Of a stretch of DNA of 64,000 bases, positions 1 through 64,000 are shown one piece after another. The DNA comes from Candidatus Eisenbacteria bacterium (GTDB lineage Bacteria; Desulfobacterota; Binatia; DP-6): positions 1 to 64,000 of the forward strand of contig DATJZY010000052.1 of assembly GCA_035577985.1 (NCBI GenBank), read 5' to 3'. Numbering within the stretch: position 1 is the first letter of the stretch; the number at the start of each line of letters is the position of its first letter. Below the pieces are notes generated by a model. That model was given only the letters and a program-made list of their open reading frames with translations. It was not told where the DNA came from and did not search any database. The position numbers were made by a program, and so were the translations under genes.

Positions 1-33
1 GAGGACGGCGAGGACGTGGCACACGCGACGCAT
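1..33 (-). CDS. Start of an exported protein, cut by the window edge
   Basis: An ATG on the minus strand lies three bases after the stop of the di-heme enzyme gene and opens a frame starting MRRVCHVLAVL, which looks like the beginning of a signal peptide. Only eleven codons are visible. The close spacing suggests that it is the last visible gene of the operon that begins at 5069. No function can be assigned. Confidence 0.35.
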   Translation of the reverse strand, partial: MRRVCHVLAVL

Positions 34-36
34 CGG

Positions 37-1686
37 CTACTCGAAGTCCTCGTTGAGCGAGCGCAGGAAGGCCGCCAGCGGCGCGACGTCTTCGGCACGG
101 AGGGCGACACCGGCGAGGGCCTTCGCGCCGTTGCGCACGCGCTTCGCGCGCGCGAGATCGCCCATGCGGCGATAGAAGGCGACGACGTCGTCCAGCGTGT
201 CTTGCGCCCCGGTGTGCAGATAGGGCGCCGAGTGGCCGAGATCGCGCAACGACGGCGTCTTGAACAACGCCACGGCGCCGGCGAGAAGGCGCGCCGCCTG
301 CCGCCGGCCGCGCCGACACGGCGCGATGGCATTGGCCTTGCAGATCATCTGCGCCATCGCCGCCTGTTGCGAAGCGTCGGGCACGTCGGGATTGGCGAAG
401 GTGTTCCAGAGGCCCAGGTCCGTGCGTCCCGGCTGCGCGGCCGACGGCACCGCACGAAACGGGCCGGCGGCGTCGGGATACGAGGCGCTCGGCGGGAGAT
501 AGGCGGCGGGATCGGCGTTGCGTTCGGCGAGGTCCGGAATGTGAAGGGCGGCGAACGCGCCGTCCCCGTGGATGGCATCGTATTCGTCCTGCGCGGCACC
601 AGTGGCGTGGAACGCGAAGTCCGTGAAGACCGGCGGCGGGTGACAGGCGACGCAATTGCCGGTGCCCGGCTGGGCGGCCCTGCCATGCCCTCGGCGTAGG
701 AACAGGCGCAGCCCGGCCAGCTCCTCGGCACCGAACACGAATGGGAGCGGGTGCAACGCGAAATGGCCGTCGGCCTCGGTGACGAACGCGGGCGCCGCAA
801 GCCGATCGACGAGGCGTCCGAGCCGGCGCGCGTACGCCATGTCCGACTCGCGCGCCCGCGGCGCACGCGGGAGACCGTTCTTGGCCAGGAACACGTCGTA
901 CGGCGACGCCGTGAAGGCCCCGTCCGCATCGCGTGCCGCCACCAGCGACGTCATGTATGCGGCCATGAACGCGGCGATGGCGTCGACGATCTCCTCGTCG
1001 CTGGCATGGGCGACGTCGAGCGTCATGCTCGTCGGCACCGGACGGTTGGTCGGAAAGAGCGGATCGGTGCCGCGAAAGGCGCCGGCGTACGTCGCACCGC
1101 CGAAGCTCTGCGCCAGGGCACCGCGGCCGTCGTCCTCGCGGATCACGCGGGCGATGTGGGCGACGGCAGCGGCACGCTCGGTTGGCAGCCAGCCGAAATT
1201 GCGCCCGGTGAGCGTCGCCCGCACCAGCGCCTGCGCGGACGGGAACTCGCCGTCGAAGTGCAGGAAGAAGGGGCCGGGGCGTGCGAGGTTGGCGTCGAGC
1301 AGCGCCTGCGAGTTGCGCACCGTGAGCGTTTGGCCGTCGCCGCGATCGGGGATCGGGCTACGGCGGGCGAAGTCCGCGTAGGCGCGCCCGCCGCCGCCCT
1401 CCCGGCCTTTCTGCTCGACGTCGAGATGGCAGGCGCGGCAGTTCATCGACTGTCCGACGAAGGGTCCGGGCAGTGCCACCGTCGTCGTGACGGTCGCGTC
1501 CATGACGGGATCGCCCGCCGCGAGGGTGTCGTTCACACCGGTCGCATGCGCGGCGAAGAACTGGGCGAAGCGCGTCTCGTCGAAGAGGCGGTTGCCGAGC
1601 AGGACCTCGGGCGGGTTGCCGAACACCGGGTCGGCGAGGGCGCGGCCGCACATGGCGAGTCCCAGCACGACGAGGAGCGCGCGCAT
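37..1686 (-). CDS. MauG/cytochrome c peroxidase-type di-heme enzyme
   Basis: Exported 549-residue protein with a signal peptide (residues 1-18, cut after RALA). Two CxxCH haem-binding motifs lie at residues 83-87 and 345-349, the arrangement of bacterial di-heme cytochrome c peroxidases and MauG. The C-terminal part carries the family-typical FKTPSLRDLGHSAPYLHTG segment. Known members reduce peroxide or oxidise Trp/Tyr residues of partner proteins in the periplasm. The ATG at 1686 was chosen because it gives the signal peptide and overlaps the preceding stop as TGATG, implying translational coupling with the secreted protein upstream; a longer open frame reaching 2286 is only antisense-like noise. 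At about 550 residues it is longer than simple peroxidases (about 330-350), as are many MauG-like proteins. Substrate unknown; the neighbouring secreted proteins are candidates. Confidence 0.85.
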   Translation of the reverse strand: MRALLVVLGLAMCGRALADPVFGNPPEVLLGNRLFDETRFAQFFAAHATGVNDTLAAGDPVMDATVTTTVALPGPFVGQSMNCRACHLDVEQKGREGGGGRAYADFARRSPIPDRGDGQTLTVRNSQALLDANLARPGPFFLHFDGEFPSAQALVRATLTGRNFGWLPTERAAAVAHIARVIREDDGRGALAQSFGGATYAGAFRGTDPLFPTNRPVPTSMTLDVAHASDEEIVDAIAAFMAAYMTSLVAARDADGAFTASPYDVFLAKNGLPRAPRARESDMAYARRLGRLVDRLAAPAFVTEADGHFALHPLPFVFGAEELAGLRLFLRRGHGRAAQPGTGNCVACHPPPVFTDFAFHATGAAQDEYDAIHGDGAFAALHIPDLAERNADPAAYLPPSASYPDAAGPFRAVPSAAQPGRTDLGLWNTFANPDVPDASQQAAMAQMICKANAIAPCRRGRRQAARLLAGAVALFKTPSLRDLGHSAPYLHTGAQDTLDDVVAFYRRMGDLARAKRVRNGAKALAGVALRAEDVAPLAAFLRSLNEDFE

Positions 1687-2714
1687 CAGCTGCGCCCTTC
1701 TTCCTCGCCCGAGGTGCGAAACACGCAAGGAAACAGGTCGCGCAGGGACGTGCCCTTGGCGCTGAGCGCCTTCAGGTACGTCTGGGCGCGGAAGTACGAC
1801 GCCGACGCGGTCTCCTGCGCGCGGCATTGGGCCAGCGTGAGGTGTTGCGAGATCTCGTCGGCGGTGAAGTCCTTCGATCCCTTCGCGCCGCAGGCCTTCT
1901 CGATGGCGGCCGCGGCGCGCGTGCGGAGGCGGGCGAGCTTCTCCACCATCGGCACGCACACGCGACCCGCGGCCGCGCTCGCGGCGTCGACGTTCCGCGA
2001 CGCGACCAGCTGTGCGCGCACCGTCACGAGGCGGTCGAGGCACCGCCGGAGCGCGCCATACGTGGCGTGGATGTAGGGATCGACCGCCTTGCCGACCGCC
2101 CGCTGACAATCGGCGCTCGCGCGATCGAACGTATCGGCGGCGAAGTCCACCGGCGGGAGGTGTCCGTTGGTGAGCTTCAGCGTGTACGTGCGCGACGCCG
2201 TGTAGTCGGGCAATGTCGACGTCAGGCGGAAGGCGATCTCGCCGTCGGCGAACGTGCCAGGCGGACCGTCGACGAAGAGCAGCCACTCCGGATGGTGATG
2301 GAGATCTCCGGGCGGCTGGCCGCCCGCCGTGCCCAGCACCACCGTGTCGCCCGGCTTCGACAGGGTCACGCCGTTCAGCTTCATGGCCGTGCGGCCGCCG
2401 TCGTTGTCGACCAGCTCGACGCTGATCTCCACGCCCGGCGGAAAGACGTGGTACTGGACGCCGTCCAGGAACTCGTCGCCGTCCGCGGCGTCGAAGCCCG
2501 GGTTGGTGCCGCTGTAGACGCTGGTCGTCCCGATGCCGAAGCTGAACGCGAGCGGGGCGACGGTCGTGTCGAACTCGTACGCGATGATGAGCTCGTTGCC
2601 GCCGCCGGGCGGCGTGCTCATCAGAAAATCGGTGACGTGATGCGCGGCGGCGGGGCCGACCCTGACGCCGAGCGAAGCCACGAGCATTCCCACGATCACG
2701 AGCAGGCGGCGCAT
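1686..2714 (-). CDS. Exported beta-rich protein, paralogue A of three
   Basis: 342-residue protein with a signal peptide (residues 1-24, ending PAAA). An N-terminal beta-rich half contains a conserved LHHHPEW motif at residues 138-144, then a segment ending TLKLTNGHLPPVDF. The same order of motifs occurs in the next two genes, so the three are tandem paralogues. The C-terminal half (about residues 195-342) is helical with paired cysteines, like paralogue C. A GAGGAGG ribosome-binding site precedes the ATG at 2714. The stop overlaps the start of the di-heme enzyme by one base. I do not recognise a named family. The His-rich motif suggests metal binding, and the operon suggests work with the di-heme enzyme, but both are inferences. 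Confidence 0.75.
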   Translation of the reverse strand: MRRLLVIVGMLVASLGVRVGPAAAHHVTDFLMSTPPGGGNELIIAYEFDTTVAPLAFSFGIGTTSVYSGTNPGFDAADGDEFLDGVQYHVFPPGVEISVELVDNDGGRTAMKLNGVTLSKPGDTVVLGTAGGQPPGDLHHHPEWLLFVDGPPGTFADGEIAFRLTSTLPDYTASRTYTLKLTNGHLPPVDFAADTFDRASADCQRAVGKAVDPYIHATYGALRRCLDRLVTVRAQLVASRNVDAASAAAGRVCVPMVEKLARLRTRAAAAIEKACGAKGSKDFTADEISQHLTLAQCRAQETASASYFRAQTYLKALSAKGTSLRDLFPCVFRTSGEEEGRS

Positions 2715-2727
2715 ACGGGTATCCTCC

Positions 2728-3771
2728 TCACGGTGCGCATGCCGCGGGCGGCGCGGCGTTGTCGGCGCGGAACGATTTGCCGGGCGAGTACGAAACGGTG
2801 CCGCCGAAATGGAGACACGCGCGCTCCGCGCCCAGCGCGAGCGCGACGTCCACGGGTTCCGGATCGCCGGCGAGCGAATGCTTCAGCCCCGCGCCGCGCC
2901 CCTGGACGCGCACGAGTCCGCCGAACGTCCAGACGATGGAGCGAATGGCGCCGCGGCGGTCCTTGTAGCGGTAACCACGCAGCGTCCCATGCTTGCGCAG
3001 TGGCTTCCAGCGCGATGCGGGCAGCTCGTGACGGCCCTCGAAGCTGTTGGCGGCGTTCGAGAGGATGCGGAGCTGTCCGCCGGTGACCGTCGGATCCGTG
3101 GACGCCGGATCGAAGGCGTCGCCGAACGTGAGCGTCATGGCCTTCTTCGCCGCATTGCTCGGCGACGCGCGGAGCAGCAGCGTCGTGCCGGCCACGAGAC
3201 GGTCATTGGTCGCAGGCGGCAGCGTCGTGGTCGTGGTCTCGCCGTCCCCGCATCCGTCGCTGCCGGCGACGGTGGTGATCGTGAAGCGGTAGATCGGCGA
3301 GTCGTCGTAGGCGGTGGCGCCGGTGTGCAACGAGAGCTGGAGGTGGAACTCGCCGCCCTGGCCCTCGGGCAGCAGCAGGCGCCACTCCGGGTGCAGATGA
3401 ACGTCCGGAACGTTGCCGATGAGGGCCATGCTGCCGGGAGCGTCGAGCACCGTGGAGCCGACCTTCAGCGTGACGCCGGGATCGACGGCGCGCAGCACCA
3501 CTTCGATCGGCGTCGTATCGCGCAAGACGTAGATCGAGCCCGGCCGACTCACGGCGAGCGCATTGAAGCCGGGCTGGGTCGACGTCCACCGCGTGAGCCC
3601 GTCGACCGTCAGGCTCTCGGTCACCACCACGGGGCGGCAGAAGTCGTACGCCATCCGAAGCGCGCCCGACCCTTGCGCGCTCGAGCCGATGAACATGTCG
3701 ACGTCGATCGGTTGCGCGGCGGCGGCACGAGCGAGAAGCGCCACGCCGATGAACGCGATCAATCGATTCAT
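2728..3771 (-). CDS. Exported beta-rich protein, paralogue B of three
   Basis: 347-residue exported protein; the start at 3771 was chosen because it gives a clean signal peptide (residues 1-19, ending ARAAAA) and a four-base ATGA overlap with the upstream gene. It shares DMFIGSSAQGSGALRM with the N-terminus of paralogue C and has the VHLHPEW motif at residues 124-130. A GDGETTTTTLPPA linker joins the first domain to a different C-terminal beta-rich domain of about 140 residues, replacing the helical cysteine domain of paralogues A and C. Such Thr/Pro linkers are common in exported proteins of deltaproteobacteria-like lineages. Function unknown. Confidence 0.75.
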   Translation of the reverse strand: MNRLIAFIGVALLARAAAAQPIDVDMFIGSSAQGSGALRMAYDFCRPVVVTESLTVDGLTRWTSTQPGFNALAVSRPGSIYVLRDTTPIEVVLRAVDPGVTLKVGSTVLDAPGSMALIGNVPDVHLHPEWRLLLPEGQGGEFHLQLSLHTGATAYDDSPIYRFTITTVAGSDGCGDGETTTTTLPPATNDRLVAGTTLLLRASPSNAAKKAMTLTFGDAFDPASTDPTVTGGQLRILSNAANSFEGRHELPASRWKPLRKHGTLRGYRYKDRRGAIRSIVWTFGGLVRVQGRGAGLKHSLAGDPEPVDVALALGAERACLHFGGTVSYSPGKSFRADNAAPPAACAP

Positions 3772-5069
3772 TCCGCACCTCCCACGAGACAGCCGAAATA
3801 GGTGGAGAGTGGTCTCCCGCCCTGCGACCACCGCGCCCGTCGCTCTGCGAGATCGTTCCGGGCGGTGGCGAATCCGGCCGAGACGATCTCGTCGGCCATG
3901 CAGCCGACGTCATTGAGGAACCGACGACGCCCCGCGGTGCCGAGCGTGTCCTCGTTGCATCCGAGGCGGATGGCGCGCGCGGCACGGCGGCGGCGACCCT
4001 CGATGATGCCGAGCATCGTCTGCGTGTCGGGTCGTTGGCTTTCCCCTGCGCAGCGAGCATCGGCGCGGATGCTGGCGACTCGCTGGCGTCGCGCCGCCTG
4101 CGCGAGCAGGCGAGCCCGTTGCATGGGATCGGTGGTCGGGATCGGCAGCGCCGCGGTCGCTTCCGTGGCGTGGAGCCGCTGCACCGCCAACAGACACGCA
4201 GTGAGACGTCGCGTGCGCATGACCCCGTATTCCGAACCCTGTTCGGCCATCGCGGAGCCGCAGCTCGACTGCCGCGGTGTGATGGCGTCGCCCACGAGCG
4301 CGGCCGTACGCTGCACGATCAAATCGAGATAGGAGCGCAGCCGCCGCTCGTCGTAGTCGTTCGACCCGGCCGCACCGCACACGGCCAGCAGCGTCGCCGT
4401 GGTCGCATCGCGGGCGTTCGTAATGGCCGGATCGTCGGGAACGGCGCCGTCCGCGGCCGCCTGCCACACTGCCGCGAGGAAGCGCGGAGTCTCGCGTGCG
4501 AGGGTACGATAACAATCGAGCGCCGCCGCGTCGAATCTGAGCGGCGACAGGTCGGCCGGCGGGAGGTACCCGTTGCTCAGCCGGAGCGTGTAGGCGGGCG
4601 ACGGCAGGTATCCCGGGGCATGCAGACGGAACGAGAACCGGCCCTCGCTGAAGGCGCTCTGCGTGCGATCGACGAGCAGCAGGTATTCCGGATCGCGATG
4701 CAGGGCATGCCGACCGCGATGACGACCGAGCAATGCACGTGCGCCCGGGACGGTCAGCAGCACGTGGCGAACCTTCAGCGACACGTGGCCGCCGTCGAGG
4801 TCGAGCGCCTCGATCCACACCGGCGTTCCTGCGCGGAGTGGATACGCCCCGAACGGACGAACAAGCCCCTCGAACCCCGGCTCGGTCGCCGTATAGAGAT
4901 CGAAGTTGCCCAGCGTATCGCTGAAGCTGACGCGCGCCGTCGTGTGACGCCCCATGCGCACGACGAGCGCACCGCCGTCTTCGGCGGACGAGCCAACAAG
5001 AAGATCTGCCTGGACCACGCGCACTGCGCAGCCCAGCGTGAGCCAGACGACTGCCACGAAACGCCTCAT
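3768..5069 (-). CDS. Exported beta-rich protein, paralogue C of three
   Basis: 433-residue protein with a signal peptide (residues 1-21) and the first gene of the operon. The beta-rich N-terminal domain carries ALHRDPEYLLLVD from residue 122, where Tyr replaces the Trp of paralogues A and B, and then a YTLRLSNGYLPPADLS segment nearly identical to A. The C-terminal half is helical and Cys/Arg-rich (at least nine cysteines including the signal region), a longer version of the domain in A. A GGAG ribosome-binding site precedes the ATG at 5069. Its stop overlaps the next start by four bases. No named family recognised. Confidence 0.75.
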   Translation of the reverse strand: MRRFVAVVWLTLGCAVRVVQADLLVGSSAEDGGALVVRMGRHTTARVSFSDTLGNFDLYTATEPGFEGLVRPFGAYPLRAGTPVWIEALDLDGGHVSLKVRHVLLTVPGARALLGRHRGRHALHRDPEYLLLVDRTQSAFSEGRFSFRLHAPGYLPSPAYTLRLSNGYLPPADLSPLRFDAAALDCYRTLARETPRFLAAVWQAAADGAVPDDPAITNARDATTATLLAVCGAAGSNDYDERRLRSYLDLIVQRTAALVGDAITPRQSSCGSAMAEQGSEYGVMRTRRLTACLLAVQRLHATEATAALPIPTTDPMQRARLLAQAARRQRVASIRADARCAGESQRPDTQTMLGIIEGRRRRAARAIRLGCNEDTLGTAGRRRFLNDVGCMADEIVSAGFATARNDLAERRARWSQGGRPLSTYFGCLVGGAE

Positions 5070-5198
5070 CGCAATCTCCGACCTGCCGACCGCGGAGCGG
5101 TCTGCAGGCGCACCAATGGTAGGAAGACCAGGGTGGCGGGCGCTCGCGCGCCGAGGATTCCCGCGGGACGACGCGCCTACTGGAGGCGGCCGGCGGGA

Positions 5199-5504
5199 TC
5201 AGGCGACGAGCGCTGTGGAGAGGAGGGGCGGGGCGCGTCCGGAGCGGACGGAGGCAGGGGCGGCGAGGACGTCGCGAGCGGCGACGCACTCGATCGCCTG
5301 CACGAGCGGCACGACCATCGGTGCGACCACCGCGAGAGCCACTGTGCCCGAGCAATGATACGCCGCGACGCAGGTGGCGCAGCTCTTCGAGTGGTCGGCG
5401 ACGTGCTTGTACTCATGCGTGTCGGTGACGAGCGGAGCGATCGTCAGGAGCGCGACTACTGCCGCAGTGAGGAGACGACTTGCGCGTTGACGACCGCTCG
5501 ACAT
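5199..5504 (-). CDS. Small membrane protein with His and Cys pairs
   Basis: 101-residue protein. It has an N-terminal hydrophobic segment (about residues 11-25), then THEYKHVADH followed by CATC and an isolated HC pair, then a second hydrophobic stretch (about 55-72) and a polar tail. The His/Cys pattern is like the DUF2946-type small metal-related membrane proteins found beside copper genes, but the match is only by eye. Its place upstream of the exported paralogue operon, on the same strand and 129 bases away, would suit a metal-handling role. Confidence 0.55.
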   Translation of the reverse strand: MSSGRQRASRLLTAAVVALLTIAPLVTDTHEYKHVADHSKSCATCVAAYHCSGTVALAVVAPMVVPLVQAIECVAARDVLAAPASVRSGRAPPLLSTALVA

Positions 5505-5578
5505 CAAGAAACCCCGGGTGTCACTAGTCGAGGTTCGCGTTCCAGTCAAATTGAGACCGCATGTTCGCATGCCAGCGG

Positions 5579-6664
5579 TCAGATGCGCTTGGGCTTCGTG
5601 ACGGTTGCCGATGGCCGCAGCGGCGCCGCGCGCCCGACGTGCCACCCGTCCCGAAGGTCGATGTAGGCTCGATCGAGACGGTCGCGCGGCAGGCACCCGG
5701 CACGGCTGCGGACTGCGGGTTCCATGACGGCCACTGCCTGCGTGTGCACGGGGGCTGTCGGCACGGGCGCGCTCGCCGTGCCGGTCAGGGCGGGCATGGT
5801 CGTGCCACGGAAGGCATTGCCGCTGAGGTACACGGGGCCGCTGTCGACGAGCCGCAAGCCCGAGTCGGATTTTCCCCCCGCCTTGCGTGCGTACGGGGAG
5901 AGGACGAAGAGCGAGTCGACCACGTTGCCCGATGCCCCGTCCGAAAAGCGGCTCCCCCACTCGCCCCAGTCCTCGACGATCACGTTGCGCAGATCGGCGA
6001 CCATGGGGCCGAAGAACAGCGGGCTGCGGATCCATCCCTTCTGCAGCCACGAATGGTGCACCGACACGTGCGTGGTCTCGCCATACTTGCAAAAGAGCGA
6101 ACGCGTGTTGCCCGCGAGGAAGCTCCACGCGACCGTGACGTCGTGCGCGCCATAGCCGATCGAGATGCCGTCGTCGGCCGCGCCGGTCGAAGAGACGTGG
6201 CTCACGAGGACGTTGGCCGCTTCGGATCCCTGGATGCGCAGGTTGTCGTAGCCGTTGCGAAGACGCAGGTCGCGTACGACCACGTCGTGCGTGCGGATGT
6301 CGAGCAACGCGACGTCCTTGGCGAGATTGCTGCCGTCCAGCGTCCCGCCGTTTCCCTCGACGGTGACGAAGGGCGCCGTCAGATACGGGAGCGGTCGGAC
6401 GATCGCGATCGGCGCGGACACGGCGAACCGGATCGTGACGTGCCCGGTCTGATTCGCGTCGACGAGCGCGCGACGGAGCGCGTTCTCCGTCGGTGCGTCG
6501 ACCACGATCCGACGTCCGCCCGCGCCACCCTTGGTCCCGCTGCCAAAACCCTCCGTTCGCTCGCTCGTGGCTCGAGGCGCGGGAACGCGTGCGCGCGCGA
6601 ATGAACGCGAGCACGCGGCGAGGATGAGAGCGATGCACAGCCACAGGATGGTCGCCGGTCGCAT
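5579..6664 (-). CDS. Pectate-lyase-like right-handed beta-helix lipoprotein
   Basis: 361-residue protein with a lipoprotein signal (LILAAC, Cys at about residue 18), so it is probably anchored in the outer membrane facing the periplasm or outside. The body is a series of short beta turns typical of the pectate lyase superfamily, with the PL1-like run SSTGAADDGISIGYGAHDV followed by VTVAWSFL. PL1 enzymes cleave polygalacturonate by beta-elimination, but the substrate cannot be read from the sequence and related beta-helix proteins act on other uronic polymers. The ATG at 6664 was chosen because it gives the lipoprotein signal. Confidence 0.7.
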   Translation of the reverse strand: MRPATILWLCIALILAACSRSFARARVPAPRATSERTEGFGSGTKGGAGGRRIVVDAPTENALRRALVDANQTGHVTIRFAVSAPIAIVRPLPYLTAPFVTVEGNGGTLDGSNLAKDVALLDIRTHDVVVRDLRLRNGYDNLRIQGSEAANVLVSHVSSTGAADDGISIGYGAHDVTVAWSFLAGNTRSLFCKYGETTHVSVHHSWLQKGWIRSPLFFGPMVADLRNVIVEDWGEWGSRFSDGASGNVVDSLFVLSPYARKAGGKSDSGLRLVDSGPVYLSGNAFRGTTMPALTGTASAPVPTAPVHTQAVAVMEPAVRSRAGCLPRDRLDRAYIDLRDGWHVGRAAPLRPSATVTKPKRI

Positions 6665-6693
6665 GAGGCGAGGATAGCAGACCAATCGCGAGC

Positions 6694-7296
6694 TCAGCCC
6701 GAGGCCCGCCGCCCGATCGAGGCGAAGAGCTCCCGCATCACCTCCCGGGCGGCGACCACGTCGGCCTGGCTGCCGATGAGCTCGCTGCGGAGCGGCACGG
6801 GCTTGGTGGGGCGCCGCACCTCCCAAACGGTCTTCCCGGTCGTGGGATCGACCAGCATCGCGTCGAGGGAGGCGATGATCTCGTTCGTGCGCAGCGTGGG
6901 ATATGCGAACTCCCAGCGGCGGACTCGAATGAAAAGCGCGGTCGCGTCGAGCTTGGCGGCAGCGACGATCTCCGCCGCCGCCTCCGGGCTCGCGGGTACG
7001 CGTCCCCCGGTGGATGCCTCCAGGACGCCGGGATCGACCACCTGGAGCCCATCCTGCGCGAGCTCCTCGCGAGCCGCGGCGGCAAGGATGGCGCCGAGGC
7101 CCTCCACGGGCGCGCCATAGCTCGTGACCAGCGCGCCCTGCGCGAGCGGCGCGCCCGAAGCATCACATGGCGGCAAGACGGCGATACGGCGGACGCTGCT
7201 CGGCGGCGGCGCAAGGCGCGGCGCGCAGGCGAACGTCCCGGCAAGCGCGCCCAGCAGCGGAATCAATGCGAGCGACCGATCTCTGGTCGGCACCAT
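6694..7296 (-). CDS. Putative lipoprotein of the envelope, LpoB/GNA1162-like
   Basis: 200-residue protein with an N-terminal hydrophobic segment ending GTFAC, a possible lipidation site. The body has alternating strands and helices: RRIAVLPPCDASG, then ALVTSYGAPVEGLGAILA, then LDATALFIRVRRWEF and AMLVDPTTGKTVWEVR. This pattern is found in small outer-membrane lipoproteins of the DUF799/GNA1162 and LpoB type, which bind envelope partners. It is followed 29 bases later by the beta-helix lipoprotein on the same strand. Exact family not certain. Confidence 0.6.
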   Translation of the reverse strand: MVPTRDRSLALIPLLGALAGTFACAPRLAPPPSSVRRIAVLPPCDASGAPLAQGALVTSYGAPVEGLGAILAAAAREELAQDGLQVVDPGVLEASTGGRVPASPEAAAEIVAAAKLDATALFIRVRRWEFAYPTLRTNEIIASLDAMLVDPTTGKTVWEVRRPTKPVPLRSELIGSQADVVAAREVMRELFASIGRRASG

Positions 7297-7388
7297 GACG
7301 ACTGCTCCTTTTCCCGTATGAGGGACTTCCTTGAGTCACCGTATGTCCTATGATCGCGTGATCGCGCCAACATCACGGGAGGGAAGCC

Positions 7389-7736
7389 ATGGAGCAGCAC
7401 CACACCCACGACGGACACGACCATCCGCACCGGGCCGGTTGCGGACACACGGAGATCCGCCACGGCGACCACACCGACTACCTCCACGACGGACATCTGC
7501 ATCGCGTACACGGCGATCACGTCGATGAGTGTGCGGTCGCGGTCGGGGCGACGAACCCGGCGGCGTGCACGCCCAAGCACGCATGCGGAGGACACGACGC
7601 GTCCCATGCCCACGGCGCCGGGTGTGGCCATGACGCCATCCCGCATGCCGAGCATACGGACTACGTCGTGGCGGGACATCTGCATCATCCTCATGGCGGG
7701 CACTGCGACGACCACGGCGCCGTGAACGTGCTCTGA
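7389..7736 (+). CDS. His-rich metal-binding protein with a tandem repeat
   Basis: 115-residue protein with roughly a quarter histidine and no signal peptide. It consists of two repeats of about 45 residues, each with the order AGCGH...H..HTDY....GHLH..HG.H, starting near residues 15 and 75. Such His-rich small proteins bind zinc or related metals and often sit beside zinc transport genes. A GGGAGGG ribosome-binding site precedes the ATG. It is divergent from the lipoprotein gene at 7296, with 92 bases between. It may store or buffer metal in the cytoplasm. Confidence 0.7.
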   Translation: MEQHHTHDGHDHPHRAGCGHTEIRHGDHTDYLHDGHLHRVHGDHVDECAVAVGATNPAACTPKHACGGHDASHAHGAGCGHDAIPHAEHTDYVVAGHLHHPHGGHCDDHGAVNVL

Positions 7737-8095
7737 CTACGGTTGCGGCCCGCAGACGATCTCGGCGAGACGATCCGTCCAAACCCAGCGGCGAAACGCG
7801 GACTGCACATCGTGTTCGCGTCGAGCTCGAGGTACGTCTCGGCGGCGCGCACGGGCTCGTCCAGGGGCAGGCCGTCCTCCACGCGCTCGAGGACCTCGTC
7901 CACCCCTTCCTGGCCGCCGGCGTCTCGAGAGGCCGGGTGCGTTGCGAACGTGGCCGTAGACGCTGACCGTGCGGCTCACGGTCTCCGGCTGGATCAGCAC
8001 GCGCAGCCCGTTCGGCAACGTGACGTCGACCGGTCGGACCACGGACGCCGGTACCGCAGCAGGCCGGAGCACGTCGGCGGCCCAGCCCGGAAGCG
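7737..8095 (-). pseudogene. Remnant of an M16-family zinc peptidase
   Basis: On the minus strand the phrase VDVTLPNGLRVLIQPETVS followed by TVSVYGHVRN is diagnostic of M16 peptidase C-terminal halves. It is followed, in another frame, by GVDEVLERV and, back in the first frame, by AFRRWVWTDRLAEIVCGPQP, the usual C-terminal end. The catalytic HxxEH region is absent. At least two frameshifts and an internal deletion show that this is a relic. It ends at the stop of the His-rich gene on the other strand. Confidence 0.6.
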
Positions 8096-8124
8096 TCGTG
8101 CGTCCGGCGTGCTCCGGGGGCGAC

Positions 8125-8517
8125 GTCCGGACACTGCGGGAGGTCGTCGAGCTGTACGGCCGCGGCGGCAACGTGGCGCCCATCCAGGGGCTCGACGGAA
8201 CACCGATCGAGCCGCTCGGGGTGCCGTCACTCGCGCCCGACGAGATCGATGCGATCGTCGCGTTCCTCGAATCGCTCACCGACGAGCGCGTGCCGTCGCA
8301 ACGCGCGCCGTTCGACCATCCGCAGCTCTTCGTACCGAACGGCCATCCAGGGAACTCGGCATGGACGATCGACACCGACCTCGATGGCCGCGCGGACGAT
8401 CGGATGGTCGAGATCCCGGCGGTCGGCGCCGCGGGCGGCGCGCCGCTGCCGGGCTTCCTGGAGGGGGTCTTCGGCCCGTCGAGCGACGCTTGGTCGAGCT
8501 CGTCCGACGACTCGTGA
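8125..8517 (+). pseudogene. C-terminal remnant of a di-heme cytochrome c peroxidase
   Basis: The frame reads VRTLREVVELYGRGGN, then IEPLGVPSLAPDEIDAIVAF and a tail with DHPQLFVPNGHPG. This is the standard C-terminus of bacterial di-heme peroxidases. Neither CxxCH motif is present, so the gene has lost its N-terminal two thirds. The relic abuts the M16 relic on the opposite strand at about 8100. It is a second MauG-family trace in the window besides the intact gene at 37-1686. Confidence 0.65.
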
Positions 8518-8688
8518 TTCCGAAATCCCTCCACAAGGGCTCGCCGCCTCGGCATGCACGCCGCGCTCCACCGCGCCGGATGGTCCACGGACGGGGCCGA
8601 GCCGACGGATCCCACCCCGGGGGTGCAGACGTGATCCCTATGCAGCCACGTGGAACACGCGACGAATCACAGCGGGGAAGTGACGACC

Positions 8689-8943
8689 ATGGACCAGGAC
8701 CGACGCCGAGTGCTGCAGGCCGCAGGCGCCATGGCGCTGGTGGCGGCAACCGCGCCGACGAGCTGGGCGGAGACGGCCTCGCCGGCAAGGGGTGGCGTAC
8801 GGCCGGAGCTGGTCGACGCCGCGCTCGCGTGTGCCAAGGCGGATGATGCCCCTGTCTGGCGCACTGCTCCTTCGGGCCGAGCCGCGGTTGGTTCGGATTC
8901 GGCTCGACGTCGTCGAGATCGACGGTCGCGCGGTACGTCTTGA
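8689..8943 (+). pseudogene. Truncated Tat-exported four-helix copper-protein-like fragment
   Basis: The start MDQDRRRVLQAAGAMALVAA resembles a twin-arginine signal of the RRxxL kind and is followed by PELVDAALACAKADDA, like the first helix of Cys-rich four-helix-bundle copper-binding proteins. After about residue 57 the frame enters sequence that is antisense to a ParB-like fragment, and the remaining helices are missing. The family assignment rests on a short match. Confidence 0.4.
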
Positions 8944-8992
8944 GGGTCGTCCGGCCGAGCCGCCGCTCGTGCCAGTTCCTGGCCTCGCTCAT
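8866..8992 (-). pseudogene. N-terminal fragment of a ParB-like protein
   Basis: The minus strand reads from an ATG at 8992 through LDDVEPNPNQPRLGPKE, a hallmark of ParB/Srx-type nuclease-domain proteins. The match stops at about 8866, where sequence of the copper-protein-like relic begins on the other strand. Only about 42 of several hundred residues remain. Confidence 0.5.
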
Positions 8993-8999
8993 CGTTCAC

Positions 9000-9287
9000 T
9001 CATGCGGACTCCGCGGCGTCATCGTCCGGCCCCTCGACGATGGCGGCGATCTCGGTATCGAGGTCGCGGAGCACCCCCTTCAAGCGCGTCGTGAGTCGGC
9101 CACGACGCTGCCAGACCTTCTGGTGATCCTTCGTTTCCTGCACATCGAGATCGCCCAGGTCCTCCGCGATCCGCTTCGCCTCCTGGAAGCGCTGCGCGCA
9201 GGTTTCTGACGTGATGTACTTGTAGAGCCGCCCCATCTTCACGGCTCGCTCCTTCATGCTGAGACCCTGAATGTGCATGCGTACCGT
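9000..9287 (-). pseudogene. C-terminal fragment of an unidentified coiled protein
   Basis: This forms the last 95 codons of an open frame whose first part is GroEL. It reads [18 protein letters not shown] and then [20 protein letters not shown], ending at a stop at 9000. It is not GroEL. It resembles, by eye only, the C-terminal helical region of DUF2130-type proteins. The frame is continuous with the GroEL fragment, so the junction at about 9287 is a deletion fusion. Confidence 0.4.
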
Positions 9288-9990
9288 TCTTCTATCGCCA
9301 CGCCCGATAATGGTCGTGTTCTCCTTCGTGATCACGATGCGATCGGCACGACCCAGGTCGGCGAGCGTCACGTGCTCGAGCTTCTGCCCCAGCTCTTCTG
9401 CGAGCACCCGGCCCCCGGTGAGGATCGCCATGTCCTCGAGCATCGCCTTCCGCCGGTCGCCGAAGCCGGGCGACTTGACCGCGACGGCCGTGAGCGTGCC
9501 GCGGAGCTTGTTCACCACGAGCGTGGCGAGCGCTTCGCCCTCGACCTCCTCGGCGACGATGAGGAGCGGGCGCCCAGACTTCACGATCTGCTCGAGCAGC
9601 GGCAGCAGATCCCGCATCATCGCGATCTTCTTCTCGTGCAGCAGGACGTACGGCTCCTCGAGCACGCACTCCATGCGCTCCGCGTCCGTGATGAAGTACG
9701 GCGAGAGATAGCCGCGGTCGAACTGCATCCCCTGCACCACCTCCAGCGCCGTCTCGGTCGCCTTCGCCTCCTCGACGGTGATGACGCCCTCGCTGCCGAC
9801 CTTGTCGACGGCTCCGCGACGATCGCGCCCATCCGCGCATCGTTGTGGGCCGAGATCGTCGCGACCTGCTCGCGCTCGCGATGCCCGGCGAGCGGTCGCG
9901 AGATGCCCTTGACGGCAGCGGTGGCGACGGCGACCCCGCGGATGCACGCGCTCGATCACGTGACGCGATTGCGCCGATACAGCGCGTCGG
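9288..9990 (-). pseudogene. groEL: groEL fragment, truncated at both ends and frameshifted
   Basis: The minus strand encodes the GroEL stretch from about residue 130 to 285: [18 protein letters not shown], then [42 protein letters not shown]-like and [20 protein letters not shown], ending [10 protein letters not shown] frameshift at about 9815 separates the first part from the rest. The ATP-binding N-terminus and the equatorial C-terminus are missing, so no chaperonin can be made. The fragment is fused in frame to an unrelated tail at 9287. Confidence 0.85.
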
Positions 9991-10002
9991 TGGTGACGAG
10001 CA

Positions 10003-10946
10003 CCGGCGAGGCGGACTGGCCGGATGCCGCGCGCATCCATCGCTACGCCAAGGGGCTCGCCGGCACGCCGCCCGACCGGCGGGCCTCCGCGCGCTTTCCG
10101 CAGTGGATGTGGCGCAACAACGAGGTCCTCCTTCGTCGAGTGGCTGCGCGAATGGAACGCGTCGACGATCCGTGCCCATACCGGGTTCTACGGCCTCGAC
10201 CTCTACAGCCTCTACCGTTCGATTCGTCTTGTTCTCGAGTATCTCGACCGTGTCGATCCCGCTGCCGCCCGGACGGCGCGCGAGCGCTACGGCGGCCTCA
10301 TGACGTGGGAAGGAGATCCCGCGACCTACGGGCGCGCGGTCGTGACCGGCTCGTATCGCGCCCATGAGCGCGAGGTGGTGGCGATGCTGCGCGACGTGCT
10401 GGCCCGCGAGGTCGACTACGCGGCACGCGACGGCGAGCATTTCCTCGACGCGGCTGGCAACGCGCGCGTCGTCGCGAATGCCGAAGCCTACTATCGCGTG
10501 ATGTACTACGGCGGGAGCGCATCCTGGAACCTCCGCGATCAACACATGTTCGAGACGCTCGAGGCCCTGCTCCGCTTTCACGGCCCGAACTCCAAGGCCG
10601 TCCTCTGGGAGCACAACTCGCACCTCGGCGATGCGGCGGCGACCGAGATGGGCGTCCGGGGCGAGCTGAACGTCGGGCATCTCTGCCGGCAGCGGTTCGG
10701 CGACTCCGGAATCCCCGACGCCGCGAGATCCGGGACGAGCTCGTCTCGCCGCGGCTCGAGCGCGCGATCGGCGTCGTCTATCACCCCGATACGGAGATGC
10801 AGAGCCATTACTTTCACGCCGCGCTTCCCCACCGGTTCGACGAATGGATCTGGTTCGACGAGACGCGCGCGGTACGCCCCGTCAGTGACGCCGAGGCGCG
10901 CATCCTTCCGCGCACCCACCCCTTCGCGCCGTACGGGCGGCCGTGA
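10003..10946 (+). pseudogene. Erythromycin-esterase-family pseudogene
   Basis: Three reading frames together give a protein of the erythromycin esterase family: [16 protein letters not shown] and [12 protein letters not shown] in the first frame, then [20 protein letters not shown] through TWEGDPATYGRAV and VLWEHNSHLGDAAATEMG in the second, and finally ELVSPRLERAIGVVYHPDTE and EWIWFDETRAV in the third, ending at the TGA at 10944. Frameshifts lie near 10130 and 10715, and a stretch before the last part is deleted. The start is also missing, where the GroEL relic begins. Confidence 0.75.
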
Positions 10947-11042
10947 TCGAAGCGCGGCCGAGAGGTAACTCAGGCGACGCGAACGACGCCGCGATGTCGG
11001 TGCTATGCTCCCAGGCTGAATGATCGCGGCGGACCTGCGTCG

Positions 11043-11708
11043 TCAGGGCTCGATACGCAGACGGTCCTCGATGCTCCGAACCGCAGGCGCATGGCGAACG
11101 AGGTCCAGGACGACCGACTTGTCCGAGAACGAGTTGACGCGACCTTCCAGCGTCACCACTCCGTCCTCCGCGCTGAGCTCGATGTGTCCGGCCTCGCGCT
11201 GGGCGCGCCGCTCGAGCGCGCCTTCGATCGATCGGCGGAGGGCGGCCAGGTCGATCGTTCCTCTGCGCACGACTAGCTTGTTGGCCACCCGGCGCACGCA
11301 AGCGACTCGATGCGCTGCACGCTCGGCGACTTCCATGGCGTGACGAGTATCGACCATGCCGGTGAGTGTCACAACGGCATCGTAGACAGTCGAATGGATT
11401 TGCTCCGCCGGAACGTCCGGCTCTCGTTCAAGCGACTCCCTCACCGCCAACGCGAGATCGGCATCGGTACGACCGAGCGCGAACGGGATCTTCACCATGA
11501 TCTCGTTGGCGACGTCGAGTACGCCGTCGGCGCGGTGCGCGGCTTCCTGCGCTGCCGCCCTCTGCGCCTCGTTGTCCACGCGGCCAGTGAGCGTAACAAC
11601 GCCATCGGCGACCGAGACGCCGATCTCCGTCTCGTTGACGCCGGTATCGTAGCGAAGCTCACGAAGCACCGCAGCCTTGGTCGTGACGTCACGCTTGTCG
11701 AGCTGCAT
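11043..11708 (-). CDS. Triple BON-domain protein
   Basis: 221-residue protein made of three BON domains (about residues 12-78, 85-150 and 155-221), each with the pattern DGVVTLTGRV...A...AxxxxGVxxVxN. BON domains bind membranes or ligands and occur in osmotic-shock proteins such as OsmY. No signal peptide is seen. A GGGAGGT ribosome-binding site decides the start at 11708 rather than 11738. It lies divergently from the ACP-ligase gene. A related BON unit occurs in the DksA-BON fusion at 48990 and in a relic near 32.3 kb. Confidence 0.85.
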   Translation of the reverse strand: MQLDKRDVTTKAAVLRELRYDTGVNETEIGVSVADGVVTLTGRVDNEAQRAAAQEAAHRADGVLDVANEIMVKIPFALGRTDADLALAVRESLEREPDVPAEQIHSTVYDAVVTLTGMVDTRHAMEVAERAAHRVACVRRVANKLVVRRGTIDLAALRRSIEGALERRAQREAGHIELSAEDGVVTLEGRVNSFSDKSVVLDLVRHAPAVRSIEDRLRIEP

Positions 11709-11956
11709 TTCGCTCACCTCCCGTTCGGTTGCACCCACCAGGTGCGCATTTCATGCCACTTCGAACGGTCGGACGGATGCGCAGTAAAATGCACGACCGT
11801 TCCCGGCCTTGCGAAGGGGTTGAATGGCCCTTCCCGATGGCGCGAAGGACGATCCGAGCCCCCACAGGTCGGATCGGTCAATATGCGACGATCGTCGTGC
11901 TGGCGTGCGGCATGAGACATGCTTTCCGAAGGCTGATGGCGCCTTCCGGTAACGTC

Positions 11957-14761
11957 ATGGCTTCGGCGAAGACGGTCGACGCCGCGCAAAGCGACCTACC
12001 CCACGTCGAGCGCGAAGTGCTCGAGATCGTCTCCGGCCTGGTGCGCGAGCTCGGCGGCACGCGCGCGCAGGGGCGCGTCACGCTCGACGATTCCTTCGAG
12101 CGCGACCTGGGACTCGGAAGCCTCGAACGCGTCGAGCTGCTCGTCCGCTTGGAGCATGCGATGGGCGCGCGTCTTCCCGATACCGTCATGGCGGAGGCGT
12201 CGAGCGCGCGCGACCTGGTGACTGCGATACTATCCGGTGCGACGGCAGCTCCCGAGCACGTGCCGGAGCGTTGCCGTGCGGCGACAGGCGGAGCGGCGGC
12301 GCCGTCGACCACACGCACGCTGGTCGAAGCGCTGCGCTGGCACGCCGAGCAACGCGCCGAGCAACCGAACGTGTACTTGCGCGAAGACGACGGCACGGAG
12401 CAGGTGATCACGTACGGGCGGCTCTGGCGTCGGGCATCGTCGATCGCCGTCGGTCTCCACGACCGCGGGCTGGAGACCGGCGAGCGCGTGGCGCTGATGC
12501 TTCGCACGGAGGCCGCCTTCTTCGAGGCATTCTTCGGCGTGCTCCTTGCCGGTGGTATTCCGGTTCCGATCTATCCGCCGTTCCGTCCCGACCAGATCGA
12601 AGAGTATGCGCGCCGCCAGACGGGCATCCTCCGAAACGCCGAAGCGCGTCTCCTCGTCACCTTCCCGGCCGCGCTACGCGTCGCGGGTCTTCTTCGACCG
12701 CGTGTGCCGAGCTTGCGGGAGGTGGCCACCGCTGACGCGCTCGCGATCGACAATCCGCCTTCGCCGTCCGCCCGACTCGCGTCCTCCGATCCCGCACTCA
12801 TCCAGTACACGTCGGGCAGCACGGGGGAGCCGAAGGGCGTGTTGCTCACGCACGCGAACCTGCTCGCGAACATCACCGGCATCGGTCGGGCGATCGAGCT
12901 CGGTCCGAGCGACGTCGGCGTGAGCTGGCTCCCCCTGTACCACGACATGGGCCTCATCGGGACGTGGCTCACGGCGCTCTACTTCGGCGTGCCGGTTGCG
13001 ATCCTGTCACCACTCGCCTTCCTCTCCCGGCCGGCGCGCTGGCTCTGGGCCTTGCACGCGCATCGCGGCACCGTATCGCCGGCGCCGAACTTCGCCTACG
13101 AGCTCTGCGTGCGCCGTATCGACGACGCCGAGATCCAGGGGCTCGATCTCTCGGCGTGGCGCCTGGCCTTCAACGGCTCCGAGGCCGTGAGCCCGGACAC
13201 GATCGAGCGCTTCGGGCGCCGGTTCGGCGACTACGGCTTCCGCCCCGACGCCATGTGCCCGGTCTACGGCCTCGCCGAGTCCTCGGTCGCGCTCACCGTG
13301 CCCCCGATGGGCCGCGGGCCTCGTATCGATCGCGTGCAGCGCGAGCGCTTCCAGGCAGCGCGCGAGGCGTCGCCCGCCTCGGCCGAAGACGCGACCGCGC
13401 TGCGCTTCGTGGCCTGTGGACGCCCCCTCGCGGATCACGAGGTGCGGGTCGTCGACACGTCCGGGCGATCGCTTCCCGAGCGGATCGAGGGCCGGATCGA
13501 ATTCCGAGGTCCTTCCGTCACAGCCGGCTACTTTCGACGTCCCGAGGTCACGCGTGCCGTCATGCACGACGGCTGGATGGACTCGGGAGACCTCGGCTAC
13601 GTCGCCGACGGCGAGCTCTTCGTCACGGGTCGGCAGAAAGACATGATCATCAAGGCCGGTCGCAACCTCTATCCACAGGAGGTGGAGGAAGTGGTCGGTG
13701 ACATTCCCGGCATTCGCAAGGGGTGCGTCGCCGCCTTCGGCACTGCCGATCCGGAGATGGGCACAGAGCGCTTGGTCGTCGTGGCCGAGACACGGGCGGA
13801 GCGGAGCGCCCACCGTCAGCTCGAGGCCGCCGTTCTCGAGCGGGTCGTCGCAACGCTCGGAGTTCCGCCCGACGTCGTCGTGATAGCCCGGCCGCGATCG
13901 GTGCTGAAGACGTCGAGCGGCAAGATCCGACGTGGCGCGACACGCGATGCCTACCTGTCCGGAAGCCTCGGGCGCCGTCGATCGGCGCTCGGCCAGTGGG
14001 CGCGCCTGGGACTCGTCGATCTGCTCGTATGGCTCCGCACCGCCGGGAACGGGATCGCGTGCCTGGCGTATGGGGCTTGGATCGCTTTCCTGCTCGCGAC
14101 TGGTCTCCCCGTGCTCTGGATCGTTCTCCTCCTGATGCCCCGCGGCCGATCCGCCGATCGTGTGGTTCGTCTCTACTGCCGTGCGTTGCTCACTCTGGCG
14201 GGATGCCGGTTGCGGATCGAAGGATTGGAACGGCTGGAGGGTGTCGGTCCCGCGGTGCTTGTGGCGAACCATTCGAGCTACGTCGATGCGGTGGCACTGC
14301 TCGCGGCGCTGCCGCCGACGCTGGCCTTCGGCTTCGTCGCCAAACGGGAATTGCTGCAGACACCCATCATCGCAACGGTCATCCGGAAGCTCGGCTATCC
14401 CACGGTCGAGCGCTTCGCGCTCGCGGAGAGCGTCGCAGACGCCGACGCGGTGAGTGGGATCCTGCGGGGAGGCGCCTCGCTGCTCGTGTTTCCCGAGGGC
14501 ACCTTCCGGCGAACCCCCGGACTGCTGCCATTCCGGTTGGGCGGATTCAAAGCCGCGGTCGAAGCCCAGCGGCCGGTCGTCCCGATTGCGATCCGTGGGA
14601 CGCGTGAGGTGCTACCCGCGGATGCATGGCTACCCCGACGGCATGATCTACAGGTCACGGTCGGTGGCCCGATCGCGCCGCGAGGCCAAGGTTGGCCGGA
14701 GATGGTGAGGTTGCGGGACCTCACCCGTGGGATGATCGAGGCTGCCGCCGGCCCTCTCTGA
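11957..14761 (+). CDS. Fusion of acyl carrier protein, fatty acyl-AMP ligase and PlsC acyltransferase
   Basis: About 934 residues in three parts. Residues 15-95 are an acyl carrier protein with the phosphopantetheine site LGLGSLERVEL (Ser about 53). Residues 105-660 are an AMP-forming ligase of the fatty acyl-AMP ligase type, with YTSGSTGEPKG at about 284. A hydrophobic stretch at about 695-720 precedes a PlsC/LPLAT acyltransferase with NHSSYVD at about 771 and FPEGTFRR at about 844. The order implies that a free fatty acid is activated, loaded on the carrier and passed to a lysophospholipid or similar acceptor at the membrane. Ligase-acyltransferase fusions such as Aas are known but have the reverse order and no carrier domain. 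The start is uncertain; ATGs at 11912 and 11936 are also possible. Confidence 0.8.
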   Translation: MASAKTVDAAQSDLPHVEREVLEIVSGLVRELGGTRAQGRVTLDDSFERDLGLGSLERVELLVRLEHAMGARLPDTVMAEASSARDLVTAILSGATAAPEHVPERCRAATGGAAAPSTTRTLVEALRWHAEQRAEQPNVYLREDDGTEQVITYGRLWRRASSIAVGLHDRGLETGERVALMLRTEAAFFEAFFGVLLAGGIPVPIYPPFRPDQIEEYARRQTGILRNAEARLLVTFPAALRVAGLLRPRVPSLREVATADALAIDNPPSPSARLASSDPALIQYTSGSTGEPKGVLLTHANLLANITGIGRAIELGPSDVGVSWLPLYHDMGLIGTWLTALYFGVPVAILSPLAFLSRPARWLWALHAHRGTVSPAPNFAYELCVRRIDDAEIQGLDLSAWRLAFNGSEAVSPDTIERFGRRFGDYGFRPDAMCPVYGLAESSVALTVPPMGRGPRIDRVQRERFQAAREASPASAEDATALRFVACGRPLADHEVRVVDTSGRSLPERIEGRIEFRGPSVTAGYFRRPEVTRAVMHDGWMDSGDLGYVADGELFVTGRQKDMIIKAGRNLYPQEVEEVVGDIPGIRKGCVAAFGTADPEMGTERLVVVAETRAERSAHRQLEAAVLERVVATLGVPPDVVVIARPRSVLKTSSGKIRRGATRDAYLSGSLGRRRSALGQWARLGLVDLLVWLRTAGNGIACLAYGAWIAFLLATGLPVLWIVLLLMPRGRSADRVVRLYCRALLTLAGCRLRIEGLERLEGVGPAVLVANHSSYVDAVALLAALPPTLAFGFVAKRELLQTPIIATVIRKLGYPTVERFALAESVADADAVSGILRGGASLLVFPEGTFRRTPGLLPFRLGGFKAAVEAQRPVVPIAIRGTREVLPADAWLPRRHDLQVTVGGPIAPRGQGWPEMVRLRDLTRGMIEAAAGPL

Positions 14762-14855
14762 TGGAGAGCGACCAGGCTTTTCTCACGAACGCGAAACGTC
14801 TGCTCGCGAACGATCCCGGCATCGCGGCGAAGCAGCCATTTCGTCGCGGCGCTCG

Positions 14856-15068
14856 ATGACGGGCGATTGGCATGCCTCATGCCTTATCGCATCCTTCATG
14901 GACACCATCTTGCCCTCGCGATTCTTCGACCGTCTTCGCAAGGAGCACGAGCCCGAGAAGCGCCTGATGGCCGCCGTCCTCGAGGATGCGGTCCAGGTCT
15001 ATCGGGACCGTGCAACGGCACGGACCGCGCGCGATGTGATCTCCCAGGACGTCGTCCCCGGAAAGTAG
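14856..15068 (+). pseudogene. Truncated conserved protein cut by the insertion sequence
   Basis: A 70-codon frame contains KRLMAAVLEDAVQVYRDRAT, which resembles the N-terminal part of a small conserved bacterial protein whose C-terminal half would be expected after it. The match stops a few codons before the left end of the IS481-type element, and the stop codon lies at the junction. I cannot name the family with certainty. Confidence 0.35.
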
Positions 15069-15069
15069 T

Positions 15070-16074
15070 TGTCCATCCGCGCTCCACGGGGTGTGTTGGC
15101 AATCGCCAAACCACCAAAACCCCCCGGAGGAAGCGCGGATGAACATTCACGAGTTGGCCCGAACGACGCCCGCGAGTCGAGCCCTGATCGCGGCCCGGCG
15201 TGCGGCCGGCATAGGCGAGGCGGTCGTCGCGCAGCAGCTCAGCATCGACCGCAAGACGGTCCGGAAGTGGACGCATCGACAGCACGCGGAGGGACCGGGC
15301 GGCCTCCAGGATCGCTCGTCGCGGCCCCTCCGGAGTCCGACGGCCCTCGATGCGGCGTGGCGAGACGCCGTGCTGGCGCTGCGGCGGCTGAAGTTTACGC
15401 AGGCGCAGATCGCGCAGGTGCTCCGACTGTCAAAGTCCCGCACGCAACGCGCCGTCGCCGCCGTCGGCCTGGGGAAGCTGCGCGCCCTCGAGCCGCCGGT
15501 GGCCGACAACCGGTACCAGCGCGCGCGGCCGGGGGAGCTGGTGCACGTCGACACGAAGAAGCTGGGCCGCTTCTATCAGCCCTGGCATCGCGTGACGGGC
15601 GACCGCCGCGACACGCGGCTGCGCGGCGTCAAAGGCTGGGAGTTTCTGCACGTCGCGATCGATGACCGCACCCGCTTGGCCTACGCCGAGCTCTTGCTCG
15701 ATGAGAAAGGCGCGACGTGTGCAGGCTTTCTGCAGCGCGCCGCCGCGTTCTTTGCCCGCCATGGGATCCGCCCCATCGAACGCGTCATGAGCGACAACGG
15801 CGCGGGCTACATCTCGGCCGATTTTCGCATGGCCGTCGCGGCGCTGGCGGCGCGGCACCTCCGCACCCGGCCCTACACTCCACGTACCAACGGCAAAGCC
15901 GAGCGCTTCATCCAGACCATGCTGCGTCTATGGGCCTACGTGCGCCCCTATCACTCCTCCGACGAACGAGCGGCCGCTCTCGCGCCTTGGCTTGTCTGGT
16001 ACAACCGCCAACGGCCGCACGCTCACTTCACGAACGCAGCCCCGTCGAAACGCTCATGGCTCTACGACGGGACA
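15070..16074 (+). mobile_element. IS481-family insertion sequence, about 1.0 kb
   Basis: The element is bounded by imperfect inverted ends: left GTTGTCCATC from 15068, right complement GTTGTCCCGTC ending at 16076. Taking TGT...ACA as termini gives 1,005 bp, normal for a compact IS481 element. It carries one transposase gene. The left neighbour is a truncated gene, and the right neighbour is a usp gene that loses its C-terminus exactly at the boundary. No target-site duplication is visible, so the insertion was probably followed by deletion or recombination. Confidence 0.7.
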
Positions 16075-16197
16075 ACCTTGTGGGAGATCACACGAACGAT
16101 TTCCACGAACGGCGTCCCTTCGGCGAGTCGAGTGACGATGCCGACCGCGCTTCGTCCGACGCGAAACCGCACGTCGGCCGCCAGCGAGGCCGCGTAG
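15139..16197 (+). CDS. IS481-family transposase
   Basis: About 352 residues from the ATG at 15139, which follows a GGAGG ribosome-binding site. The N-terminus has a helix-turn-helix (AAGIGEAVVAQQLSIDRKTV) and a second such unit (TQAQIAQVLRLSKSRTQR). The DDE catalytic core is visible as HVDTKKL, MSDNGAGY and TNGKAERFIQTM. The motif WYNRQRPHAHF marks the usual C-terminal region. The frame has no stop inside the element and reads through the right end into the neighbouring usp fragment for about 40 codons, so the C-terminus is abnormal. Activity is uncertain. Confidence 0.85.
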   Translation: MNIHELARTTPASRALIAARRAAGIGEAVVAQQLSIDRKTVRKWTHRQHAEGPGGLQDRSSRPLRSPTALDAAWRDAVLALRRLKFTQAQIAQVLRLSKSRTQRAVAAVGLGKLRALEPPVADNRYQRARPGELVHVDTKKLGRFYQPWHRVTGDRRDTRLRGVKGWEFLHVAIDDRTRLAYAELLLDEKGATCAGFLQRAAAFFARHGIRPIERVMSDNGAGYISADFRMAVAALAARHLRTRPYTPRTNGKAERFIQTMLRLWAYVRPYHSSDERAAALAPWLVWYNRQRPHAHFTNAAPSKRSWLYDGTTLWEITRTISTNGVPSASRVTMPTALRPTRNRTSAASEAA

Positions 16198-16379
16198 CGA
16201 AGCGCTCCTTCGGCCTCGGCGCGGTCCTCGCCGGCAGATCCGGGCGGCAGCACGTGGAGCACGGTCAGCGTCGAGCCCGACCCCATCGGGAGTCGCGCCG
16301 CCCGCTCGACGGCGCGCATGGCGGCGCCAGAGAAATCCGTCGCGACGACGACGTCCCCGAGCGGCGCACGCTCGCTCAT
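16062..16379 (-). pseudogene. Universal stress protein, C-terminus removed by the insertion sequence
   Basis: 105 codons with the UspA N-terminal pattern VVVATDFSGAAMRAVERAA and LTVLHVLPPG. The frame is normal up to FVEIVRVI, then enters the right end of the IS element and stops. The ATP-binding G-rich loop near the C-terminus of UspA proteins is missing. Its ATG overlaps the stop of the exported Hsp20-like gene by four bases (ATGA), so the two form an operon. Confidence 0.75.
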
Positions 16380-16816
16380 GGACGGTCCTCCCGCGGCACC
16401 TCACTGCGCATGGGACTCCTCGGGGTCCCCTCGCCGATCGCGCTGCCGCGCAGCGTGACGGTGAGCGATCCGTCGGAGTCGAAGGCCGCCTGCGCGCCCT
16501 CCTCCACAACCGTCTGGCTCAAACGCAGGGAGCGAGAGCGCCGCTGTTCGCCAGCGACCGCCTGTCCGAGCACGACAACACGTCGCCCTGCCACCTGCAC
16601 CTCGATTGTTCCCGCTGGAACGTCGTCGGGCAACAGAATGCGGAGACGGACGATGCCGGGCCGCTCGGTGACCTCGACGGACAGCTCGGGCGCACCGATC
16701 GACGCGAACGCCGCAGTCGAGCTCCCGGCCGCATGGCCCGCCAGTACGGCGCATGCGACCAGCGCCGCGACGGTCGGCGCAGGGCGCCCGCCTCGGATGC
16801 CGGTACCTGTCCCCAT
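16376..16816 (-). CDS. Exported Hsp20/alpha-crystallin-like protein
   Basis: 146-residue protein. An N-terminal hydrophobic segment (VAALVACAVLAGHAAG, about residues 13-28) looks like a signal peptide. The rest follows the alpha-crystallin pattern: LSVEVTERPGIVRLRILLPD, IEVQVAGRRVVVLG, RSLRLSQTV and SDGSLTVTLRG. Cytoplasmic Hsp20 proteins lack export signals, so a periplasmic holdase is inferred. A close paralogue lies at 33045. A GGAAGG ribosome-binding site decides the start at 16816. It overlaps the usp fragment by four bases. Confidence 0.6.
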   Translation of the reverse strand: MGTGTGIRGGRPAPTVAALVACAVLAGHAAGSSTAAFASIGAPELSVEVTERPGIVRLRILLPDDVPAGTIEVQVAGRRVVVLGQAVAGEQRRSRSLRLSQTVVEEGAQAAFDSDGSLTVTLRGSAIGEGTPRSPMRSEVPREDRP

Positions 16817-16944
16817 CACGCCTTCCGCATGCAAGACGATGGCCGTCGCCTCCCGGGTGGCGGATGCCCGCATGCTTCTCCCGAATGGGAAATCCCGGCG
16901 CGGGGTCGCCGCACCATCGCGAACTCGAGGCCCGGGCCGTCGCC

Positions 16945-17706
16945 CTACGGGACGCGCCGGATCGCGACGCTCACGAAGAACACGGCGGCCGCGACGACGA
17001 CGATCAGGGGACCGGTGGGACGGCCGAGCCAGCTCGCGATCGTGTCGCCCGCGACGGTCGCAAACACCGCCGCCGCGACGGCGATCGCCAACATGCCCCG
17101 GAGGCTGCGCGCGAGGTACTTCGCGGTGGCCGCCGGGATGATGATGAGCGAGCCCATCAGCAAGACGCCCAGATACCGGAGGCCCAGCGCGATCGTGAGG
17201 GCAAAGGCGAAGAGGTAGAGGAGATCCAGGCGGCGGACATCGACTCCCGCGGTGCGGGCGATGTCCGGCGAGACGAGCGCGATCAGCAGCCGATTCCTCG
17301 CCGCCAAGATGAAGCACACGACTGCGACGGCCCCAGCAAGGCCGGTCAGGAGCTCGAGCTGCGTCAGCGAGCCGCTGGAGCCGAGCAACGCGTCGATGAG
17401 CTCGTCGCCCGAAGCGAGCAGGCTGCCGGCCGCGAGCGCCGTCGAGAAGACGACGCCGATCAGCGTCTCCGTCGCGATCCGCGTCCGGTTCTCGAGACCC
17501 CAGATGAGGACCGCCCCGACGACCAGGGCCGCCGCCGCGCCGAACGCCGGATGGATGCCGAACGCGAGGGCGAGGCCGATTCCCGGCAGTGCGACGTGCG
17601 AGATCGCATCGGAGGCGAGCGTCATCCGGCGCATCACCGCGAAGCTGCCCACGAGCCCGGCGGCGATCGCCATCGCGATCGACAGCACCAGCGCGCTAGC
17701 CGGCAT
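16945..17706 (-). CDS. Zinc/manganese-type ABC transporter permease
   Basis: 253-residue integral membrane protein with about eight hydrophobic segments. It belongs to the ABC-3 permease family (ZnuB, MntB): it begins LVGSFAVMRRMTLASDAISH, contains RNRLLIALVSPDIARTAGV and has GVLLMGSLIIIPAATA. The start overlaps the ATPase stop by eleven bases. No substrate-binding protein gene is seen, so the metal is not settled; zinc or manganese is most likely. A degraded copy of part of this gene lies near 34.6 kb. Confidence 0.85.
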   Translation of the reverse strand: MPASALVLSIAMAIAAGLVGSFAVMRRMTLASDAISHVALPGIGLALAFGIHPAFGAAAALVVGAVLIWGLENRTRIATETLIGVVFSTALAAGSLLASGDELIDALLGSSGSLTQLELLTGLAGAVAVVCFILAARNRLLIALVSPDIARTAGVDVRRLDLLYLFAFALTIALGLRYLGVLLMGSLIIIPAATAKYLARSLRGMLAIAVAAAVFATVAGDTIASWLGRPTGPLIVVVAAAVFFVSVAIRRVP

Positions 17707-18397
17707 CGTCGTGCGTGTGGAACTTCACCGGAACGCCGTACATCTCGGCGATCTTCTCGGGCGTCAGCACGTCACGCGGGGCGCCGACGCAAGGACGTCC
17801 GCGTCCCAGGCAGAGGACGCTCGTCGCGTGCCGATAGACGACGCTCAGGTCGTGCGAGATGAGCATCAGCGTCAGGCCCTGGCGCTCCTGGAGCCGTCGC
17901 ATCGTGGCGTAGACGCGCTCCTCGCCGGGCTCGTCCACACCGGCGGTCGGCTCGTCGAAGAGCAGCACGGTTGGCCGCCCGATGAGCGCGAACGCGAGAA
18001 GGAGCCGCTGGAACTGCCCGCCCGAGAGCGTGCCGATCGGACGCGCCGCCATCGCGACCGGCAGACCCACCAACTCGAGAACGTGCGGGATCGCGTCGCC
18101 GCGAGCCGACGCCAGCGCGAGCTTCGCCTGCAGGAAGTCCAGGCCGGTCAACGGCAGGTCCCGCTCGATGTCGAGCTTCTGGGGCACGTAGCCGAGCCGT
18201 GTCCCGGGAGTCCATTCGATCGTGCCCTCGTACGGCAGCGCGCCGACGAGCGCGCGAAACAGGACCGTCTTGCCCGATCCGTTCGGCCCGATCACCGCCA
18301 GCGCGCTCCCTTCCGGGACCGTGAAGCTCAGATCGTCGACGACGCGCGCGGCGCCGAATCCAATGGAGAGATGGTCGACGCGCAGCACGACCCCCAC
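17696..18397 (-). CDS. Zinc/manganese-type ABC transporter ATPase
   Basis: 233-residue ATP-binding subunit. Walker A is GPNGSGKT, the signature is LSGGQFQR and Walker B is VLLFDEPTAGVD, followed by the switch His in LISHDLSVV. The C-terminus HTHDDAG is His-rich, as in several ZnuC-type ATPases. A GTG at 18397 (or 18388) is the likely start, because upstream sequence in this frame does not look coding. It is the first gene of the transporter pair and works with the permease at 16945. Confidence 0.8.
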   Translation of the reverse strand: MGVVLRVDHLSIGFGAARVVDDLSFTVPEGSALAVIGPNGSGKTVLFRALVGALPYEGTIEWTPGTRLGYVPQKLDIERDLPLTGLDFLQAKLALASARGDAIPHVLELVGLPVAMAARPIGTLSGGQFQRLLLAFALIGRPTVLLFDEPTAGVDEPGEERVYATMRRLQERQGLTLMLISHDLSVVYRHATSVLCLGRGRPCVGAPRDVLTPEKIAEMYGVPVKFHTHDDAG

Positions 18398-18793
18398 GCC
18401 GACGCTCTTAGCACGGCCGTGGGGAGGGAATCCCGCCGCTGCGCGGCTACAGTCCGGTTGCGCACGGCGGTCAGGAAGGCCGCCATCATGAACCAGTCGC
18501 GCGTGCCGCCGCGCCAATGCGCGCCGAACATCAGGTTGACCTCGCGGTCCTCGCTTCCCCGGGCGACGTCAGGCCGCCCATCTCGTAGCGAAGGTCGCTC
18601 GTTGAGTGACCCGGCACGTCCCCATGAGACTCAAGGAGAGGCCATTCACGCCCGAGACGAGGTACGGCACATCGAAGCATGAGTCTCGCGGCATGACTCG
18701 TTCCCAGGGTTCGGAAGAAAATGGGCATTGACGGCTTCATGCCATGCCCGATACAGGCATGTGAGTTGCTACCCTCTCGCCAGGAGGCTCCGC
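18398..18793. other. Stretch without a recognised gene
   Basis: On the minus strand a short open segment (about 18540-18403) reads MFGAHWRGGTRDWFMMAAFL, which has protein-like composition but no start context and no family that I recognise. It may be another relic. The rest should contain promoters for the divergent transporter and USP genes. The expected substrate-binding protein gene of the transporter is not here. Confidence 0.4.
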
Positions 18794-19876
18794 ATGCCGC
18801 CGACGACTCGTATGGATCCGACCTCTTCGCACGATCGCAAGGGGCCTCGGAGAGCCGGCGTGACCGTTGCGGACGATCCAGCTCCGGCCCCCGAGATCTG
18901 GTGCCGGTGCCGCCGCGTCCTCGCATGTCTCGACGGGTCCGAGCTCGGCGAACGCGTCATTCCGCACGCGTTGGCGCTCGCCAGGGCCTACGATGCCCCG
19001 ATCACGCTGCTGCGTGTGCTCGAATGCCCTCCGTCGGGCGCAGCGCTCTTCGACCCGGTCGAGTGGGAGATGCACCGGAGCGAGGCCCGCGAACGGCTCG
19101 ATCGGCTCGTCGGCGCGCGGCAAGCGGCGTACAAATCGATCGATACCGAGCTCGTCGAGGGGCACGCCGCCGAGGAGATCTGTCTGTGGGCCCGGCATCA
19201 CGACGCCGACGTGACCGTGCTCTCGAGTCACGGCGCGAGCGGGGCGACGCAATGGCGCATCGCCAGCACGGCGCGCAAGCTGGTGGACCGCGTCCCGGGA
19301 TCCTTCATGCTGATTCCCGTCGCCGCCAGGCCCGTATCGGACGCGATCGCTCGCTACCGAAAGATCCTCGTGCCCATGGATGGCTCGCTTCGCGCCGAGA
19401 GCGTGCTTCCCGTCGCGCTTCGCCTCGCCAGCGCCGGCCAGGCGGAGATCATCCTCGGGCACGTGGTGCCGATTCCCGAGCTGACCGAGATCGGCCCGCT
19501 CGACAGCGAAGCGGTCGACCTTCGTGAGCGGCTCGTGGAGCGCAACGAACGCATCGCCAGCGCCTATCTCGATCGCTTGCGGGTACGGCTAGCGGCGAAC
19601 GACGGCACCATTCGCGCCCTGGTCCTGCGCGCCGCCGACGTGCGCTCGCGTCTGGCGCGACTGATCGCCGACGAGAACGTCGATCTGGTCGTCTTGTCGG
19701 CGCACGGACGGAGCGGACGCGCCGACGTGCCATTCGGCAGCAGCGTCGAGTATCTCCTGGCCCACGCCACCGCGCCGCTGCTGGTCCTTCGCGAAGGTCC
19801 GCCACGCGTCCCGGCCCGGCCGCCGGAGGCGACGCCGTGCGACGGGATGCGGCTCCCGAGCCAAGCGAGCCCGTGA
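18794..19876 (+). CDS. Tandem universal stress protein (two UspA domains)
   Basis: 360-residue protein with two UspA domains, about residues 38-175 and 185-335. The first begins VLACLDGSELGERVIPHALA; the second begins ILVPMDGSLRAESVLPVALR and ends with the ATP-binding loop SAHGRSGRADVPFGSS. USP proteins bind ATP or AMP and respond to starvation and stress in the cytoplasm. An AGGAGG ribosome-binding site six bases upstream decides the ATG at 18794. Its end overlaps the start of the glucan synthase gene by 40 bases, so the two are probably cotranscribed. Confidence 0.88.
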   Translation: MPPTTRMDPTSSHDRKGPRRAGVTVADDPAPAPEIWCRCRRVLACLDGSELGERVIPHALALARAYDAPITLLRVLECPPSGAALFDPVEWEMHRSEARERLDRLVGARQAAYKSIDTELVEGHAAEEICLWARHHDADVTVLSSHGASGATQWRIASTARKLVDRVPGSFMLIPVAARPVSDAIARYRKILVPMDGSLRAESVLPVALRLASAGQAEIILGHVVPIPELTEIGPLDSEAVDLRERLVERNERIASAYLDRLRVRLAANDGTIRALVLRAADVRSRLARLIADENVDLVVLSAHGRSGRADVPFGSSVEYLLAHATAPLLVLREGPPRVPARPPEATPCDGMRLPSQASP

Positions 19877-22800
19877 GCGACGCGGCGTCGGAGCCGCACC
19901 CGGGTTCGCTGGCGGCGGCGGCACGCGAGCTCGCCGACCGGCATGCGGTCTCGACCCTTCCAGCAGCGCCGCTCGGGCTGTGGTCGGCGCTGCGTGCCAT
20001 GCCGGATTGGCTCGCGCGAGCGCGCACGGCGCTTGCCGAGCCATCCCCGCAGCTTTCGAAGGCGGCGGAATGGCTGCTCGATAACGACCATCTCGTGGAG
20101 CGGGCCGTCCAGCAGATCGATCACGATCTTCCTGCCGGGTTCTATGCCCGCCTGCCGGGCCTCGCCGGCGGCGAGCAAGCAGGGGTGCCGCGCGTCTATG
20201 CCCTCGCGCGCCGCTTCCTCGAGGTGTCCCAGCTGCAGGTCTCGCTCGCCTCGGCCGTCACGTTCACGAACGCGTACCAGGAGAGCGACCGTTGGCTCTC
20301 GATCGCCGAGCTGTGGGCATTCCCGACGATGCTGCGGCTCGCGTGCCTCGAGCTCCTCGTCTTCGCGCTCGAGCGGCTCGCTCCCGACGTGAGCGCACCA
20401 TGCACCGCGACGCTCGAAGGCACGACGTCTCCCCTGGACGACACCGAGAGCGTGGCACGCGCGATCGCCAATCTGAGCGTCATCGCCTCCATCCCATGGA
20501 AGGACTTCCTCACCCGGACGAGCCGCGTGGAGGCCATTCTTCGGAGCGATCCGGCGGGCACGTATGCAGCGAACGACTTCGAGACCCGCGATCGCTGCCG
20601 AGCGGCGATCGAGCAGCTGGCGCGTCGCGCGGCGCGCTCCGAGCCGGAGGTCGCGGAATGCGCCGTGAACCTCGCACGCCAGGCGCCCAGTACCGGACTG
20701 AAGGCCGCGTATGTGGGCCACTGGTTGATCGGCGAGGGTCGAACGGCCTTCGCGCGCGCCGTCGGCGCGCACCCGACGCGATGGGAATCCATCGTCGACG
20801 GCCTCGCGCGCCATGCGGGCGTGCTCTACGCGATGGCGATCGGCGCCGCGACGGCGACGGCCGTCGTGCTGCCGGTCGGCTGGATGATCTTCCGGGGGAC
20901 ACCGCTCTTCACCGTGGCACTCGCGGCCGCCGTCGCGATTCTGCCAGCATCGGTCTTCGGCATCACGCTCGTCCATTGGATCGTCACGCTGGTCGCCACG
21001 CCGCGCGTGCTGCCGAAGCTCGACATCGAGCGCGGCATTCCCCCCGGGTGCGACACCGCCGTCGTCGTCCCCGCCCTCGTCGGCAGCGTCGCCGAGGCCG
21101 AGCGCCTGCTCGAGCGGCTCGAGGGCCACTATCTCGCGAATCCCGACGAGACGCTTCGGTTCGCGCTGCTGGCCGATCTCGCGGACGCCCCCGAGGAGCG
21201 CATGCCGGGCGACGAGATCGCCATCGACGCCTTGGTGAGCGGCATCCGGCGGCTCAACACCCTCCACGCCGCAGGCCGACGCGGTCCGTTTCACGTGCTC
21301 TGCCGGCCCCGGCGCTTCAATCCGTCCGAGGGCTGCGCGATGGCCTGGGAGCGGAAGCGCGGCAAGCTCGAGGAGTTCGACCGGCTCGTCACGGACGGCG
21401 TGGAGACCGGCTTCACGGTCCGCGAGGGCGACCGCGACGCGTTGCGGTCGATCCGCTTCGTCGTGACCGTCGACGCGGACACGATGCTGCCGCCGGGGTC
21501 GGTCGCACGCCTCGTCGGCACGCTCGCTCACCCGCTCAATCGTGCCGAGTTCGACGAGGCGACGGGTCGCGTGCGCTCGGGATATACGGTCGTCCAGCCG
21601 CGGATCGAGATCTCGCCCGAGAGCGGCACCCGCTCGCGCTTCGCCGAGATCTACTCCGGCGACACGACGATCGACATCTACACGCGCGCGGTGTCGGACG
21701 TGTACCAGGATCTCTTCGGCTCGGGCATCTACGTCGGCAAGGGCATCTACGACGTGCGCGCCTTCCGGCGAAGCCTCGAGGGACGGGTGCCCGAGAACGC
21801 GCTCGCAAGCCACGATCTCTTCGAGGGGATCCACGGACGCGCGGCGCTTGCGAGCGACATCGTTCTCTACGAGGTGTTCCCGGCACGCTACATCGAGTTC
21901 GCCCGCCGCTGGCACCGCTGGGTGCGCGGCGACTGGCAGCTCCTGCCATGGCTCCGGCGTCGGGTGCCCGCGCCGGGCGGGACACGCATTCCGAACCGCC
22001 TGTCGGCCCTCGACCGATGGAAGGTGCTCGACAATCTCCGGCGAAGCCTGATTCCGGCGGCCCTCGTGACGATGCTCGCGGCGGCGTGGCTCGTGCTGCC
22101 GGCTCCCGCGCTCTGGACGGTGCTCGGGCTGGCGGCCCTCGGCGGCTCTCTCGCCACCGATGTCGTCATGGGCATCACGCGCGGGCGGCGGGCACTACGC
22201 GGCACGTTGCGGGAGCTCGGCGATCCCGTCGAGCGCTGGATCCTCGAGGTCGCATTCCTCCCGCACGACGCCGTGATCGCGACCGATGCCATCCTCCGGA
22301 CGCTGTGGCGCCTCGGCGTCACGCGGCGAAACCTTCTCGAGTGGACGTCCGCAGCGCACATGGCGAGCCAGCTCGCCGCCCAGGACGTGCGGGCGGCGTG
22401 GCGCGAGATGTGGGTGGCCTGGGGATTGACGCTTGCGCTCGCGCTCGCCGTGATCGCCGCGCGCCCCGCGGCGCTCGGCTGCGCGATGCCGCTGCTCTTC
22501 CTCTGGCTGGCCTCGCCCGCGATCGCCGAGCACGTGAGCCGCTCGCGCGCGCAACCACGAGAGACGCTCGCCGGCGAGGACCTGGCATTTCTGCGCGGCC
22601 TCGCGCGGCGCACTTGGCTCTACTTCGAGCGCTTCGTCGGTCCCGACGATCACTGGCTGCCACCCGACAACTTCCAGGAGGAGCCGTCCGGAGACGTCGG
22701 GCACCGAACGTCGCCGACGAACATCGGCATGACGCTCGTGTCGACCATCGCCGCGGCCGACCTCGGCTACATCGGCCTGCCGGACCTCGCGGTTCGACTT

Positions 22801-25800
22801 CGCAACACGCTCGTCACGCTCGGACGCCTCGAGCGCTACCGCGGCCATTTCCTCAACTGGTACGAGACGGAGTCGCTCGATCCGCTCGAACCGCGGTACG
22901 TGTCGACCGTCGACAGCGGCAACCTCGCAGCGAGCCTCCTCGCGGTGAAGGAGAGCTGCATCGAATTGGCTCGGGGCCCGGCGCTGCGCGAATCGCTGTG
23001 GCAGGGCCTCGCCGACGTTCTCACTCTGCTGCTCCACTCCCTGGAACGCCTCCGCGAAGGTGGCCGTCCGCTCCGCGAGCGGATCGCACGCCTCCTCGAC
23101 GACGTTCCCGGCGCGCAGCGCGATCCTTTCGCCTGGCAGCGCACGATCGCCCGCATCTGCGACGAGGACTGTCCCGAGATCGCACGGCTGCTCACGGCGG
23201 CGATCGAGCCCGCGGGCGCGCGGGAGGAGAGCCTGCGCGACGTGCGGATCTGGCTCGAGCGGACCCATCATCACGCGCGTGCCATGCAACGCGACATCGT
23301 CACGCTGGCGCCATGGCTGGGACTCACCCAGGCGCCACCGCCCGGCTGCGAGGACGTCGCCCGGCGTCTCGCGCCCCTGCTGCCGCCGGATCTGTCCCTC
23401 GAGGACGCCCCGGATCGTTGTGCCCGGGCGCGCGCGATGCTCGACGCGACGGTCCCGCAGCGCTCGAGCGACGGCGCGGCGCACGACTGGCAGGCGGCCT
23501 TTCGGGACGCCATCGAGCACGGGTTCGCGCACGCCGAGGCGTTGCGCCGATCGCTCCTCGACGCAGCCGCCGAGACCGAGGCGCACGCGCTCGCCATGGA
23601 CTTCTCGCTCCTCTTCGATCCGGAGCAGCGCCTCTTCCACATCGGCTACGCGCTGAGCGCCGATCGCCTCGATCCGAATCACTACGATCTGCTCGCGACC
23701 GAAGCCCGCATCGCGAGCCTGATCGCGATCGCAAAGGGCGACGTGCCGGTCGAGCACTGGTTCCACTTGGGCCGGCCGGTCACGGCAACGCCCGACGGCC
23801 TGGCGCTCCTCTCGTGGGGCGGCTCGATGTTCGAGTACTTGATGCCCCCGCTCCTCCTGCCGAGTGTGCCCGGCACGCTGCTCGGCGCGAGCGAGCGCGC
23901 CGCGGTGGACATGCAGCGCCGGCACGGCGAGCAGCTCGGCGTGCCCTGGGGTGTTTCGGAGTCGGGCTTCGGGTCGCTCGATCCCGAGCGACACTACCGC
24001 TACCGCGCCTTCGGGGTGCCGGGGCTCGGGCTGCGACGCGGACTCGGGCGCGACGTGGTCGTCGCGCCCTATGCCGCGGTGCTGGCGTTGGCGTTTCGTC
24101 CCCGTGCGGTCGTCGCGAACCTGCGCGTCTACGAGGGCCTCGGCCTGCTGGGACCGTATGGCTTCTACGAGGCGGCGGACTTCACGCCGGAGCGCGTGCC
24201 GAAGGGCCGGCGGTTCATCCCCGTGCGCTCGTACATGGTGCACCACCAGGGCATGATTCTCGCCGCCCTCACGAACGCGATCTGTGGCGACACGCTCGTT
24301 CGCCGGTTCGGGACGGACGCCCGCGTACGCGCCGTCACCCTGCTGCTCCACGAACGCATTCCGAAGATCCCGCCGCGGGAGATCGTTCGGATCGAGGAGC
24401 CCATGTTGCCGACACCACGCCACCCGGGCGCCGCGACGCCGCACCCGTGGGTCCCGATCACCCCCGCGCCCTTCCCGCAGGTGCACGCCCTCGGCAACGG
24501 ACGACTCGCCACCTGGATCTCCGACGCCGGCGCGGGCGGCCTGCGGTGGCAGGATCACGCGCTCACGCGTTGGCTTCCGGACGCGACTTGCGACGATCAC
24601 GGCCTCTGGATCTACGTGCGCGACGAGGAGAGCGGCGAGGTCTGGTCCGTCGGCCGCCAGCCGACTGGCGTCGCGGCCGACGAGGCTCGCGTCGTGTTCC
24701 ATGCGCATCTCGTGGAATTCCATCGACGCGATCACGGCGTCGCGATCCGCATGGAGGTCGGCGTCGCACCCGGTGACGACCTCGAGATTCGCCGCATCAC
24801 GCTCGTGAACGAGAGCGACCGTCCCCGCGCGCTCGCGATCACGAGCTACGGCGAGGTCGTGCTCGCGCCTGCGCTCGAGGACGAGCGGCATCCGGCCTTC
24901 AGCAAGCTCTTCGTGCACAGCGAGCATGTGGACGCGCTCGACGGCCTCCTCTTCGTGCGCCGCCCCCGGCATGCCGGGGAGCGGCCGCCCGTCCTGCTCC
25001 ATCGCGTGCTCCTCGATGAACGCGTGCGCGGCCGCGTCGGCTTCGAATCGGATCGCCGGACGTTCCTCGGCCGTCACGGCGATCCGCGGCGCCCCCGCGG
25101 CGTCGTCGACGGTCTGGGAGACGGCGCCGGGTGGACGCTCGATCCGGTCATGGCCCTCCAGGCGCGGGTCCGTCTCGCGCCTCAGGAGCGACGGGACCTC
25201 GCATTCCTCGCGATCGCCTCGGGCTCACGCGACTCGGTATTCGAGATCGCCGAGCGTCACGCCACGCTCGCCTCCCTCGACTGGGCGCTCGGCGATGCCG
25301 CTGCGAACGCGGCACGCGAGACGCAGCGCCTCCAGCTCGAGCCCGAGGTCCTACCATCGCTCGCGCTCCTGGCGTCGCTCCTGCTGCATCCTCACGCGGC
25401 GCGTGCCGCGCCGCCCTCGCTGCGCGCGGCGAACACGCTCGGGCAGCCGCGGCTCTGGGGATTCGGGATCTCCGGCGACCTGCCGCTGCTCGTCCTCCGC
25501 GTGCGCGACCCCGACGACCGAAGCGTGCTTCGCGTGCTGGCGCACGGCCTCCAGCTCTGGCGCCGGCACGGCATCCACGTGGACCTGGTCGTGCTCCGCG
25601 TCGGCATGTCCGGCTACGTCGAGCCGTTTCGCGAAGCGCTCTACGACGTGCTCCGGGAAACGGGTGTCGAGGAGCTCCTCGGCGCCCGCGGCGGCATCCA
25701 TCTGCTCTTCGGTGATCAGATCGGCGAGGAGCAGGAGCGGCTTCTCGAGGCGTCGGCGCGCGTGGTCCTCGACGATGCCGAAGGCTCGCTCGAGCGTCAG

Positions 25801-28326
25801 CTCGCCGACGTGACCGTCGTGCCCGCCGAGCTCCCACGATTCGATCCGGGTGGTGAGCCGAGCGGTCCGATGCCGGAGCCCGCCGCGGCCGAGCCGCTCG
25901 AGCTGGAGAATGGCTTCGGCGGCTTCACGCCGGACGGTCGCGAATACGTGATCCGCCTCGCCGCCGGCGAGCAAACGCCCGCGCCCTGGGCCAACGTGCT
26001 CGCGAACGACGACTTCGGGTGCGTCGTCACCGAGGCGGGCGGCGGCTTCACGTGGGCGGTCAACAGCGGCGAGCACCGCCTCACGCCGTGGAGCAACGAT
26101 CCGCTGCTCGACGTGCCCGGTGACGTCCTCTACCTCCGCGACGAGGAGACGAGCGAGGTCTGGACGCCGACGCCGAGACCCGCCGGCGCGGACGCGCCAT
26201 GCGAGGTCCGTCACGGCGCGGGTTACACCGAATGGCGACGATCGAGCTACGGGTTCGAGCAGACGCTGCGCGCGTTCGTCGCGCCCGAGGATCCCGTGAA
26301 GATCGTGCGACTGCGCCTGCGGAACCTCCGCGACCGGCCGCGCCGGGTGACCGCGACCTACTACGTCGAATGGCTCCTCGGTGCGCTTCGCAGCGTCGCG
26401 TCGTCGTTCGTGGTGTGCGAGTACGACGCGACCTCGCAGGTCGTGTTCGCCCGCAACGCCTGGAATCCCGACTTCGCGGAGCGCACCGCGTTCGTCGCCG
26501 GAAGCCTGCCGCTGCACGGCCTGACGCTCGATCGACGCGAATTTCTCGGCCGCGAGGGCGATCGGCACGCGCCGGCCGCGCTGCGACGCTGGGGCCTCAG
26601 CGGGAACACGCGGGCGAGCGCCGATCCGTGCGCGGCGCTCCAGGTCCACCTCGACGTCGGGCCGTCGGCAGCGGTCGAGGTCGCCTTCGTGCTCGGCGAC
26701 GGGCGCGATCGGGAGCACGCGCAGGAGATCGCCGCGCGCTGGCGCGACCTCGGCGCGATCGATCGGGGATGGGACGACCTTCGGGCCACGTGGGATCGCC
26801 GTCTCGGCGCCGTGCAGGTCCGGACGCCCGACCGGGCCTTCGACGTGCTGATGAACCGCTGGCTCGTCTACCAGGCGCTCGCGTCCCGCATCATGGCGCG
26901 GGCGGGATTCTATCAGGCGGGAGGCGCGCTCGGTTTCCGCGACCAGCTCCAGGACGTGCTGGCGCTGCTCCACGCGGAGCCCGCGCGCACGCGCCGGCAC
27001 ATCCTCGCCTGCGCGGCGCACCAGTTCGAGGAAGGCGACGTGATGCACTGGTGGCATCCCCCGTCGGATCGCGGCGTGCGCACGCGCTGCGCCGATGATC
27101 TCCTGTGGCTTCCCTATGCGGTCGCCCACTACGTGGAGGCGACGGGAGACGTGTCGATCCTCGACGAGCAGGTTCCGTTCCTGCAGGCACCGCCGCTGTC
27201 CCCGAACGAGGAGGATCGCTACGCGCAGTTTCCATCGACATCGGAGCGACGGACGCTCTTCGAGCATTGCGAGCGCGCCATTGCGCGCGGCATCACTCGC
27301 GGCCCACACGGTCTGCCCTTGATCCGCTCCGGCGATTGGAACGACGGCATGAACCGCATCGGCGCGCGCGGCCGCGGCGAGAGCGTGTGGCTCGCATGGT
27401 TCGCCGTCGCGACGATCCGCGGGTTCGTCGGTCTCTGCCGGCGCCGCGGCGACGCCGATCTCGCGGACCGCTGGCAGCGGCACGCGGAGGAGCTCGCGCG
27501 CACCGTGGACCGGGTGGCCTGGGACGGCGAGTGGTACCTCCGAGCGTTCGACGACGACGGAAGGCCCTGGGGATCGGCGAGCGGCGACGAATGCCGAATC
27601 GACTCGATCGCGCAATCGTGGGCGGTTCTCGCCGGCGGCGGATCGCCCGAGCGTGCGCGCCGCGCGATCGCAGCTGCGGAGCGCGAGCTCGTCTCCGAGG
27701 ATCCGGGGCTGGTGCGGCTCTTGATGCCGCCGTTCGACCGCACGCCGCGCGATCCCGGCTACATCCGGAGCTATCCCCCCGGCGTCCGCGAGAACGGCGG
27801 CCAGTACACGCATGCCGCCGTCTGGCTCGCCTTCGCGCTCGCCGAGCTGGGCGACGGCGACCGCGCGGCGCGTCTCTTCGCACTCATGAACCCGATCCGG
27901 CAGGCCGCGACGCCCATCGCGGCCGCGCGCTATCTCGTGGAGCCCTACGTGCTCGCGGCCGACGTCGCGTCGACGGCGCCACACGTCGGGCGCGGCGGCT
28001 GGACCTGGTATACCGGCTCGGCCGCGTGGGCTTGGCGGCTCGGCATCGAGGGCATCCTCGGACTGCGTCTGCGCGATGGACGGCTGGCGATCGATCCACG
28101 CATCCCGCGGGACTGGGGTGGATTCGAGGCCGAGATCGCGGGTCCGGCGGGACGCCTCGCGATCCGCGTCGAGGATCCCGACGGCGCCGGAGCCGGCGTC
28201 CTCGAGGTTCGCGTGGAGGGCGTGTCGACCGGAGGCGTCGTCGAGTTTCCGACCGACGGATCCACTCGGCACGTCACGGTGCGTCTCGGCGCGAGCGTAG
28301 GCGACGCATCGACGGGCTCCGGGTAG
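19837..28326 (+). CDS. ndvB: Cyclic beta-1,2-glucan synthase
   Basis: 2,829-residue membrane enzyme close in length to Brucella Cgs. Hydrophobic segments at about residues 328-390, 735-775 and 865-890 anchor it in the inner membrane. The GT84 glycosyltransferase part carries VTVDADT at about 546, SHDLFEG at 658 and RWVRGDWQ at 695. A glycoamylase-like domain (PF10091, recently called GH189 in these enzymes) spans about 915-1470 and should cyclise the chain. Two GH94 substrate-binding modules start near 1535 and 2030. The GH94 phosphorylase catalytic domain at about 2330-2760 has CADDLLWLP and GDWNDGMN and would trim chain length. It makes cyclic beta-1,2-glucan from UDP-glucose, a periplasmic osmoprotectant. 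GTG at 19837 is preceded by GGAGG at a good distance; a later GTG at 19873 would leave only a four-base overlap with the USP gene. Confidence 0.92.
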   Translation: MRRDAAPEPSEPVSDAASEPHPGSLAAAARELADRHAVSTLPAAPLGLWSALRAMPDWLARARTALAEPSPQLSKAAEWLLDNDHLVERAVQQIDHDLPAGFYARLPGLAGGEQAGVPRVYALARRFLEVSQLQVSLASAVTFTNAYQESDRWLSIAELWAFPTMLRLACLELLVFALERLAPDVSAPCTATLEGTTSPLDDTESVARAIANLSVIASIPWKDFLTRTSRVEAILRSDPAGTYAANDFETRDRCRAAIEQLARRAARSEPEVAECAVNLARQAPSTGLKAAYVGHWLIGEGRTAFARAVGAHPTRWESIVDGLARHAGVLYAMAIGAATATAVVLPVGWMIFRGTPLFTVALAAAVAILPASVFGITLVHWIVTLVATPRVLPKLDIERGIPPGCDTAVVVPALVGSVAEAERLLERLEGHYLANPDETLRFALLADLADAPEERMPGDEIAIDALVSGIRRLNTLHAAGRRGPFHVLCRPRRFNPSEGCAMAWERKRGKLEEFDRLVTDGVETGFTVREGDRDALRSIRFVVTVDADTMLPPGSVARLVGTLAHPLNRAEFDEATGRVRSGYTVVQPRIEISPESGTRSRFAEIYSGDTTIDIYTRAVSDVYQDLFGSGIYVGKGIYDVRAFRRSLEGRVPENALASHDLFEGIHGRAALASDIVLYEVFPARYIEFARRWHRWVRGDWQLLPWLRRRVPAPGGTRIPNRLSALDRWKVLDNLRRSLIPAALVTMLAAAWLVLPAPALWTVLGLAALGGSLATDVVMGITRGRRALRGTLRELGDPVERWILEVAFLPHDAVIATDAILRTLWRLGVTRRNLLEWTSAAHMASQLAAQDVRAAWREMWVAWGLTLALALAVIAARPAALGCAMPLLFLWLASPAIAEHVSRSRAQPRETLAGEDLAFLRGLARRTWLYFERFVGPDDHWLPPDNFQEEPSGDVGHRTSPTNIGMTLVSTIAAADLGYIGLPDLAVRLRNTLVTLGRLERYRGHFLNWYETESLDPLEPRYVSTVDSGNLAASLLAVKESCIELARGPALRESLWQGLADVLTLLLHSLERLREGGRPLRERIARLLDDVPGAQRDPFAWQRTIARICDEDCPEIARLLTAAIEPAGAREESLRDVRIWLERTHHHARAMQRDIVTLAPWLGLTQAPPPGCEDVARRLAPLLPPDLSLEDAPDRCARARAMLDATVPQRSSDGAAHDWQAAFRDAIEHGFAHAEALRRSLLDAAAETEAHALAMDFSLLFDPEQRLFHIGYALSADRLDPNHYDLLATEARIASLIAIAKGDVPVEHWFHLGRPVTATPDGLALLSWGGSMFEYLMPPLLLPSVPGTLLGASERAAVDMQRRHGEQLGVPWGVSESGFGSLDPERHYRYRAFGVPGLGLRRGLGRDVVVAPYAAVLALAFRPRAVVANLRVYEGLGLLGPYGFYEAADFTPERVPKGRRFIPVRSYMVHHQGMILAALTNAICGDTLVRRFGTDARVRAVTLLLHERIPKIPPREIVRIEEPMLPTPRHPGAATPHPWVPITPAPFPQVHALGNGRLATWISDAGAGGLRWQDHALTRWLPDATCDDHGLWIYVRDEESGEVWSVGRQPTGVAADEARVVFHAHLVEFHRRDHGVAIRMEVGVAPGDDLEIRRITLVNESDRPRALAITSYGEVVLAPALEDERHPAFSKLFVHSEHVDALDGLLFVRRPRHAGERPPVLLHRVLLDERVRGRVGFESDRRTFLGRHGDPRRPRGVVDGLGDGAGWTLDPVMALQARVRLAPQERRDLAFLAIASGSRDSVFEIAERHATLASLDWALGDAAANAARETQRLQLEPEVLPSLALLASLLLHPHAARAAPPSLRAANTLGQPRLWGFGISGDLPLLVLRVRDPDDRSVLRVLAHGLQLWRRHGIHVDLVVLRVGMSGYVEPFREALYDVLRETGVEELLGARGGIHLLFGDQIGEEQERLLEASARVVLDDAEGSLERQLADVTVVPAELPRFDPGGEPSGPMPEPAAAEPLELENGFGGFTPDGREYVIRLAAGEQTPAPWANVLANDDFGCVVTEAGGGFTWAVNSGEHRLTPWSNDPLLDVPGDVLYLRDEETSEVWTPTPRPAGADAPCEVRHGAGYTEWRRSSYGFEQTLRAFVAPEDPVKIVRLRLRNLRDRPRRVTATYYVEWLLGALRSVASSFVVCEYDATSQVVFARNAWNPDFAERTAFVAGSLPLHGLTLDRREFLGREGDRHAPAALRRWGLSGNTRASADPCAALQVHLDVGPSAAVEVAFVLGDGRDREHAQEIAARWRDLGAIDRGWDDLRATWDRRLGAVQVRTPDRAFDVLMNRWLVYQALASRIMARAGFYQAGGALGFRDQLQDVLALLHAEPARTRRHILACAAHQFEEGDVMHWWHPPSDRGVRTRCADDLLWLPYAVAHYVEATGDVSILDEQVPFLQAPPLSPNEEDRYAQFPSTSERRTLFEHCERAIARGITRGPHGLPLIRSGDWNDGMNRIGARGRGESVWLAWFAVATIRGFVGLCRRRGDADLADRWQRHAEELARTVDRVAWDGEWYLRAFDDDGRPWGSASGDECRIDSIAQSWAVLAGGGSPERARRAIAAAERELVSEDPGLVRLLMPPFDRTPRDPGYIRSYPPGVRENGGQYTHAAVWLAFALAELGDGDRAARLFALMNPIRQAATPIAAARYLVEPYVLAADVASTAPHVGRGGWTWYTGSAAWAWRLGIEGILGLRLRDGRLAIDPRIPRDWGGFEAEIAGPAGRLAIRVEDPDGAGAGVLEVRVEGVSTGGVVEFPTDGSTRHVTVRLGASVGDASTGSG

Positions 28327-28415
28327 AACGCTTCTCCCTCGCGTGATCCGCCGACCCGATCCAATCGGGTTCATCTCGACGCGCGGCTGGTCGTCGGGAT
28401 ACGGACCGCGTATCG

Positions 28416-28598
28416 GTGCCCTGGGACGAGCTCTACTATCCGCCCGCGATGACACACCTCCCGCTACGGGTACGGCGAAAGGCCATCGAGATCGCCAACG
28501 CCCTGCTCGCGGAGGGGCATGACGAGGGCTTCGCGATCCGCGTCGCCATCGCTCGCGCGAAGGCGTGGGCGCGGCGGCGTGGAATCGATCCGGTCTGA
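28416..28598 (+). CDS. Small conserved protein of unknown function
   Basis: 60 residues from a GTG start: MPWDELYYPPAMTHLPLRVR followed by RKAIEIANALLAEGHDEGFA. I recognise this as a widespread small protein of two helices, often written MPW....YP..M..L....R.KAIEIANALL, whose function is unknown. It ends five bases before the convergent glucanase-like gene. Confidence 0.65.
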   Translation: MPWDELYYPPAMTHLPLRVRRKAIEIANALLAEGHDEGFAIRVAIARAKAWARRRGIDPV

Positions 28599-28603
28599 GG
28601 CCG

Positions 28604-29923
28604 TCAGAGCCAGCCGCCCTGGAAGCCCGCCCGGCGCAGGCCCGCAACAACGTAGGGGCAGCGGCGCATGACCTTCCAGATCAGACCGGTGCGGTAATTT
28701 TCGATCATGAGGGCCACCGGGCCTTGATCGATGCCGAAGTGGTAGGGAGTGACCCACCAGCCCGTCGGGCTGTCTGCGATCAGGTACGTCTCGTTGAACG
28801 ACGCCTTGAAGCCGTAGCGATCTGCCGCGCCGAGATCGAGTCGAGCCATCGCCCCGACGGTCGGGATCACGATCTCGGGAGCGAATGGGAGCGAACCAAC
28901 GACCACCCACGGCGACAGCGTCCCGTCGTCGGGGCCGTAGGGCGCTCCGCGGACATGATAGCCGTAGAACTCCCGCTCGACGCCGTTCACGCAGCGCTGC
29001 TCGGATCCCGGGCCGTCGCTCGCGGTAATGCCCCAGCAGTGCTCGCCGTAGCCGGCAAACTCGAGCGGGTTACGCCGTGCGTACTCCTGGTGGATGTACG
29101 TCGCACGGCGACTGTTCTCGAAGTAGTCGCTTCCGTGGGCGCGCATGAATGCATCCCGGATGCCGCGGAAATCGATCCAGAGCTGGGAGAGCTGGTGCGT
29201 GAAGAGCGGCCCCGAGTAGAGCACGTCGTGGCCGTAGATCTGCCTCCACTGGTAGGTCGAGGAATACGCGGCGTAGCTCTCGGGCGGCAGCGGGAACGTC
29301 GGCGAGCCGAGTCCGAGCAGATAGAGCAGCAGGGCCTCGTCGTACCCCGTATAGGTGTGCGGGATGAACCCGGTCTCGGGCCGCCAGCCGTGCGAGATCG
29401 CCGAGCCGCCGGCGAGCATCCACCGCCAGTCCGCCCGGCGATAGAGCTCGTCCGCCAACCGGCGGACCTCGGCCTCCTCCTGGGTCTCGGCGTCGAAGTA
29501 GGCGGCGCAGGTGAGCATCCCGGCGAACAGGAAGGCCGAGTCGATCGCGGACAGCTCGCATTCCCAGACCCGGCGACCGGTCTTCATGTGGAGGAAGTGG
29601 TAGTAGAACCCACGGTAGCCGGTCGCGTCCGGCTCCGGTCCCTGCGGGCTGTCGCGGAAGAAACGCAGCGTCCACAGCGCGATCTCGGGCGCAAACTCGC
29701 GGGAGATCACGCCGCGTTCCACGAGGACCGGGATGCTCGCCAGGGCGAGCCCCACGGCCGCGATGCTGGCGGGGGCCGCAGGATCCGTCTTGTCGCGGAT
29801 GAGGCCCGTCGTCGGATTGGCCTCGTGCATGTAGTACTGCAGCGTCGTGACCTGGAGCCGGTTCAGCTCGTCCTCCGTCGGAAGGCGGCTCGGGTCTCGA
29901 TCGGTCGGTGGCTGGTCGCTCAT
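28604..29923 (-). CDS. Glycoamylase-like protein, candidate beta-1,2-glucanase (GH144-like)
   Basis: 439 residues, all alpha-helical in pattern, of the PF10091 glycoamylase-like family. Motifs include LQYYMHEANPTTGLIRDKT, GYRGFYYHFLHMKTGRRVW, ELSAIDSAFLFAGML, and a C-terminal YGFKASFNETY with TPYHFGIDQGP. Characterised GH144 members are endo-beta-1,2-glucanases. It lies convergently to the cyclic beta-1,2-glucan synthase, which makes that substrate plausible. No signal peptide is obvious from either start: ATG at 29923, or a GTG at 29962 that adds 13 residues. The cellular location is therefore unclear. Confidence 0.75.
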   Translation of the reverse strand: MSDQPPTDRDPSRLPTEDELNRLQVTTLQYYMHEANPTTGLIRDKTDPAAPASIAAVGLALASIPVLVERGVISREFAPEIALWTLRFFRDSPQGPEPDATGYRGFYYHFLHMKTGRRVWECELSAIDSAFLFAGMLTCAAYFDAETQEEAEVRRLADELYRRADWRWMLAGGSAISHGWRPETGFIPHTYTGYDEALLLYLLGLGSPTFPLPPESYAAYSSTYQWRQIYGHDVLYSGPLFTHQLSQLWIDFRGIRDAFMRAHGSDYFENSRRATYIHQEYARRNPLEFAGYGEHCWGITASDGPGSEQRCVNGVEREFYGYHVRGAPYGPDDGTLSPWVVVGSLPFAPEIVIPTVGAMARLDLGAADRYGFKASFNETYLIADSPTGWWVTPYHFGIDQGPVALMIENYRTGLIWKVMRRCPYVVAGLRRAGFQGGWL

Positions 29924-30013
29924 GGATTCTCGGGCGGTGCCCCGTGCCTCATCCTCGAGCACGCGCCCTGCGCGTCGACGGCGCCGGCGTACCGATCCCG
30001 TCGCGGGCCGCCG

Positions 30014-31837
30014 TCATGATGCGGCGCGGGCCGGGGCGTGTCGCGCGCGCATGTCGGCAAGCTCGGCACCGGTGATGACTTCCTTCTGCTGCAGCACGGT
30101 GGCTGCTTCGCGGAGCACGTCCTTCTGGCCCGCGAGGAGCTCGTGCGCCCGGGCATGCTGCTCGTCGATGATCCGCCGTACCTCGCAGTCGATTTCCCGC
30201 GCCGTCTCCTCGCTGTAGTCGCCACGCGACGACATCGGCTCGACCGGCAACTGGAGGGCGGGCCGCTCGCGCTCGAGGCTCACCTCGCCCAATCGCTCGC
30301 TCATGCCGTAGGCCTTCACCATGCTCTTCGCGACGGCGGTCGCCTTCTGGAGGTCGTCCTGTGCGCCGGTCGACACCTCGCCGTAGACGATCTCCTCCGC
30401 CGCGCGTCCGCCGAGCAGCACCGCAATCTTGTTCTCGAGCTCCGAGCGCGCCATGAGGAAGCGATCTTCGGTCGGGAGCTGGATCGTGTAGCCGAGCGCC
30501 GCCACGCCGCGCGGGATGATGGAGATCTTCTGGATCGGATCCGTCCCGGGCAATGACATGGCGACGAGCGCATGGCCCACCTCGTGGTGCGCGACGCGGT
30601 CCTTCTCCATGGCGTTGAGCACGCGATTCTTCTTCTCGAGGCCGGCGATCACGCGCTCGACGGCTTCCTGCAGATCCGCCAGCTCGACCGCCTCCTTGTC
30701 CCGGCGCACGGCGAGCAAGGCCGCCTCGTTCACGACGTTCGCGAGGTCCGCACCCGCGAAGCCCGGCGTCATGCCGGCAATGACGTCGAGGTCCTCATCG
30801 GCGTTCCGCATGACGACGCCGCGGGCGTGGAGCTTCAGGATCGCGAGCCGCCCAGGCCGGTCGGGACGATCGACCAGCACGTGCCGATCGAATCGCCCGG
30901 CGCGCAGGAGCGCCGGGTCGAGGATCTCGGGCCGGTTCGTCGCGGCCATCAGGATCACGCCCGCGCGCGGATCGAAGCCGTCCATTTCCACGAGGAGCTG
31001 GTTGAGGGTCTGCTCGCGCTCCTCGTGCGCGAGCGCGCCCGCGCCACGCACCTTGCCGAGCGCGTCGAGCTCGTCGATGAAGATGATGCAGGGCGCCTTC
31101 TCCTTCGCCTGCACGAAGAGATCCCGTACCCGAGCGGCACCGACGCCGACGAACATCTCGACGAACTCCGAGCCGCTGATCGAGAAGAACGGGACGCCGG
31201 CCTCGCCGGCCACCGCCTTCGCGAGCAGCGTCTTCCCCGTGCCCGGTGGTCCGAGTAGCAGGATGCCCTTCGGAATCTTGCCGCCGAGGCGGCGGAAACG
31301 CTCGGGTTTCTTCAGGAACTCGATGACCTCACGGAGCTCCTCCTTCGCCTCGTCGACCCCCGCGACGTCCGCGAAGGTGACCTTCACCTCCTGCTCGACG
31401 TAGAGCTTCGCGCGGCTTCGCCCGACGGTGAGGAATCCGGCGCCGGGCCCGCCGGCGCCCGCGCGCCGCATGATGAAGAGCCAGACCGCCAGGAAGAGCG
31501 CCGCCGGGACCACCCAGGACAGGAGGTCGCGCAGGAACGTGCTCTCGATCGTCCCGGACACCTTGACGCCGTGCGCCTGGAGGTCGCGGAGCAGATCGGG
31601 GTCTTCGACGCGCACGGTTCGGAACGATCCCGTACGCTCGTCATCGCCGGCGAACGACCCCCGGATGAGCGACGGCGACAAGACGACTTCCCCGACGCGG
31701 CCCTCGGCGACGGCCGTCTTGAACTCGCTGTAGGAGATCTCGGTCGACCCGAGCCCCTGGAAGCGCTCGGACAGCATGAAGACCCACACGGCGATCAGGA
31801 GAAGCCAGGCGAGCACACGGACGAAGCTCGAGGACAT
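30014..31837 (-). CDS. ftsH: ATP-dependent zinc metalloprotease FtsH
   Basis: 607-residue inner-membrane AAA+ protease that degrades misfolded and regulatory membrane proteins. Two membrane segments (residues 7-22 and 106-123) flank a periplasmic domain. Walker A is GPPGTGKT at 196-203, Walker B is [12 protein letters not shown], the second region of homology is present ([19 protein letters not shown]), and the zinc site is HEVGH at 414-418 (418 being the residue at 30586 counted from the start). The usual second residue of that motif is Ala rather than Val, a tolerated change. The ATG at 31837 gives the first membrane segment. It stands alone, apart from usual housekeeping neighbours, so it may be an accessory stress copy. 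Confidence 0.93.
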
Positions 31838-32218
31838 GCAGTGTCTCGCTGGTGCAACGGGAATGCCGAACGACGAGCGTGTCCAGAGCCCGCCGGTGGG
31901 GCCATCGCGTGGGCGTGCGGCATGCGCTGCATCCGAGTCCGATTCTCGATCCCGAAACGCGCCCCGCGCGATCCGTCTCGTTCCTGGCAAAGGAGCGGCC
32001 GAGGCGCACGGTATCGGGGTGGGTTCGCCAGTGGGAGGCAATGATGGACACGCTCACGGAGCACACTGTCGACGAGATCCGCCGCCGGCTTCGATCGTGC
32101 TGTCGGCTCGTTTCCCTCGCGTGCCCAGAACCCGCGCCTCGCAGCGCGCGCGCCGGCGTCGCCTTCGGCCGATTGCCCTTTCGGTCATGAGGCTGCTGAG
32201 CGTTCATCTGGGTCTCCG
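31838..32218. promoter_or_regulatory. Upstream region of ftsH without a recognised gene
   Basis: No reading frame here looks like a real protein. The stretch should hold the ftsH promoter on the minus strand. I see no clear sigma-32-type or other consensus that I would defend. Confidence 0.3.
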
Positions 32219-32299
32219 ATGATCGACGATGCGAGCGGCGAGGTGGCTGCGCGCCAGCTGCCGTCAGCGCTCGGGGGATGGGAGCAGGAGGGGCGCCTT

Positions 32300-32425
32300 C
32301 TTCTTGGGTGGTGGGTCCCCGGAAGCCGCGACGTGGTGAACGATCTCGAGGTCGTTCCGTTCCAGGCCGATTCCGATGACGAGATCACCGATGCAGTGCG
32401 TAGCGCGCTCGACTGCCGCTTTCCT
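32300..32425 (+). pseudogene. BON-domain fragment
   Basis: The frame contains GSRDVVNDLEVVPFQADSDD followed by EITDAVRSALD, matching the end of one BON domain and the start of the next, as in multi-BON proteins. Both sides run into unrelated sequence, so only the join between two domains survives. Confidence 0.45.
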
Positions 32426-32454
32426 CGCAACCCGCCGCGCCACGTCCGCGCTGC

Positions 32455-32649
32455 CCCCAGGCACCAATTGGTCTTCATCTCCGCAGCGCCCGGCGGACGG
32501 GGGCCCGAGATCGGATAGACACCCGAGCGCCCGACCTTGTCCTTTCGCCCGGCGCCACCACCGGGCCGGCCGCTCTCGCGTTGCCGCCTCGCTCGCGTCT
32601 TCGAGCGGCTCGACGACTTCGCGCCCTTCGTCTGGCTTGGTTTCGCCAT
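32455..32649 (-). pseudogene. N-terminal fragment of a small conserved protein
   Basis: From an ATG at 32649 the minus strand reads a basic Ser/Arg-rich start and then GKVGRSGVYPISGP-like sequence (actual KDKVGRSGVYPISGPRPPGA). The motif VGRSGVYPxSGP is one I recognise from a small uncharacterised protein of soil bacteria, normally followed by a Trp-Gly-Gln segment. Here it breaks off into the BON fragment on the other strand. Confidence 0.4.
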
Positions 32650-33044
32650 GCTCGAGTCTCCTCTACTCAGCGCTCACCCGAGGTGGCAGGACCGATGGTC
32701 ACCGGATCGTCCGACGCGACGTCGGCTCCAATGCTCGACGCTCTGTCGTCCTTCGGTGTCGCACAGTCGGGGTACATCGGCCCCGCCCTGCTGTCGTGCT
32801 CGATGTGCTTGGATCGAGCTCGACGTACATTTGTGGTGCAAGTCGCTTGCCAGATCGCGAGGCAGGCAATGCGCGCCGCCATCAGCAGAAATGAAAAGCG
32901 CTCCACGCGCCGTGGCCGCGCCGGATCGCCGCTTGAACGCGCAGCCGCTCGCCGTCACCGGGCTGGATCTCGTCGCTATCGGCCGCGGAAGAGGCGTCGT
33001 GAGGAACGTCCGTTGCACCTTCCTGTGCGAGGGAGCGATCATCG
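32650..33044. other. Stretch without a recognised gene
   Basis: All frames were inspected and none resembles a known protein. It lies between the truncated small protein and the exported Hsp20-like gene and is probably decayed sequence plus the promoter of that gene. Confidence 0.3.
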
Positions 33045-33410
33045 ATGACGCGTACGGGACGCGTGGTGGCGTTCATTGCGGGCCTGGGTTTCGTGATGCA
33101 CGCTGCCGCCGATCGCGCGGCGGCTCCCAAGCCGAGCGACGAAGTCGCGCTGCGGGTCCTGGTCACCGAGGCGCCTGGGATCGTCCGCCTCCGCATCATG
33201 TTGCCCGAAGACGTCCCACCGGGCTCGGTCGAGGTAGAGATCGAGGGACGGAGCGTCGTCGTTCTCGCACGACGTCTCGACGGCAGGAGGCTCTGCTCGC
33301 GGAGGCTACGGCTGTCCCATGCAGCGGTCGAAGCCGGCGCGCAGGCGGACTACGAGCCGGACGGCTCACTCACCATCACCTTTCGGACCGCACGGCCTGG
33401 CGGCTTGTAA
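33045..33410 (+). CDS. Exported Hsp20/alpha-crystallin-like protein, paralogue
   Basis: 121-residue protein with a signal peptide (about residues 1-23) and one alpha-crystallin-like domain: LRVLVTEAPGIVRLRIMLPE, VEVEIEGRSVVVLARR, RRLRLSHAAVEAGAQADYE and PDGSLTITFR. It is clearly paralogous to the protein at 16376, sharing TExPGIVRLRIxLPxDVPxG and the LRLS...VExGAQA block. A GAGGGAG ribosome-binding site lies upstream. A periplasmic chaperone role is inferred. Confidence 0.6.
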   Translation: MTRTGRVVAFIAGLGFVMHAAADRAAAPKPSDEVALRVLVTEAPGIVRLRIMLPEDVPPGSVEVEIEGRSVVVLARRLDGRRLCSRRLRLSHAAVEAGAQADYEPDGSLTITFRTARPGGL

Positions 33411-33615
33411 GCGGAGCACCTCTCGATCGCCTGCTCGATCCGGTCCAGGAGCTGAGCCGCCCGGCGAACACGCTGCAGGAGCTCCGTCGCGCGGACGGCT
33501 GGTTCGCGCGCTTCGCGCGCAGCGCCGCGGCGACGGGCGAAGCGTAGCCGACGGGTCTCGGGCATCGGCGAGCCCCTCGAGTCGCACGGCATGCGATTCC
33601 GTTCTACAAGAAGGG

Positions 33616-34170
33616 GTGCCCACGATCTTGACGCATGCGTTGTCCGGAGCAGCGGTCGGAGCCGGGTTTCGCCGCCCGCTCGGTCTCGCGCGGATCTGGT
33701 TCGCAGGTGCCGTCTGCGCCGCACTCCCCGACCTCGACGTCCTGGGTTTCCGGCTCGGCATCCACTACGGCGACGTGCTCGGTCACCGGGGCTTCACTCA
33801 TTCGCTCGCGTTCGCCGCCCTCCTGGCGGCGCTGGCAGTGTCGGCCGTCTTCCCGCGAGGCGCTCCGGGCTGGAGCCGTGGCGCATTGTGGCTCTACCTC
33901 TTCGTCGCCACGGCCTCCCACGGCGTCCTCGACGCGCTGACCGACGGCGGTCGCGGCGTGGCCTTCTTCTCGCCGTTCAGCAACGTTCGCTACTTCTTCC
34001 CCGTCCAACCGGTCCAGGTGTCTCCCATTGGGGTCCGATCGTTCATGTCCTCCGAGGGCCTGACCGTCCTGTCGAGCGAGGTGCGCTGGATCTGGCTGCC
34101 GTCCGTGCTGCTCCTCGGAGGCGCATTCGTGGCGCGGGCCGCAGCGAGCGTCCTGGCTCGGCGGGAATGA
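33616..34170 (+). CDS. Membrane-bound metal-dependent hydrolase, YdjM/DUF457-like
   Basis: 184 residues from a GTG start. The N-terminus PTILTHALSGAAVG, the DLDVLGFRLGIHYGDVLGHR segment with FTHS, and ASHGVLDALTDGG give the His/Asp pattern of the YdjM (DUF457) family of small inner-membrane proteins. Several hydrophobic segments are present. The family was named for predicted metal-dependent hydrolase activity; its substrate is unknown. Confidence 0.8.
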   Translation: MPTILTHALSGAAVGAGFRRPLGLARIWFAGAVCAALPDLDVLGFRLGIHYGDVLGHRGFTHSLAFAALLAALAVSAVFPRGAPGWSRGALWLYLFVATASHGVLDALTDGGRGVAFFSPFSNVRYFFPVQPVQVSPIGVRSFMSSEGLTVLSSEVRWIWLPSVLLLGGAFVARAAASVLARRE

Positions 34171-34184
34171 GGGGGGACGGCGGC

Positions 34185-34375
34185 GCCGAGCGAGCGCGCG
34201 CCGAAAGTCGGCGGGCGAGGCGACCGGCCGGCAATTCACCTCGACGATCGCGTCGCCCGGCTCGACGCCGGCGTCGTTGTCCGGCCTGTCCTCGGCGACG
34301 TCCACGACGAGCACTTCGATGCCGCGCTTGAGGCCGAGGCGGCGGGCCTCCGCCGACGGCAGTGGGTAAGGGCGG
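34185..34375 (-). pseudogene. PDZ-domain fragment of a DegP/HtrA-like protease
   Basis: The minus strand reads ARRLGLKRGIEVLVVDVAED, then DAGVEPGDAIVEVNCRPV and SPADFRRALARR, a typical DegP PDZ domain. No protease domain with its catalytic Ser is present, and there is no start codon context. It is a relic. Confidence 0.55.
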
Positions 34376-34544
34376 TCAACCTGAGGCATACGAGGAGAAT
34401 TGCGACTTCGAACCAGCAACGGATTCCACTGGGCTGGCCCAGGACGATTGCCGTCATCTTCGCCACGTCGGCGCCGTCGCCTGCGACCATGACGGGAACT
34501 CGGCGCCAGACGGCCACGGCACACGCCGCAGCACGAGACTCGCG

Positions 34545-34625
34545 AAGAACCGGCGACCGATGTCGGGTGACACGAGCGCGATCAGGAGGCGGTCCCATGC
34601 CGCGATCCGTACAAGGCGCTCGATT
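34545..34625 (-). pseudogene. Short remnant of a metal ABC transporter permease
   Basis: The minus strand reads RLLIALVSPDIGR, almost the same as NRLLIALVSPDIAR in the intact permease at 16945-17706. The DNA is also alike: at 34560 and 17264 both strands share the block acgagcgcgatcag with matching flanks. Only about 25 codons are recognisable. Confidence 0.5.
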
Positions 34626-34666
34626 TCGGAAGTGATCCGGCTGCGCGGAACCTCCGTCTGCAGCAC

Positions 34667-34966
34667 CTACCGCCCGCCTGGGATGAGCCCCTCGAAATGC
34701 TCCCACGGCACGGCGGTCCAGGTCTCGGTGGACGCGTGCCCGAACGAGCGCACGATCATCACCACCTTGGCCGCACTGTCCTCGTTCGGCGCCTCGAAGA
34801 GATCCAGGTAGTCGCAGGGCCCGAGGATCGCGTAGCTGCCGCGCCACGTGACCTCGGGACATTCCTTCCGAACGCGCTCGGCGACCGTCTTTTCGAGGCG
34901 CTTCAGGTCCGCAGGCGTCTTCACGACCTCCGGGGTGAGGCGGGTGAGCATGATGAACGTCGGCAT
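34667..34966 (-). CDS. GYD-domain protein
   Basis: 99 residues beginning MPTFIMLTRLTPEVVKTPAD and containing YAILGPCDYLDLFEAPNED, the typical pattern of the GYD family (PF08734), a small ferredoxin-like-fold protein of unknown function. A GGGAGGA ribosome-binding site precedes the ATG. It is intact although surrounded on both sides by gene fragments. Confidence 0.8.
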   Translation of the reverse strand: MPTFIMLTRLTPEVVKTPADLKRLEKTVAERVRKECPEVTWRGSYAILGPCDYLDLFEAPNEDSAAKVVMIVRSFGHASTETWTAVPWEHFEGLIPGGR

Positions 34967-34983
34967 AGCCGTCCTCCCGTGAC

Positions 34984-35145
34984 CTAGACCGCTCGATGCG
35001 GCGATTCCCGCTCGAGCAGTGTTTCCACCATCGAGAACTCTTCTGCAAGAAGCGTCAAGACATCGTCCATCGTGACGACCCCGCGGGCTCCCCCGCCCCG
35101 CTCACGACCGCGATGCGGCGGAACCGGTTCCCGTGCGCATGTGAC
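34984..35145 (-). pseudogene. CBS-domain C-terminal fragment with a frameshift
   Basis: One minus-strand frame reads AHGNRFRRIAVVSGAGEPAG and the next reads RGVVTMDDVLTLLAEEFSMV followed by ETLLERESPH, together the end of a CBS-domain protein. The join lies near 35090. An intact CBS protein of another subtype is at 38557. Confidence 0.6.
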
Positions 35146-35214
35146 CCAACGCCGATTCGGCGGCAGCGGCATCGGTTCGTCCGGATCGATTGACGGACGA
35201 TGTGCGTCCGGCGC

Positions 35215-35610
35215 TCAGCGGATGGCGATGTCGTCTTCGTTCGGGTGCGAACTCTTCGGCATCCACACGCTGAGTATGCCGCTCTCGAGGGTCGCGCTGG
35301 CCCTCGAAGCGTCGACCTCCGCTGGGAGCGGTATCGTTCGCTGGAAGTCGCCGTAGCCGAGCTCGTCGCCGTGGTACGCGAGGCTCGTGTCTGCGCCGTC
35401 CTTGCGGGCCTCGGCACGAACGTTCAACCGTCCGTCGGCCACGCTCACGTGAATGTCGTCCTTGTCGATTTCTGGAACCTCGATGACGACGGTCACCTCG
35501 CTGTCGGTCTCGCTGACGTCGGCCGCCGGCTCGAGGATCTCCCCGTCCTCGTGAAGGACCACACCATCTCGAAGATCCTGGCGTCGACGCGGTTCGCGTA
35601 TGAATGGCAT
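35215..35610 (-). CDS. Small heat shock protein, Hsp20 family
   Basis: 131-residue cytoplasmic protein. The alpha-crystallin domain covers about residues 30-120: DVSETDSEVTVVIEVPEIDK, DIHVSVADGRLNVRAEAR, GDFQRTIPLPAEVDASRASA and ESGILSVWMPK. It ends with a short IAIR tail that could serve as the I-x-I oligomerisation motif. A GGAGG ribosome-binding site decides the ATG at 35610. It acts as an ATP-independent holdase. Confidence 0.9.
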   Translation of the reverse strand: MPFIREPRRRQDLRDGVVLHEDGEILEPAADVSETDSEVTVVIEVPEIDKDDIHVSVADGRLNVRAEARKDGADTSLAYHGDELGYGDFQRTIPLPAEVDASRASATLESGILSVWMPKSSHPNEDDIAIR

Positions 35611-35764
35611 CGTCCCTCCTCGGGATTCTGCAGCAACGGCCGTGCCGATGGCAGCGACTACCTGCAATCTCGGGGACCCGACGTTACAAGGAGCCAAACC
35701 CCATGCCGGCGTCGCATGATTCGTGCATCTTCTCCCAGCCGTCGGATGGCCATTGGGGAGCGTA

Positions 35765-36814
35765 GTGGCAGACTTGAGAATCGATTGCAGCCGGGGCGAA
35801 GGGGGCGGCCAGATCGTGCGAACCGCTCTCGCACTGGCAGTGACACTCGGGCACCCGCTCGTGCTCACCAACATCCGCGCGAATCGCCGCCGACCCGGCT
35901 TGCAGCCCCAGCACCTGGCGGCCGTGCGCGCGCTCGCCGCGATCAGCCGGGCCGACGTTCGTGGCGCCGAGCTCGATTCGTGCGAGCTCGAGTTCCGACC
36001 CCGGGACCTTCGGGGCGGCGACTATCGCATCGACGTGGCCGAGCTTCGCGGCAGCGCCGGCTCGACCACGCTGATCTTCCAGGCGCTCCTCCTGCCGCTC
36101 GTGCATGCGGCCGAACCGAGCCATCTCACGTTGCTCGGCGGCACGCACGTGCCATGGAGCCCTCCGCTGCACTACGTGCGCGACGTCTTCCTGCCGGCCG
36201 TACGAGGCCTCGGCGTGGATTCGCGCGTGTCGCTCGTGCGCTGGGGCTGGTACCCCGCCGGTGGTGGTATGATCGAAGCCGACGTCTCGCCGGCGTCGAT
36301 GCTTCGGGGTCTCCGCGCCGACGAGCCACCGCCGCTCGCGCACGTCGTCGGCATGTCGGCGGTGTCGAGCCTTCCGCGCGCGATCGCCGATCGACAGGCC
36401 CATCAAGCCCGGGACCGGCTCTCGCGCGAAGGCGTCACGGCGACGATCGAAACGGTCGAGGATGTGACGGCGCGCGGCCCGGGCACCTTCGTCGGTCTGG
36501 TCGTGCCCGGTCGGGCGGGCTTCTCCGCGCTCGGTCGTCGCGGTGTTCCGGCCGAGCGCATCGCGGACGAGGCCGTCGACGCGTTGCTCGCCTATCGAGC
36601 GAGCCGCGGCGCGCTCGATGCGCATCTCGCCGATCAACTGCTGCCGTTTCTGGTGCTGGCTCGCGAGCCGTCGAGCTTCACGTGCGAGGCGATCTCGCCC
36701 CACCTTCGCACGCTGGCATGGGTCCTCGGCGAGCTCGTGCCGGTCTCCATCGAGCTCGACGAGGGTCCGCCGGCACGGGTCCGGACCCTTCCGCACGGCG
36801 GAACGCACCCCTGA
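35765..36814 (+). CDS. rtcA: RNA 3'-terminal phosphate cyclase RtcA
   Basis: 349 residues from a GTG start giving VADLRIDCSRGEGGGQIVRT. The family signatures are RGEGGGQ at the N-terminus, GAGSTTLIFQALL-like (actual RGSAGSTTLIFQALLLPL), and the HADQLLPFLVLA-like C-terminal segment, here DAHLADQLLPFLVLA. The catalytic His of RtcA (His309 in E. coli) would correspond to His in that segment. RtcA converts RNA 3'-phosphates to 2',3'-cyclic phosphates with ATP. The partners rtcB and archease are present 24 kb away (60147-62043). The DNA before and after this gene is repeated as a deletion scar at 62765-62960. Confidence 0.92.
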   Translation: MADLRIDCSRGEGGGQIVRTALALAVTLGHPLVLTNIRANRRRPGLQPQHLAAVRALAAISRADVRGAELDSCELEFRPRDLRGGDYRIDVAELRGSAGSTTLIFQALLLPLVHAAEPSHLTLLGGTHVPWSPPLHYVRDVFLPAVRGLGVDSRVSLVRWGWYPAGGGMIEADVSPASMLRGLRADEPPPLAHVVGMSAVSSLPRAIADRQAHQARDRLSREGVTATIETVEDVTARGPGTFVGLVVPGRAGFSALGRRGVPAERIADEAVDALLAYRASRGALDAHLADQLLPFLVLAREPSSFTCEAISPHLRTLAWVLGELVPVSIELDEGPPARVRTLPHGGTHP

Positions 36815-36829
36815 ACGTTCGCGATCGCG

Positions 36830-36905
36830 GGCTTATACGGAGGAGGAGCTCTCGCCCGCCGACAGGCCTTCGAGCGCCGCGACGCGCCCTTCGTCACTTC
36901 GGGCG
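36830..36905 (-). pseudogene. C-terminal relic of a phasin-like coiled-coil protein
   Basis: The minus strand reads GRVAALEGLSAGESSSSV and a stop. The same ending, VAALEGLSADESSSSL, occurs at 62897, where more of the gene survives. Only about 22 codons remain here, convergent to rtcA. Confidence 0.5.
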
Positions 36906-36959
36906 GGCGGCGGAGGTCGGTGCATTTCACAAGCCGAAATCACGCGAGCCCTGATGTGA

Positions 36960-37529
36960 ATGCTCGCACATTTGAGAATAATCATTTGCTCGTCCGGGCC
37001 GCTGAATCCGGCATGCGTGTTGCTCGCAGGGCGCGCCGCATGGTTGGCGCTCGTCCTCGGCCTCTCGCCGTACGCCTTCGCAAGCGATCTCCACGTGCCT
37101 CGTCTACCACCGGTTCGGTCTAGCCGCCGACCGCATGACGGTGACGACGCCCGTCTTCGAGTCGCATCTGCGCGAGCTGCGCGACGGCGGGTACACGGTC
37201 ATCCCGCTTCGGCGCCTCGTGGATCACCTCTTTGGGCGCGGCGCCCGCCCCGCCGGAGCGCTCGGTCGTCCTCACCGCAGATGGCATCCGAATCGTCTTG
37301 ACGGATCGGGCGGCACTGGACACGCCGAGGCTCGGCGTCGAGCTGACGAGCGCGCTCTACTGGTTGCACCCGCGGCAATTCGAGCTCGAGAGGACGCTCG
37401 ATCTGATCGGCACGCGGCGGGTGCTCGACGCAATCGCGGGGCGAGGACCCGCGAGAGATCGCTCGCGGCTGGGAGCCGCCGCTCGACGAGTTTCGCGTCC
37501 TCCGCGCGCACTACTTGCGGCACTAGCGC
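36960..37529 (+). pseudogene. Chimeric scar: start of a polysaccharide deacetylase fused to the end of a NamZ-type protein
   Basis: Read in changing frames, the sequence gives a signal-peptide-like AWLALVLGLSPYAFASDL, then CLVYHRFGLAADRMTVTT, GGYTVIPLRRLVDHLFGRG and PPERSVVLTADG. These match the deacetylase at 51939. At about 37283 it switches to GIRIVLTDRAALDTPRLGVE, SALYWLHPRQFELE and finally LDEFRVLRAHYLRH with a stop, matching the last 90 residues of the serine hydrolase-NamZ protein at 53992. About 3.8 kb of an ancestral copy of that operon has therefore been deleted here. Confidence 0.8.
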
Positions 37530-37792
37530 TCTGTTCCTTCGGCGAGATGCTCGTCGGTCGACGGTGCTGATGTCGTAGGCGCCGCCCGGTCCCTCCGTCG
37601 ACTGCGTGACGAACTGCCTCGGGCGGTGATTCCAGGCCTCACATTTTGCCGTCGCTGACATGCCCTGATGTCGGCATGCCCTGAGGCGGAAAGCGCTGCG
37701 ATCATCTCGAGCGCCGCATGGCGTTCCGGCCGGGGCACGGCCATTGCTTCCGAGAACACACACGCCGCCGAGGAAGGCGGAGGGCAAAGCGG
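37530..37792. other. Short decayed stretch
   Basis: No gene recognised. It contains a ten-base direct repeat, catgccctga, at about 37660 and 37677. Confidence 0.3.
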
Positions 37793-37985
37793 ATGTACCT
37801 CGACCTGAACCTCGAGCCGACCGAAGAACAGGCTGCGTTCAGGGGAAGTGCCCCTCGCTTTGCTCTCGAGCTGCTTCGCCCGCGCACCGCGGAGCTCAAC
37901 CGGCGGCCCGATGCACCGAGCATCCCATCACCAGCGACTCGCCGCTCTGGGACACGCGTGGCATCCATGACGTCGCGTCCATGAC
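37793..37985 (+). pseudogene. N-terminal relic of an acyl-CoA dehydrogenase
   Basis: From an ATG with a purine-rich leader the frame reads MYLDLNLEPTEEQAAFRGSA and FALELLRPRTAELNRRPDA, the usual beginning of acyl-CoA dehydrogenases. A frameshift then leads to ITSDSPLWDTRGIHD, also typical of some family members. The flavin-binding and catalytic regions are gone. Confidence 0.5.
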
Positions 37986-38088
37986 GTGCCGCCTTGCCGC
38001 GGCTCGGGCGAGGAGCCCTCCGGAGGCGCTAGGCGTGCTGGCAGTCACCGCGCTGCAACGAATCAATCCCAACAGAGGAGAAAGCCCG

Positions 38089-38529
38089 ATGGCACTCGTT
38101 CCCTGGGAGCCGTTCCGCGCTCTGCGTCGCAGGGACGACGTGTTCGATCAATTGTTCCGAGAGTTCCTTCGTCGGCCGATGTTTGACCAAGAGGAAGATG
38201 GGCTCGCCCCACCGGTCGAGGTGGCGGAGTCGGACGGCGAGGTGATCGTCAAGATGGAGGTCCCAGGAGTCGAAAAGGACCAACTCCAACTCACCGTAGC
38301 CGACGACCGCATTACCGTCCGGGGTGAGGTGCGAAAGGAGAGCGAGGAGAAGCGGAAGAACTACTTCCGGCAAGAGATTCGGTACGGCGCCTTCCAGCGG
38401 TCCGTCCCGCTGCCGGTCGAGGTCGATGCGACCAATGCGAGCGCGGAGTTGAAGCACGGCATGCTCAAGGTGACGCTGCCGAAGAGCAAGCAGCCGAAGG
38501 CGCACGAGATCAAGGTCGCGGTGGCCTGA
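38089..38529 (+). CDS. Small heat shock protein, Hsp20 family
   Basis: 146-residue cytoplasmic holdase. It starts MALVPWEPFRALRRRDDVFD, a classic Hsp20 N-terminus. The alpha-crystallin domain covers about 40-135 with VEVAESDGEVIVKMEVPGVE, LQLTVADDRITVRGEVRKES and HGMLKVTLPKSK, and the C-terminus has HEIKVAVA. An AGAGGAG ribosome-binding site precedes the ATG. It lies 27 bases before the CBS gene and is probably cotranscribed with it. Confidence 0.95.
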   Translation: MALVPWEPFRALRRRDDVFDQLFREFLRRPMFDQEEDGLAPPVEVAESDGEVIVKMEVPGVEKDQLQLTVADDRITVRGEVRKESEEKRKNYFRQEIRYGAFQRSVPLPVEVDATNASAELKHGMLKVTLPKSKQPKAHEIKVAVA

Positions 38530-38556
38530 ACGCCCCGCAGTCAGGAGCATTCGATC

Positions 38557-39048
38557 ATGAACGTCGAAGAGCTGATGACGAGAAATGTGCGGACTTGTGG
38601 ACCCGAAGATCGCCTCAGTGTCGCTGCGCAGATCATGTGGGAGCGGGATTGCAGGTGTGTGCCGGTCATCGAGTCGGCGAACGGCGCTGCGCGCGTCGTC
38701 GGCATGCTCACCGATCGGGACGTGTGCATGGCCGCGTACACGCAGGGGCGCCAGCTGGCAGACATCACGGTGCGGAGCGTGATGGCGAAGGAGGTGCGCG
38801 CGTGCCGCTGTACGGACTCCATCGACACGGCCGTGAGGATGCTCGAGGAGAACCAGGTTCACCGGCTCCCCGTTCTCGACCAGGCCGACCATCTGATCGG
38901 GCTGTTGTCATTGGCCGACATCGCGGGCGAGGCGGCGCGCGAGCATGCACAGGGCCGGAAGGACGTGACGGACGCGCAAATCGCTGAGGCGCTCGAAGCC
39001 ATCACGCAGCCCCGACAGCCGGGTGCGCTCGCTACGACGGCGGCGTGA
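38557..39048 (+). CDS. CBS-domain protein (two CBS motifs)
   Basis: 163 residues with a pair of CBS motifs: ELMTRNVRTCGPEDRLSVAA with GMLTDRDVCMAA, and SVMAKEVRACRCTDSIDTAV with GLLSLADIAGEA. Stand-alone CBS pairs bind adenine nucleotides and sense energy state. It follows the Hsp20 gene and has its own AGGAG ribosome-binding site. Confidence 0.9.
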   Translation: MNVEELMTRNVRTCGPEDRLSVAAQIMWERDCRCVPVIESANGAARVVGMLTDRDVCMAAYTQGRQLADITVRSVMAKEVRACRCTDSIDTAVRMLEENQVHRLPVLDQADHLIGLLSLADIAGEAAREHAQGRKDVTDAQIAEALEAITQPRQPGALATTAA

Positions 39049-39188
39049 CCGGTTCGATCCCGCGCGACGTGGAGGACGGGGTGCTACGCACGCCGGTGCC
39101 CCGTCATCCGCGCCGCTCGGGCGTCGGCGCGGCGCCGATCTCGACTCGCCTGCCGACATCCGGCGCGCGCTCGCCCGGGGCGGCCTTT

Positions 39189-41786
39189 TCACTTGAGGAC
39201 GATCCCGAAGAGGCCGCCCGCCATCAGCGCGGCCACGTCGACGAGGATCGCGGGTAGGGCGAGGCCGCCCGGCGACGCGAGATAGCGCGGCGTCCAGACC
39301 GGATCGAACTTCTCCTTGTACTGGCGCAGCCCCTGGAAATTGTAGAAGTGCTCACCGTGTCGGTAGACGAACGTCCCGACCCGGTGCCAGAGCGGCGCGC
39401 CGGGACGCCGCTCCAGCCCGGAGAGCGGGGCCACGCCGAAGTTGAACCAACGGTAGCCTTGCTGCCGCCCCCAGATCAGCAGCGCCGCAAAGAGGAAGTC
39501 CATGCTCCCGTTCGGCGCGTCCGGGCGATGACGCATGAGATCGATCGACAGCTCCTCCTTCTCCGCACCGAGCCACAGGTTGGCGAAGGCGACGATGTCG
39601 TCGCCGCTCCGAACCACGGCGACGGGAAAGTGCGTCAGGTACGACACGTCGAAGCTCGCGTTCGAGAACCCCTTCTCGCGGGTCGCCTTGTCCGCCAGCC
39701 AGGCGTCCGAGACGCGCGCGAGCGCGGGCAACGCAGACGGCACCGTCTCCCGCAGCAGGATCTCGAAGTGGTAGCCGCTCCGAACCAGCTTGAATGCCGC
39801 GTGTCTCAGGTCCCTATGGCGAGGGGCCTCGAGCGCGAAGCGAGTGAGGTCGACGCGAGCTTCCTCGCCGAGCTTCGTGAGCGTGAGGCCGAGATCGAGG
39901 TACGTGTCCAGGCGCTCCGGCCGCACCTCGAAGAAGACGGGCCATCCACCGAAGCGCTCACAGAGCCCGTGGAACTGCCACACGAGCTCGCGCGCCGACT
40001 CCTCGGGGCCGATCGGGTCGCCCACCGCGATCCAGCTCCGGCCCTGGCGACCGTACATCATGAAGGCGTCTCCAGCTTCGCTGAAGAGGATCGCCTTGTC
40101 CCCGCGGAAGACCAGGTTCGCATGGGTCCACACCGACCGCTCGACGATCGGCCGCGCCCGCTCGATGTCCGCGGCGTTCGGCGGCGCCAGGCGCGGGCGG
40201 GCGGGTCGGAACAGTCGCATCCCGGCGAACAGGACGGCAAGGCCGATCGCGCCGACGGTCGCCCGCAGCGAGCGCGGCGCCTCGGCATGGAGCGCGACCC
40301 GCCACCACAGCTCGCTCGAATACTCCACGCGCTCGTGGACGAAGATGCCGAGCCAGGCCGATCCGGCGAGCACGACGACGATGGCTGCGATCCAACCCCC
40401 CGTGAACGGCTCGCCGAGCAGGGATGCCTTCCGATAGAAGTACCTGCGGCACGGGAGGAGCGCGGCGAACGTCGCTGCCAGGACCATCGCCTCCTCGTAG
40501 TCGAGACCCTTGACGAGCGAGAGGGCGCAGCCCGCGGCGAGCAAGGCGAGCGCGAGCACGTACGCCGCATCGAGCCGGCGTTGGATTCCCCGCGCGAGGA
40601 TCAAGAGCGCCGCGCCCACGAGGCTCGCGAGGAAGTGCGACATCTCGATGACCGGCAGCGGTGCGAACCGGTGAAGCCACCTGAGCCGTCCGGTTGCGCT
40701 CGGTACGGCGCCGGAGAAGAGCAGCATCGCTCCCGTGACGAACATCGCCGCCGCGAGGATCTGCGGCACCATCGCGGCGATCCAGTGGCCGAAGCGATCG
40801 AAGAGACGACGGACCCTGGGGACCCGCTCCCAGCCTTCACGAACGCCGATCGTCATCGCGGCGACGAACAAGGGAAGGATGAAGTACGTCGCACGAAAGG
40901 CGAGAAGCGCGGCGACGAGATCGGGCGGCGCAACCCGCGGCGAGAGCAGGAGCAGTATGACGGTTTCGAAGATCCCGAGACCCCCCGGCACCTGACTCGC
41001 GGCGCCGCTCACGAGCGCGACGAGGAACGTCGCCAAGAATCTCGGATAGGAGAGGTCTGGCGCCGGAGGCAGCAACACCCAGAGTGCCGTGCCCATCGTC
41101 GTGAGATCGAGCGTGGCGACAAACAGCTGCCCCACCGTCAGTGCGGGGGACGGCAGCGGAAAGCGCCACGTGCCGATGCGCAGCGGCCTCTGGCGCGCCA
41201 TCACGATCGCGGCGTAAGCGACGAGCAGCACCAGGAATGCGATGCCCAGGGGGCGCGTCGTCCCCCCGGGGAGGTGGAGGGCCGGCGGAAGCAGGATGGG
41301 GTCGCCGATGAACAGCAGCGCGCCGAGGCAGAGGAAGCCCAGCCAGAACCCGAGGCTGCAGAAGAGGACCACCTGTGTGAGCTCGACTGCCGACAGCCCG
41401 AGAGAACCGTAGAGCCAGTATCGCACGGCGGCGCCGGTGACGAGGATGTTCCCGAGGTTGTTGCCGAGCGCGCAGGAGACGAACGAGCCGAGCACGACCC
41501 GAGGGAACGGAACGCGATGGTGAACGAACCGGAACGCCAGCAGATCGTAGCCGACGAGGATGGCGTAGCCGCACGCTGCGAGGGCGAGCGCGAGGGCGAC
41601 CCGTGACGACGGCACGCCTCGAAGCGCCGCAGCGATATCGCGGTAGTGGTAATCGCGCAGCGACTCGCGAAGCGCCCAGAGCGCGAGCGCGAAGCACACG
41701 AGCGCCACGACCTGCCCTGCGAGCCGACGCGCGCCGCTCGTCGGCGCATGCTCGATGGCCGCGTAACGCGCCGTTCGCGCGGGCAT
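39189..41786 (-). CDS. mprF: Bifunctional lysylphosphatidylglycerol flippase/synthase MprF
   Basis: 865 residues. The N-terminal two thirds (to about residue 540) hold some 13-14 membrane segments of the flippase/LPG_synthase_TM type. The soluble C-terminal domain (about 545-850) is the aminoacyl-tRNA-dependent transferase, with GDKAILFSEAGDAFMMYGRQ, WIAVGDPIGP, KLGEEARVDL and SMDFLFAALLIWGRQQG. MprF adds lysine (or alanine) from tRNA to phosphatidylglycerol and moves the product to the outer leaflet, reducing sensitivity to cationic peptides. ATG at 41786 is a reasonable start; a GTG at 41840 would add 18 residues. Confidence 0.9.
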   Translation of the reverse strand: MPARTARYAAIEHAPTSGARRLAGQVVALVCFALALWALRESLRDYHYRDIAAALRGVPSSRVALALALAACGYAILVGYDLLAFRFVHHRVPFPRVVLGSFVSCALGNNLGNILVTGAAVRYWLYGSLGLSAVELTQVVLFCSLGFWLGFLCLGALLFIGDPILLPPALHLPGGTTRPLGIAFLVLLVAYAAIVMARQRPLRIGTWRFPLPSPALTVGQLFVATLDLTTMGTALWVLLPPAPDLSYPRFLATFLVALVSGAASQVPGGLGIFETVILLLLSPRVAPPDLVAALLAFRATYFILPLFVAAMTIGVREGWERVPRVRRLFDRFGHWIAAMVPQILAAAMFVTGAMLLFSGAVPSATGRLRWLHRFAPLPVIEMSHFLASLVGAALLILARGIQRRLDAAYVLALALLAAGCALSLVKGLDYEEAMVLAATFAALLPCRRYFYRKASLLGEPFTGGWIAAIVVVLAGSAWLGIFVHERVEYSSELWWRVALHAEAPRSLRATVGAIGLAVLFAGMRLFRPARPRLAPPNAADIERARPIVERSVWTHANLVFRGDKAILFSEAGDAFMMYGRQGRSWIAVGDPIGPEESARELVWQFHGLCERFGGWPVFFEVRPERLDTYLDLGLTLTKLGEEARVDLTRFALEAPRHRDLRHAAFKLVRSGYHFEILLRETVPSALPALARVSDAWLADKATREKGFSNASFDVSYLTHFPVAVVRSGDDIVAFANLWLGAEKEELSIDLMRHRPDAPNGSMDFLFAALLIWGRQQGYRWFNFGVAPLSGLERRPGAPLWHRVGTFVYRHGEHFYNFQGLRQYKEKFDPVWTPRYLASPGGLALPAILVDVAALMAGGLFGIVLK

Positions 41787-42035
41787 GGCAGACGGACTAC
41801 GGGGCCGCCCCGCGAGTCGTGCGTCGTTCGTTCTCGACACGATGGCTATTGCATTTCGGGCGCCAAAATGGGGGAACGGCGTCGGTTCCTGGAAGGCCGA
41901 TCATCCGGCGCCCAAGCATTCCCGAAGCTGCGAGGGAACCCGAGCGGTCGTCCCGGGGCTGCGAACCCCACCGCGCATACCGGGCGGCCGGAAGCGCGCG
42001 GTTCCGTGGCATCCCCCTTGCTCCTCGAGGGCTTG

Positions 42036-43367
42036 ATGGCCCTCACGGCGCGAGCGCGGCGCCCCTCCGAGCAGGCGGACGTTCAGGGTGCCGTGGCCAC
42101 GGAACCCGTCGGGCATCGCGTGACGTTCAGACGCCTCCTGCCCTTCATCGGTCTGGGCGTACTCGCGGCGATCCTCTCGTGGCTGTGGCTCGGGTCGAGA
42201 CCCGTCGCTTCCGCAGCGTTTCGCACGGTACCCGTGGTGCGGGGCGACCTGCAGGTGACGGTGAGCGCGACCGGCACGATCGAGCCGGAAGAGGTGGTCG
42301 ACGTCGGCGCCCAGGTGGTCGGGATGATCCGCGAGTTCGGCCGTGATCCCGACCATCCCGAGAGGCCCGTCGACTACGGCTCCCGCGTCGACGTGGGAAC
42401 CGTGCTCGCGCAGATCGACGACACCCTCTATCGCGCGCAACTCGATCAGGCACGCGCCAACGCCGAGCGCGCTCGTGCGGATCTGCTCGAGCTCGACGCG
42501 AAGCTCCGGAAGGCCGACCGCGCGTGGGTTCGCGCGCAGGACCTCCGAAGCAAGGGCGTGATCTCCGATGCCGACTACGACATCGCGCTCGCCGACTACG
42601 ACACCGCTCGATCGGAGCTCGGGGTGGGCAAGGCGAGCATCGTCCAGGCCGATGCGACTCTTCACCAGGCGGAGATCAACCTCGGATACACGACGATCCG
42701 ATCACCGGTGAAGGGCGTCGTCGTCGATCGCCGGGTGAACATCGGCCAGACGGTCGTGTCGAGCCTCAATGCGCCGAGCCTCTTCCTCCTCGCGAAGGAC
42801 CTGACGCGCGTGCAGATCTGGGCGTCGGTGAACGAGGCCGACATCGGACGGATCGAGCCCGGACAGGCGGTTCGATTCACCGTGGACGCGTTCCCGCGCG
42901 AGACCTTCGTCGGCGAAGTGGCCCAGGTACGCCTGAACGCCACGATGACGCAGAACGTGGTCACCTATACGGTGGTGGTCACCGTCGACAACCCCGACGC
43001 CCGCCTGCTTCCGTACCTGACCACGAGCCTCAAGTTCGACGTCGACCGGCGGGCCGGTGTGATGCTCGTGCCGAACGCGGCGCTGCGCTGGCAGCCGGAT
43101 CCCGAGCAGGTCGCTCCGGACGCGCGTGGGACGCTCGTGCCGGGTGGCTCCGAGCCGTCGCCCCGGGGATCGGTGTGGGTCACCGAGGGGCGCTTCGTGA
43201 GACCCGTCGCCGTGCAGGTGGGCCCGAGCGACGGCGTCACGACCGAGATCGCGAGCACGGACGTGCATGAAGGAGAGCCGGTCGTGGTGGGCGAGATTGC
43301 GGCCGCGGAGGGCGAAGGCGAGGTGAGCCCGTTCGCGCCCCGGCTCTTCGGCGGCGGTCGCCGGTGA
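42036..43367 (+). CDS. MacA-like periplasmic adaptor protein
   Basis: 443 residues. One N-terminal membrane segment (about 36-52) is followed by the lipoyl-like half VVRGDLQVTVSATGTIEPEE, a long alpha-hairpin (about 125-195), the second lipoyl half NLGYTTIRSPVKGVVVDRRV and a beta-barrel domain with VWASVNEADIGRI-like sequence. It matches HlyD/MacA adaptors, which link an inner-membrane ABC pump to an outer-membrane channel. Its stop overlaps the MacB-like start by four bases (GTGA). No TolC-like gene is visible nearby. Confidence 0.88.
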   Translation: MALTARARRPSEQADVQGAVATEPVGHRVTFRRLLPFIGLGVLAAILSWLWLGSRPVASAAFRTVPVVRGDLQVTVSATGTIEPEEVVDVGAQVVGMIREFGRDPDHPERPVDYGSRVDVGTVLAQIDDTLYRAQLDQARANAERARADLLELDAKLRKADRAWVRAQDLRSKGVISDADYDIALADYDTARSELGVGKASIVQADATLHQAEINLGYTTIRSPVKGVVVDRRVNIGQTVVSSLNAPSLFLLAKDLTRVQIWASVNEADIGRIEPGQAVRFTVDAFPRETFVGEVAQVRLNATMTQNVVTYTVVVTVDNPDARLLPYLTTSLKFDVDRRAGVMLVPNAALRWQPDPEQVAPDARGTLVPGGSEPSPRGSVWVTEGRFVRPVAVQVGPSDGVTTEIASTDVHEGEPVVVGEIAAAEGEGEVSPFAPRLFGGGRR

Positions 43368-45556
43368 AGCCGCTGCGCGAGCCGACCCTGCCGGCGCGGG
43401 ACGGTGCGCGCGCACGCACGATCGTCCGGCTCGAGGACGTCTACAAGACGTACCGCCCGGGCGAGGTCGACGTCCCGGTGCTCCGCGGCGTGTCGCTCGC
43501 AATCGACCGCGGCGAGCTCGTCGCGCTCATGGGTGCTTCGGGCTCCGGCAAGACCACGTTGATGAACGTCCTCGGCTGCCTCGACCGGCCGACGTCCGGT
43601 CGCTACTGGTTCGACGGCCAGGAGGTCTCGGCACTGTCGGCGACGGAGCTCGCGCGCTTGCGCAGCCGGAAGATCGGCTTCGTCTTCCAGAGCTTCAACC
43701 TGCTCGCCCGCACGAGCGCTCTCGACAACGTGCTGTTGCCGCTCGACTGCGGTGAGGAGCGGATCGACGATGCAGCAGCGATCGACCGCGGGCGAGCGCT
43801 CCTCCAGCGGGTCGGCCTCGGCGACCGGCTCGACCACGAGCCCTCGCAGATGTCGGGCGGCGAGCAACAGCGGGTGGCGATCGCGCGCGCGCTCGTCAAT
43901 CGGCCCGCATTGTTGCTCGCCGACGAGCCCACCGGGAACCTCGATTCGAAGACCAGCGCCGAGATCCTGGCGCTCATCGCCGAGCTTCACGCTCAAGGGG
44001 AGACGGTCGTTCTCGTCACGCACGATCCCGAAGTCGCTCGCCATGCCGAACGGGTCGTCCGCCTGCACGATGGGCGGATCGTGGAGGACGAGGCGACACG
44101 ACGTCGGACGTCGATGCCTCCTCGGCCGAAGCCGGCGGCATCGCTCGTCCTGTCCCGTCCCGGCCCCGCGCGAACGGCGCTCGGCGGAACGATTCGCCGG
44201 ACACTCCGGCGGCCGCTGGTGAGCCTCCGGCGCAACATCATGCGCTCCACACTCACCGCGCTCGGCATCATCATCGGCATCGGCGCCGTGATCGCCATGA
44301 TGGAAGTCGGCGAGGGCTCCCGGAAGGCCGTCGAGCAGAGCATCGCGAGCATCGGCGCCAACACGATGCTCGTGCTGCCCGGCGCGGCCTCGAGTGGCGG
44401 CGTGACGTTCGGCGCCGGCAGCGTGCAGACGCTCACGCCGGAAGACGGCCGGGAGATCGCCCGTCAGATCGAGGGCGCGAGCGCGGTCGCACCGGTGGTC
44501 CGGGCCCGGACCCAGGTGATCTACGGCAACCGCAACTGGGTCCCGATCTACATCTACGGCACGACCCCCGACTTCCTGCGGGCCCGCGACTGGGAGCCGG
44601 TCGCGGAGGGCGTTCCGTTCACGGATGGCGACGTCCGCAACGGCAGCGCCGTGTGTCTCATCGGACTGACGATCGTGCGGGAGCTCTTCCAGGGGCGGTC
44701 GCCACTCGGAGAGGAGCTGCGCATCCAGAACGTCGCCTTCAAGGTGGTCGGCGTCCTTCGCCGCAAGGGCGCGAACATGATGGGCCTCGATCAGGACGAC
44801 ATCGTCGTGGCGCCGTGGTCGACGATCAAGTATCGAATCAGCGGCACGACGCTCGCGACCGCGCCGCAGGCGACTGGTGGCGCGACTGCCGGCGAGTCCG
44901 TCCGGACGTTGAGCGAGCGATACCCGGGCTCACCCGCGCTGTATCCGGTCCCGTCGGCCCTCCAGGCCGCCGACACGCCGCAGCCGGTGCGCTTCACCAC
45001 CGTCGATCAGATCCTCATCAAGGTACGCGCGGCGGACGAGATCCCCGCGACCCTCGATCGAGTGCAGGCGCTGCTTCGCCAACGCCATCGCATCCGGCCG
45101 GGCGAGGATGACGACTTCAGCGTCCGCGACATGACCGAGATGATGCGGGCGATGTCGGCGAGCTCGCGGCTCATCGAAACCTTGCTGCTGGTCGTCGCGC
45201 TCATCGCGCTCGTGGTCGGGGGGGTGGGCATCATGAACATCATGCTGGTGTCGGTGACCGAGCGGACGCGCGAGGTCGGGCTCCGGATGGCGGTCGGCGC
45301 GCAGCCGGCGATGATCCTGCGGCAGTTCCTCGCGGAGGCGGTGATCCTCTGCATGTTCGGCGCGGCGGGCGGCGTCGCCCTCGGGCGCGCGAGCTCCATC
45401 CTGGTCCGCGCGATGCTCCATTGGCCGACGCAGGTTTCGCTCGCCGCGATCGGTGCGGCCGTGACGGTCGCGGTGACCGTCGGCCTCGTCTTCGGCTACT
45501 ACCCCGCATGGAAGGCATCGCGCCTCGATCCGATCGAGGCGCTGCGTTACGAGTAG
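43364..45556 (+). CDS. MacB-like ABC transporter, fused ATPase and permease
   Basis: 730 residues. The N-terminal ATPase has Walker A GASGSGKT (57-64), signature MSGGEQQRVAIARAL and Walker B LLLADEPTGNLDS. The permease follows from about residue 280: one membrane segment (STLTALGIIIGIGAVIAMM), a large periplasmic MacB_PCD domain and three C-terminal membrane segments (about 600-715) of the FtsX type. Such pumps export macrolides, peptides or lipoproteins; the substrate is not evident here. GTG start with a four-base overlap to the adaptor. Confidence 0.9.
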   Translation: MKPLREPTLPARDGARARTIVRLEDVYKTYRPGEVDVPVLRGVSLAIDRGELVALMGASGSGKTTLMNVLGCLDRPTSGRYWFDGQEVSALSATELARLRSRKIGFVFQSFNLLARTSALDNVLLPLDCGEERIDDAAAIDRGRALLQRVGLGDRLDHEPSQMSGGEQQRVAIARALVNRPALLLADEPTGNLDSKTSAEILALIAELHAQGETVVLVTHDPEVARHAERVVRLHDGRIVEDEATRRRTSMPPRPKPAASLVLSRPGPARTALGGTIRRTLRRPLVSLRRNIMRSTLTALGIIIGIGAVIAMMEVGEGSRKAVEQSIASIGANTMLVLPGAASSGGVTFGAGSVQTLTPEDGREIARQIEGASAVAPVVRARTQVIYGNRNWVPIYIYGTTPDFLRARDWEPVAEGVPFTDGDVRNGSAVCLIGLTIVRELFQGRSPLGEELRIQNVAFKVVGVLRRKGANMMGLDQDDIVVAPWSTIKYRISGTTLATAPQATGGATAGESVRTLSERYPGSPALYPVPSALQAADTPQPVRFTTVDQILIKVRAADEIPATLDRVQALLRQRHRIRPGEDDDFSVRDMTEMMRAMSASSRLIETLLLVVALIALVVGGVGIMNIMLVSVTERTREVGLRMAVGAQPAMILRQFLAEAVILCMFGAAGGVALGRASSILVRAMLHWPTQVSLAAIGAAVTVAVTVGLVFGYYPAWKASRLDPIEALRYE

Positions 45557-45598
45557 CCCCGAGCGGCCTGGTGATGGCACCCGTCCGGAACGACGTCG

Positions 45599-46234
45599 AT
45601 GAAGACGGTCACCAGACTGCTGATCTTCGCCAACTTTGCGGGGTTCGCTCTCGAGGCCGCCGTAGGAGACCCGCTCTTGGCGGCGTTCGCGCTGTGGCCG
45701 CCCGGTCGATACTTTGTTCCCGAGCTTCACGCCGTCGCCGGCTTTCGGCCCTGGCAGGTGGTCACGTACTCCTTCCTGCACGCGAACGTCGCGCACCTCC
45801 TGCTGAACATGCTGGCGCTCTCGATCTTCGGTCGCGACGTCGAGCGCGTGGTCGGGGGGCGGCGCTTCCTCGTGCTCTATCTCGCCGCGGTGCTGTCCGC
45901 GGCCGGCGTGCAGCTGACGGTCCTATCCCTCGCATCCGCCGCCCCGCCCTACCCGACGGTCGGCGCATCGGGCGGCGTCTTCGGCGTTCTGCTCGCCTTC
46001 GCCATTTTCTACCCGCGACGCATCGTGATGCTCGTCTTCCCGCCGATCCCGATGCCGGCATGGCTCTTCGTCACCGTCTACGGGCTCGTCGAGCTCGCCA
46101 GCGGCGTCCTCGGGACAACGGCAGGCGTCGCGCATTTCGCACACCTGGGCGGCATGCTGGGCGCTTACGTCGTGCTGCGGCGCTGGCGGCGGAGCGATGT
46201 GAGCGACTCGTCGCCGGCGCTCGGCCCCATATAG
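45599..46234 (+). CDS. Rhomboid-family intramembrane serine protease
   Basis: 211 residues with six hydrophobic segments. The catalytic Ser is in GASGGVFG (Ser124) and the His in VAHFAHLGG (His182); the L1-loop WQVVTYSFLHANVAHLLLNM is also typical. Rhomboids cleave membrane-spanning substrates within the bilayer. It lies 42 bases after the MacB-like gene. Its last 70 bases overlap the convergent hydrolase relic. Confidence 0.88.
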   Translation: MKTVTRLLIFANFAGFALEAAVGDPLLAAFALWPPGRYFVPELHAVAGFRPWQVVTYSFLHANVAHLLLNMLALSIFGRDVERVVGGRRFLVLYLAAVLSAAGVQLTVLSLASAAPPYPTVGASGGVFGVLLAFAIFYPRRIVMLVFPPIPMPAWLFVTVYGLVELASGVLGTTAGVAHFAHLGGMLGAYVVLRRWRRSDVSDSSPALGPI

Positions 46235-46737
46235 CGACGGAACCACTCCGTCGCGAGGCGCACCACTTCCTCGAGGGTCCCCGGTTCCTCGAACAGGTGG
46301 CTCGCGCCCGGCACGATCGTCAGGCGCTTCTCGCACCGCAGCTGCGCGAGCGCTTCCCGGTTCATCTGGATCACCGGCGCGTCGTCCCCACCCGCGATGA
46401 GGAGCGTTGGCGCCTGGACGCGGGGTAAGGCGGACGCCGCGAGATCGGGCCGCCCGCCGCGGGAGACGATGGCGGCGATGGCGGGATCGCTCGCGGCGGC
46501 GATGAGCGCCGCGGCCGCGCCCGTGCTCGCGCCGAAGTACCCGATTCGAAGGTCTTCGGTGAACTCATGCTTCCGGACCCAATCGGCGGCCGCACGAAGC
46601 CGGCCGGCAAGGAAGGCGACGTCGAAGACCAGCGCGCGATTCTCCCCCTCGTCCGCGGTGAGGAGATCGAAGGTGGCATGCGTGATGCTCGGCATCGGCA
46701 TGAGCCGTACACGAGCGCTCCGTAACCCGGTGCGCAA
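46165..46737 (-). pseudogene. Dienelactone-hydrolase-like alpha/beta hydrolase, N-terminus missing
   Basis: 190 codons. The nucleophile elbow GYFGASTGA (Ser71), the acid in LLIAGGDDAPV and the His in VPGASHLFEEPG are present. Homologous proteins have about 50 further N-terminal residues including the oxyanion HGSG strand, which are absent here. The match starts at ATFDLLTADEG. The upstream cfa gene begins 56 bases away on the other strand, so the start was probably deleted. It could be mistaken for an intact short hydrolase. Confidence 0.6.
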
Positions 46738-46792
46738 CCGCAGCGGAGCACGGACCGAGGATCGGCACGATCATTGCTCCCGCGTTCATTGT

Positions 46793-48010
46793 ATGGGCAT
46801 GCACGCCGCATCGGCGCCCCTGCCGCGCCATCCGACCGGGGCGCTCGCCGACCATTTCCGGCCCGAGGCGCCACCCGGCGTGCGCGGCGGTCGATTCGCA
46901 CGTCACGCGCGAGCACATTTCGCGTCGCTGCTGCGCCGGGCGGACGTCGAGCTCGACGGCGCGGCGCCGTGGGATCCTCGGGTGCACGACGACCGGCTTT
47001 TCGCACGCGTGCTCGTCGACGGAACGCTCGGCCTCGGCGAGGCGTACGTCGACGGCTGGTGGGATTGCCCGCGGCTGGACGAGCTCGTCGCCCGTGTGGC
47101 GCGTGCCGGCGTCGCCGCCGCACGGTGGAGCTGGAGGGACGTGCTCGCGGTCGCTGAAGCGAGGATCTGGAACGCGGGTCGGCGATCGCGCGCCTTCGAC
47201 ATCGCAACCCACCACTACGATCTCGGCAACGACCTCTTCGAGGCCATGCTCGATCGCCGCCTCACCTACAGCTGCGCCTACTGGAAGGACGCGCGGGATC
47301 TCGACGAGGCCCAGGAAGCGAAGCTCGATCTGATCTGCCGGAAGATCGGGCTCCGCCCCGGGATGCGGGTGCTCGACATCGGCAGCGGCTGGGGCAGCTT
47401 CGCGATCTTCGCCGCGGAACGGTACGGCGCCCGAGTGGTCGGGCTCACCGTCTCCCAGGCCCAGCAACGGCTCGCGACCGAGCGCGGGCGACACCTTCCG
47501 GTCGAATTTCGCGTGCAGGACTACCGCGACGTCGACGAGCCCTTCGACGCCGTCGTGTCGATCGGCATGTTCGAGCATGTGGGGCCGAAGAACTACGGCA
47601 CCTATTTCGACGTCGTTCGCCGGTGCCTGCGGCCCGACGGTCTGTCGCTCCTGCACACGATCGGGTCGCGCGCGCCTTCGGCGGCGGGCGATGGCTGGAT
47701 CATGCGCTACATCTTTCCAGGCGCCCACCTCCCGTCGGCCCACGAGCTCACGCGCGCGCTCGGACGGACGTTCGTGATCGAGGACTGGCACAACTTCGGG
47801 GCCGACTACGACCGGACGCTCCTCGCCTGGGACACGAACTTCCGGGCCGGCTGGGACCGGCTGCGCGTGCGCTACGACCAGCGCTTCTACCGCCTGTGGC
47901 GATACTATCTCCTCACCTGCGCCGGCAAGTTCCGGGCGCGCCAGAACCAGCTCTGGCAGATCGTGCTGGCGAAGAACGGCGTCACGGGTGGGTACGCGTC
48001 GCTACGCTAG
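46793..48010 (+). CDS. cfa: Cyclopropane-fatty-acyl-phospholipid synthase
   Basis: 405 residues. The SAM-binding motif VLDIGSGWGS is at about residue 193, preceded by the family segment IATHHYDLGNDLFEAMLDRR and TYSCAYWKDA, and followed by SIGMFEHVGPKNY and FIFPGAHLPS-like sequence (actual YIFPGAHLPS). The enzyme transfers a methylene group from SAM to unsaturated phospholipid chains, a known acid and stress adaptation. Start ATG at 46793 with another in-frame ATG two codons on. Its last 29 bases overlap the convergent prs gene. Confidence 0.93.
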   Translation: MGMHAASAPLPRHPTGALADHFRPEAPPGVRGGRFARHARAHFASLLRRADVELDGAAPWDPRVHDDRLFARVLVDGTLGLGEAYVDGWWDCPRLDELVARVARAGVAAARWSWRDVLAVAEARIWNAGRRSRAFDIATHHYDLGNDLFEAMLDRRLTYSCAYWKDARDLDEAQEAKLDLICRKIGLRPGMRVLDIGSGWGSFAIFAAERYGARVVGLTVSQAQQRLATERGRHLPVEFRVQDYRDVDEPFDAVVSIGMFEHVGPKNYGTYFDVVRRCLRPDGLSLLHTIGSRAPSAAGDGWIMRYIFPGAHLPSAHELTRALGRTFVIEDWHNFGADYDRTLLAWDTNFRAGWDRLRVRYDQRFYRLWRYYLLTCAGKFRARQNQLWQIVLAKNGVTGGYASLR

Positions 48011-48977
48011 GAAGCCCGCCCACGAGTGGCGGCGTGGGCCGGTGGGAGACTGCTAGCGAGCGTCCTCGGTCGAGCCCGTGCAGGCGGGCCACGGCGTCGG
48101 CCAGGAGCGGAGCGACGCTCACACGCTCGAGCGGCAGGCCGACCGGAGTGGCGAGGCTCAAGCTGTCGGTTGCGACAAGCCGGCGGATCGGAAGGCGTGT
48201 GAGGCGCTCCCCGGCCGGCCCGACGAGGAGGGCGTGAGTCGCGGCGACGGTGAGGTCCGGGACCGCACCGCCATCCAGCACGGCACCGATCGCTGCCGCG
48301 ACCGTTCCGCCCGTGCTGATCATGTCGTCGATCACGATCGGCATTCGGCCGCGCACGTCGCCAACGACGCCACGTACGCTCACCTCCGTACCGCTCAGCC
48401 GCGTCTTGTGTACAATCGCCACCGGCTGTGCGAGCCGCGCGGCGTACCGCTCCGCCAGCTTCGCGGCGCCGAGATCGGGGGACACGATCACCGCCGCGGC
48501 ACCCGCGGGGGGACGGACTGCCTCCGCCAAGAGGTCGACCGCGCTCAGATGCTCGATCGGGATTCCGAAGCATCCCTCGAGCGACGGCGTGTGGAGGTCG
48601 ATGGCGACCATGCCGGCGAGGGCGCCCGCCTCGATGAGCTGGGCGATCAGGCACGCGCTCAGCGGCTCGCCGTCTTGCGTGCGCCGATCCTGCCGAGCGT
48701 AGCCGAAATACGGGACGACCGCCGTGATGCGTACGGCCCCGGCACGGCGGCACGCGTCGGCGAGGAGAAGCAGCTCGAGCAGGTGCTCGCCGACGGGCGG
48801 GCCGGTCGGCTGCACGAGGTACACGTCGTCGCCACGGACGCGGTCGCGGATCTCGATCCGGACCTCGCCATCTGGAAAGTGCTGGAGCAGCCGCTCGCCC
48901 GCACCGAGGCCGAGGTGTTGCGCGACGGCGTCGGCGAGCCGGACGTTCGCGGTGCCGGAGAAGACGTGGAGGCGTAT
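47982..48977 (-). CDS. prs: Ribose-phosphate pyrophosphokinase, with an apparent ATA start codon
   Basis: 331 residues if read from 48977. The protein is a normal Prs: RLHVFSGTANVRLADAVA at the N-terminus, FPDGEVRIEIRDRVRGDDVY, VVPYFGYARQDRR, and the PRPP loop IVIDDMISTGGT. It makes PRPP from ribose 5-phosphate and ATP. The position where homologues have the initiating Met is an ATA codon, five codons after the TAG stop of the DksA-like gene in the same frame. There is no ATG, GTG or TTG before a GTG at 48824, which would remove 51 conserved residues. So either ATA initiates, the start is mutated, or there is a base error. The downstream tail (about 20 residues) is longer than usual. Confidence 0.8.
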   Translation of the reverse strand: MRLHVFSGTANVRLADAVAQHLGLGAGERLLQHFPDGEVRIEIRDRVRGDDVYLVQPTGPPVGEHLLELLLLADACRRAGAVRITAVVPYFGYARQDRRTQDGEPLSACLIAQLIEAGALAGMVAIDLHTPSLEGCFGIPIEHLSAVDLLAEAVRPPAGAAAVIVSPDLGAAKLAERYAARLAQPVAIVHKTRLSGTEVSVRGVVGDVRGRMPIVIDDMISTGGTVAAAIGAVLDGGAVPDLTVAATHALLVGPAGERLTRLPIRRLVATDSLSLATPVGLPLERVSVAPLLADAVARLHGLDRGRSLAVSHRPTPPLVGGLPSVATRTHP

Positions 48978-48989
48978 CGATCGTTCCGC

Positions 48990-49799
48990 CTACTCCCTCT
49001 CCGGAATCGGCGAATCCGGCGCCGTCTCCGGAGGCTCGCCTTCGTCCTCGGGCACGGTCCAGCGTTCGGCAGCGAGCGGCTGCATGCCCCGTCCCCCCGG
49101 GATGCGCTCCTCGTCGAGTGGCCGGACTTCCTCCTCGGGACGGGGGTCGCCGACCTCTTCGCGATCGAGCGTCGTCACGCGCACTCGGTCGCGGACCTCG
49201 AGCCCCAGACCGTCGGCCACGAGCTGGACCAGAACCTGCCGCTGCGCCTCACTCGGGAGCTCACCGGAGAGTCGCACCACGCCGCCATGACATCGGATGG
49301 ACACGCCGGCCAGATCGGGATCGCCGTGCGCCCGAATGCGTTCTCGCACGGTCTCCGCGAGCTCATCGTCGCCGAGATCACGATGGTCGGGCGGTATGGG
49401 ACGATGCGAGCTCGGCTCGAAGGGCCGAGGTGGCAGCGCGGGCGTCGTCTCGAGCCTGCTCGCGCAAGCGAGGCAGTATCGCGTCTCCGGCGTGGCGAGC
49501 AGCCGTTCGACCGCGATAGGCCGGCTGCAGCTCTCGCACGGTCCGTATCCGCCGATGGGGATCTTCGCGAGGGCGCGATGGATCTCTGCGAGCTCACGGC
49601 GGTCGCGCTCGCGGACGCAATCGAGGAGCCGGGTCATTGCTTCGGCCTGCCCACGCGTCTCGAGCTCGGGCTCCCGACCCTCCTCGATGACGCGCAGGTC
49701 GGCTTCGAGACCGTCGACGTCGTCGAAGAGGCGGCGCTGGCGGTCGAGGAGCTTTCGGCGGATGCGGTCGAGCCTCTCACGTCCGATCGCGACGTTCAT
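48990..49799 (-). CDS. DksA/TraR zinc-finger protein fused to a BON domain
   Basis: 269 residues. The N-terminal coiled coil (about 5-75) and C4 zinc finger CESC...CLAC (about 88-111, spacing 17) are those of DksA/TraR proteins, which bind the RNA polymerase secondary channel and act with ppGpp. A BON domain follows (about 145-212: TVRERIRAHGDPDLAGVSIR, GVVRLSGELPSEAQRQVL). An acidic tail ends the protein. This fusion is unusual. A GGAGGT ribosome-binding site precedes the ATG. It is followed directly by prs in the same operon. Confidence 0.85.
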   Translation of the reverse strand: MNVAIGRERLDRIRRKLLDRQRRLFDDVDGLEADLRVIEEGREPELETRGQAEAMTRLLDCVRERDRRELAEIHRALAKIPIGGYGPCESCSRPIAVERLLATPETRYCLACASRLETTPALPPRPFEPSSHRPIPPDHRDLGDDELAETVRERIRAHGDPDLAGVSIRCHGGVVRLSGELPSEAQRQVLVQLVADGLGLEVRDRVRVTTLDREEVGDPRPEEEVRPLDEERIPGGRGMQPLAAERWTVPEDEGEPPETAPDSPIPERE

Positions 49800-49821
49800 G
49801 GATTCACCTCCGAAACCGGGG

Positions 49822-50244
49822 CTATCGTTCGACCTCGCGCTCAGCCGCCTCGAGCCAGAGCCGCTTGAGGCTCTTGGGCAGCTGGCTGAAGACGTCCCAG
49901 GATTCGCCGTGGAGCCCGCGCCGGTTACCCAGGAGCTCTTGGAGCGCTCCGAAGACGACCTTCACCGCCCGCTCTGCCGCCGCGCCGTTCGCCAGGCCGC
50001 TTCGCGCGCAGACGTGAGCCAGGAATTCCACCGATTGGGTGGGGGCCACCGTCCGGTCGGAACGATCGCCCTCTTCCCACAGCGTCTTCAGGGTGCTCGG
50101 CAGCTGAGCCGCCACGTCGTCGGCCTCCTTCGGCGTGAGCCGGTCGCGCAGCTCCTGGAAGATGGCGAAGATCACCTCTTCGGCGCGCACCGCATCGCAC
50201 CCGAGTCGGCCTGCCACCTTTCGGAAGAACGTCACGTCGTCCAT
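49822..50244 (-). CDS. DUF2267 protein
   Basis: 140 residues made of two similar halves, each with the pattern ...FxxxVAxRxG...AxxxVxAxFxxLxxRL...Exx DVxxQLPxxLKxLW: the first ends AAQLPSTLKTLWEEG and the second ends FSQLPKSLKRLWLEA. This is DUF2267 (PF10025), small cytoplasmic proteins common in stress islands and of unknown function. It lies 22 bases before the DksA-BON gene and is probably the first gene of that operon. Confidence 0.85.
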   Translation of the reverse strand: MDDVTFFRKVAGRLGCDAVRAEEVIFAIFQELRDRLTPKEADDVAAQLPSTLKTLWEEGDRSDRTVAPTQSVEFLAHVCARSGLANGAAAERAVKVVFGALQELLGNRRGLHGESWDVFSQLPKSLKRLWLEAAEREVER

Positions 50245-50406
50245 GACGGATTGATCTGCAAGACCACTGCCACCTGATTCCGCGTTTCTACCGGCGCGTG
50301 CTTCCCCCCAGCGGGAATCAGCGCGCCCCGAAGAAGCAGAACCGGCGAATCGCGCTGGCGGGCCGACGGACACATCGTGCCCGCGACCTGCTATGTCGCA
50401 CGAGCG

Positions 50407-51192
50407 GTGACGGTCACGTTCCTCGGCACCCGGGGCTACATCGAGGTCTGCACGCCTCGGCACTTCCGGCACGCCGCGCTCCTCGTCACACACCGGCGCG
50501 GGCGGGTCATGATCGACTGCGGTGAGGACTGGCTGGGCCGGCTCGGGCGTATCCGACCCCACGCCATCGTCGTCACGCACGCCCACCCGGACCACGCGGG
50601 TGGTCTCTCACGTGACGTACCCTGTCCGGTCTACGCGACCGCCGCCGCATGGCGTGGGCTCGCGCGGTTCGACATCCCGGCGCGTGTCCGACGGATCGTA
50701 CGAGCGCGCGCCCCGATCAGGATCGCGGGCATGGTTTTCGAAGCCTTTCCTGTGGAACATTCGCTGCGGGCTCCTGCGGTCGGATACCGTGTCACGGCCG
50801 ACGGTATCGCCATCTTCTACGTCCCCGACGTCCTGTCGATCCCCGCTCGCCGGGCGGCCCTTCGAGGAATACGGCTCTACGTCGGGGACGGCGCATCGGT
50901 CGTCCGGCCGATCTTACGCCGGCGCGGCCACGCGCTCTTTGGCCATACCACCGTCACGACGCAGATCGGATGGTGTCGCGCCGAAGGTGTTCCGCGGGCG
51001 CTCTTCACGCACTGCGGGACCGGGATCGTCGCAGGCAACGCTCGAGAGACGGCCGAACGACTCGAGGCGCTCGGACGGGCCCAGGGTGTCGAAACGGCCA
51101 TCGCGCACGATGGCCTCGTGCTCAGGCTCCGGGTCACCGCACCAGGTGACCGCGTGGCTCGTCCGGCTCGAGGCGCCAATCAGTCGCGCTAG
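50407..51192 (+). CDS. Metallo-beta-lactamase-fold hydrolase
   Basis: 261 residues from a GTG giving VTVTFLGTRGYIE. The metal-binding motif is THAHPDHAGG (about residue 62), with further ligands likely at VEHS, VGDGAS and FTHCG. No other domain is seen. The family includes nucleases and hydrolases, and the substrate cannot be told. An earlier GTG at 50377 would add ten residues that look less conserved. It is divergent from the DUF2267 operon. Confidence 0.8.
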   Translation: MTVTFLGTRGYIEVCTPRHFRHAALLVTHRRGRVMIDCGEDWLGRLGRIRPHAIVVTHAHPDHAGGLSRDVPCPVYATAAAWRGLARFDIPARVRRIVRARAPIRIAGMVFEAFPVEHSLRAPAVGYRVTADGIAIFYVPDVLSIPARRAALRGIRLYVGDGASVVRPILRRRGHALFGHTTVTTQIGWCRAEGVPRALFTHCGTGIVAGNARETAERLEALGRAQGVETAIAHDGLVLRLRVTAPGDRVARPARGANQSR

Positions 51193-51242
51193 GCGCCACG
51201 GCTCTTCCCATCGAGCAGACTTGATCGGTGATGGCTCATGCC

Positions 51243-51510
51243 ATCGAGTAGCGGCGTCGCCACTGGCGGCACCACACGCGCGGCGCTTCGCGGCGTGCGG
51301 CGCGCCAACCCGCGGCGCATCGTCCTCGCCGTCGGCGTTGCACCGGCCGACACGGCCGACGTCCTGCGCCGGGAGGTCGACGACTTCGTGAGCATCGCGA
51401 CGCCGGAGGAGTTTGGCGCCGTGGGCCAGTTCTACCGCGACTTCCGCCAGGTGAGCGACGGCGAGGTCGTCGCGCTGCTCGCCAAGGCGGCTGGCGAGCG
51501 GGAGCGCGCC
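51243..51510 (+). pseudogene. C-terminal fragment of a phosphoribosyltransferase
   Basis: The frame reads GVATGGTTRAALRGVRRANP, RRIVLAVGVAPADTADVLRR and FGAVGQFYRDFRQVSDGEVV, homologous to the last 85 residues of the intact phosphoribosyltransferase at 62040. The PRPP loop is half present (its VDDG part is lost) and the first 140 residues are missing. Confidence 0.75.
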
Positions 51511-51938
51511 GCGCGTCCGAACCACGGTATCGCGACACGACACGATCCATGATCCGGCATCCGCTCTGACGGCCGCAGCGGCGAAGCGTCGAGTCGAGAT
51601 CGGTGGATCGCAGGCCGATGCCGTGCCGCGCCGCGCCGGTCTCCCGGCGAGTGGGCCATGGAGGAAAACACTTCTCAGAAATCGGGAACGCGCATCGCAT
51701 CGGTTCCCACGCATCGGAGTGGAGTGGACGCGTCAGCCGCAGGTGAACTGGATTTTGCGCGGCGATGGGGAAGCCGAGGCGTCCAGGGGTCCGGAGGAGG
51801 CGACCGAGAATCGAGACGAGCCATGACAATGACGCTCTCTGGCGCTCTTCTTGCTCTCCAGATCGGACATGACCGCCATCCTTCTGGACCGTGCCGTCCG
51901 TCGCTACCGTCCGCGCACGATGGCCGTCGGGCACGCGG
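51511..51938. other. Stretch without a recognised gene
   Basis: No frame resembles a known protein. The region separates the phosphoribosyltransferase relic from the deacetylase operon and should contain the operon promoter. Confidence 0.3.
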
Positions 51939-52787
51939 ATGCATCCCGGCGATGAGCAGGCCCGTGGGACGAGCAGGAGCGGCTGGCGTTCGGACACGCT
52001 ACTGCTCGCAATCGTCCTTCTCGTAGCCACGGCCCGAGCCGAGCCGCCGGCCGGCATGTCCCCGATTCCCATTCTCGTCTATCACCGATTCGGGCCCATC
52101 GTGACCGACGCGATGACGGTCACGACGAGCACCTTCGCGTCACACCTCGAGTACCTCGCTGGACACGGCTACACGGTGATCCCGCTGCGCGCGCTCGTCG
52201 GCGCGCTTCGCGGGAGCGCGCCGCAGCCGCCGCCGCGCTCCGTGGTCATCACGGCGGACGACGGCCATCGGACGGTCTACAGCGAGATGCTTCCGCTGGT
52301 GCGCCGCTTCCAGGTTCCGGTGACGCTCTTCGTGTACCCGTCTGCGATCTCACGTGCCGACTATGCGCTCACCTGGGACCAGCTCCGCGACCTGCGGGCA
52401 ACGGGGCTGGTCGACGTGCAATCGCACACCTTCTGGCATCCCAACTTCCGCGTCGAGAAGCGGCGCTTGGCTCCCGCCGCGTACGACGCCTTCGTCACGA
52501 ATCAGCTCGTACGCTCCCGTCGCATGCTCGAATCGCAGCTCGACGGCTCCGTGGATCTGCTCGCGTGGCCGTTCGGGATCGTCGACGACGAGCTCGCCGC
52601 GAAGGCGGCGGCGGCGGGGTACATGGCCGGGTTCACGATCGAGCGCCGACACGTGCGGGCGGGCGACTCCCTTTTGAAGCTGCCTCGCTATCTCATGACC
52701 GACGCGGATCGCGGCAAGGCGTTCGAAGCCCTCCTCACAGACGGCGCGCCCCGCCGCGAGCCGTCGATGGAGAAGCGAGCACCGTGA
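51939..52787 (+). CDS. Exported polysaccharide deacetylase (NodB family)
   Basis: 282 residues with a signal peptide (LLLAIVLLVATARA, about residues 20-34). The NodB motifs are VVITADDGHRTVY (metal-binding Asp) and DVQSHTFWHPN (His-x3-His), with AWPFG as the third motif; PILVYHRFG and GYTVIPLRALV place it with the PgaB-like subgroup. It removes N-acetyl groups from a glycan in the envelope. Its stop overlaps the next start by one base (TGATG). A degraded copy of its first third is at 36960. Confidence 0.88.
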   Translation: MHPGDEQARGTSRSGWRSDTLLLAIVLLVATARAEPPAGMSPIPILVYHRFGPIVTDAMTVTTSTFASHLEYLAGHGYTVIPLRALVGALRGSAPQPPPRSVVITADDGHRTVYSEMLPLVRRFQVPVTLFVYPSAISRADYALTWDQLRDLRATGLVDVQSHTFWHPNFRVEKRRLAPAAYDAFVTNQLVRSRRMLESQLDGSVDLLAWPFGIVDDELAAKAAAAGYMAGFTIERRHVRAGDSLLKLPRYLMTDADRGKAFEALLTDGAPRREPSMEKRAP

Positions 52788-54046
52788 TGCGACGACTTGG
52801 CCGCATGCCCACCGGTGCCGCGGTGGTGGCACTCTTCGCCGGCGTCCTGCTGGCAGCCCCGTCGTGGACGATGCCCCTCGGTGGTCGGGTGATCGATGCC
52901 GACACGAATGCCCCGATCGCCGACGCGTACGTCACGGTCGGCGAGACCGTGGGCCGCACCGATCGCGACGGGTTCTTTGCGATCGACGGCACCGGCACGG
53001 TTCGGGCGCGCGCGGTCGGGTACGGGCGCGTGGCCGTCGCGGCGGTGCCCGGCACGGCGATCACGGCCGCGCTGCCGCCGCTGCGCCCGAAGGCGCTCTA
53101 TGCCTCCTTCTACGGCATCGGATCGTCCCGTCTGCGCGAGGCGATGCTCGCCCTCGCGGAGCACACCGAGATCAACGCCCTGGTGATCGACGTCAAGGGC
53201 GACCATGGCAAGATCCCGTACGCGAGCGCCGTGGCGCTCGCCAGCGAGATCGGCGCGCAGACGCCCCGCACGATCGCCGACGTCGACGAGCTCGTGATGC
53301 GGCTGCACGCGAGGGGGCTCTATCTCATCGCGCGCATCGTCGTGTTCAAGGATCGCCCGCTCGCCATCGCGCGCCCCGCGCTCGCCGTGAAGACCCGTGA
53401 CGGCGGCGTGTGGCTCGATCGCGAGCACCTCCCCTGGACCGACCCGTTCCGGCGCGAGGTGTGGGACTACAACATCGACGTCGCGGTCGAAGCGGCGCGC
53501 CACGGCTTCGACGAGATCCAGTTCGACTACGTGCGCTTCCCCGACGCGACCGGGCTCGCATACGCGGAGGCGAGCACCCAGGAGAGCCGCATGGCCGCGA
53601 TCGGCGGGTTCCTCACCGAGGCACGGCATCGGCTCGTTCCGTACAACGTCTTCCTGTCCGCCGACGTGTTCGGCTACGTCTGCTGGAACCGGAACGACAC
53701 CCTGATCGGCCAGCGCATCGAGGAGCTCGCGTCGCTGCTCGACTATGTCTCCCCGATGCTCTACCCGTCGTCGTTCCAGTTCGGCATTCCGGGCTATCGC
53801 AATCCCGTGGCGCACCCGTACGAGATCGTATCCCTCTCGCTCGAGCAGGCGCGGCAGCGGACCGGGTTACCGGCGACACGCTTCCGGCCATGGCTTCAGG
53901 CGTTCCGGGATTACGCGTTCGGCCGTCGGCCCTTCGGCGGTGACGAGATCCGAACCGAGATCTCTGCGGCCGAGGCGTTCGGTTCGGATGGATGGATGTT
54001 GTGGAATCCCCGCAACACGTACTCGGCCGACGGCCTCGCGCGCTGA
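52787..54046 (+). CDS. Putative exported glycoside hydrolase (DUF4015/PF13200)
   Basis: 419 residues. A signal peptide (about 1-28) is followed by a small carboxypeptidase-like beta domain (RVIDADTNAPIADAYVTVGE) and a TIM-barrel region with NALVIDVKGDHGKI, EIQFDYVRFPD, VFLSADVFGY and YVSPMLYPSSF, which match the DUF4015 family of putative glycosyl hydrolases. The conserved Asp in FDYVRFPD is likely catalytic. It is placed between a deacetylase and a muramidase-like gene, so a glycan of the envelope is the probable substrate. Confidence 0.82.
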   Translation: MRRLGRMPTGAAVVALFAGVLLAAPSWTMPLGGRVIDADTNAPIADAYVTVGETVGRTDRDGFFAIDGTGTVRARAVGYGRVAVAAVPGTAITAALPPLRPKALYASFYGIGSSRLREAMLALAEHTEINALVIDVKGDHGKIPYASAVALASEIGAQTPRTIADVDELVMRLHARGLYLIARIVVFKDRPLAIARPALAVKTRDGGVWLDREHLPWTDPFRREVWDYNIDVAVEAARHGFDEIQFDYVRFPDATGLAYAEASTQESRMAAIGGFLTEARHRLVPYNVFLSADVFGYVCWNRNDTLIGQRIEELASLLDYVSPMLYPSSFQFGIPGYRNPVAHPYEIVSLSLEQARQRTGLPATRFRPWLQAFRDYAFGRRPFGGDEIRTEISAAEAFGSDGWMLWNPRNTYSADGLAR

Positions 54047-56319
54047 GCGCGCCGTGGGGCGCGATCGCGGCCAGCCTCGTCGCGACGGGCCTGTGCGCCG
54101 GCTGCGTGTCGGCGCGAAGGGATCCGCTCCCCCGGACCGCGGCGCCGCTCGACGGCATCGACGCGATCGTCGAGGACGAGATCGCGGCCGGCAGGATTCC
54201 GGGTGCCGTGGTCGTCGTCGGGCGGGACGGAGCCGTCGTCTACCGGCGTGCGTTCGGCCGCCGGACCGCCAGTCCGGTCCGCCCCATGACCCTCGACACG
54301 ATCTTCGATCTGGCCTCGCTCACCAAGGTGATGGCCACGACGCCGGCAGTGCTGCAGCTCGTCGAGCAGGGACGTATCGGGATCGACGAGCCGGCGGCGA
54401 CGTATTGGCCCGAGTTCGCCGCGAACGGAAAGCGCAGCATCACGATCCGGCACCTCCTCACCCACTACTCGGGTCTCCGGCCGGATCTCTCGACGCGGCC
54501 CGACTGGCGCGGGTACCCCGCCGGCCTCCGCCGCATCGTCGCCGAGCGCCCCGTCGCGCCGCCGGGTCGCTCGTTCCTCTACAGCGACACCAACTTCGCG
54601 GCCCTCGGCGAGATTGTGCGGCGCGTCTCGGGCGAGCCGCTCGACGTCTACTGCGCGCGCCACGTGTTCCAGCCGCTCGGCCTGCACGACACCGGGTTCC
54701 GTCCCGCCGAGATCGGACGCCTCGCCCCGACGGTCTACGCCGAAGGGTCCCCGCGATTCGGGTCCGTACACGATCCCATCGCCGACCGGATGGGCGGCGT
54801 CGCGGGCCACGCGGGCCTCTTCTCGACCGCCGACGACGTCGCACGCTTCGCGCAGACGATGCTCGACGGCGGCAGTGCCGGAGCCGTCCGCGTCCTCCGC
54901 CCCTCCACCCTGGCGCAAGCGACGAGCCCGGAGAACCCGGACGGCGGCTTCGTACACCGCGGCCTCGGATGGGACCTCGACTCGCCGCTCGCGGCGGACT
55001 GGAGCGGGGTCTTCGCGCCCGGCGTGTACGGGCACACGGGTTATACGGGCACGTCGCTCTGGATCGATCCGACGTCTCGCCTATACGTCGTCATCCTCAC
55101 GAACCGCGTTCACTTGCCCGACGGCGACGCGCGACCGCTGCGCGCCCGCATCGCGGCGCTGGTCGCGCACACGTTCGCCACCCGCCCGGGTGCCGTCACC
55201 GAAACCGGCATCGACGTCCTCGAGGCCGAACGCTTCGCGCCGCTCGTCGGCCGCCGGGTGGGCCTCGTGACCAATGCGTCCGCGCGCGATGCGGGGGCCC
55301 AACGGACGGTCGACGTCCTGCACGCGGCACCCGGGGTCGAGCTGGCGGCTCTCTTCAGTCCGGAGCACGGGCTCGACGCAGCGGCGGAGGGCCGGATCCA
55401 GTCCGGGCGCGACGCGCGCCTCGACATCCCGATCTACAGCCTCTACGGCCCCGAGACGCGTCCGACCCCGGCGATGCTCGACGGGCTCGATGCGCTCGTC
55501 TTCGACGTGCCGGACGTGGGCACGCGCTTCTACACGTACGTCACCACGATGGCGTACGCGATGGAGGCTGCAGCCCGCAAAGGCATCCCGTTCTACGTGC
55601 TCGATCGGCCGAACCCGCTCACGGCCTCGATCGTCCAGGGGCCGACGCTCGATCCGGATGCCCGATCGTTTACCGGCTACTTTCCGATCCCCATCCGCTA
55701 CGGGATGACGATCGGCGAGCTGGCGGGCCTCTTCAACGTCGAGAACGGCATCGGCGCCGACCTCCACGTGATCACGATGCGCGGATACCGGCGAGACGCC
55801 TGGTACGACGACACCGGGCTCCAGTGGGTGCCGCCGTCACCCAACCTCCGCTCGCTCCGGCAGGCGACGCTGTATCCCGGCGTCGCGTTGGTCGAGGGTG
55901 CGAACGTGAGCATCGGGCGGGGCACCGCCGCACCGTTCGAGCTCCTGGGCGCGCCGTGGATCGACGGCCGTGGACTGGCGCGATACCTGAACGGGCGCGC
56001 AATCGATGGGGTCCGCTTCGAGCCGATCGACTTCCAGCCGACTTCCGAGCCGTTCCGGGGCGTGCGCTGCCACGGGATTCGCATCGTCCTGCTCGATCGA
56101 AACCGGCTCGACGCGCCGGCCCTCGGCATCGAGATCGCGAGCGCGCTCCATCGGCTGCATCCGCGCGCCTTCCGGCTCGACGACACGCGCCCGCTCATCG
56201 CGGCGCGTTGGGTGGTCGATGCCGTCGCCGAGGGACGCGACCCACGATGGATCGTGGACCGCTGGCGAGGTTCCCTCGACCGGTTTCGGGCAGTGCGTGA
56301 CAAGTACCTGCGCTACTGA
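53992..56319 (+). CDS. Fusion of a serine beta-lactamase-like hydrolase and a NamZ-type (DUF1343) exo-muramidase
   Basis: 775 residues. A hydrophobic N-terminus ending LCAGC suggests a lipoprotein. Residues 50-395 are a class C beta-lactamase/esterase domain with LASLTKVM (Ser-x-x-Lys), YSDTNF (Tyr-x-Asn) and GHTGYTGTS (third motif). Residues 400-775 are DUF1343, the NamZ family (GH171), exo-acting N-acetylmuramidases: GLVTNASARDAGAQRTVDVL, SPEHGLDAAAEG, FDVPDVGTRFYTYVTTMAYA and IRYGMTIGELA. The pair suits peptidoglycan fragment breakdown. It overlaps the preceding gene by 55 bases. The last 90 residues are also found in the scar at 37.3 kb. Confidence 0.88.
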   Translation: MDVVESPQHVLGRRPRALSAPWGAIAASLVATGLCAGCVSARRDPLPRTAAPLDGIDAIVEDEIAAGRIPGAVVVVGRDGAVVYRRAFGRRTASPVRPMTLDTIFDLASLTKVMATTPAVLQLVEQGRIGIDEPAATYWPEFAANGKRSITIRHLLTHYSGLRPDLSTRPDWRGYPAGLRRIVAERPVAPPGRSFLYSDTNFAALGEIVRRVSGEPLDVYCARHVFQPLGLHDTGFRPAEIGRLAPTVYAEGSPRFGSVHDPIADRMGGVAGHAGLFSTADDVARFAQTMLDGGSAGAVRVLRPSTLAQATSPENPDGGFVHRGLGWDLDSPLAADWSGVFAPGVYGHTGYTGTSLWIDPTSRLYVVILTNRVHLPDGDARPLRARIAALVAHTFATRPGAVTETGIDVLEAERFAPLVGRRVGLVTNASARDAGAQRTVDVLHAAPGVELAALFSPEHGLDAAAEGRIQSGRDARLDIPIYSLYGPETRPTPAMLDGLDALVFDVPDVGTRFYTYVTTMAYAMEAAARKGIPFYVLDRPNPLTASIVQGPTLDPDARSFTGYFPIPIRYGMTIGELAGLFNVENGIGADLHVITMRGYRRDAWYDDTGLQWVPPSPNLRSLRQATLYPGVALVEGANVSIGRGTAAPFELLGAPWIDGRGLARYLNGRAIDGVRFEPIDFQPTSEPFRGVRCHGIRIVLLDRNRLDAPALGIEIASALHRLHPRAFRLDDTRPLIAARWVVDAVAEGRDPRWIVDRWRGSLDRFRAVRDKYLRY

Positions 56320-56519
56320 CGGGTACGCCGGACGGCCTCGCGTTCGGGGTTCCCTTCCGCCCCCTCGGGCTTTCGCAACCGGTACAATGCGGCACCGGCG
56401 GCCTTCGCGCAGGTCGGAACCTCCACCCCACGACCCGCCTCGCGAAGACGCCGCCAGGCCGTCGATCGCCGGCGGCTCGTTTCGAAGCAGCTGGCACGTG
56501 TGATGCTGAGGTAGGGGGC

Positions 56520-57104
56520 ATGCAACTTCCACTCGAGATCACGTACCGCAATGTCCCGTCCTCACCCGCGATCGAGGCTGCCATCCGCGAGAAGGCCGCG
56601 AAGCTCGAGGCGTTCTACGATCGCATCACGAGTGCTCGCGTGGTCGTGGAGACGCCGCACCGGCAGCATCGCCAAGGGACGCTCTTCCACGTCCGCATCG
56701 ACCTCCGGGTTCCGGGACGGCAGATGATCGTGAGCCGGGCGCCGGCCGCGCACCACGCCTACGAGGACGTCTACGTTGCGATCCGCGATGCCTTCGACGA
56801 CGCGAAGCGCCAGCTCGAAGACTACGCGCGTGAGACGCGCGGCACCGTCAAGACGCCGGCGCCGTCCGGGCACGGTCGCATCATCCGGCTCCACGCGGAG
56901 GACGGCTACGGATTCATCGGAACGCCGGAGGGACGCGAGCTATACTTCCACCGCAACAGCGTGGTGGACGGCGACTTCGACCGGCTGCACGTGGGCGACG
57001 ACGTGCGCTTCAGCGAGGAAGCCGGCGAGCAGGGGCCCCAAGCGAGCACCGTGCACGTGGCGGGCGTGCCGTTCACGAAGAAGCGTGCCCGAAAACGAGC
57101 CTGA
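56520..57104 (+). CDS. Ribosome hibernation factor fused to a cold-shock domain
   Basis: 194 residues. Residues 1-105 match HPF/RaiA (S30AE) proteins, which dock in the 30S decoding site during stationary phase: LEITYRNVPSSPAIEAAIRE, VVVETPHRQHRQG and YEDVYVAIRDAFDDAKRQLE. Residues 118-180 are a cold-shock domain: GHGRIIRLHAEDGYGFIGTP and ELYFHRNSVV. This architecture is known in some proteobacteria and replaces the dimerisation tail of long HPF. The ATG follows GGTAGGGGGC. Confidence 0.9.
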   Translation: MQLPLEITYRNVPSSPAIEAAIREKAAKLEAFYDRITSARVVVETPHRQHRQGTLFHVRIDLRVPGRQMIVSRAPAAHHAYEDVYVAIRDAFDDAKRQLEDYARETRGTVKTPAPSGHGRIIRLHAEDGYGFIGTPEGRELYFHRNSVVDGDFDRLHVGDDVRFSEEAGEQGPQASTVHVAGVPFTKKRARKRA

Positions 57105-57250
57105 CGCCGGTGTCGACGTCGAGCGGCCGCGCGCCAGTCGCGCTGTGCGTCCACCATCCGCGTCGACACGAGGACGCGCGCCGGCGGCACGACGACCCAG
57201 CAGGTACGCCCCGTGACGTCAGCGGAGACGTAGGCTCATCATGGATCCGA

Positions 57251-57369
57251 CTAGTGCACCGCCGCCGAGATGGACTCAACATGACCACCATCGAACGCGG
57301 CCAAAGTGCCTGGCAGGTCGCGGGTCGCGGAATCAGCTCTTTGATCGCGACTCGGCGGCGGTGCACTAG
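57251..57369. repeat. MITE-like element with perfect 19-bp terminal inverted repeats
   Basis: A 119-bp unit begins with ctagtgcaccgccgccgag (57251-57269) and ends with its exact complement (57351-57369). The 81-bp interior has no gene. The trinucleotide cga flanks it on both sides (57248-57250 and 57370-57372), compatible with a target duplication. It lies between the HPF and ferritin-like genes. No transposase using these ends is seen in the window. Confidence 0.6.
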
Positions 57370-57413
57370 CGAAGCGGGGTTTCCACCCGGTTGCGGTTTG
57401 CTAGGCACGTGAC

Positions 57414-57944
57414 GTGACGGAGACGGAGATGGATCTGGGTGAAATGCTGGATCGGTGCCGCGCTCTGGAATGCCGTTCGGCAGCCCTGTACCGCAGCTTC
57501 GCCGCAGCCGCGCATGACCAACCGGAGCTGTCTGCATTCTGGACAGACATGGCGCGGGACGAGGACCAGCACTCTCGCATCCTCGACGAAGCGCGTGCGC
57601 GCTTGCCGACGGTCGATGCCTGGCTGACGCACATCTCGGTGAAGTGGCCTGAGGTCGTGCGTGACGTGGGAACGCAGCTCTCGACGGCGGAGCTGCTCAC
57701 CGGCGGCACTGACACCGACGAGCAGCTGGCCGCCGCACTCGAGCTCGAGATGACGGAGCTCGAGCCGCTACGCCAGATGCTCGTGAGCGTGAGCCGGCAC
57801 CGCCCACCACGGCCAGTCGGAGAGGTCCACGCGCTTCGCCTCGTCGAGGGAGCGGAGCGCTTCAGCAGTGATTCCCGGGTTCGGCAGCTGGCTGCACTGC
57901 TGCGCTCCCGGCACTGTCCAGCCGCGGGCCACTCACACACCTGA
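57414..57944 (+). CDS. Ferritin-like/rubrerythrin-like protein
   Basis: 176 residues from GTG (an ATG at 57429 is possible). Helical with ECRSAALYRSFAAA and MARDEDQHSRILDEARA, and a later LELEMTELEPL, giving the repeated Glu and Glu-x-x-His pattern of ferritin-like di-iron bundles. The second pair of ligands is less clear. No rubredoxin domain. Probably involved in iron or oxidative stress handling. Confidence 0.6.
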   Translation: MTETEMDLGEMLDRCRALECRSAALYRSFAAAAHDQPELSAFWTDMARDEDQHSRILDEARARLPTVDAWLTHISVKWPEVVRDVGTQLSTAELLTGGTDTDEQLAAALELEMTELEPLRQMLVSVSRHRPPRPVGEVHALRLVEGAERFSSDSRVRQLAALLRSRHCPAAGHSHT

Positions 57945-58043
57945 CGGCTCGGGATGATCGGGGGCGTCATCGATGCCGCCGGCTTGCACCCTTGACGGCA
58001 TCGGGCGCCAAGCGAGCCGTCCGCACAAGGTATGCCCGCGTCC

Positions 58044-60144
58044 GACGCTCAGGACCGCTCGGTGCGCGCACGCAGGCGGCGGAGGCGCTCGACGTTCGCA
58101 TCGAGCGCCGCTTCGATGGCCGCGTTGAACGAGCCCTCTGGATAACGCTCCTCGGCGTCGGGCGCCCCCGCCGGCTTTCCAGAGCAGTGCATAGAGCTCG
58201 GCCGACGACGCGCTGTCGCCCTCGACCTCGTCGTACTGCTGCTCGAACGTCAGGGTCGCCGACACCGCAAACGGACGTTTGCGCGCGTGCCGCCCGGCGA
58301 GGAACCCGGACAGGATGAGCACGCCCTTCGAGTGCGCCGGGCCGCCGAGCTTGACCTCGCGCTCGACGTCGACGACGCCCGGCTCGCCGAGAAACGTTCG
58401 CGCGGTGATGCGCGCCGGGCGGCCGAAGGCGTGGTCACCGAGTGCCAGGACCGCGATGCCGTTGACCTGCCCCACCGCCTCGCCGTCGGTCGCGATCGCG
58501 ATCGCGCCCTCACTCGTGATCCGAGCCAATCGCTCCTCGACGAGATTCGCGCGCTGCCGGTTTTCATCGACCGCTCGCGCGACGTCGTCGCGGCCGACGA
58601 GCGCGTGCCCGCTCTGCGCGGCCCAGTAGGCTGCCTGGCGCACGAGATCGATCAGCTCGCCCATGCGCGAGGTCAACCGCTCCTGGTGCGGCACGAGCCG
58701 CGAGCAATGCTCGATGATCCCCGCGACGCCATCGGCGGTGAAGTGCGGCAGCCCTTGCTCGCGACACACATCACCGAGGAAGCGCGCGAGGAGCATCTCG
58801 AACTCGGGTGTGCGTGGTAGCGAGTCCTCGAACTCCACCTTGACCTTGAACAGCGCCCGGAAGTCCTCGTCGACCGCGTGGAAGAGGTAGTATAGGAACG
58901 GGTTGCCGATCAGGACGACCTTGACGTCGAGCGGGATCGGCTCGGGCGCGAGGCTCACCGCGTTCACCAGCCGCAGATCCGCGAACGGCTCTTCGATGCG
59001 CACGCTCCGGCTATCGATGGCCTTCTTGAGCGCGGCCACGCGCCCGGGTGGGCGATCACGTCCTTCGCCTCGAGGATCAAATACCCGCCGTTCGCGCGAT
59101 GGAGCGCACCCGCCTGCAGGAGGGTGAAGTCCGTCACCAGCGTGCCGAAGTGGGCGTGGTGCTCGATGCGACCGGCGAGATTCGCGAAGCTCGGCGTGTC
59201 CTCCGTGACGACCGGGGCGCCGTGTGTTCCCGTCCGATCGACCAGCACGTTCACCCGATAGCGGTCGAGGAACGCACCGGGCGGCGCCAGAAATGGCAAC
59301 GGTGGTCGCGCCCCCTTCGGCCAGCCGCTGGAAGTCGGACGCGTGCTCGATCAGATCGGCCTGGACCTGCTCGAGATGGCGCGCCGCGCCGGCGACGTCG
59401 GCGAAGCGGTCGCGAAGCTCCTGCACGACGGGACGGATGGCCGCGGTCGTGACCTCCTCCACCAGCTTTTCGCGCGCGTTCCGCGCCTCGCTCGACCTCG
59501 CGAATCTGCCGCACGGTCGCCTCGACGCGCTCGTTGAAGCGGGTGCCGGCTTCGTTCAACCGCCGCTGCTCGGCCTCGGGCAACGCGTGAAACTCTTCCT
59601 CGCTGAGCGGCCGCCCGTCACGAGCGGGCGCAACCGCGAGCTCACCGGGCGTGCGACACGATCACGAATCCCTTCGCGATGACCTCGCGCTCGAGTTCGT
59701 CCATCTCCGCCTTGTGCCGCGTGGCGAGCTCTTCGAGTATGCGCGACTTCTGATGTGCGAACTCCTCGCTCTCGAAGGCGCGCGGCACGCGGATCCGGCA
59801 CTCTTCGACCAGCCGCTGCATGGCGGCGCGCAGGTCGCGGCCCCGTCCGGCGGGCAGCTCGACCGCGACCGGCCGATAGGGATCGGTGAAGTTGTGGACG
59901 TAGCACCAGTCCGACGCCGTCGCGGCATCGCGCGCGGCGTCGGCCAGCAGGCGCCGCATGGTGCGTGTCTTCCCCGTCGCCGCCGGGCCGAGCACGAAGA
60001 GGTTGTAGCCCTCGTGCCGCATACCGATCCCGAACCGGGTCGCGCGCGCCGCCCGCTCCTGCCCGATCATGCCGTCGAGCGGAACAGCAAGGTCGCCACG
60101 TCGCAGGCCGCGCGCAAGCGGGACACGTCGAGTGGCGACGTCAC
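58044..60144 (-). pseudogene. Lon-related AAA+ protease, pseudogene
   Basis: Pieces in several frames rebuild the AAA_32/Lon-type protease. They are: GTG start at 60144 with LDVSRLRAACDVATL; then MIGQERAARATRFGIGM and LFVLGPAATGKTRTMRRLLA (Walker A); [72 protein letters not shown]; and the long segment from [20 protein letters not shown] to EVEGDSASSAELYALL with the catalytic Ser. Frameshifts lie near 60075, 59650, 59490, 59295 and 59055, and the rest of the Lon catalytic domain with the catalytic Lys is deleted near 58165, joining to EGSFNAAIEAALDANVERLR. It follows rtcB by two bases, so it once belonged to that operon. Confidence 0.85.
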
Positions 60145-60146
60145 CG

Positions 60147-61592
60147 TCAGCCCTTGATGTTCCCGATCGGCGAGAGCGTCGCCACGCGATGGGAGAGTCC
60201 GGTCTGCTCGAGCACGTCGACCACGGCGTCGAGGTCCTTGTAGGCGAAGCCCGCCTCTTCGGCCACACCCCACGACGAGCGGGCGCGGACGACAATGCCG
60301 CGCGCGGCCATGTCGGCAATGAGCTTCGGTCCCTTCACCCGGCGCTTGGCCTCGTGCCGAGACATCGTGCGTCCCGCGCCGTGCGCCGTCGAGCCGAAGG
60401 TTTCGGCCATCGCGCCCGCCGTACCGAGCAGCAGCGCGGATCCCGTTTCCATGGAGCCGCCGATGATGACGGGCTGCCCGATCTCGCGATACGCCGCCGG
60501 GACGTCGGGCGAGCCTGGCCCGAAGGCACGCGTCGCGCCCTTGCGGTGCACGACCAGCTCCATCAGGTCGCCGTCGACGACATGCTGCTCGAGCTTCGCC
60601 GTGTTGTGGCAGACGTCGTAGACGACCTGGAGGCCGAGCGCCCGCGCGTCGCGCCTGAACACGCCGGCGAGGACCTCGCGCACGCGGTGCGTGATCACCT
60701 GTCGATTCGCGAACGCCACGTTGGCGGCCGCATTCATCGCGCCGAAGTACGCCTGCCCTTCCGGCGACCTGAACGGTGCGCAGGCGAGCTCGCGATCGTT
60801 CACGCGAATGCCGTAGCGCGGCATCACGCGATCGAACGTGCGCAGGTAATCGGTCCCGATCTGGTGGCCGAAGCCGCGCGACCCGCAGTGCAGCATGATG
60901 AAGATCTGGCCGGGGCCGTCGATCCCGAGCACCGCCCCGCGCTTCGGATCGTGGAAGCCCTCGGGCCGGAGCACCTGGATCTCGAGGTAGTGATTGCCCG
61001 ATCCGAGCGTGCCGAGCTGGTCCATGCCGCGCTCGAGCGCGCGCTCGCTCACGCATTCGGGATCCGCGCCCGGGAGCGCGCCGCCGCCTTCGGTGCGCTC
61101 GACGTCCTCCGGCCAGCCGAATCCGTGTGTGACGCACCACCGCGTGCCGCCCTTCATGACGTCGCGAAACTCGGCCTGGGAGAGCTTGACGAAGCCGTGG
61201 CAGCCGACGCCGGCCGGGACGGCCGCGAACAAGCGGTCGACGAGCTCCGCGAGCCGGGGCCGCACCTCGGCCTCGGCGAGATTCGTGCGGATGAGTCGCA
61301 TGCCGCAGTTGATGTCGAAGCCGATGCCGCCGGGCGAGATGACGCCGCTGTCCGCACGGAATGCCGCGACCCCGCCGATCGGGAAGCCGTACCCCCAGTG
61401 GCCGTCGGGCATGCAGAGCGCGGCCCGGACGATGCCGGGAAGGCAAGCGACGTTCGTCACCTGATCGAAGACACCGTGCTCCATGCCGGCGAGCAAGGCC
61501 TCGCTCGCGTAGAGCCGCGCCGGCACGCGCATGCCCGGCTTCTCGCTCGCGGGGATCTCCCAGATGCACGGTGCCACCGGCGTGAGCTGCAT
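60147..61592 (-). CDS. rtcB: RNA-splicing ligase RtcB
   Basis: 481 residues. Metal and GMP sites of RtcB are present: MPDGHWGYGFPIGGVAAF, GIGFDINCGMRLIRT (Cys ligand), LGSGNHYLEIQ, LHCGSRGFGHQIG and the active-site His in TAHGAGRTMSR. RtcB joins RNA 5'-OH to 3'-phosphate or 2',3'-cyclic phosphate ends using GTP. An AGGAG ribosome-binding site precedes the ATG. It lies ten bases after the archease gene and works with it. The cyclase rtcA is at 35765. Confidence 0.95.
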   Translation of the reverse strand: MQLTPVAPCIWEIPASEKPGMRVPARLYASEALLAGMEHGVFDQVTNVACLPGIVRAALCMPDGHWGYGFPIGGVAAFRADSGVISPGGIGFDINCGMRLIRTNLAEAEVRPRLAELVDRLFAAVPAGVGCHGFVKLSQAEFRDVMKGGTRWCVTHGFGWPEDVERTEGGGALPGADPECVSERALERGMDQLGTLGSGNHYLEIQVLRPEGFHDPKRGAVLGIDGPGQIFIMLHCGSRGFGHQIGTDYLRTFDRVMPRYGIRVNDRELACAPFRSPEGQAYFGAMNAAANVAFANRQVITHRVREVLAGVFRRDARALGLQVVYDVCHNTAKLEQHVVDGDLMELVVHRKGATRAFGPGSPDVPAAYREIGQPVIIGGSMETGSALLLGTAGAMAETFGSTAHGAGRTMSRHEAKRRVKGPKLIADMAARGIVVRARSSWGVAEEAGFAYKDLDAVVDVLEQTGLSHRVATLSPIGNIKG

Positions 61593-61602
61593 CGCGACGC
61601 TC

Positions 61603-62043
61603 CTAGATGTCGATCACGACCTGCGCCCGCCACCCGCCTGCATGCTGCTCGAGGGTGAAGGCGTGCAGCGTCACGGCCTTCGGATCGTTCCGGAGTGCCA
61701 TCCGCTCGACGTCGATCGCGCCGCCATGGACCCGCGCTACGAGCGTGCACGGTCGTCCCGTGCCGACGCGGACCTCGGCGACGGGGAAGATCTCGCGATC
61801 GCGATCCTTGCGAAGGATGAGCTCGGCGAGCCAGTCGTACAGGAGCAGATCCGGCTCCTCGGCCTCGAGCGTCACCCGCCGCTCGAGGGTGATCGGCACC
61901 GTCGCGGGGTCGACCATGATCTCCGCGAGCGCCGTCGCCGCGGTCCCGAACAGATCGTCCAGGTCGGCACCGTCGACCTCGATGGCGCAGTCGGCGATCG
62001 CGATGTCCTCGATGAAGCGATAACGGCCCACGGTCTCGCTCAT
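61603..62043 (-). CDS. Archease, activator of RtcB
   Basis: 146 residues starting MSETVGRYRFIEDIAIADCA, with DLFGTAATALAEIMVDP and EAEEPDLLLYDWLAELILRK, the conserved archease pattern with acidic metal-binding residues. Archease speeds RtcB guanylylation. Its ATG overlaps the phosphoribosyltransferase stop by four bases and rtcB follows ten bases later, so the three genes are one operon. Confidence 0.9.
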   Translation of the reverse strand: MSETVGRYRFIEDIAIADCAIEVDGADLDDLFGTAATALAEIMVDPATVPITLERRVTLEAEEPDLLLYDWLAELILRKDRDREIFPVAEVRVGTGRPCTLVARVHGGAIDVERMALRNDPKAVTLHAFTLEQHAGGWRAQVVIDI

Positions 62044-62711
62044 CCGTCGTTGGCGGCCCGTCGCCAAGGCGGATCGTCCGCGGCCCGCGCGAGCAGGTCG
62101 ATCACCTCGTCGTCGGTCGTCTGGCGAAAGTCGCGATAGAACTGCCCGACGGCGTGGAAGTGCCGTGGCGTCTCGAGGCACACGACGGCATCCGCCTCGG
62201 TGCGCAACGCCGAGATCGCGCCGGGCGGTGCCACGGGGACCGCGAGGACGACGCGGCGCGGCTGTGCGCGCCGCACGCCTCGGAGCGCCGCACGCACCGT
62301 GCCACCCGTCGCGATCCCGTCATCGACGACGATGACGGTGCGGTCGTGCAAGTCGACCCCATGGCGTCCCGCTCGCAGCCGCGCGTTCCGCTGCGTGACT
62401 TCCGCGAGCTGGCGAGCGATCTCGGCTTCGAGGTACGCCGCCGATACGCCGATGGTGCGCACCGCGCGATCGTCCACGATCGCCTGCGGATGCTCGCCGT
62501 CGACGACCGCGCCGATCCCGAACTCCGGACGACCCGGCGCGCCCACCTTCCGCACGACCAGCACGTCGAGCGGCGCGCCGAGCGCACGGGCGATCTCGTA
62601 TGCCACGACGACGCCCCCGCGGGGCAGCCCGAGCACGACCGGCCGCTCGGCGCGGTATGCCTCGAGATGCGTGGCGAGCCGGCGGCCCGCATCTGTCCGA
62701 TCTTCGAACAT
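62040..62711 (-). CDS. Phosphoribosyltransferase-family protein
   Basis: 223 residues. VVLGLPRGGVVVAYEIARAL, VRKVGAPGRPEFGIGAV and the PRPP-binding loop VIVVDDGIATGGTVRAALRG are those of stand-alone type I phosphoribosyltransferases that are common in stress islands. The substrate is unknown. ATG at 62711 gives a natural start; the frame continues upstream but into the region similar to the rtcA leader. First gene of the archease-rtcB operon. Confidence 0.88.
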   Translation of the reverse strand: MFEDRTDAGRRLATHLEAYRAERPVVLGLPRGGVVVAYEIARALGAPLDVLVVRKVGAPGRPEFGIGAVVDGEHPQAIVDDRAVRTIGVSAAYLEAEIARQLAEVTQRNARLRAGRHGVDLHDRTVIVVDDGIATGGTVRAALRGVRRAQPRRVVLAVPVAPPGAISALRTEADAVVCLETPRHFHAVGQFYRDFRQTTDDEVIDLLARAADDPPWRRAANDG

Positions 62712-62764
62712 CTCGAGGACTGGACGCTGCAAGGACCCAGCCAGACCCACCCGTCGCGGCGCCG

Positions 62765-62895
62765 GCATGATTCGTGGATCTCCTACCAGCCGTCGGATGG
62801 CCGTGGTGGCGCAGTGGCACATTTGAGAATCGCACGGCGTGGCACCGGATCGTCCCGCATGGCGGAACGCGCCTCTGAACGTTCGCGGTCGAGGA
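62765..62895 (+). pseudogene. Deletion scar of an rtcA copy
   Basis: The first part (62765-62833) matches the leader and first seven codons of rtcA at 35714-35784, reading VAHLRIA in place of VADLRID. The second part (62841-62895) matches its last codons and trailer at 36780-36830, reading RIVPHGGTRL and stop in place of RTLPHGGTHP and stop. About one kilobase between them is gone. Similarity also extends left to the start of the phosphoribosyltransferase. Confidence 0.8.
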
Positions 62896-62896
62896 C

Positions 62897-63085
62897 CTAT
62901 AGGGAGGAGGAGCTCTCGTCCGCCGACAGGCCCTCGAGCGCCGCGACACGCGCTTCGAGGTCCTGCACGCGCCGTACGAGCGCAGCCACGTGTCGCTCTG
63001 GGTCGCTCCGTGGAGGCGCTTCAGCACGTCTTCGGCGGCCTTGGCCGCCTGCTTCTCGACGCCATCGACGACGCGGCTTCGGCGC
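62897..63085 (-). pseudogene. Phasin-like coiled-coil protein, truncated and frameshifted
   Basis: The minus strand reads VDGVEKQAAKAAEDVLKRLH followed by GATQSD in one frame and VAALVRRVQDLEARVAALEG with LSADESSSSL and a stop in another. Two extra bases (ac) at about 62994 cause the shift. The pattern resembles phasin-type polyester granule proteins or similar coiled coils. The N-terminus is missing, replaced by integrase-like sequence. Confidence 0.5.
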
Positions 63086-63270
63086 CACGGCCTCGCCGCA
63101 AACACCATCGACCGCGTGATTCACAGTGGGTTGCGGGGCATGCTGCGCGACGCGGAGCTCGCCGGCTACCGCGCCCCGGACCTGAGCCAGCTCTTCGACC
63201 GGCGCTTCGTGACACGCCTCGACCAGGGCTCAGACGCTGCCGAAATCGATGCCACGAAGGGAATCTCCGC
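63086..63270 (+). pseudogene. Tyrosine-recombinase-like N-terminal domain fragment
   Basis: The frame reads GLAANTIDRVIHSGLRGMLR and DAELAGYRAPDLSQLFDRRF, ending DQGSDAAEID. This resembles the SAM-like DNA-binding domain of phage-type integrases (helices with ...TID.VIHS..R.M.RDA). The catalytic Arg-His-Arg-Tyr domain does not follow. The match is by pattern only. Confidence 0.4.
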
Positions 63271-63806
63271 CTTCCCTCTTGTCGCCAGCGCAGCGTGTCG
63301 TTCGTCGCGTCGATCCTTCGGTCGAGTGCTTCCGCGCGGGACGATGCACGACTCGGCCATCGTAACGGGTCACGTACCTTCAACCCGGTTGGCCCGTTGG
63401 TTCGCGTCGCAGAATGCTTCCGGCGAGCGGTATTCGCGTCGAAACGGAGATGGCGGCATCATCGTCACCTCGTCGATCACATCCGGAGGGCTTTCGTGGC
63501 CGGATTTCGCGCGGCCGCGAAACAGGCGGCGTCGTGCGATGCAGCGAGAGGAACCGGATGCCGACAATCGGCGTGTCCCGGTCCGAGGTTCGGCTGATCG
63601 AGGCGAACACTGCTTAAATTCTTGATTACCCCCATGTGACTGCCGGGTTGGTGGCCTCCGAAATCCTCGCAGATCACTGTCGGCGGCGCGATGCCATGTC
63701 GCGATCCTTCCCGCGGCCAGGCGAGAGCGACGCAAACACTCGATCACACGGCACGCGAGATGCTCCACCTCGGCATCGACGCAGTCCATCGACACGGGAG
63801 GTGTGG
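63271..63806. other. Stretch without a recognised gene
   Basis: No frame looks like a known protein, and I find no tRNA that would act as an integration site. It is probably decayed sequence downstream of the integrase fragment plus the leader of the last gene. Confidence 0.3.
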
Positions 63807-64000
63807 GATGCCTGTATCATGGCTCATCGTCGCCGGCATGGGGCTCGCGATCGCCGCGCCCGTCGTAACCATCGCTCGTGCCCGCGCTCGCGAGCGGCAC
63901 GAGCAGTCGGGCGTTCCATGGTCGATCGGATGGCGCGCCTACGGCGCGGAGACGGCCCTGCGACCGTGCACGCCGAATCGCACGCTCCCATCCGAGCACA
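63807..64000 (+). CDS. Start of a membrane or exported protein, cut by the window edge
   Basis: A GGGAGG ribosome-binding site precedes an ATG that opens a frame without stop to the end of the window (64 codons). It starts MPVSWLIVAGMGLAIAAPVV, a single hydrophobic segment, followed by a basic and polar region. No family recognised from this part. Confidence 0.5.

Follow-up and report, generated by a model that had tools for sequence, protein, structure and literature searches.

CruR of Bordetella (BP2923) carries a CXXC motif and a RAPP motif 45 residues apart, acts as a copper sensor while still a nascent chain, with control over the downstream genes (PMC9426467). The genes under CruR control in Bordetella are on when the metal is scarce. 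CutF of Rhodobacter has a related mode of action (PMC9426467, PMC9973294), and CruR-related leaders head copper operons, some of which include MbnPH-like genes (PMC9426467). The MbnP–MbnH pair (TIGR04052 and TIGR04039) consists of an exported partner and a two-haem enzyme of the MauG superfamily. On the zinc side, ZepA is a Zur-repressed exoprotein with an Ig-like domain and the motif H-x(2-9)-H-F/Y-H that mediates zinc uptake in Anabaena (PMC10957091). The locus described here is an operon in which a CruR-like leader precedes three exported paralogues of an unnamed family and a two-haem enzyme.

Organization of the Operon

The window analysed is a stretch of 64,000 nucleotides (contig DATJZY010000052.1 of assembly GCA_035577985.1) from a genome of 5.7 Mb (G000), and coordinates are positions in this window unless another locus is named. 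The operon and the two genes upstream of it are organized as follows.

6694–7296, minus strand: GNA1162-like lipoprotein, upstream of the operon (homologue flanks the leader locus L227)
5579–6664, minus strand: beta-helix-like protein, upstream of the operon (homologue flanks L227)
5199–5504, minus strand: cruR-like leader ORF, 101 aa, first gene of the operon (ORF inspection and motif scan)
5070–5198, minus strand: intergenic region between the leader and gene C, 129 bases, GC-rich and strongly folded (folding z = -2.9)
3768–5069, minus strand: paralogue C, 433 aa, N-terminal beta-sandwich domain with LHRDPEY and a Cys-containing C-terminal region (sequence, profile)
2728–3771, minus strand: paralogue B, 347 aa, domain with VHLHPEW, a TTTTLPP linker and a second region without a recognised fold (sequence, profile)
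1686–2714, minus strand: paralogue A, 342 aa, domain with LHHHPEW and a Cys-containing C-terminal region (sequence, profile, structure model with pLDDT 91.8)
37–1686, minus strand: two-haem enzyme of the MauG/cytochrome c peroxidase superfamily, 549 aa, with C83xxC86H87, C345xxC348H349 and Tyr505 (haem motifs, alignment)

The genes and coordinates given in the original prediction hold, as do the spacings (a 4-base overlap of C and B, a 13-base gap between B and A, and a 1-base overlap of A and the enzyme gene) and the assignment to a single minus-strand operon, which carries no transporter gene. A nearby His/Cys membrane protein had been taken to fit metal biology, and as a CruR-type leader it does so, but it had been left out of the operon of which it is the first gene (5504–5199). 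Export signals were judged by eye to be present in C, B, A and the two-haem enzyme. The claim of three exported paralogues is borne out by searches of the G000 genome, in which A as query retrieves C (1.5e-26) and B (7.7e-6), and in which a profile built from six members gives 1e-55 or better for each of the three and detects three more copies on contig C127. None of A, B, C and the enzyme reaches any Pfam or NCBIfam cut-off; A, B and C have no meaningful match there, including no match to the MbnP profile (TIGR04052, cut-off 140 bits). The home-made gene caller sometimes chose the wrong strand (it missed gene B and the two-haem enzyme gene of locus L079), and the counts of family members, haem proteins and leaders given below come from six-frame ORFs. 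Elsewhere in the window, a gene at 9000–10040 on the minus strand matches only part of the chaperonin (Cpn60) profile and is possibly broken or frameshifted.

The Leader Gene

The leader ORF (5504–5199, MSSGRQRASRLLTAAVVALLTIAPLVTDTHEYKHVADHSKSCATC...SGRAPPLLSTALVA) starts at 5504, lies on the same strand as the rest of the operon and is separated by the 129 bases from gene C. It encodes a hydrophobic export or membrane segment (LLTAAVVALLTIAPLV, identified by inspection and by the hydrophobicity filter of the scan described below), followed by HEYKHVADH, CATC, 44 residues, RAPP, eight residues and a stop. With CruR and CutF it shares the small size and export of the protein, a C-terminal proline motif (RAPP in CruR), a distance of 44–45 residues between the cysteine motif and the proline motif, and the position as first gene of an operon. 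The cysteine motif is CxxC as in CruR, whereas CutF has CxxxC, and the gap to the next gene is long both here and in Bordetella (129 and 162 bases). Unlike the leaders of the CruR and CutF operons it heads an exported beta-sandwich family rather than a TonB receptor or an oxidase, an extra conserved His stands ahead of the CxxC, and its relatives often have RGPP and match the Pfam model weakly or not at all. The window's leader protein has no match to that model, DUF2946 (PF11162), which is the only family matched by more than one leader relative (13 of 26 aligned relatives, all below the cut-off). Because no match reaches the PF11162 cut-off, the leader is termed CruR-like by its architecture and is not called a member of DUF2946.

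A scan of 713 kb of loci for ORFs with a hydrophobic start, CxxC, R[AGS]PP and an early stop, allowing any spacing of 5–120 residues between CxxC and R[AGS]PP, returned 30 ORFs in which the spacing was only 43–47 residues, and the same scan on reversed sequence and on shuffles returned 0 ORFs. In the alignment of these leaders one His, both Cys, the R and both P are invariant. Twenty-three of the 30 ORFs lie on the same strand as, and within about 720 bases upstream of, a gene for the domain shared by A, B and C, often with one leader per paralogue; this number includes one identical copy in a sister bin (L055/L087). At the level of sequence, the leader architecture and its recurrence ahead of the family can be called solid.

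A switch in which a stem-loop covers the gene C start until a ribosome stalled at RAPP opens it was considered and rejected: in the folding model the stalled ribosome leaves the start of gene C unexposed, and a CutF-type stem-loop switch is therefore not supported here.

Distribution, Conservation, and Fold of the Family

The family was sampled in 193 related genomes, from which 40 regions were fetched; two with weak or unrelated matches were dropped, and the window and C127 were added to give 40 loci. The domain is present in 22 of the 193 genomes, usually in tandem copies, and of 395 genomes sampled evenly across the phylum only three have it, all from the window's class. Some family members are, by eye, lipoproteins. 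Conservation across about 79 aligned domains is seen at a position close to the mature N-terminus (His in 51 of 71 and Asp in 11) and in the segments G-G-G-x-L, P-G-F and H-x-H-[P/G]-x-[W/Y/F], with the first His of the HxH present in 75 and the second in 70 of 79. The aromatic position that follows is W in 48, Y in 16 and F in 10 of the 79, and so varies in a way that the Trp/Tyr first described as invariant should not. The other motifs proposed for the three paralogues were largely recovered (PGF in A, B and C, HPEW in A and B, HRDPEY in C, and YTLxLxNGxLPP in A and C); GSS...GAL is found in B and C but not in A, which has STPPGGGNEL.

The domain of A is modelled with high confidence as a beta-sandwich. 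Fold searches with this domain (Foldseek, VIA-align) yielded no clear solved relative; all that they retrieved were common sandwiches of Ig-like and pilin-like type (best Z 7.6), and MbnP and ZepA did not appear among the matches listed, an absence that excludes neither. A, B and C belong to an unnamed beta-sandwich family. Its resemblance to All3515/ZepA lies in the exported Ig-like beta-sandwich and the zinc-uptake neighbours; it differs in having HxHPxW in place of the ZepA zinc motif, which is absent from A, B and C on inspection, and in that a leader peptide rather than a Zur site is seen. The All3515/ZepA profile (NF040463, cut-off 75 bits) matches 17 of 76 members weakly, the best at 3.1e-5 and below the cut-off; member 1 has no match, and there is none in G000. 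Since the ZepA zinc motif is absent, the family is at most a distant relative of All3515/ZepA. A relation to the TIGR03769/choice-of-anchor M surface repeat of metal-ABC systems, suggested by an HxHxxW motif, is unsupported: in G000 neither a cut-off match to TIGR03769 nor any match to NF038134 was found.

The closest homologue of A (54% identity) is encoded in the sister genome G001, where it adjoins the orthologue of the two-haem enzyme. The G001 operon holds five paralogues and two leaders, with the enzyme orthologue at its end, and the aromatic positions of its paralogues are W, W, W, F and M. Many family loci carry no leader ORF in the scan, including that of the three further paralogues on C127 of G000 (L014, 2961–11568; HQHPQW, HVHVTW and HQHPQW), where a haem enzyme is also absent. 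An outer-membrane-type protein that begins with CDICAVY is encoded amid these paralogues, and it recurs near the family in five genomes.

Metal-Related Neighbourhoods

A ZnuD-like receptor, a Fur-family regulator and an AztA-like ABC ATPase are each found near the family in five genomes, and one genome (G068) has a Fur-type gene, a leader and a ZnuD-like receptor in a row. Besides the window's leader, a single ORF of this type was found in G000 (C127:56053–56331), and it heads genes for a substrate-binding protein, an ATPase and a permease, with AztC, AztA and AztB as best matches, beside a ZupT-like gene. The flanks of this locus (L227) share two gene families with the window, the lipoprotein (39–41% identity, 1e-25) and the beta-helix protein (30%, 1e-13), and a fused MFS/spermidine-synthase-like gene at the locus is found again next to the family in three other genomes. 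On the copper side, copper is what the tested leaders respond to, and the domain is found together with MbnP, which is annotated as copper-binding. The evidence for zinc and for copper conflicts; the metal would be one of the two, with a slight lean towards zinc. A role in metal handling, as originally proposed, gains support from the CruR-type leader, the metal-uptake neighbours and the conserved His positions.

A very His-rich protein of 115 aa (GHTEIRHGDHTDYLHDGHLH) is encoded on the plus strand of the window at 7389–7736, and a homologue with 46% identity is found in another family locus (L081).

The Two-Haem Enzyme

The fourth gene had been assigned to a two-haem enzyme of the MauG superfamily, and its two CxxCH sites (C83–H87 and C345–H349), which are invariant in eight homologues, agree with this. 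Tyr505 is invariant in the same comparison and aligns with MauG residue 294 (profile 467–504 against MauG 261–298, equal lengths), the axial Tyr ligand of MauG. The match to CCP_MauG (PF03150) has an E-value of 0.001 and 20.1 bits, below the gathering score of 25.6, and the enzyme is therefore described as a distant member of the MauG superfamily by its haem motifs and C-terminal alignment only. The match to MbnH (TIGR04039; 3e-10) reaches 39.5 bits and is far below the cut-off of 362.85. With the structures of MauG (3L4M) and MbnH (6E1C) the enzyme shares the two CxxCH motifs, a PYxHxG segment and the Tyr at the MauG 294 position, but only its second-haem region aligns (profile 467–541), the N-terminal half is unmatched and large insertions set it apart from MbnH; true MbnH is matched by 6E1C at 2.8e-97. 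The structure model of the enzyme is of low confidence (pLDDT 49).

This type of enzyme occurs at only two of the 40 family loci, the window and G001 (orthologue with 64–65% identity). It is widespread elsewhere, and none of the 80 loci kept from Nitrospira, Nitrosomonas, Gammaproteobacteria and others contains the family, MbnP or the leader. Forty-one of 66 long loci among them share a recurrent gene group that is porin-like by eye, and a 55% paralogue of the enzyme in G000 adjoins a porin-like gene (L013:10666–12312 and L006:3155–4180, G000:C94). A two-haem gene of some kind, representing at least three different kinds, is present at eight of the 40 family loci. The original prediction had named as counting against it a finding that the paralogues are rarely beside MauG-type genes, and the two of 40 loci for the window's enzyme type, the 0 of 80 for the family and the eight of 40 for any two-haem gene go half way towards this.

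One of these other kinds is a large enzyme encoded between two family genes in G080 (L079:3523–5436). The last ~140 residues of an ORF on the plus strand of the window (7969–8517) resemble, by eye, the C-terminal end of this G080 enzyme, as a remnant of a second two-haem enzyme would.

Links to MbnP and MbnH

A protein of 598 aa in G045 (P0011) is, at 466 bits (cut-off 363), a true MbnH with the family domain at its C-terminus, aligning with A at 2e-13, and is encoded beside a true MbnP. In G051 the domain forms the C-terminal part of a true MbnP (273 bits against a cut-off of 140). Neither fused domain has the full HxHPxW motif (HSDAET and HADMQA), and with the motif degenerate in both they may act otherwise than A, B and C. 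The gene order domain lipoprotein, MbnP, MbnH is found in three genomes of one genus (G038, G057 and G081), an MbnP–MbnH fusion of 654 aa with both halves above the NCBIfam cut-offs lies near two family genes in G036 (L062:13322–15283), and on contig C55 of G045 (L068:3777–9129) MbnP and a domain lipoprotein directly precede FeoB. Above the cut-off, true MbnH was counted at 24 places, spread over 21 of the 193 genomes, and five of these places are near the family. By our estimate this is well above chance (on the order of 1e-3, with the clusters covering ~1–2% of the genome), even with the genus counted once. The family and its fusions to MbnH and MbnP are solid findings at the sequence level.

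The G051 fusion gene (L070:6981–8516) follows a TonB receptor and precedes a gene for a TroA-like ABC substrate-binding protein. On G045:C55, FeoB, the one gene of its group that was tested, is accompanied by apparent FeoA, Bfd and bacterioferritin genes.

Discussion

The locus is best read as a leader-controlled transition-metal (zinc or copper) operon of exported, putatively metal-binding proteins with the two-haem enzyme as an accessory, a reading that we consider probable although far from assured. As the leader is built like known copper-sensing leaders, the operon is most likely zinc- or copper-responsive and would serve acquisition or handling of the metal. The leader would be a CruR/CutF-like nascent peptide that binds metal through the CxxC and the nearby His, and its pausing at RAPP may control expression of the downstream genes, in one direction or the other. 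A, B and C would bind metal at a site formed by the N-terminal His or Asp and the HxHPxW motif and could help to capture or buffer it outside the cytoplasm, and the enzyme may act on the redox state of the metal or perhaps on paralogue A. An ordinary duplication of envelope proteins, with a coincidental leader and with beta-sandwich proteins that are structural or adhesive and whose His residues have no metal role, would fit the common Ig-like and pilin-like folds to which the searches led; the leader recurs ahead of family genes in many genomes, and with the metal-uptake neighbours and the conserved HxH this makes such an origin very improbable.

The part played by the enzyme is less certain. 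It may be a passenger from a porin-associated haem-peroxidase system that acts independently, on peroxide or on the redox state of metal ions, while the leader and A, B and C form the metal module. This possibility deserves serious weight even if we do not think it the likelier one, and since it concerns the enzyme only it is compatible with the favoured explanation for the remaining genes. The widespread homologues never found with the family, MbnP or the leader, the porin-like gene group common to many of their loci and the paralogue beside a porin-like gene in the same genome all speak for it, whereas the A and enzyme genes overlap and are kept as a pair in G001, which points to some functional coupling. 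That coupling could also be of the kind first proposed, an analogue of MbnP–MbnH in which the Trp or Tyr beside the His pair in A, B and C, once oxidised by the enzyme, completes a metal (copper) site. The analogy itself drew unexpected support from the occurrence of the domain in fusions with true MbnH and with true MbnP and from the loci shared with them, and the MbnPH-like genes in CruR-headed operons elsewhere (PMC9426467), the retention of enzyme and A together in G001 and the alignment of Tyr505 point the same way. A, B and C have no MbnP match, the enzyme scores far below the MbnH cut-off, both fused domains lack the full motif, and 38 of the 40 family loci are without this enzyme type. 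The more specific claim of three substrates oxidised at an invariant Trp/Tyr fared poorly: the family and the enzyme are rarely together, and Phe or Met stands at the aromatic position in two of the five G001 paralogues. Oxidation of Trp or Tyr by a putative action of the haem enzyme is possible, and the complete analogue is, in our view, unlikely. Slightly less doubtful, though still a speculative proposal, is that systems of the MbnP–MbnH type have a third, so far unrecognised component in the HxHPxW domain, a metal carrier that would be modified or loaded by several independent kinds of two-haem enzyme under a metal-sensing nascent leader peptide.

CruR-type leaders are known to head copper operons; here the same architecture repeatedly stands ahead of an unnamed exported family, and in the window's genome another such leader stands ahead of a zinc-type ABC transporter. 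If confirmed, this would extend nascent-peptide metal sensing to a new set of genes and possibly to a second metal, and the MbnH and MbnP proteins fused to the domain offer a direct, testable handle on the still poorly understood MbnP–MbnH systems.
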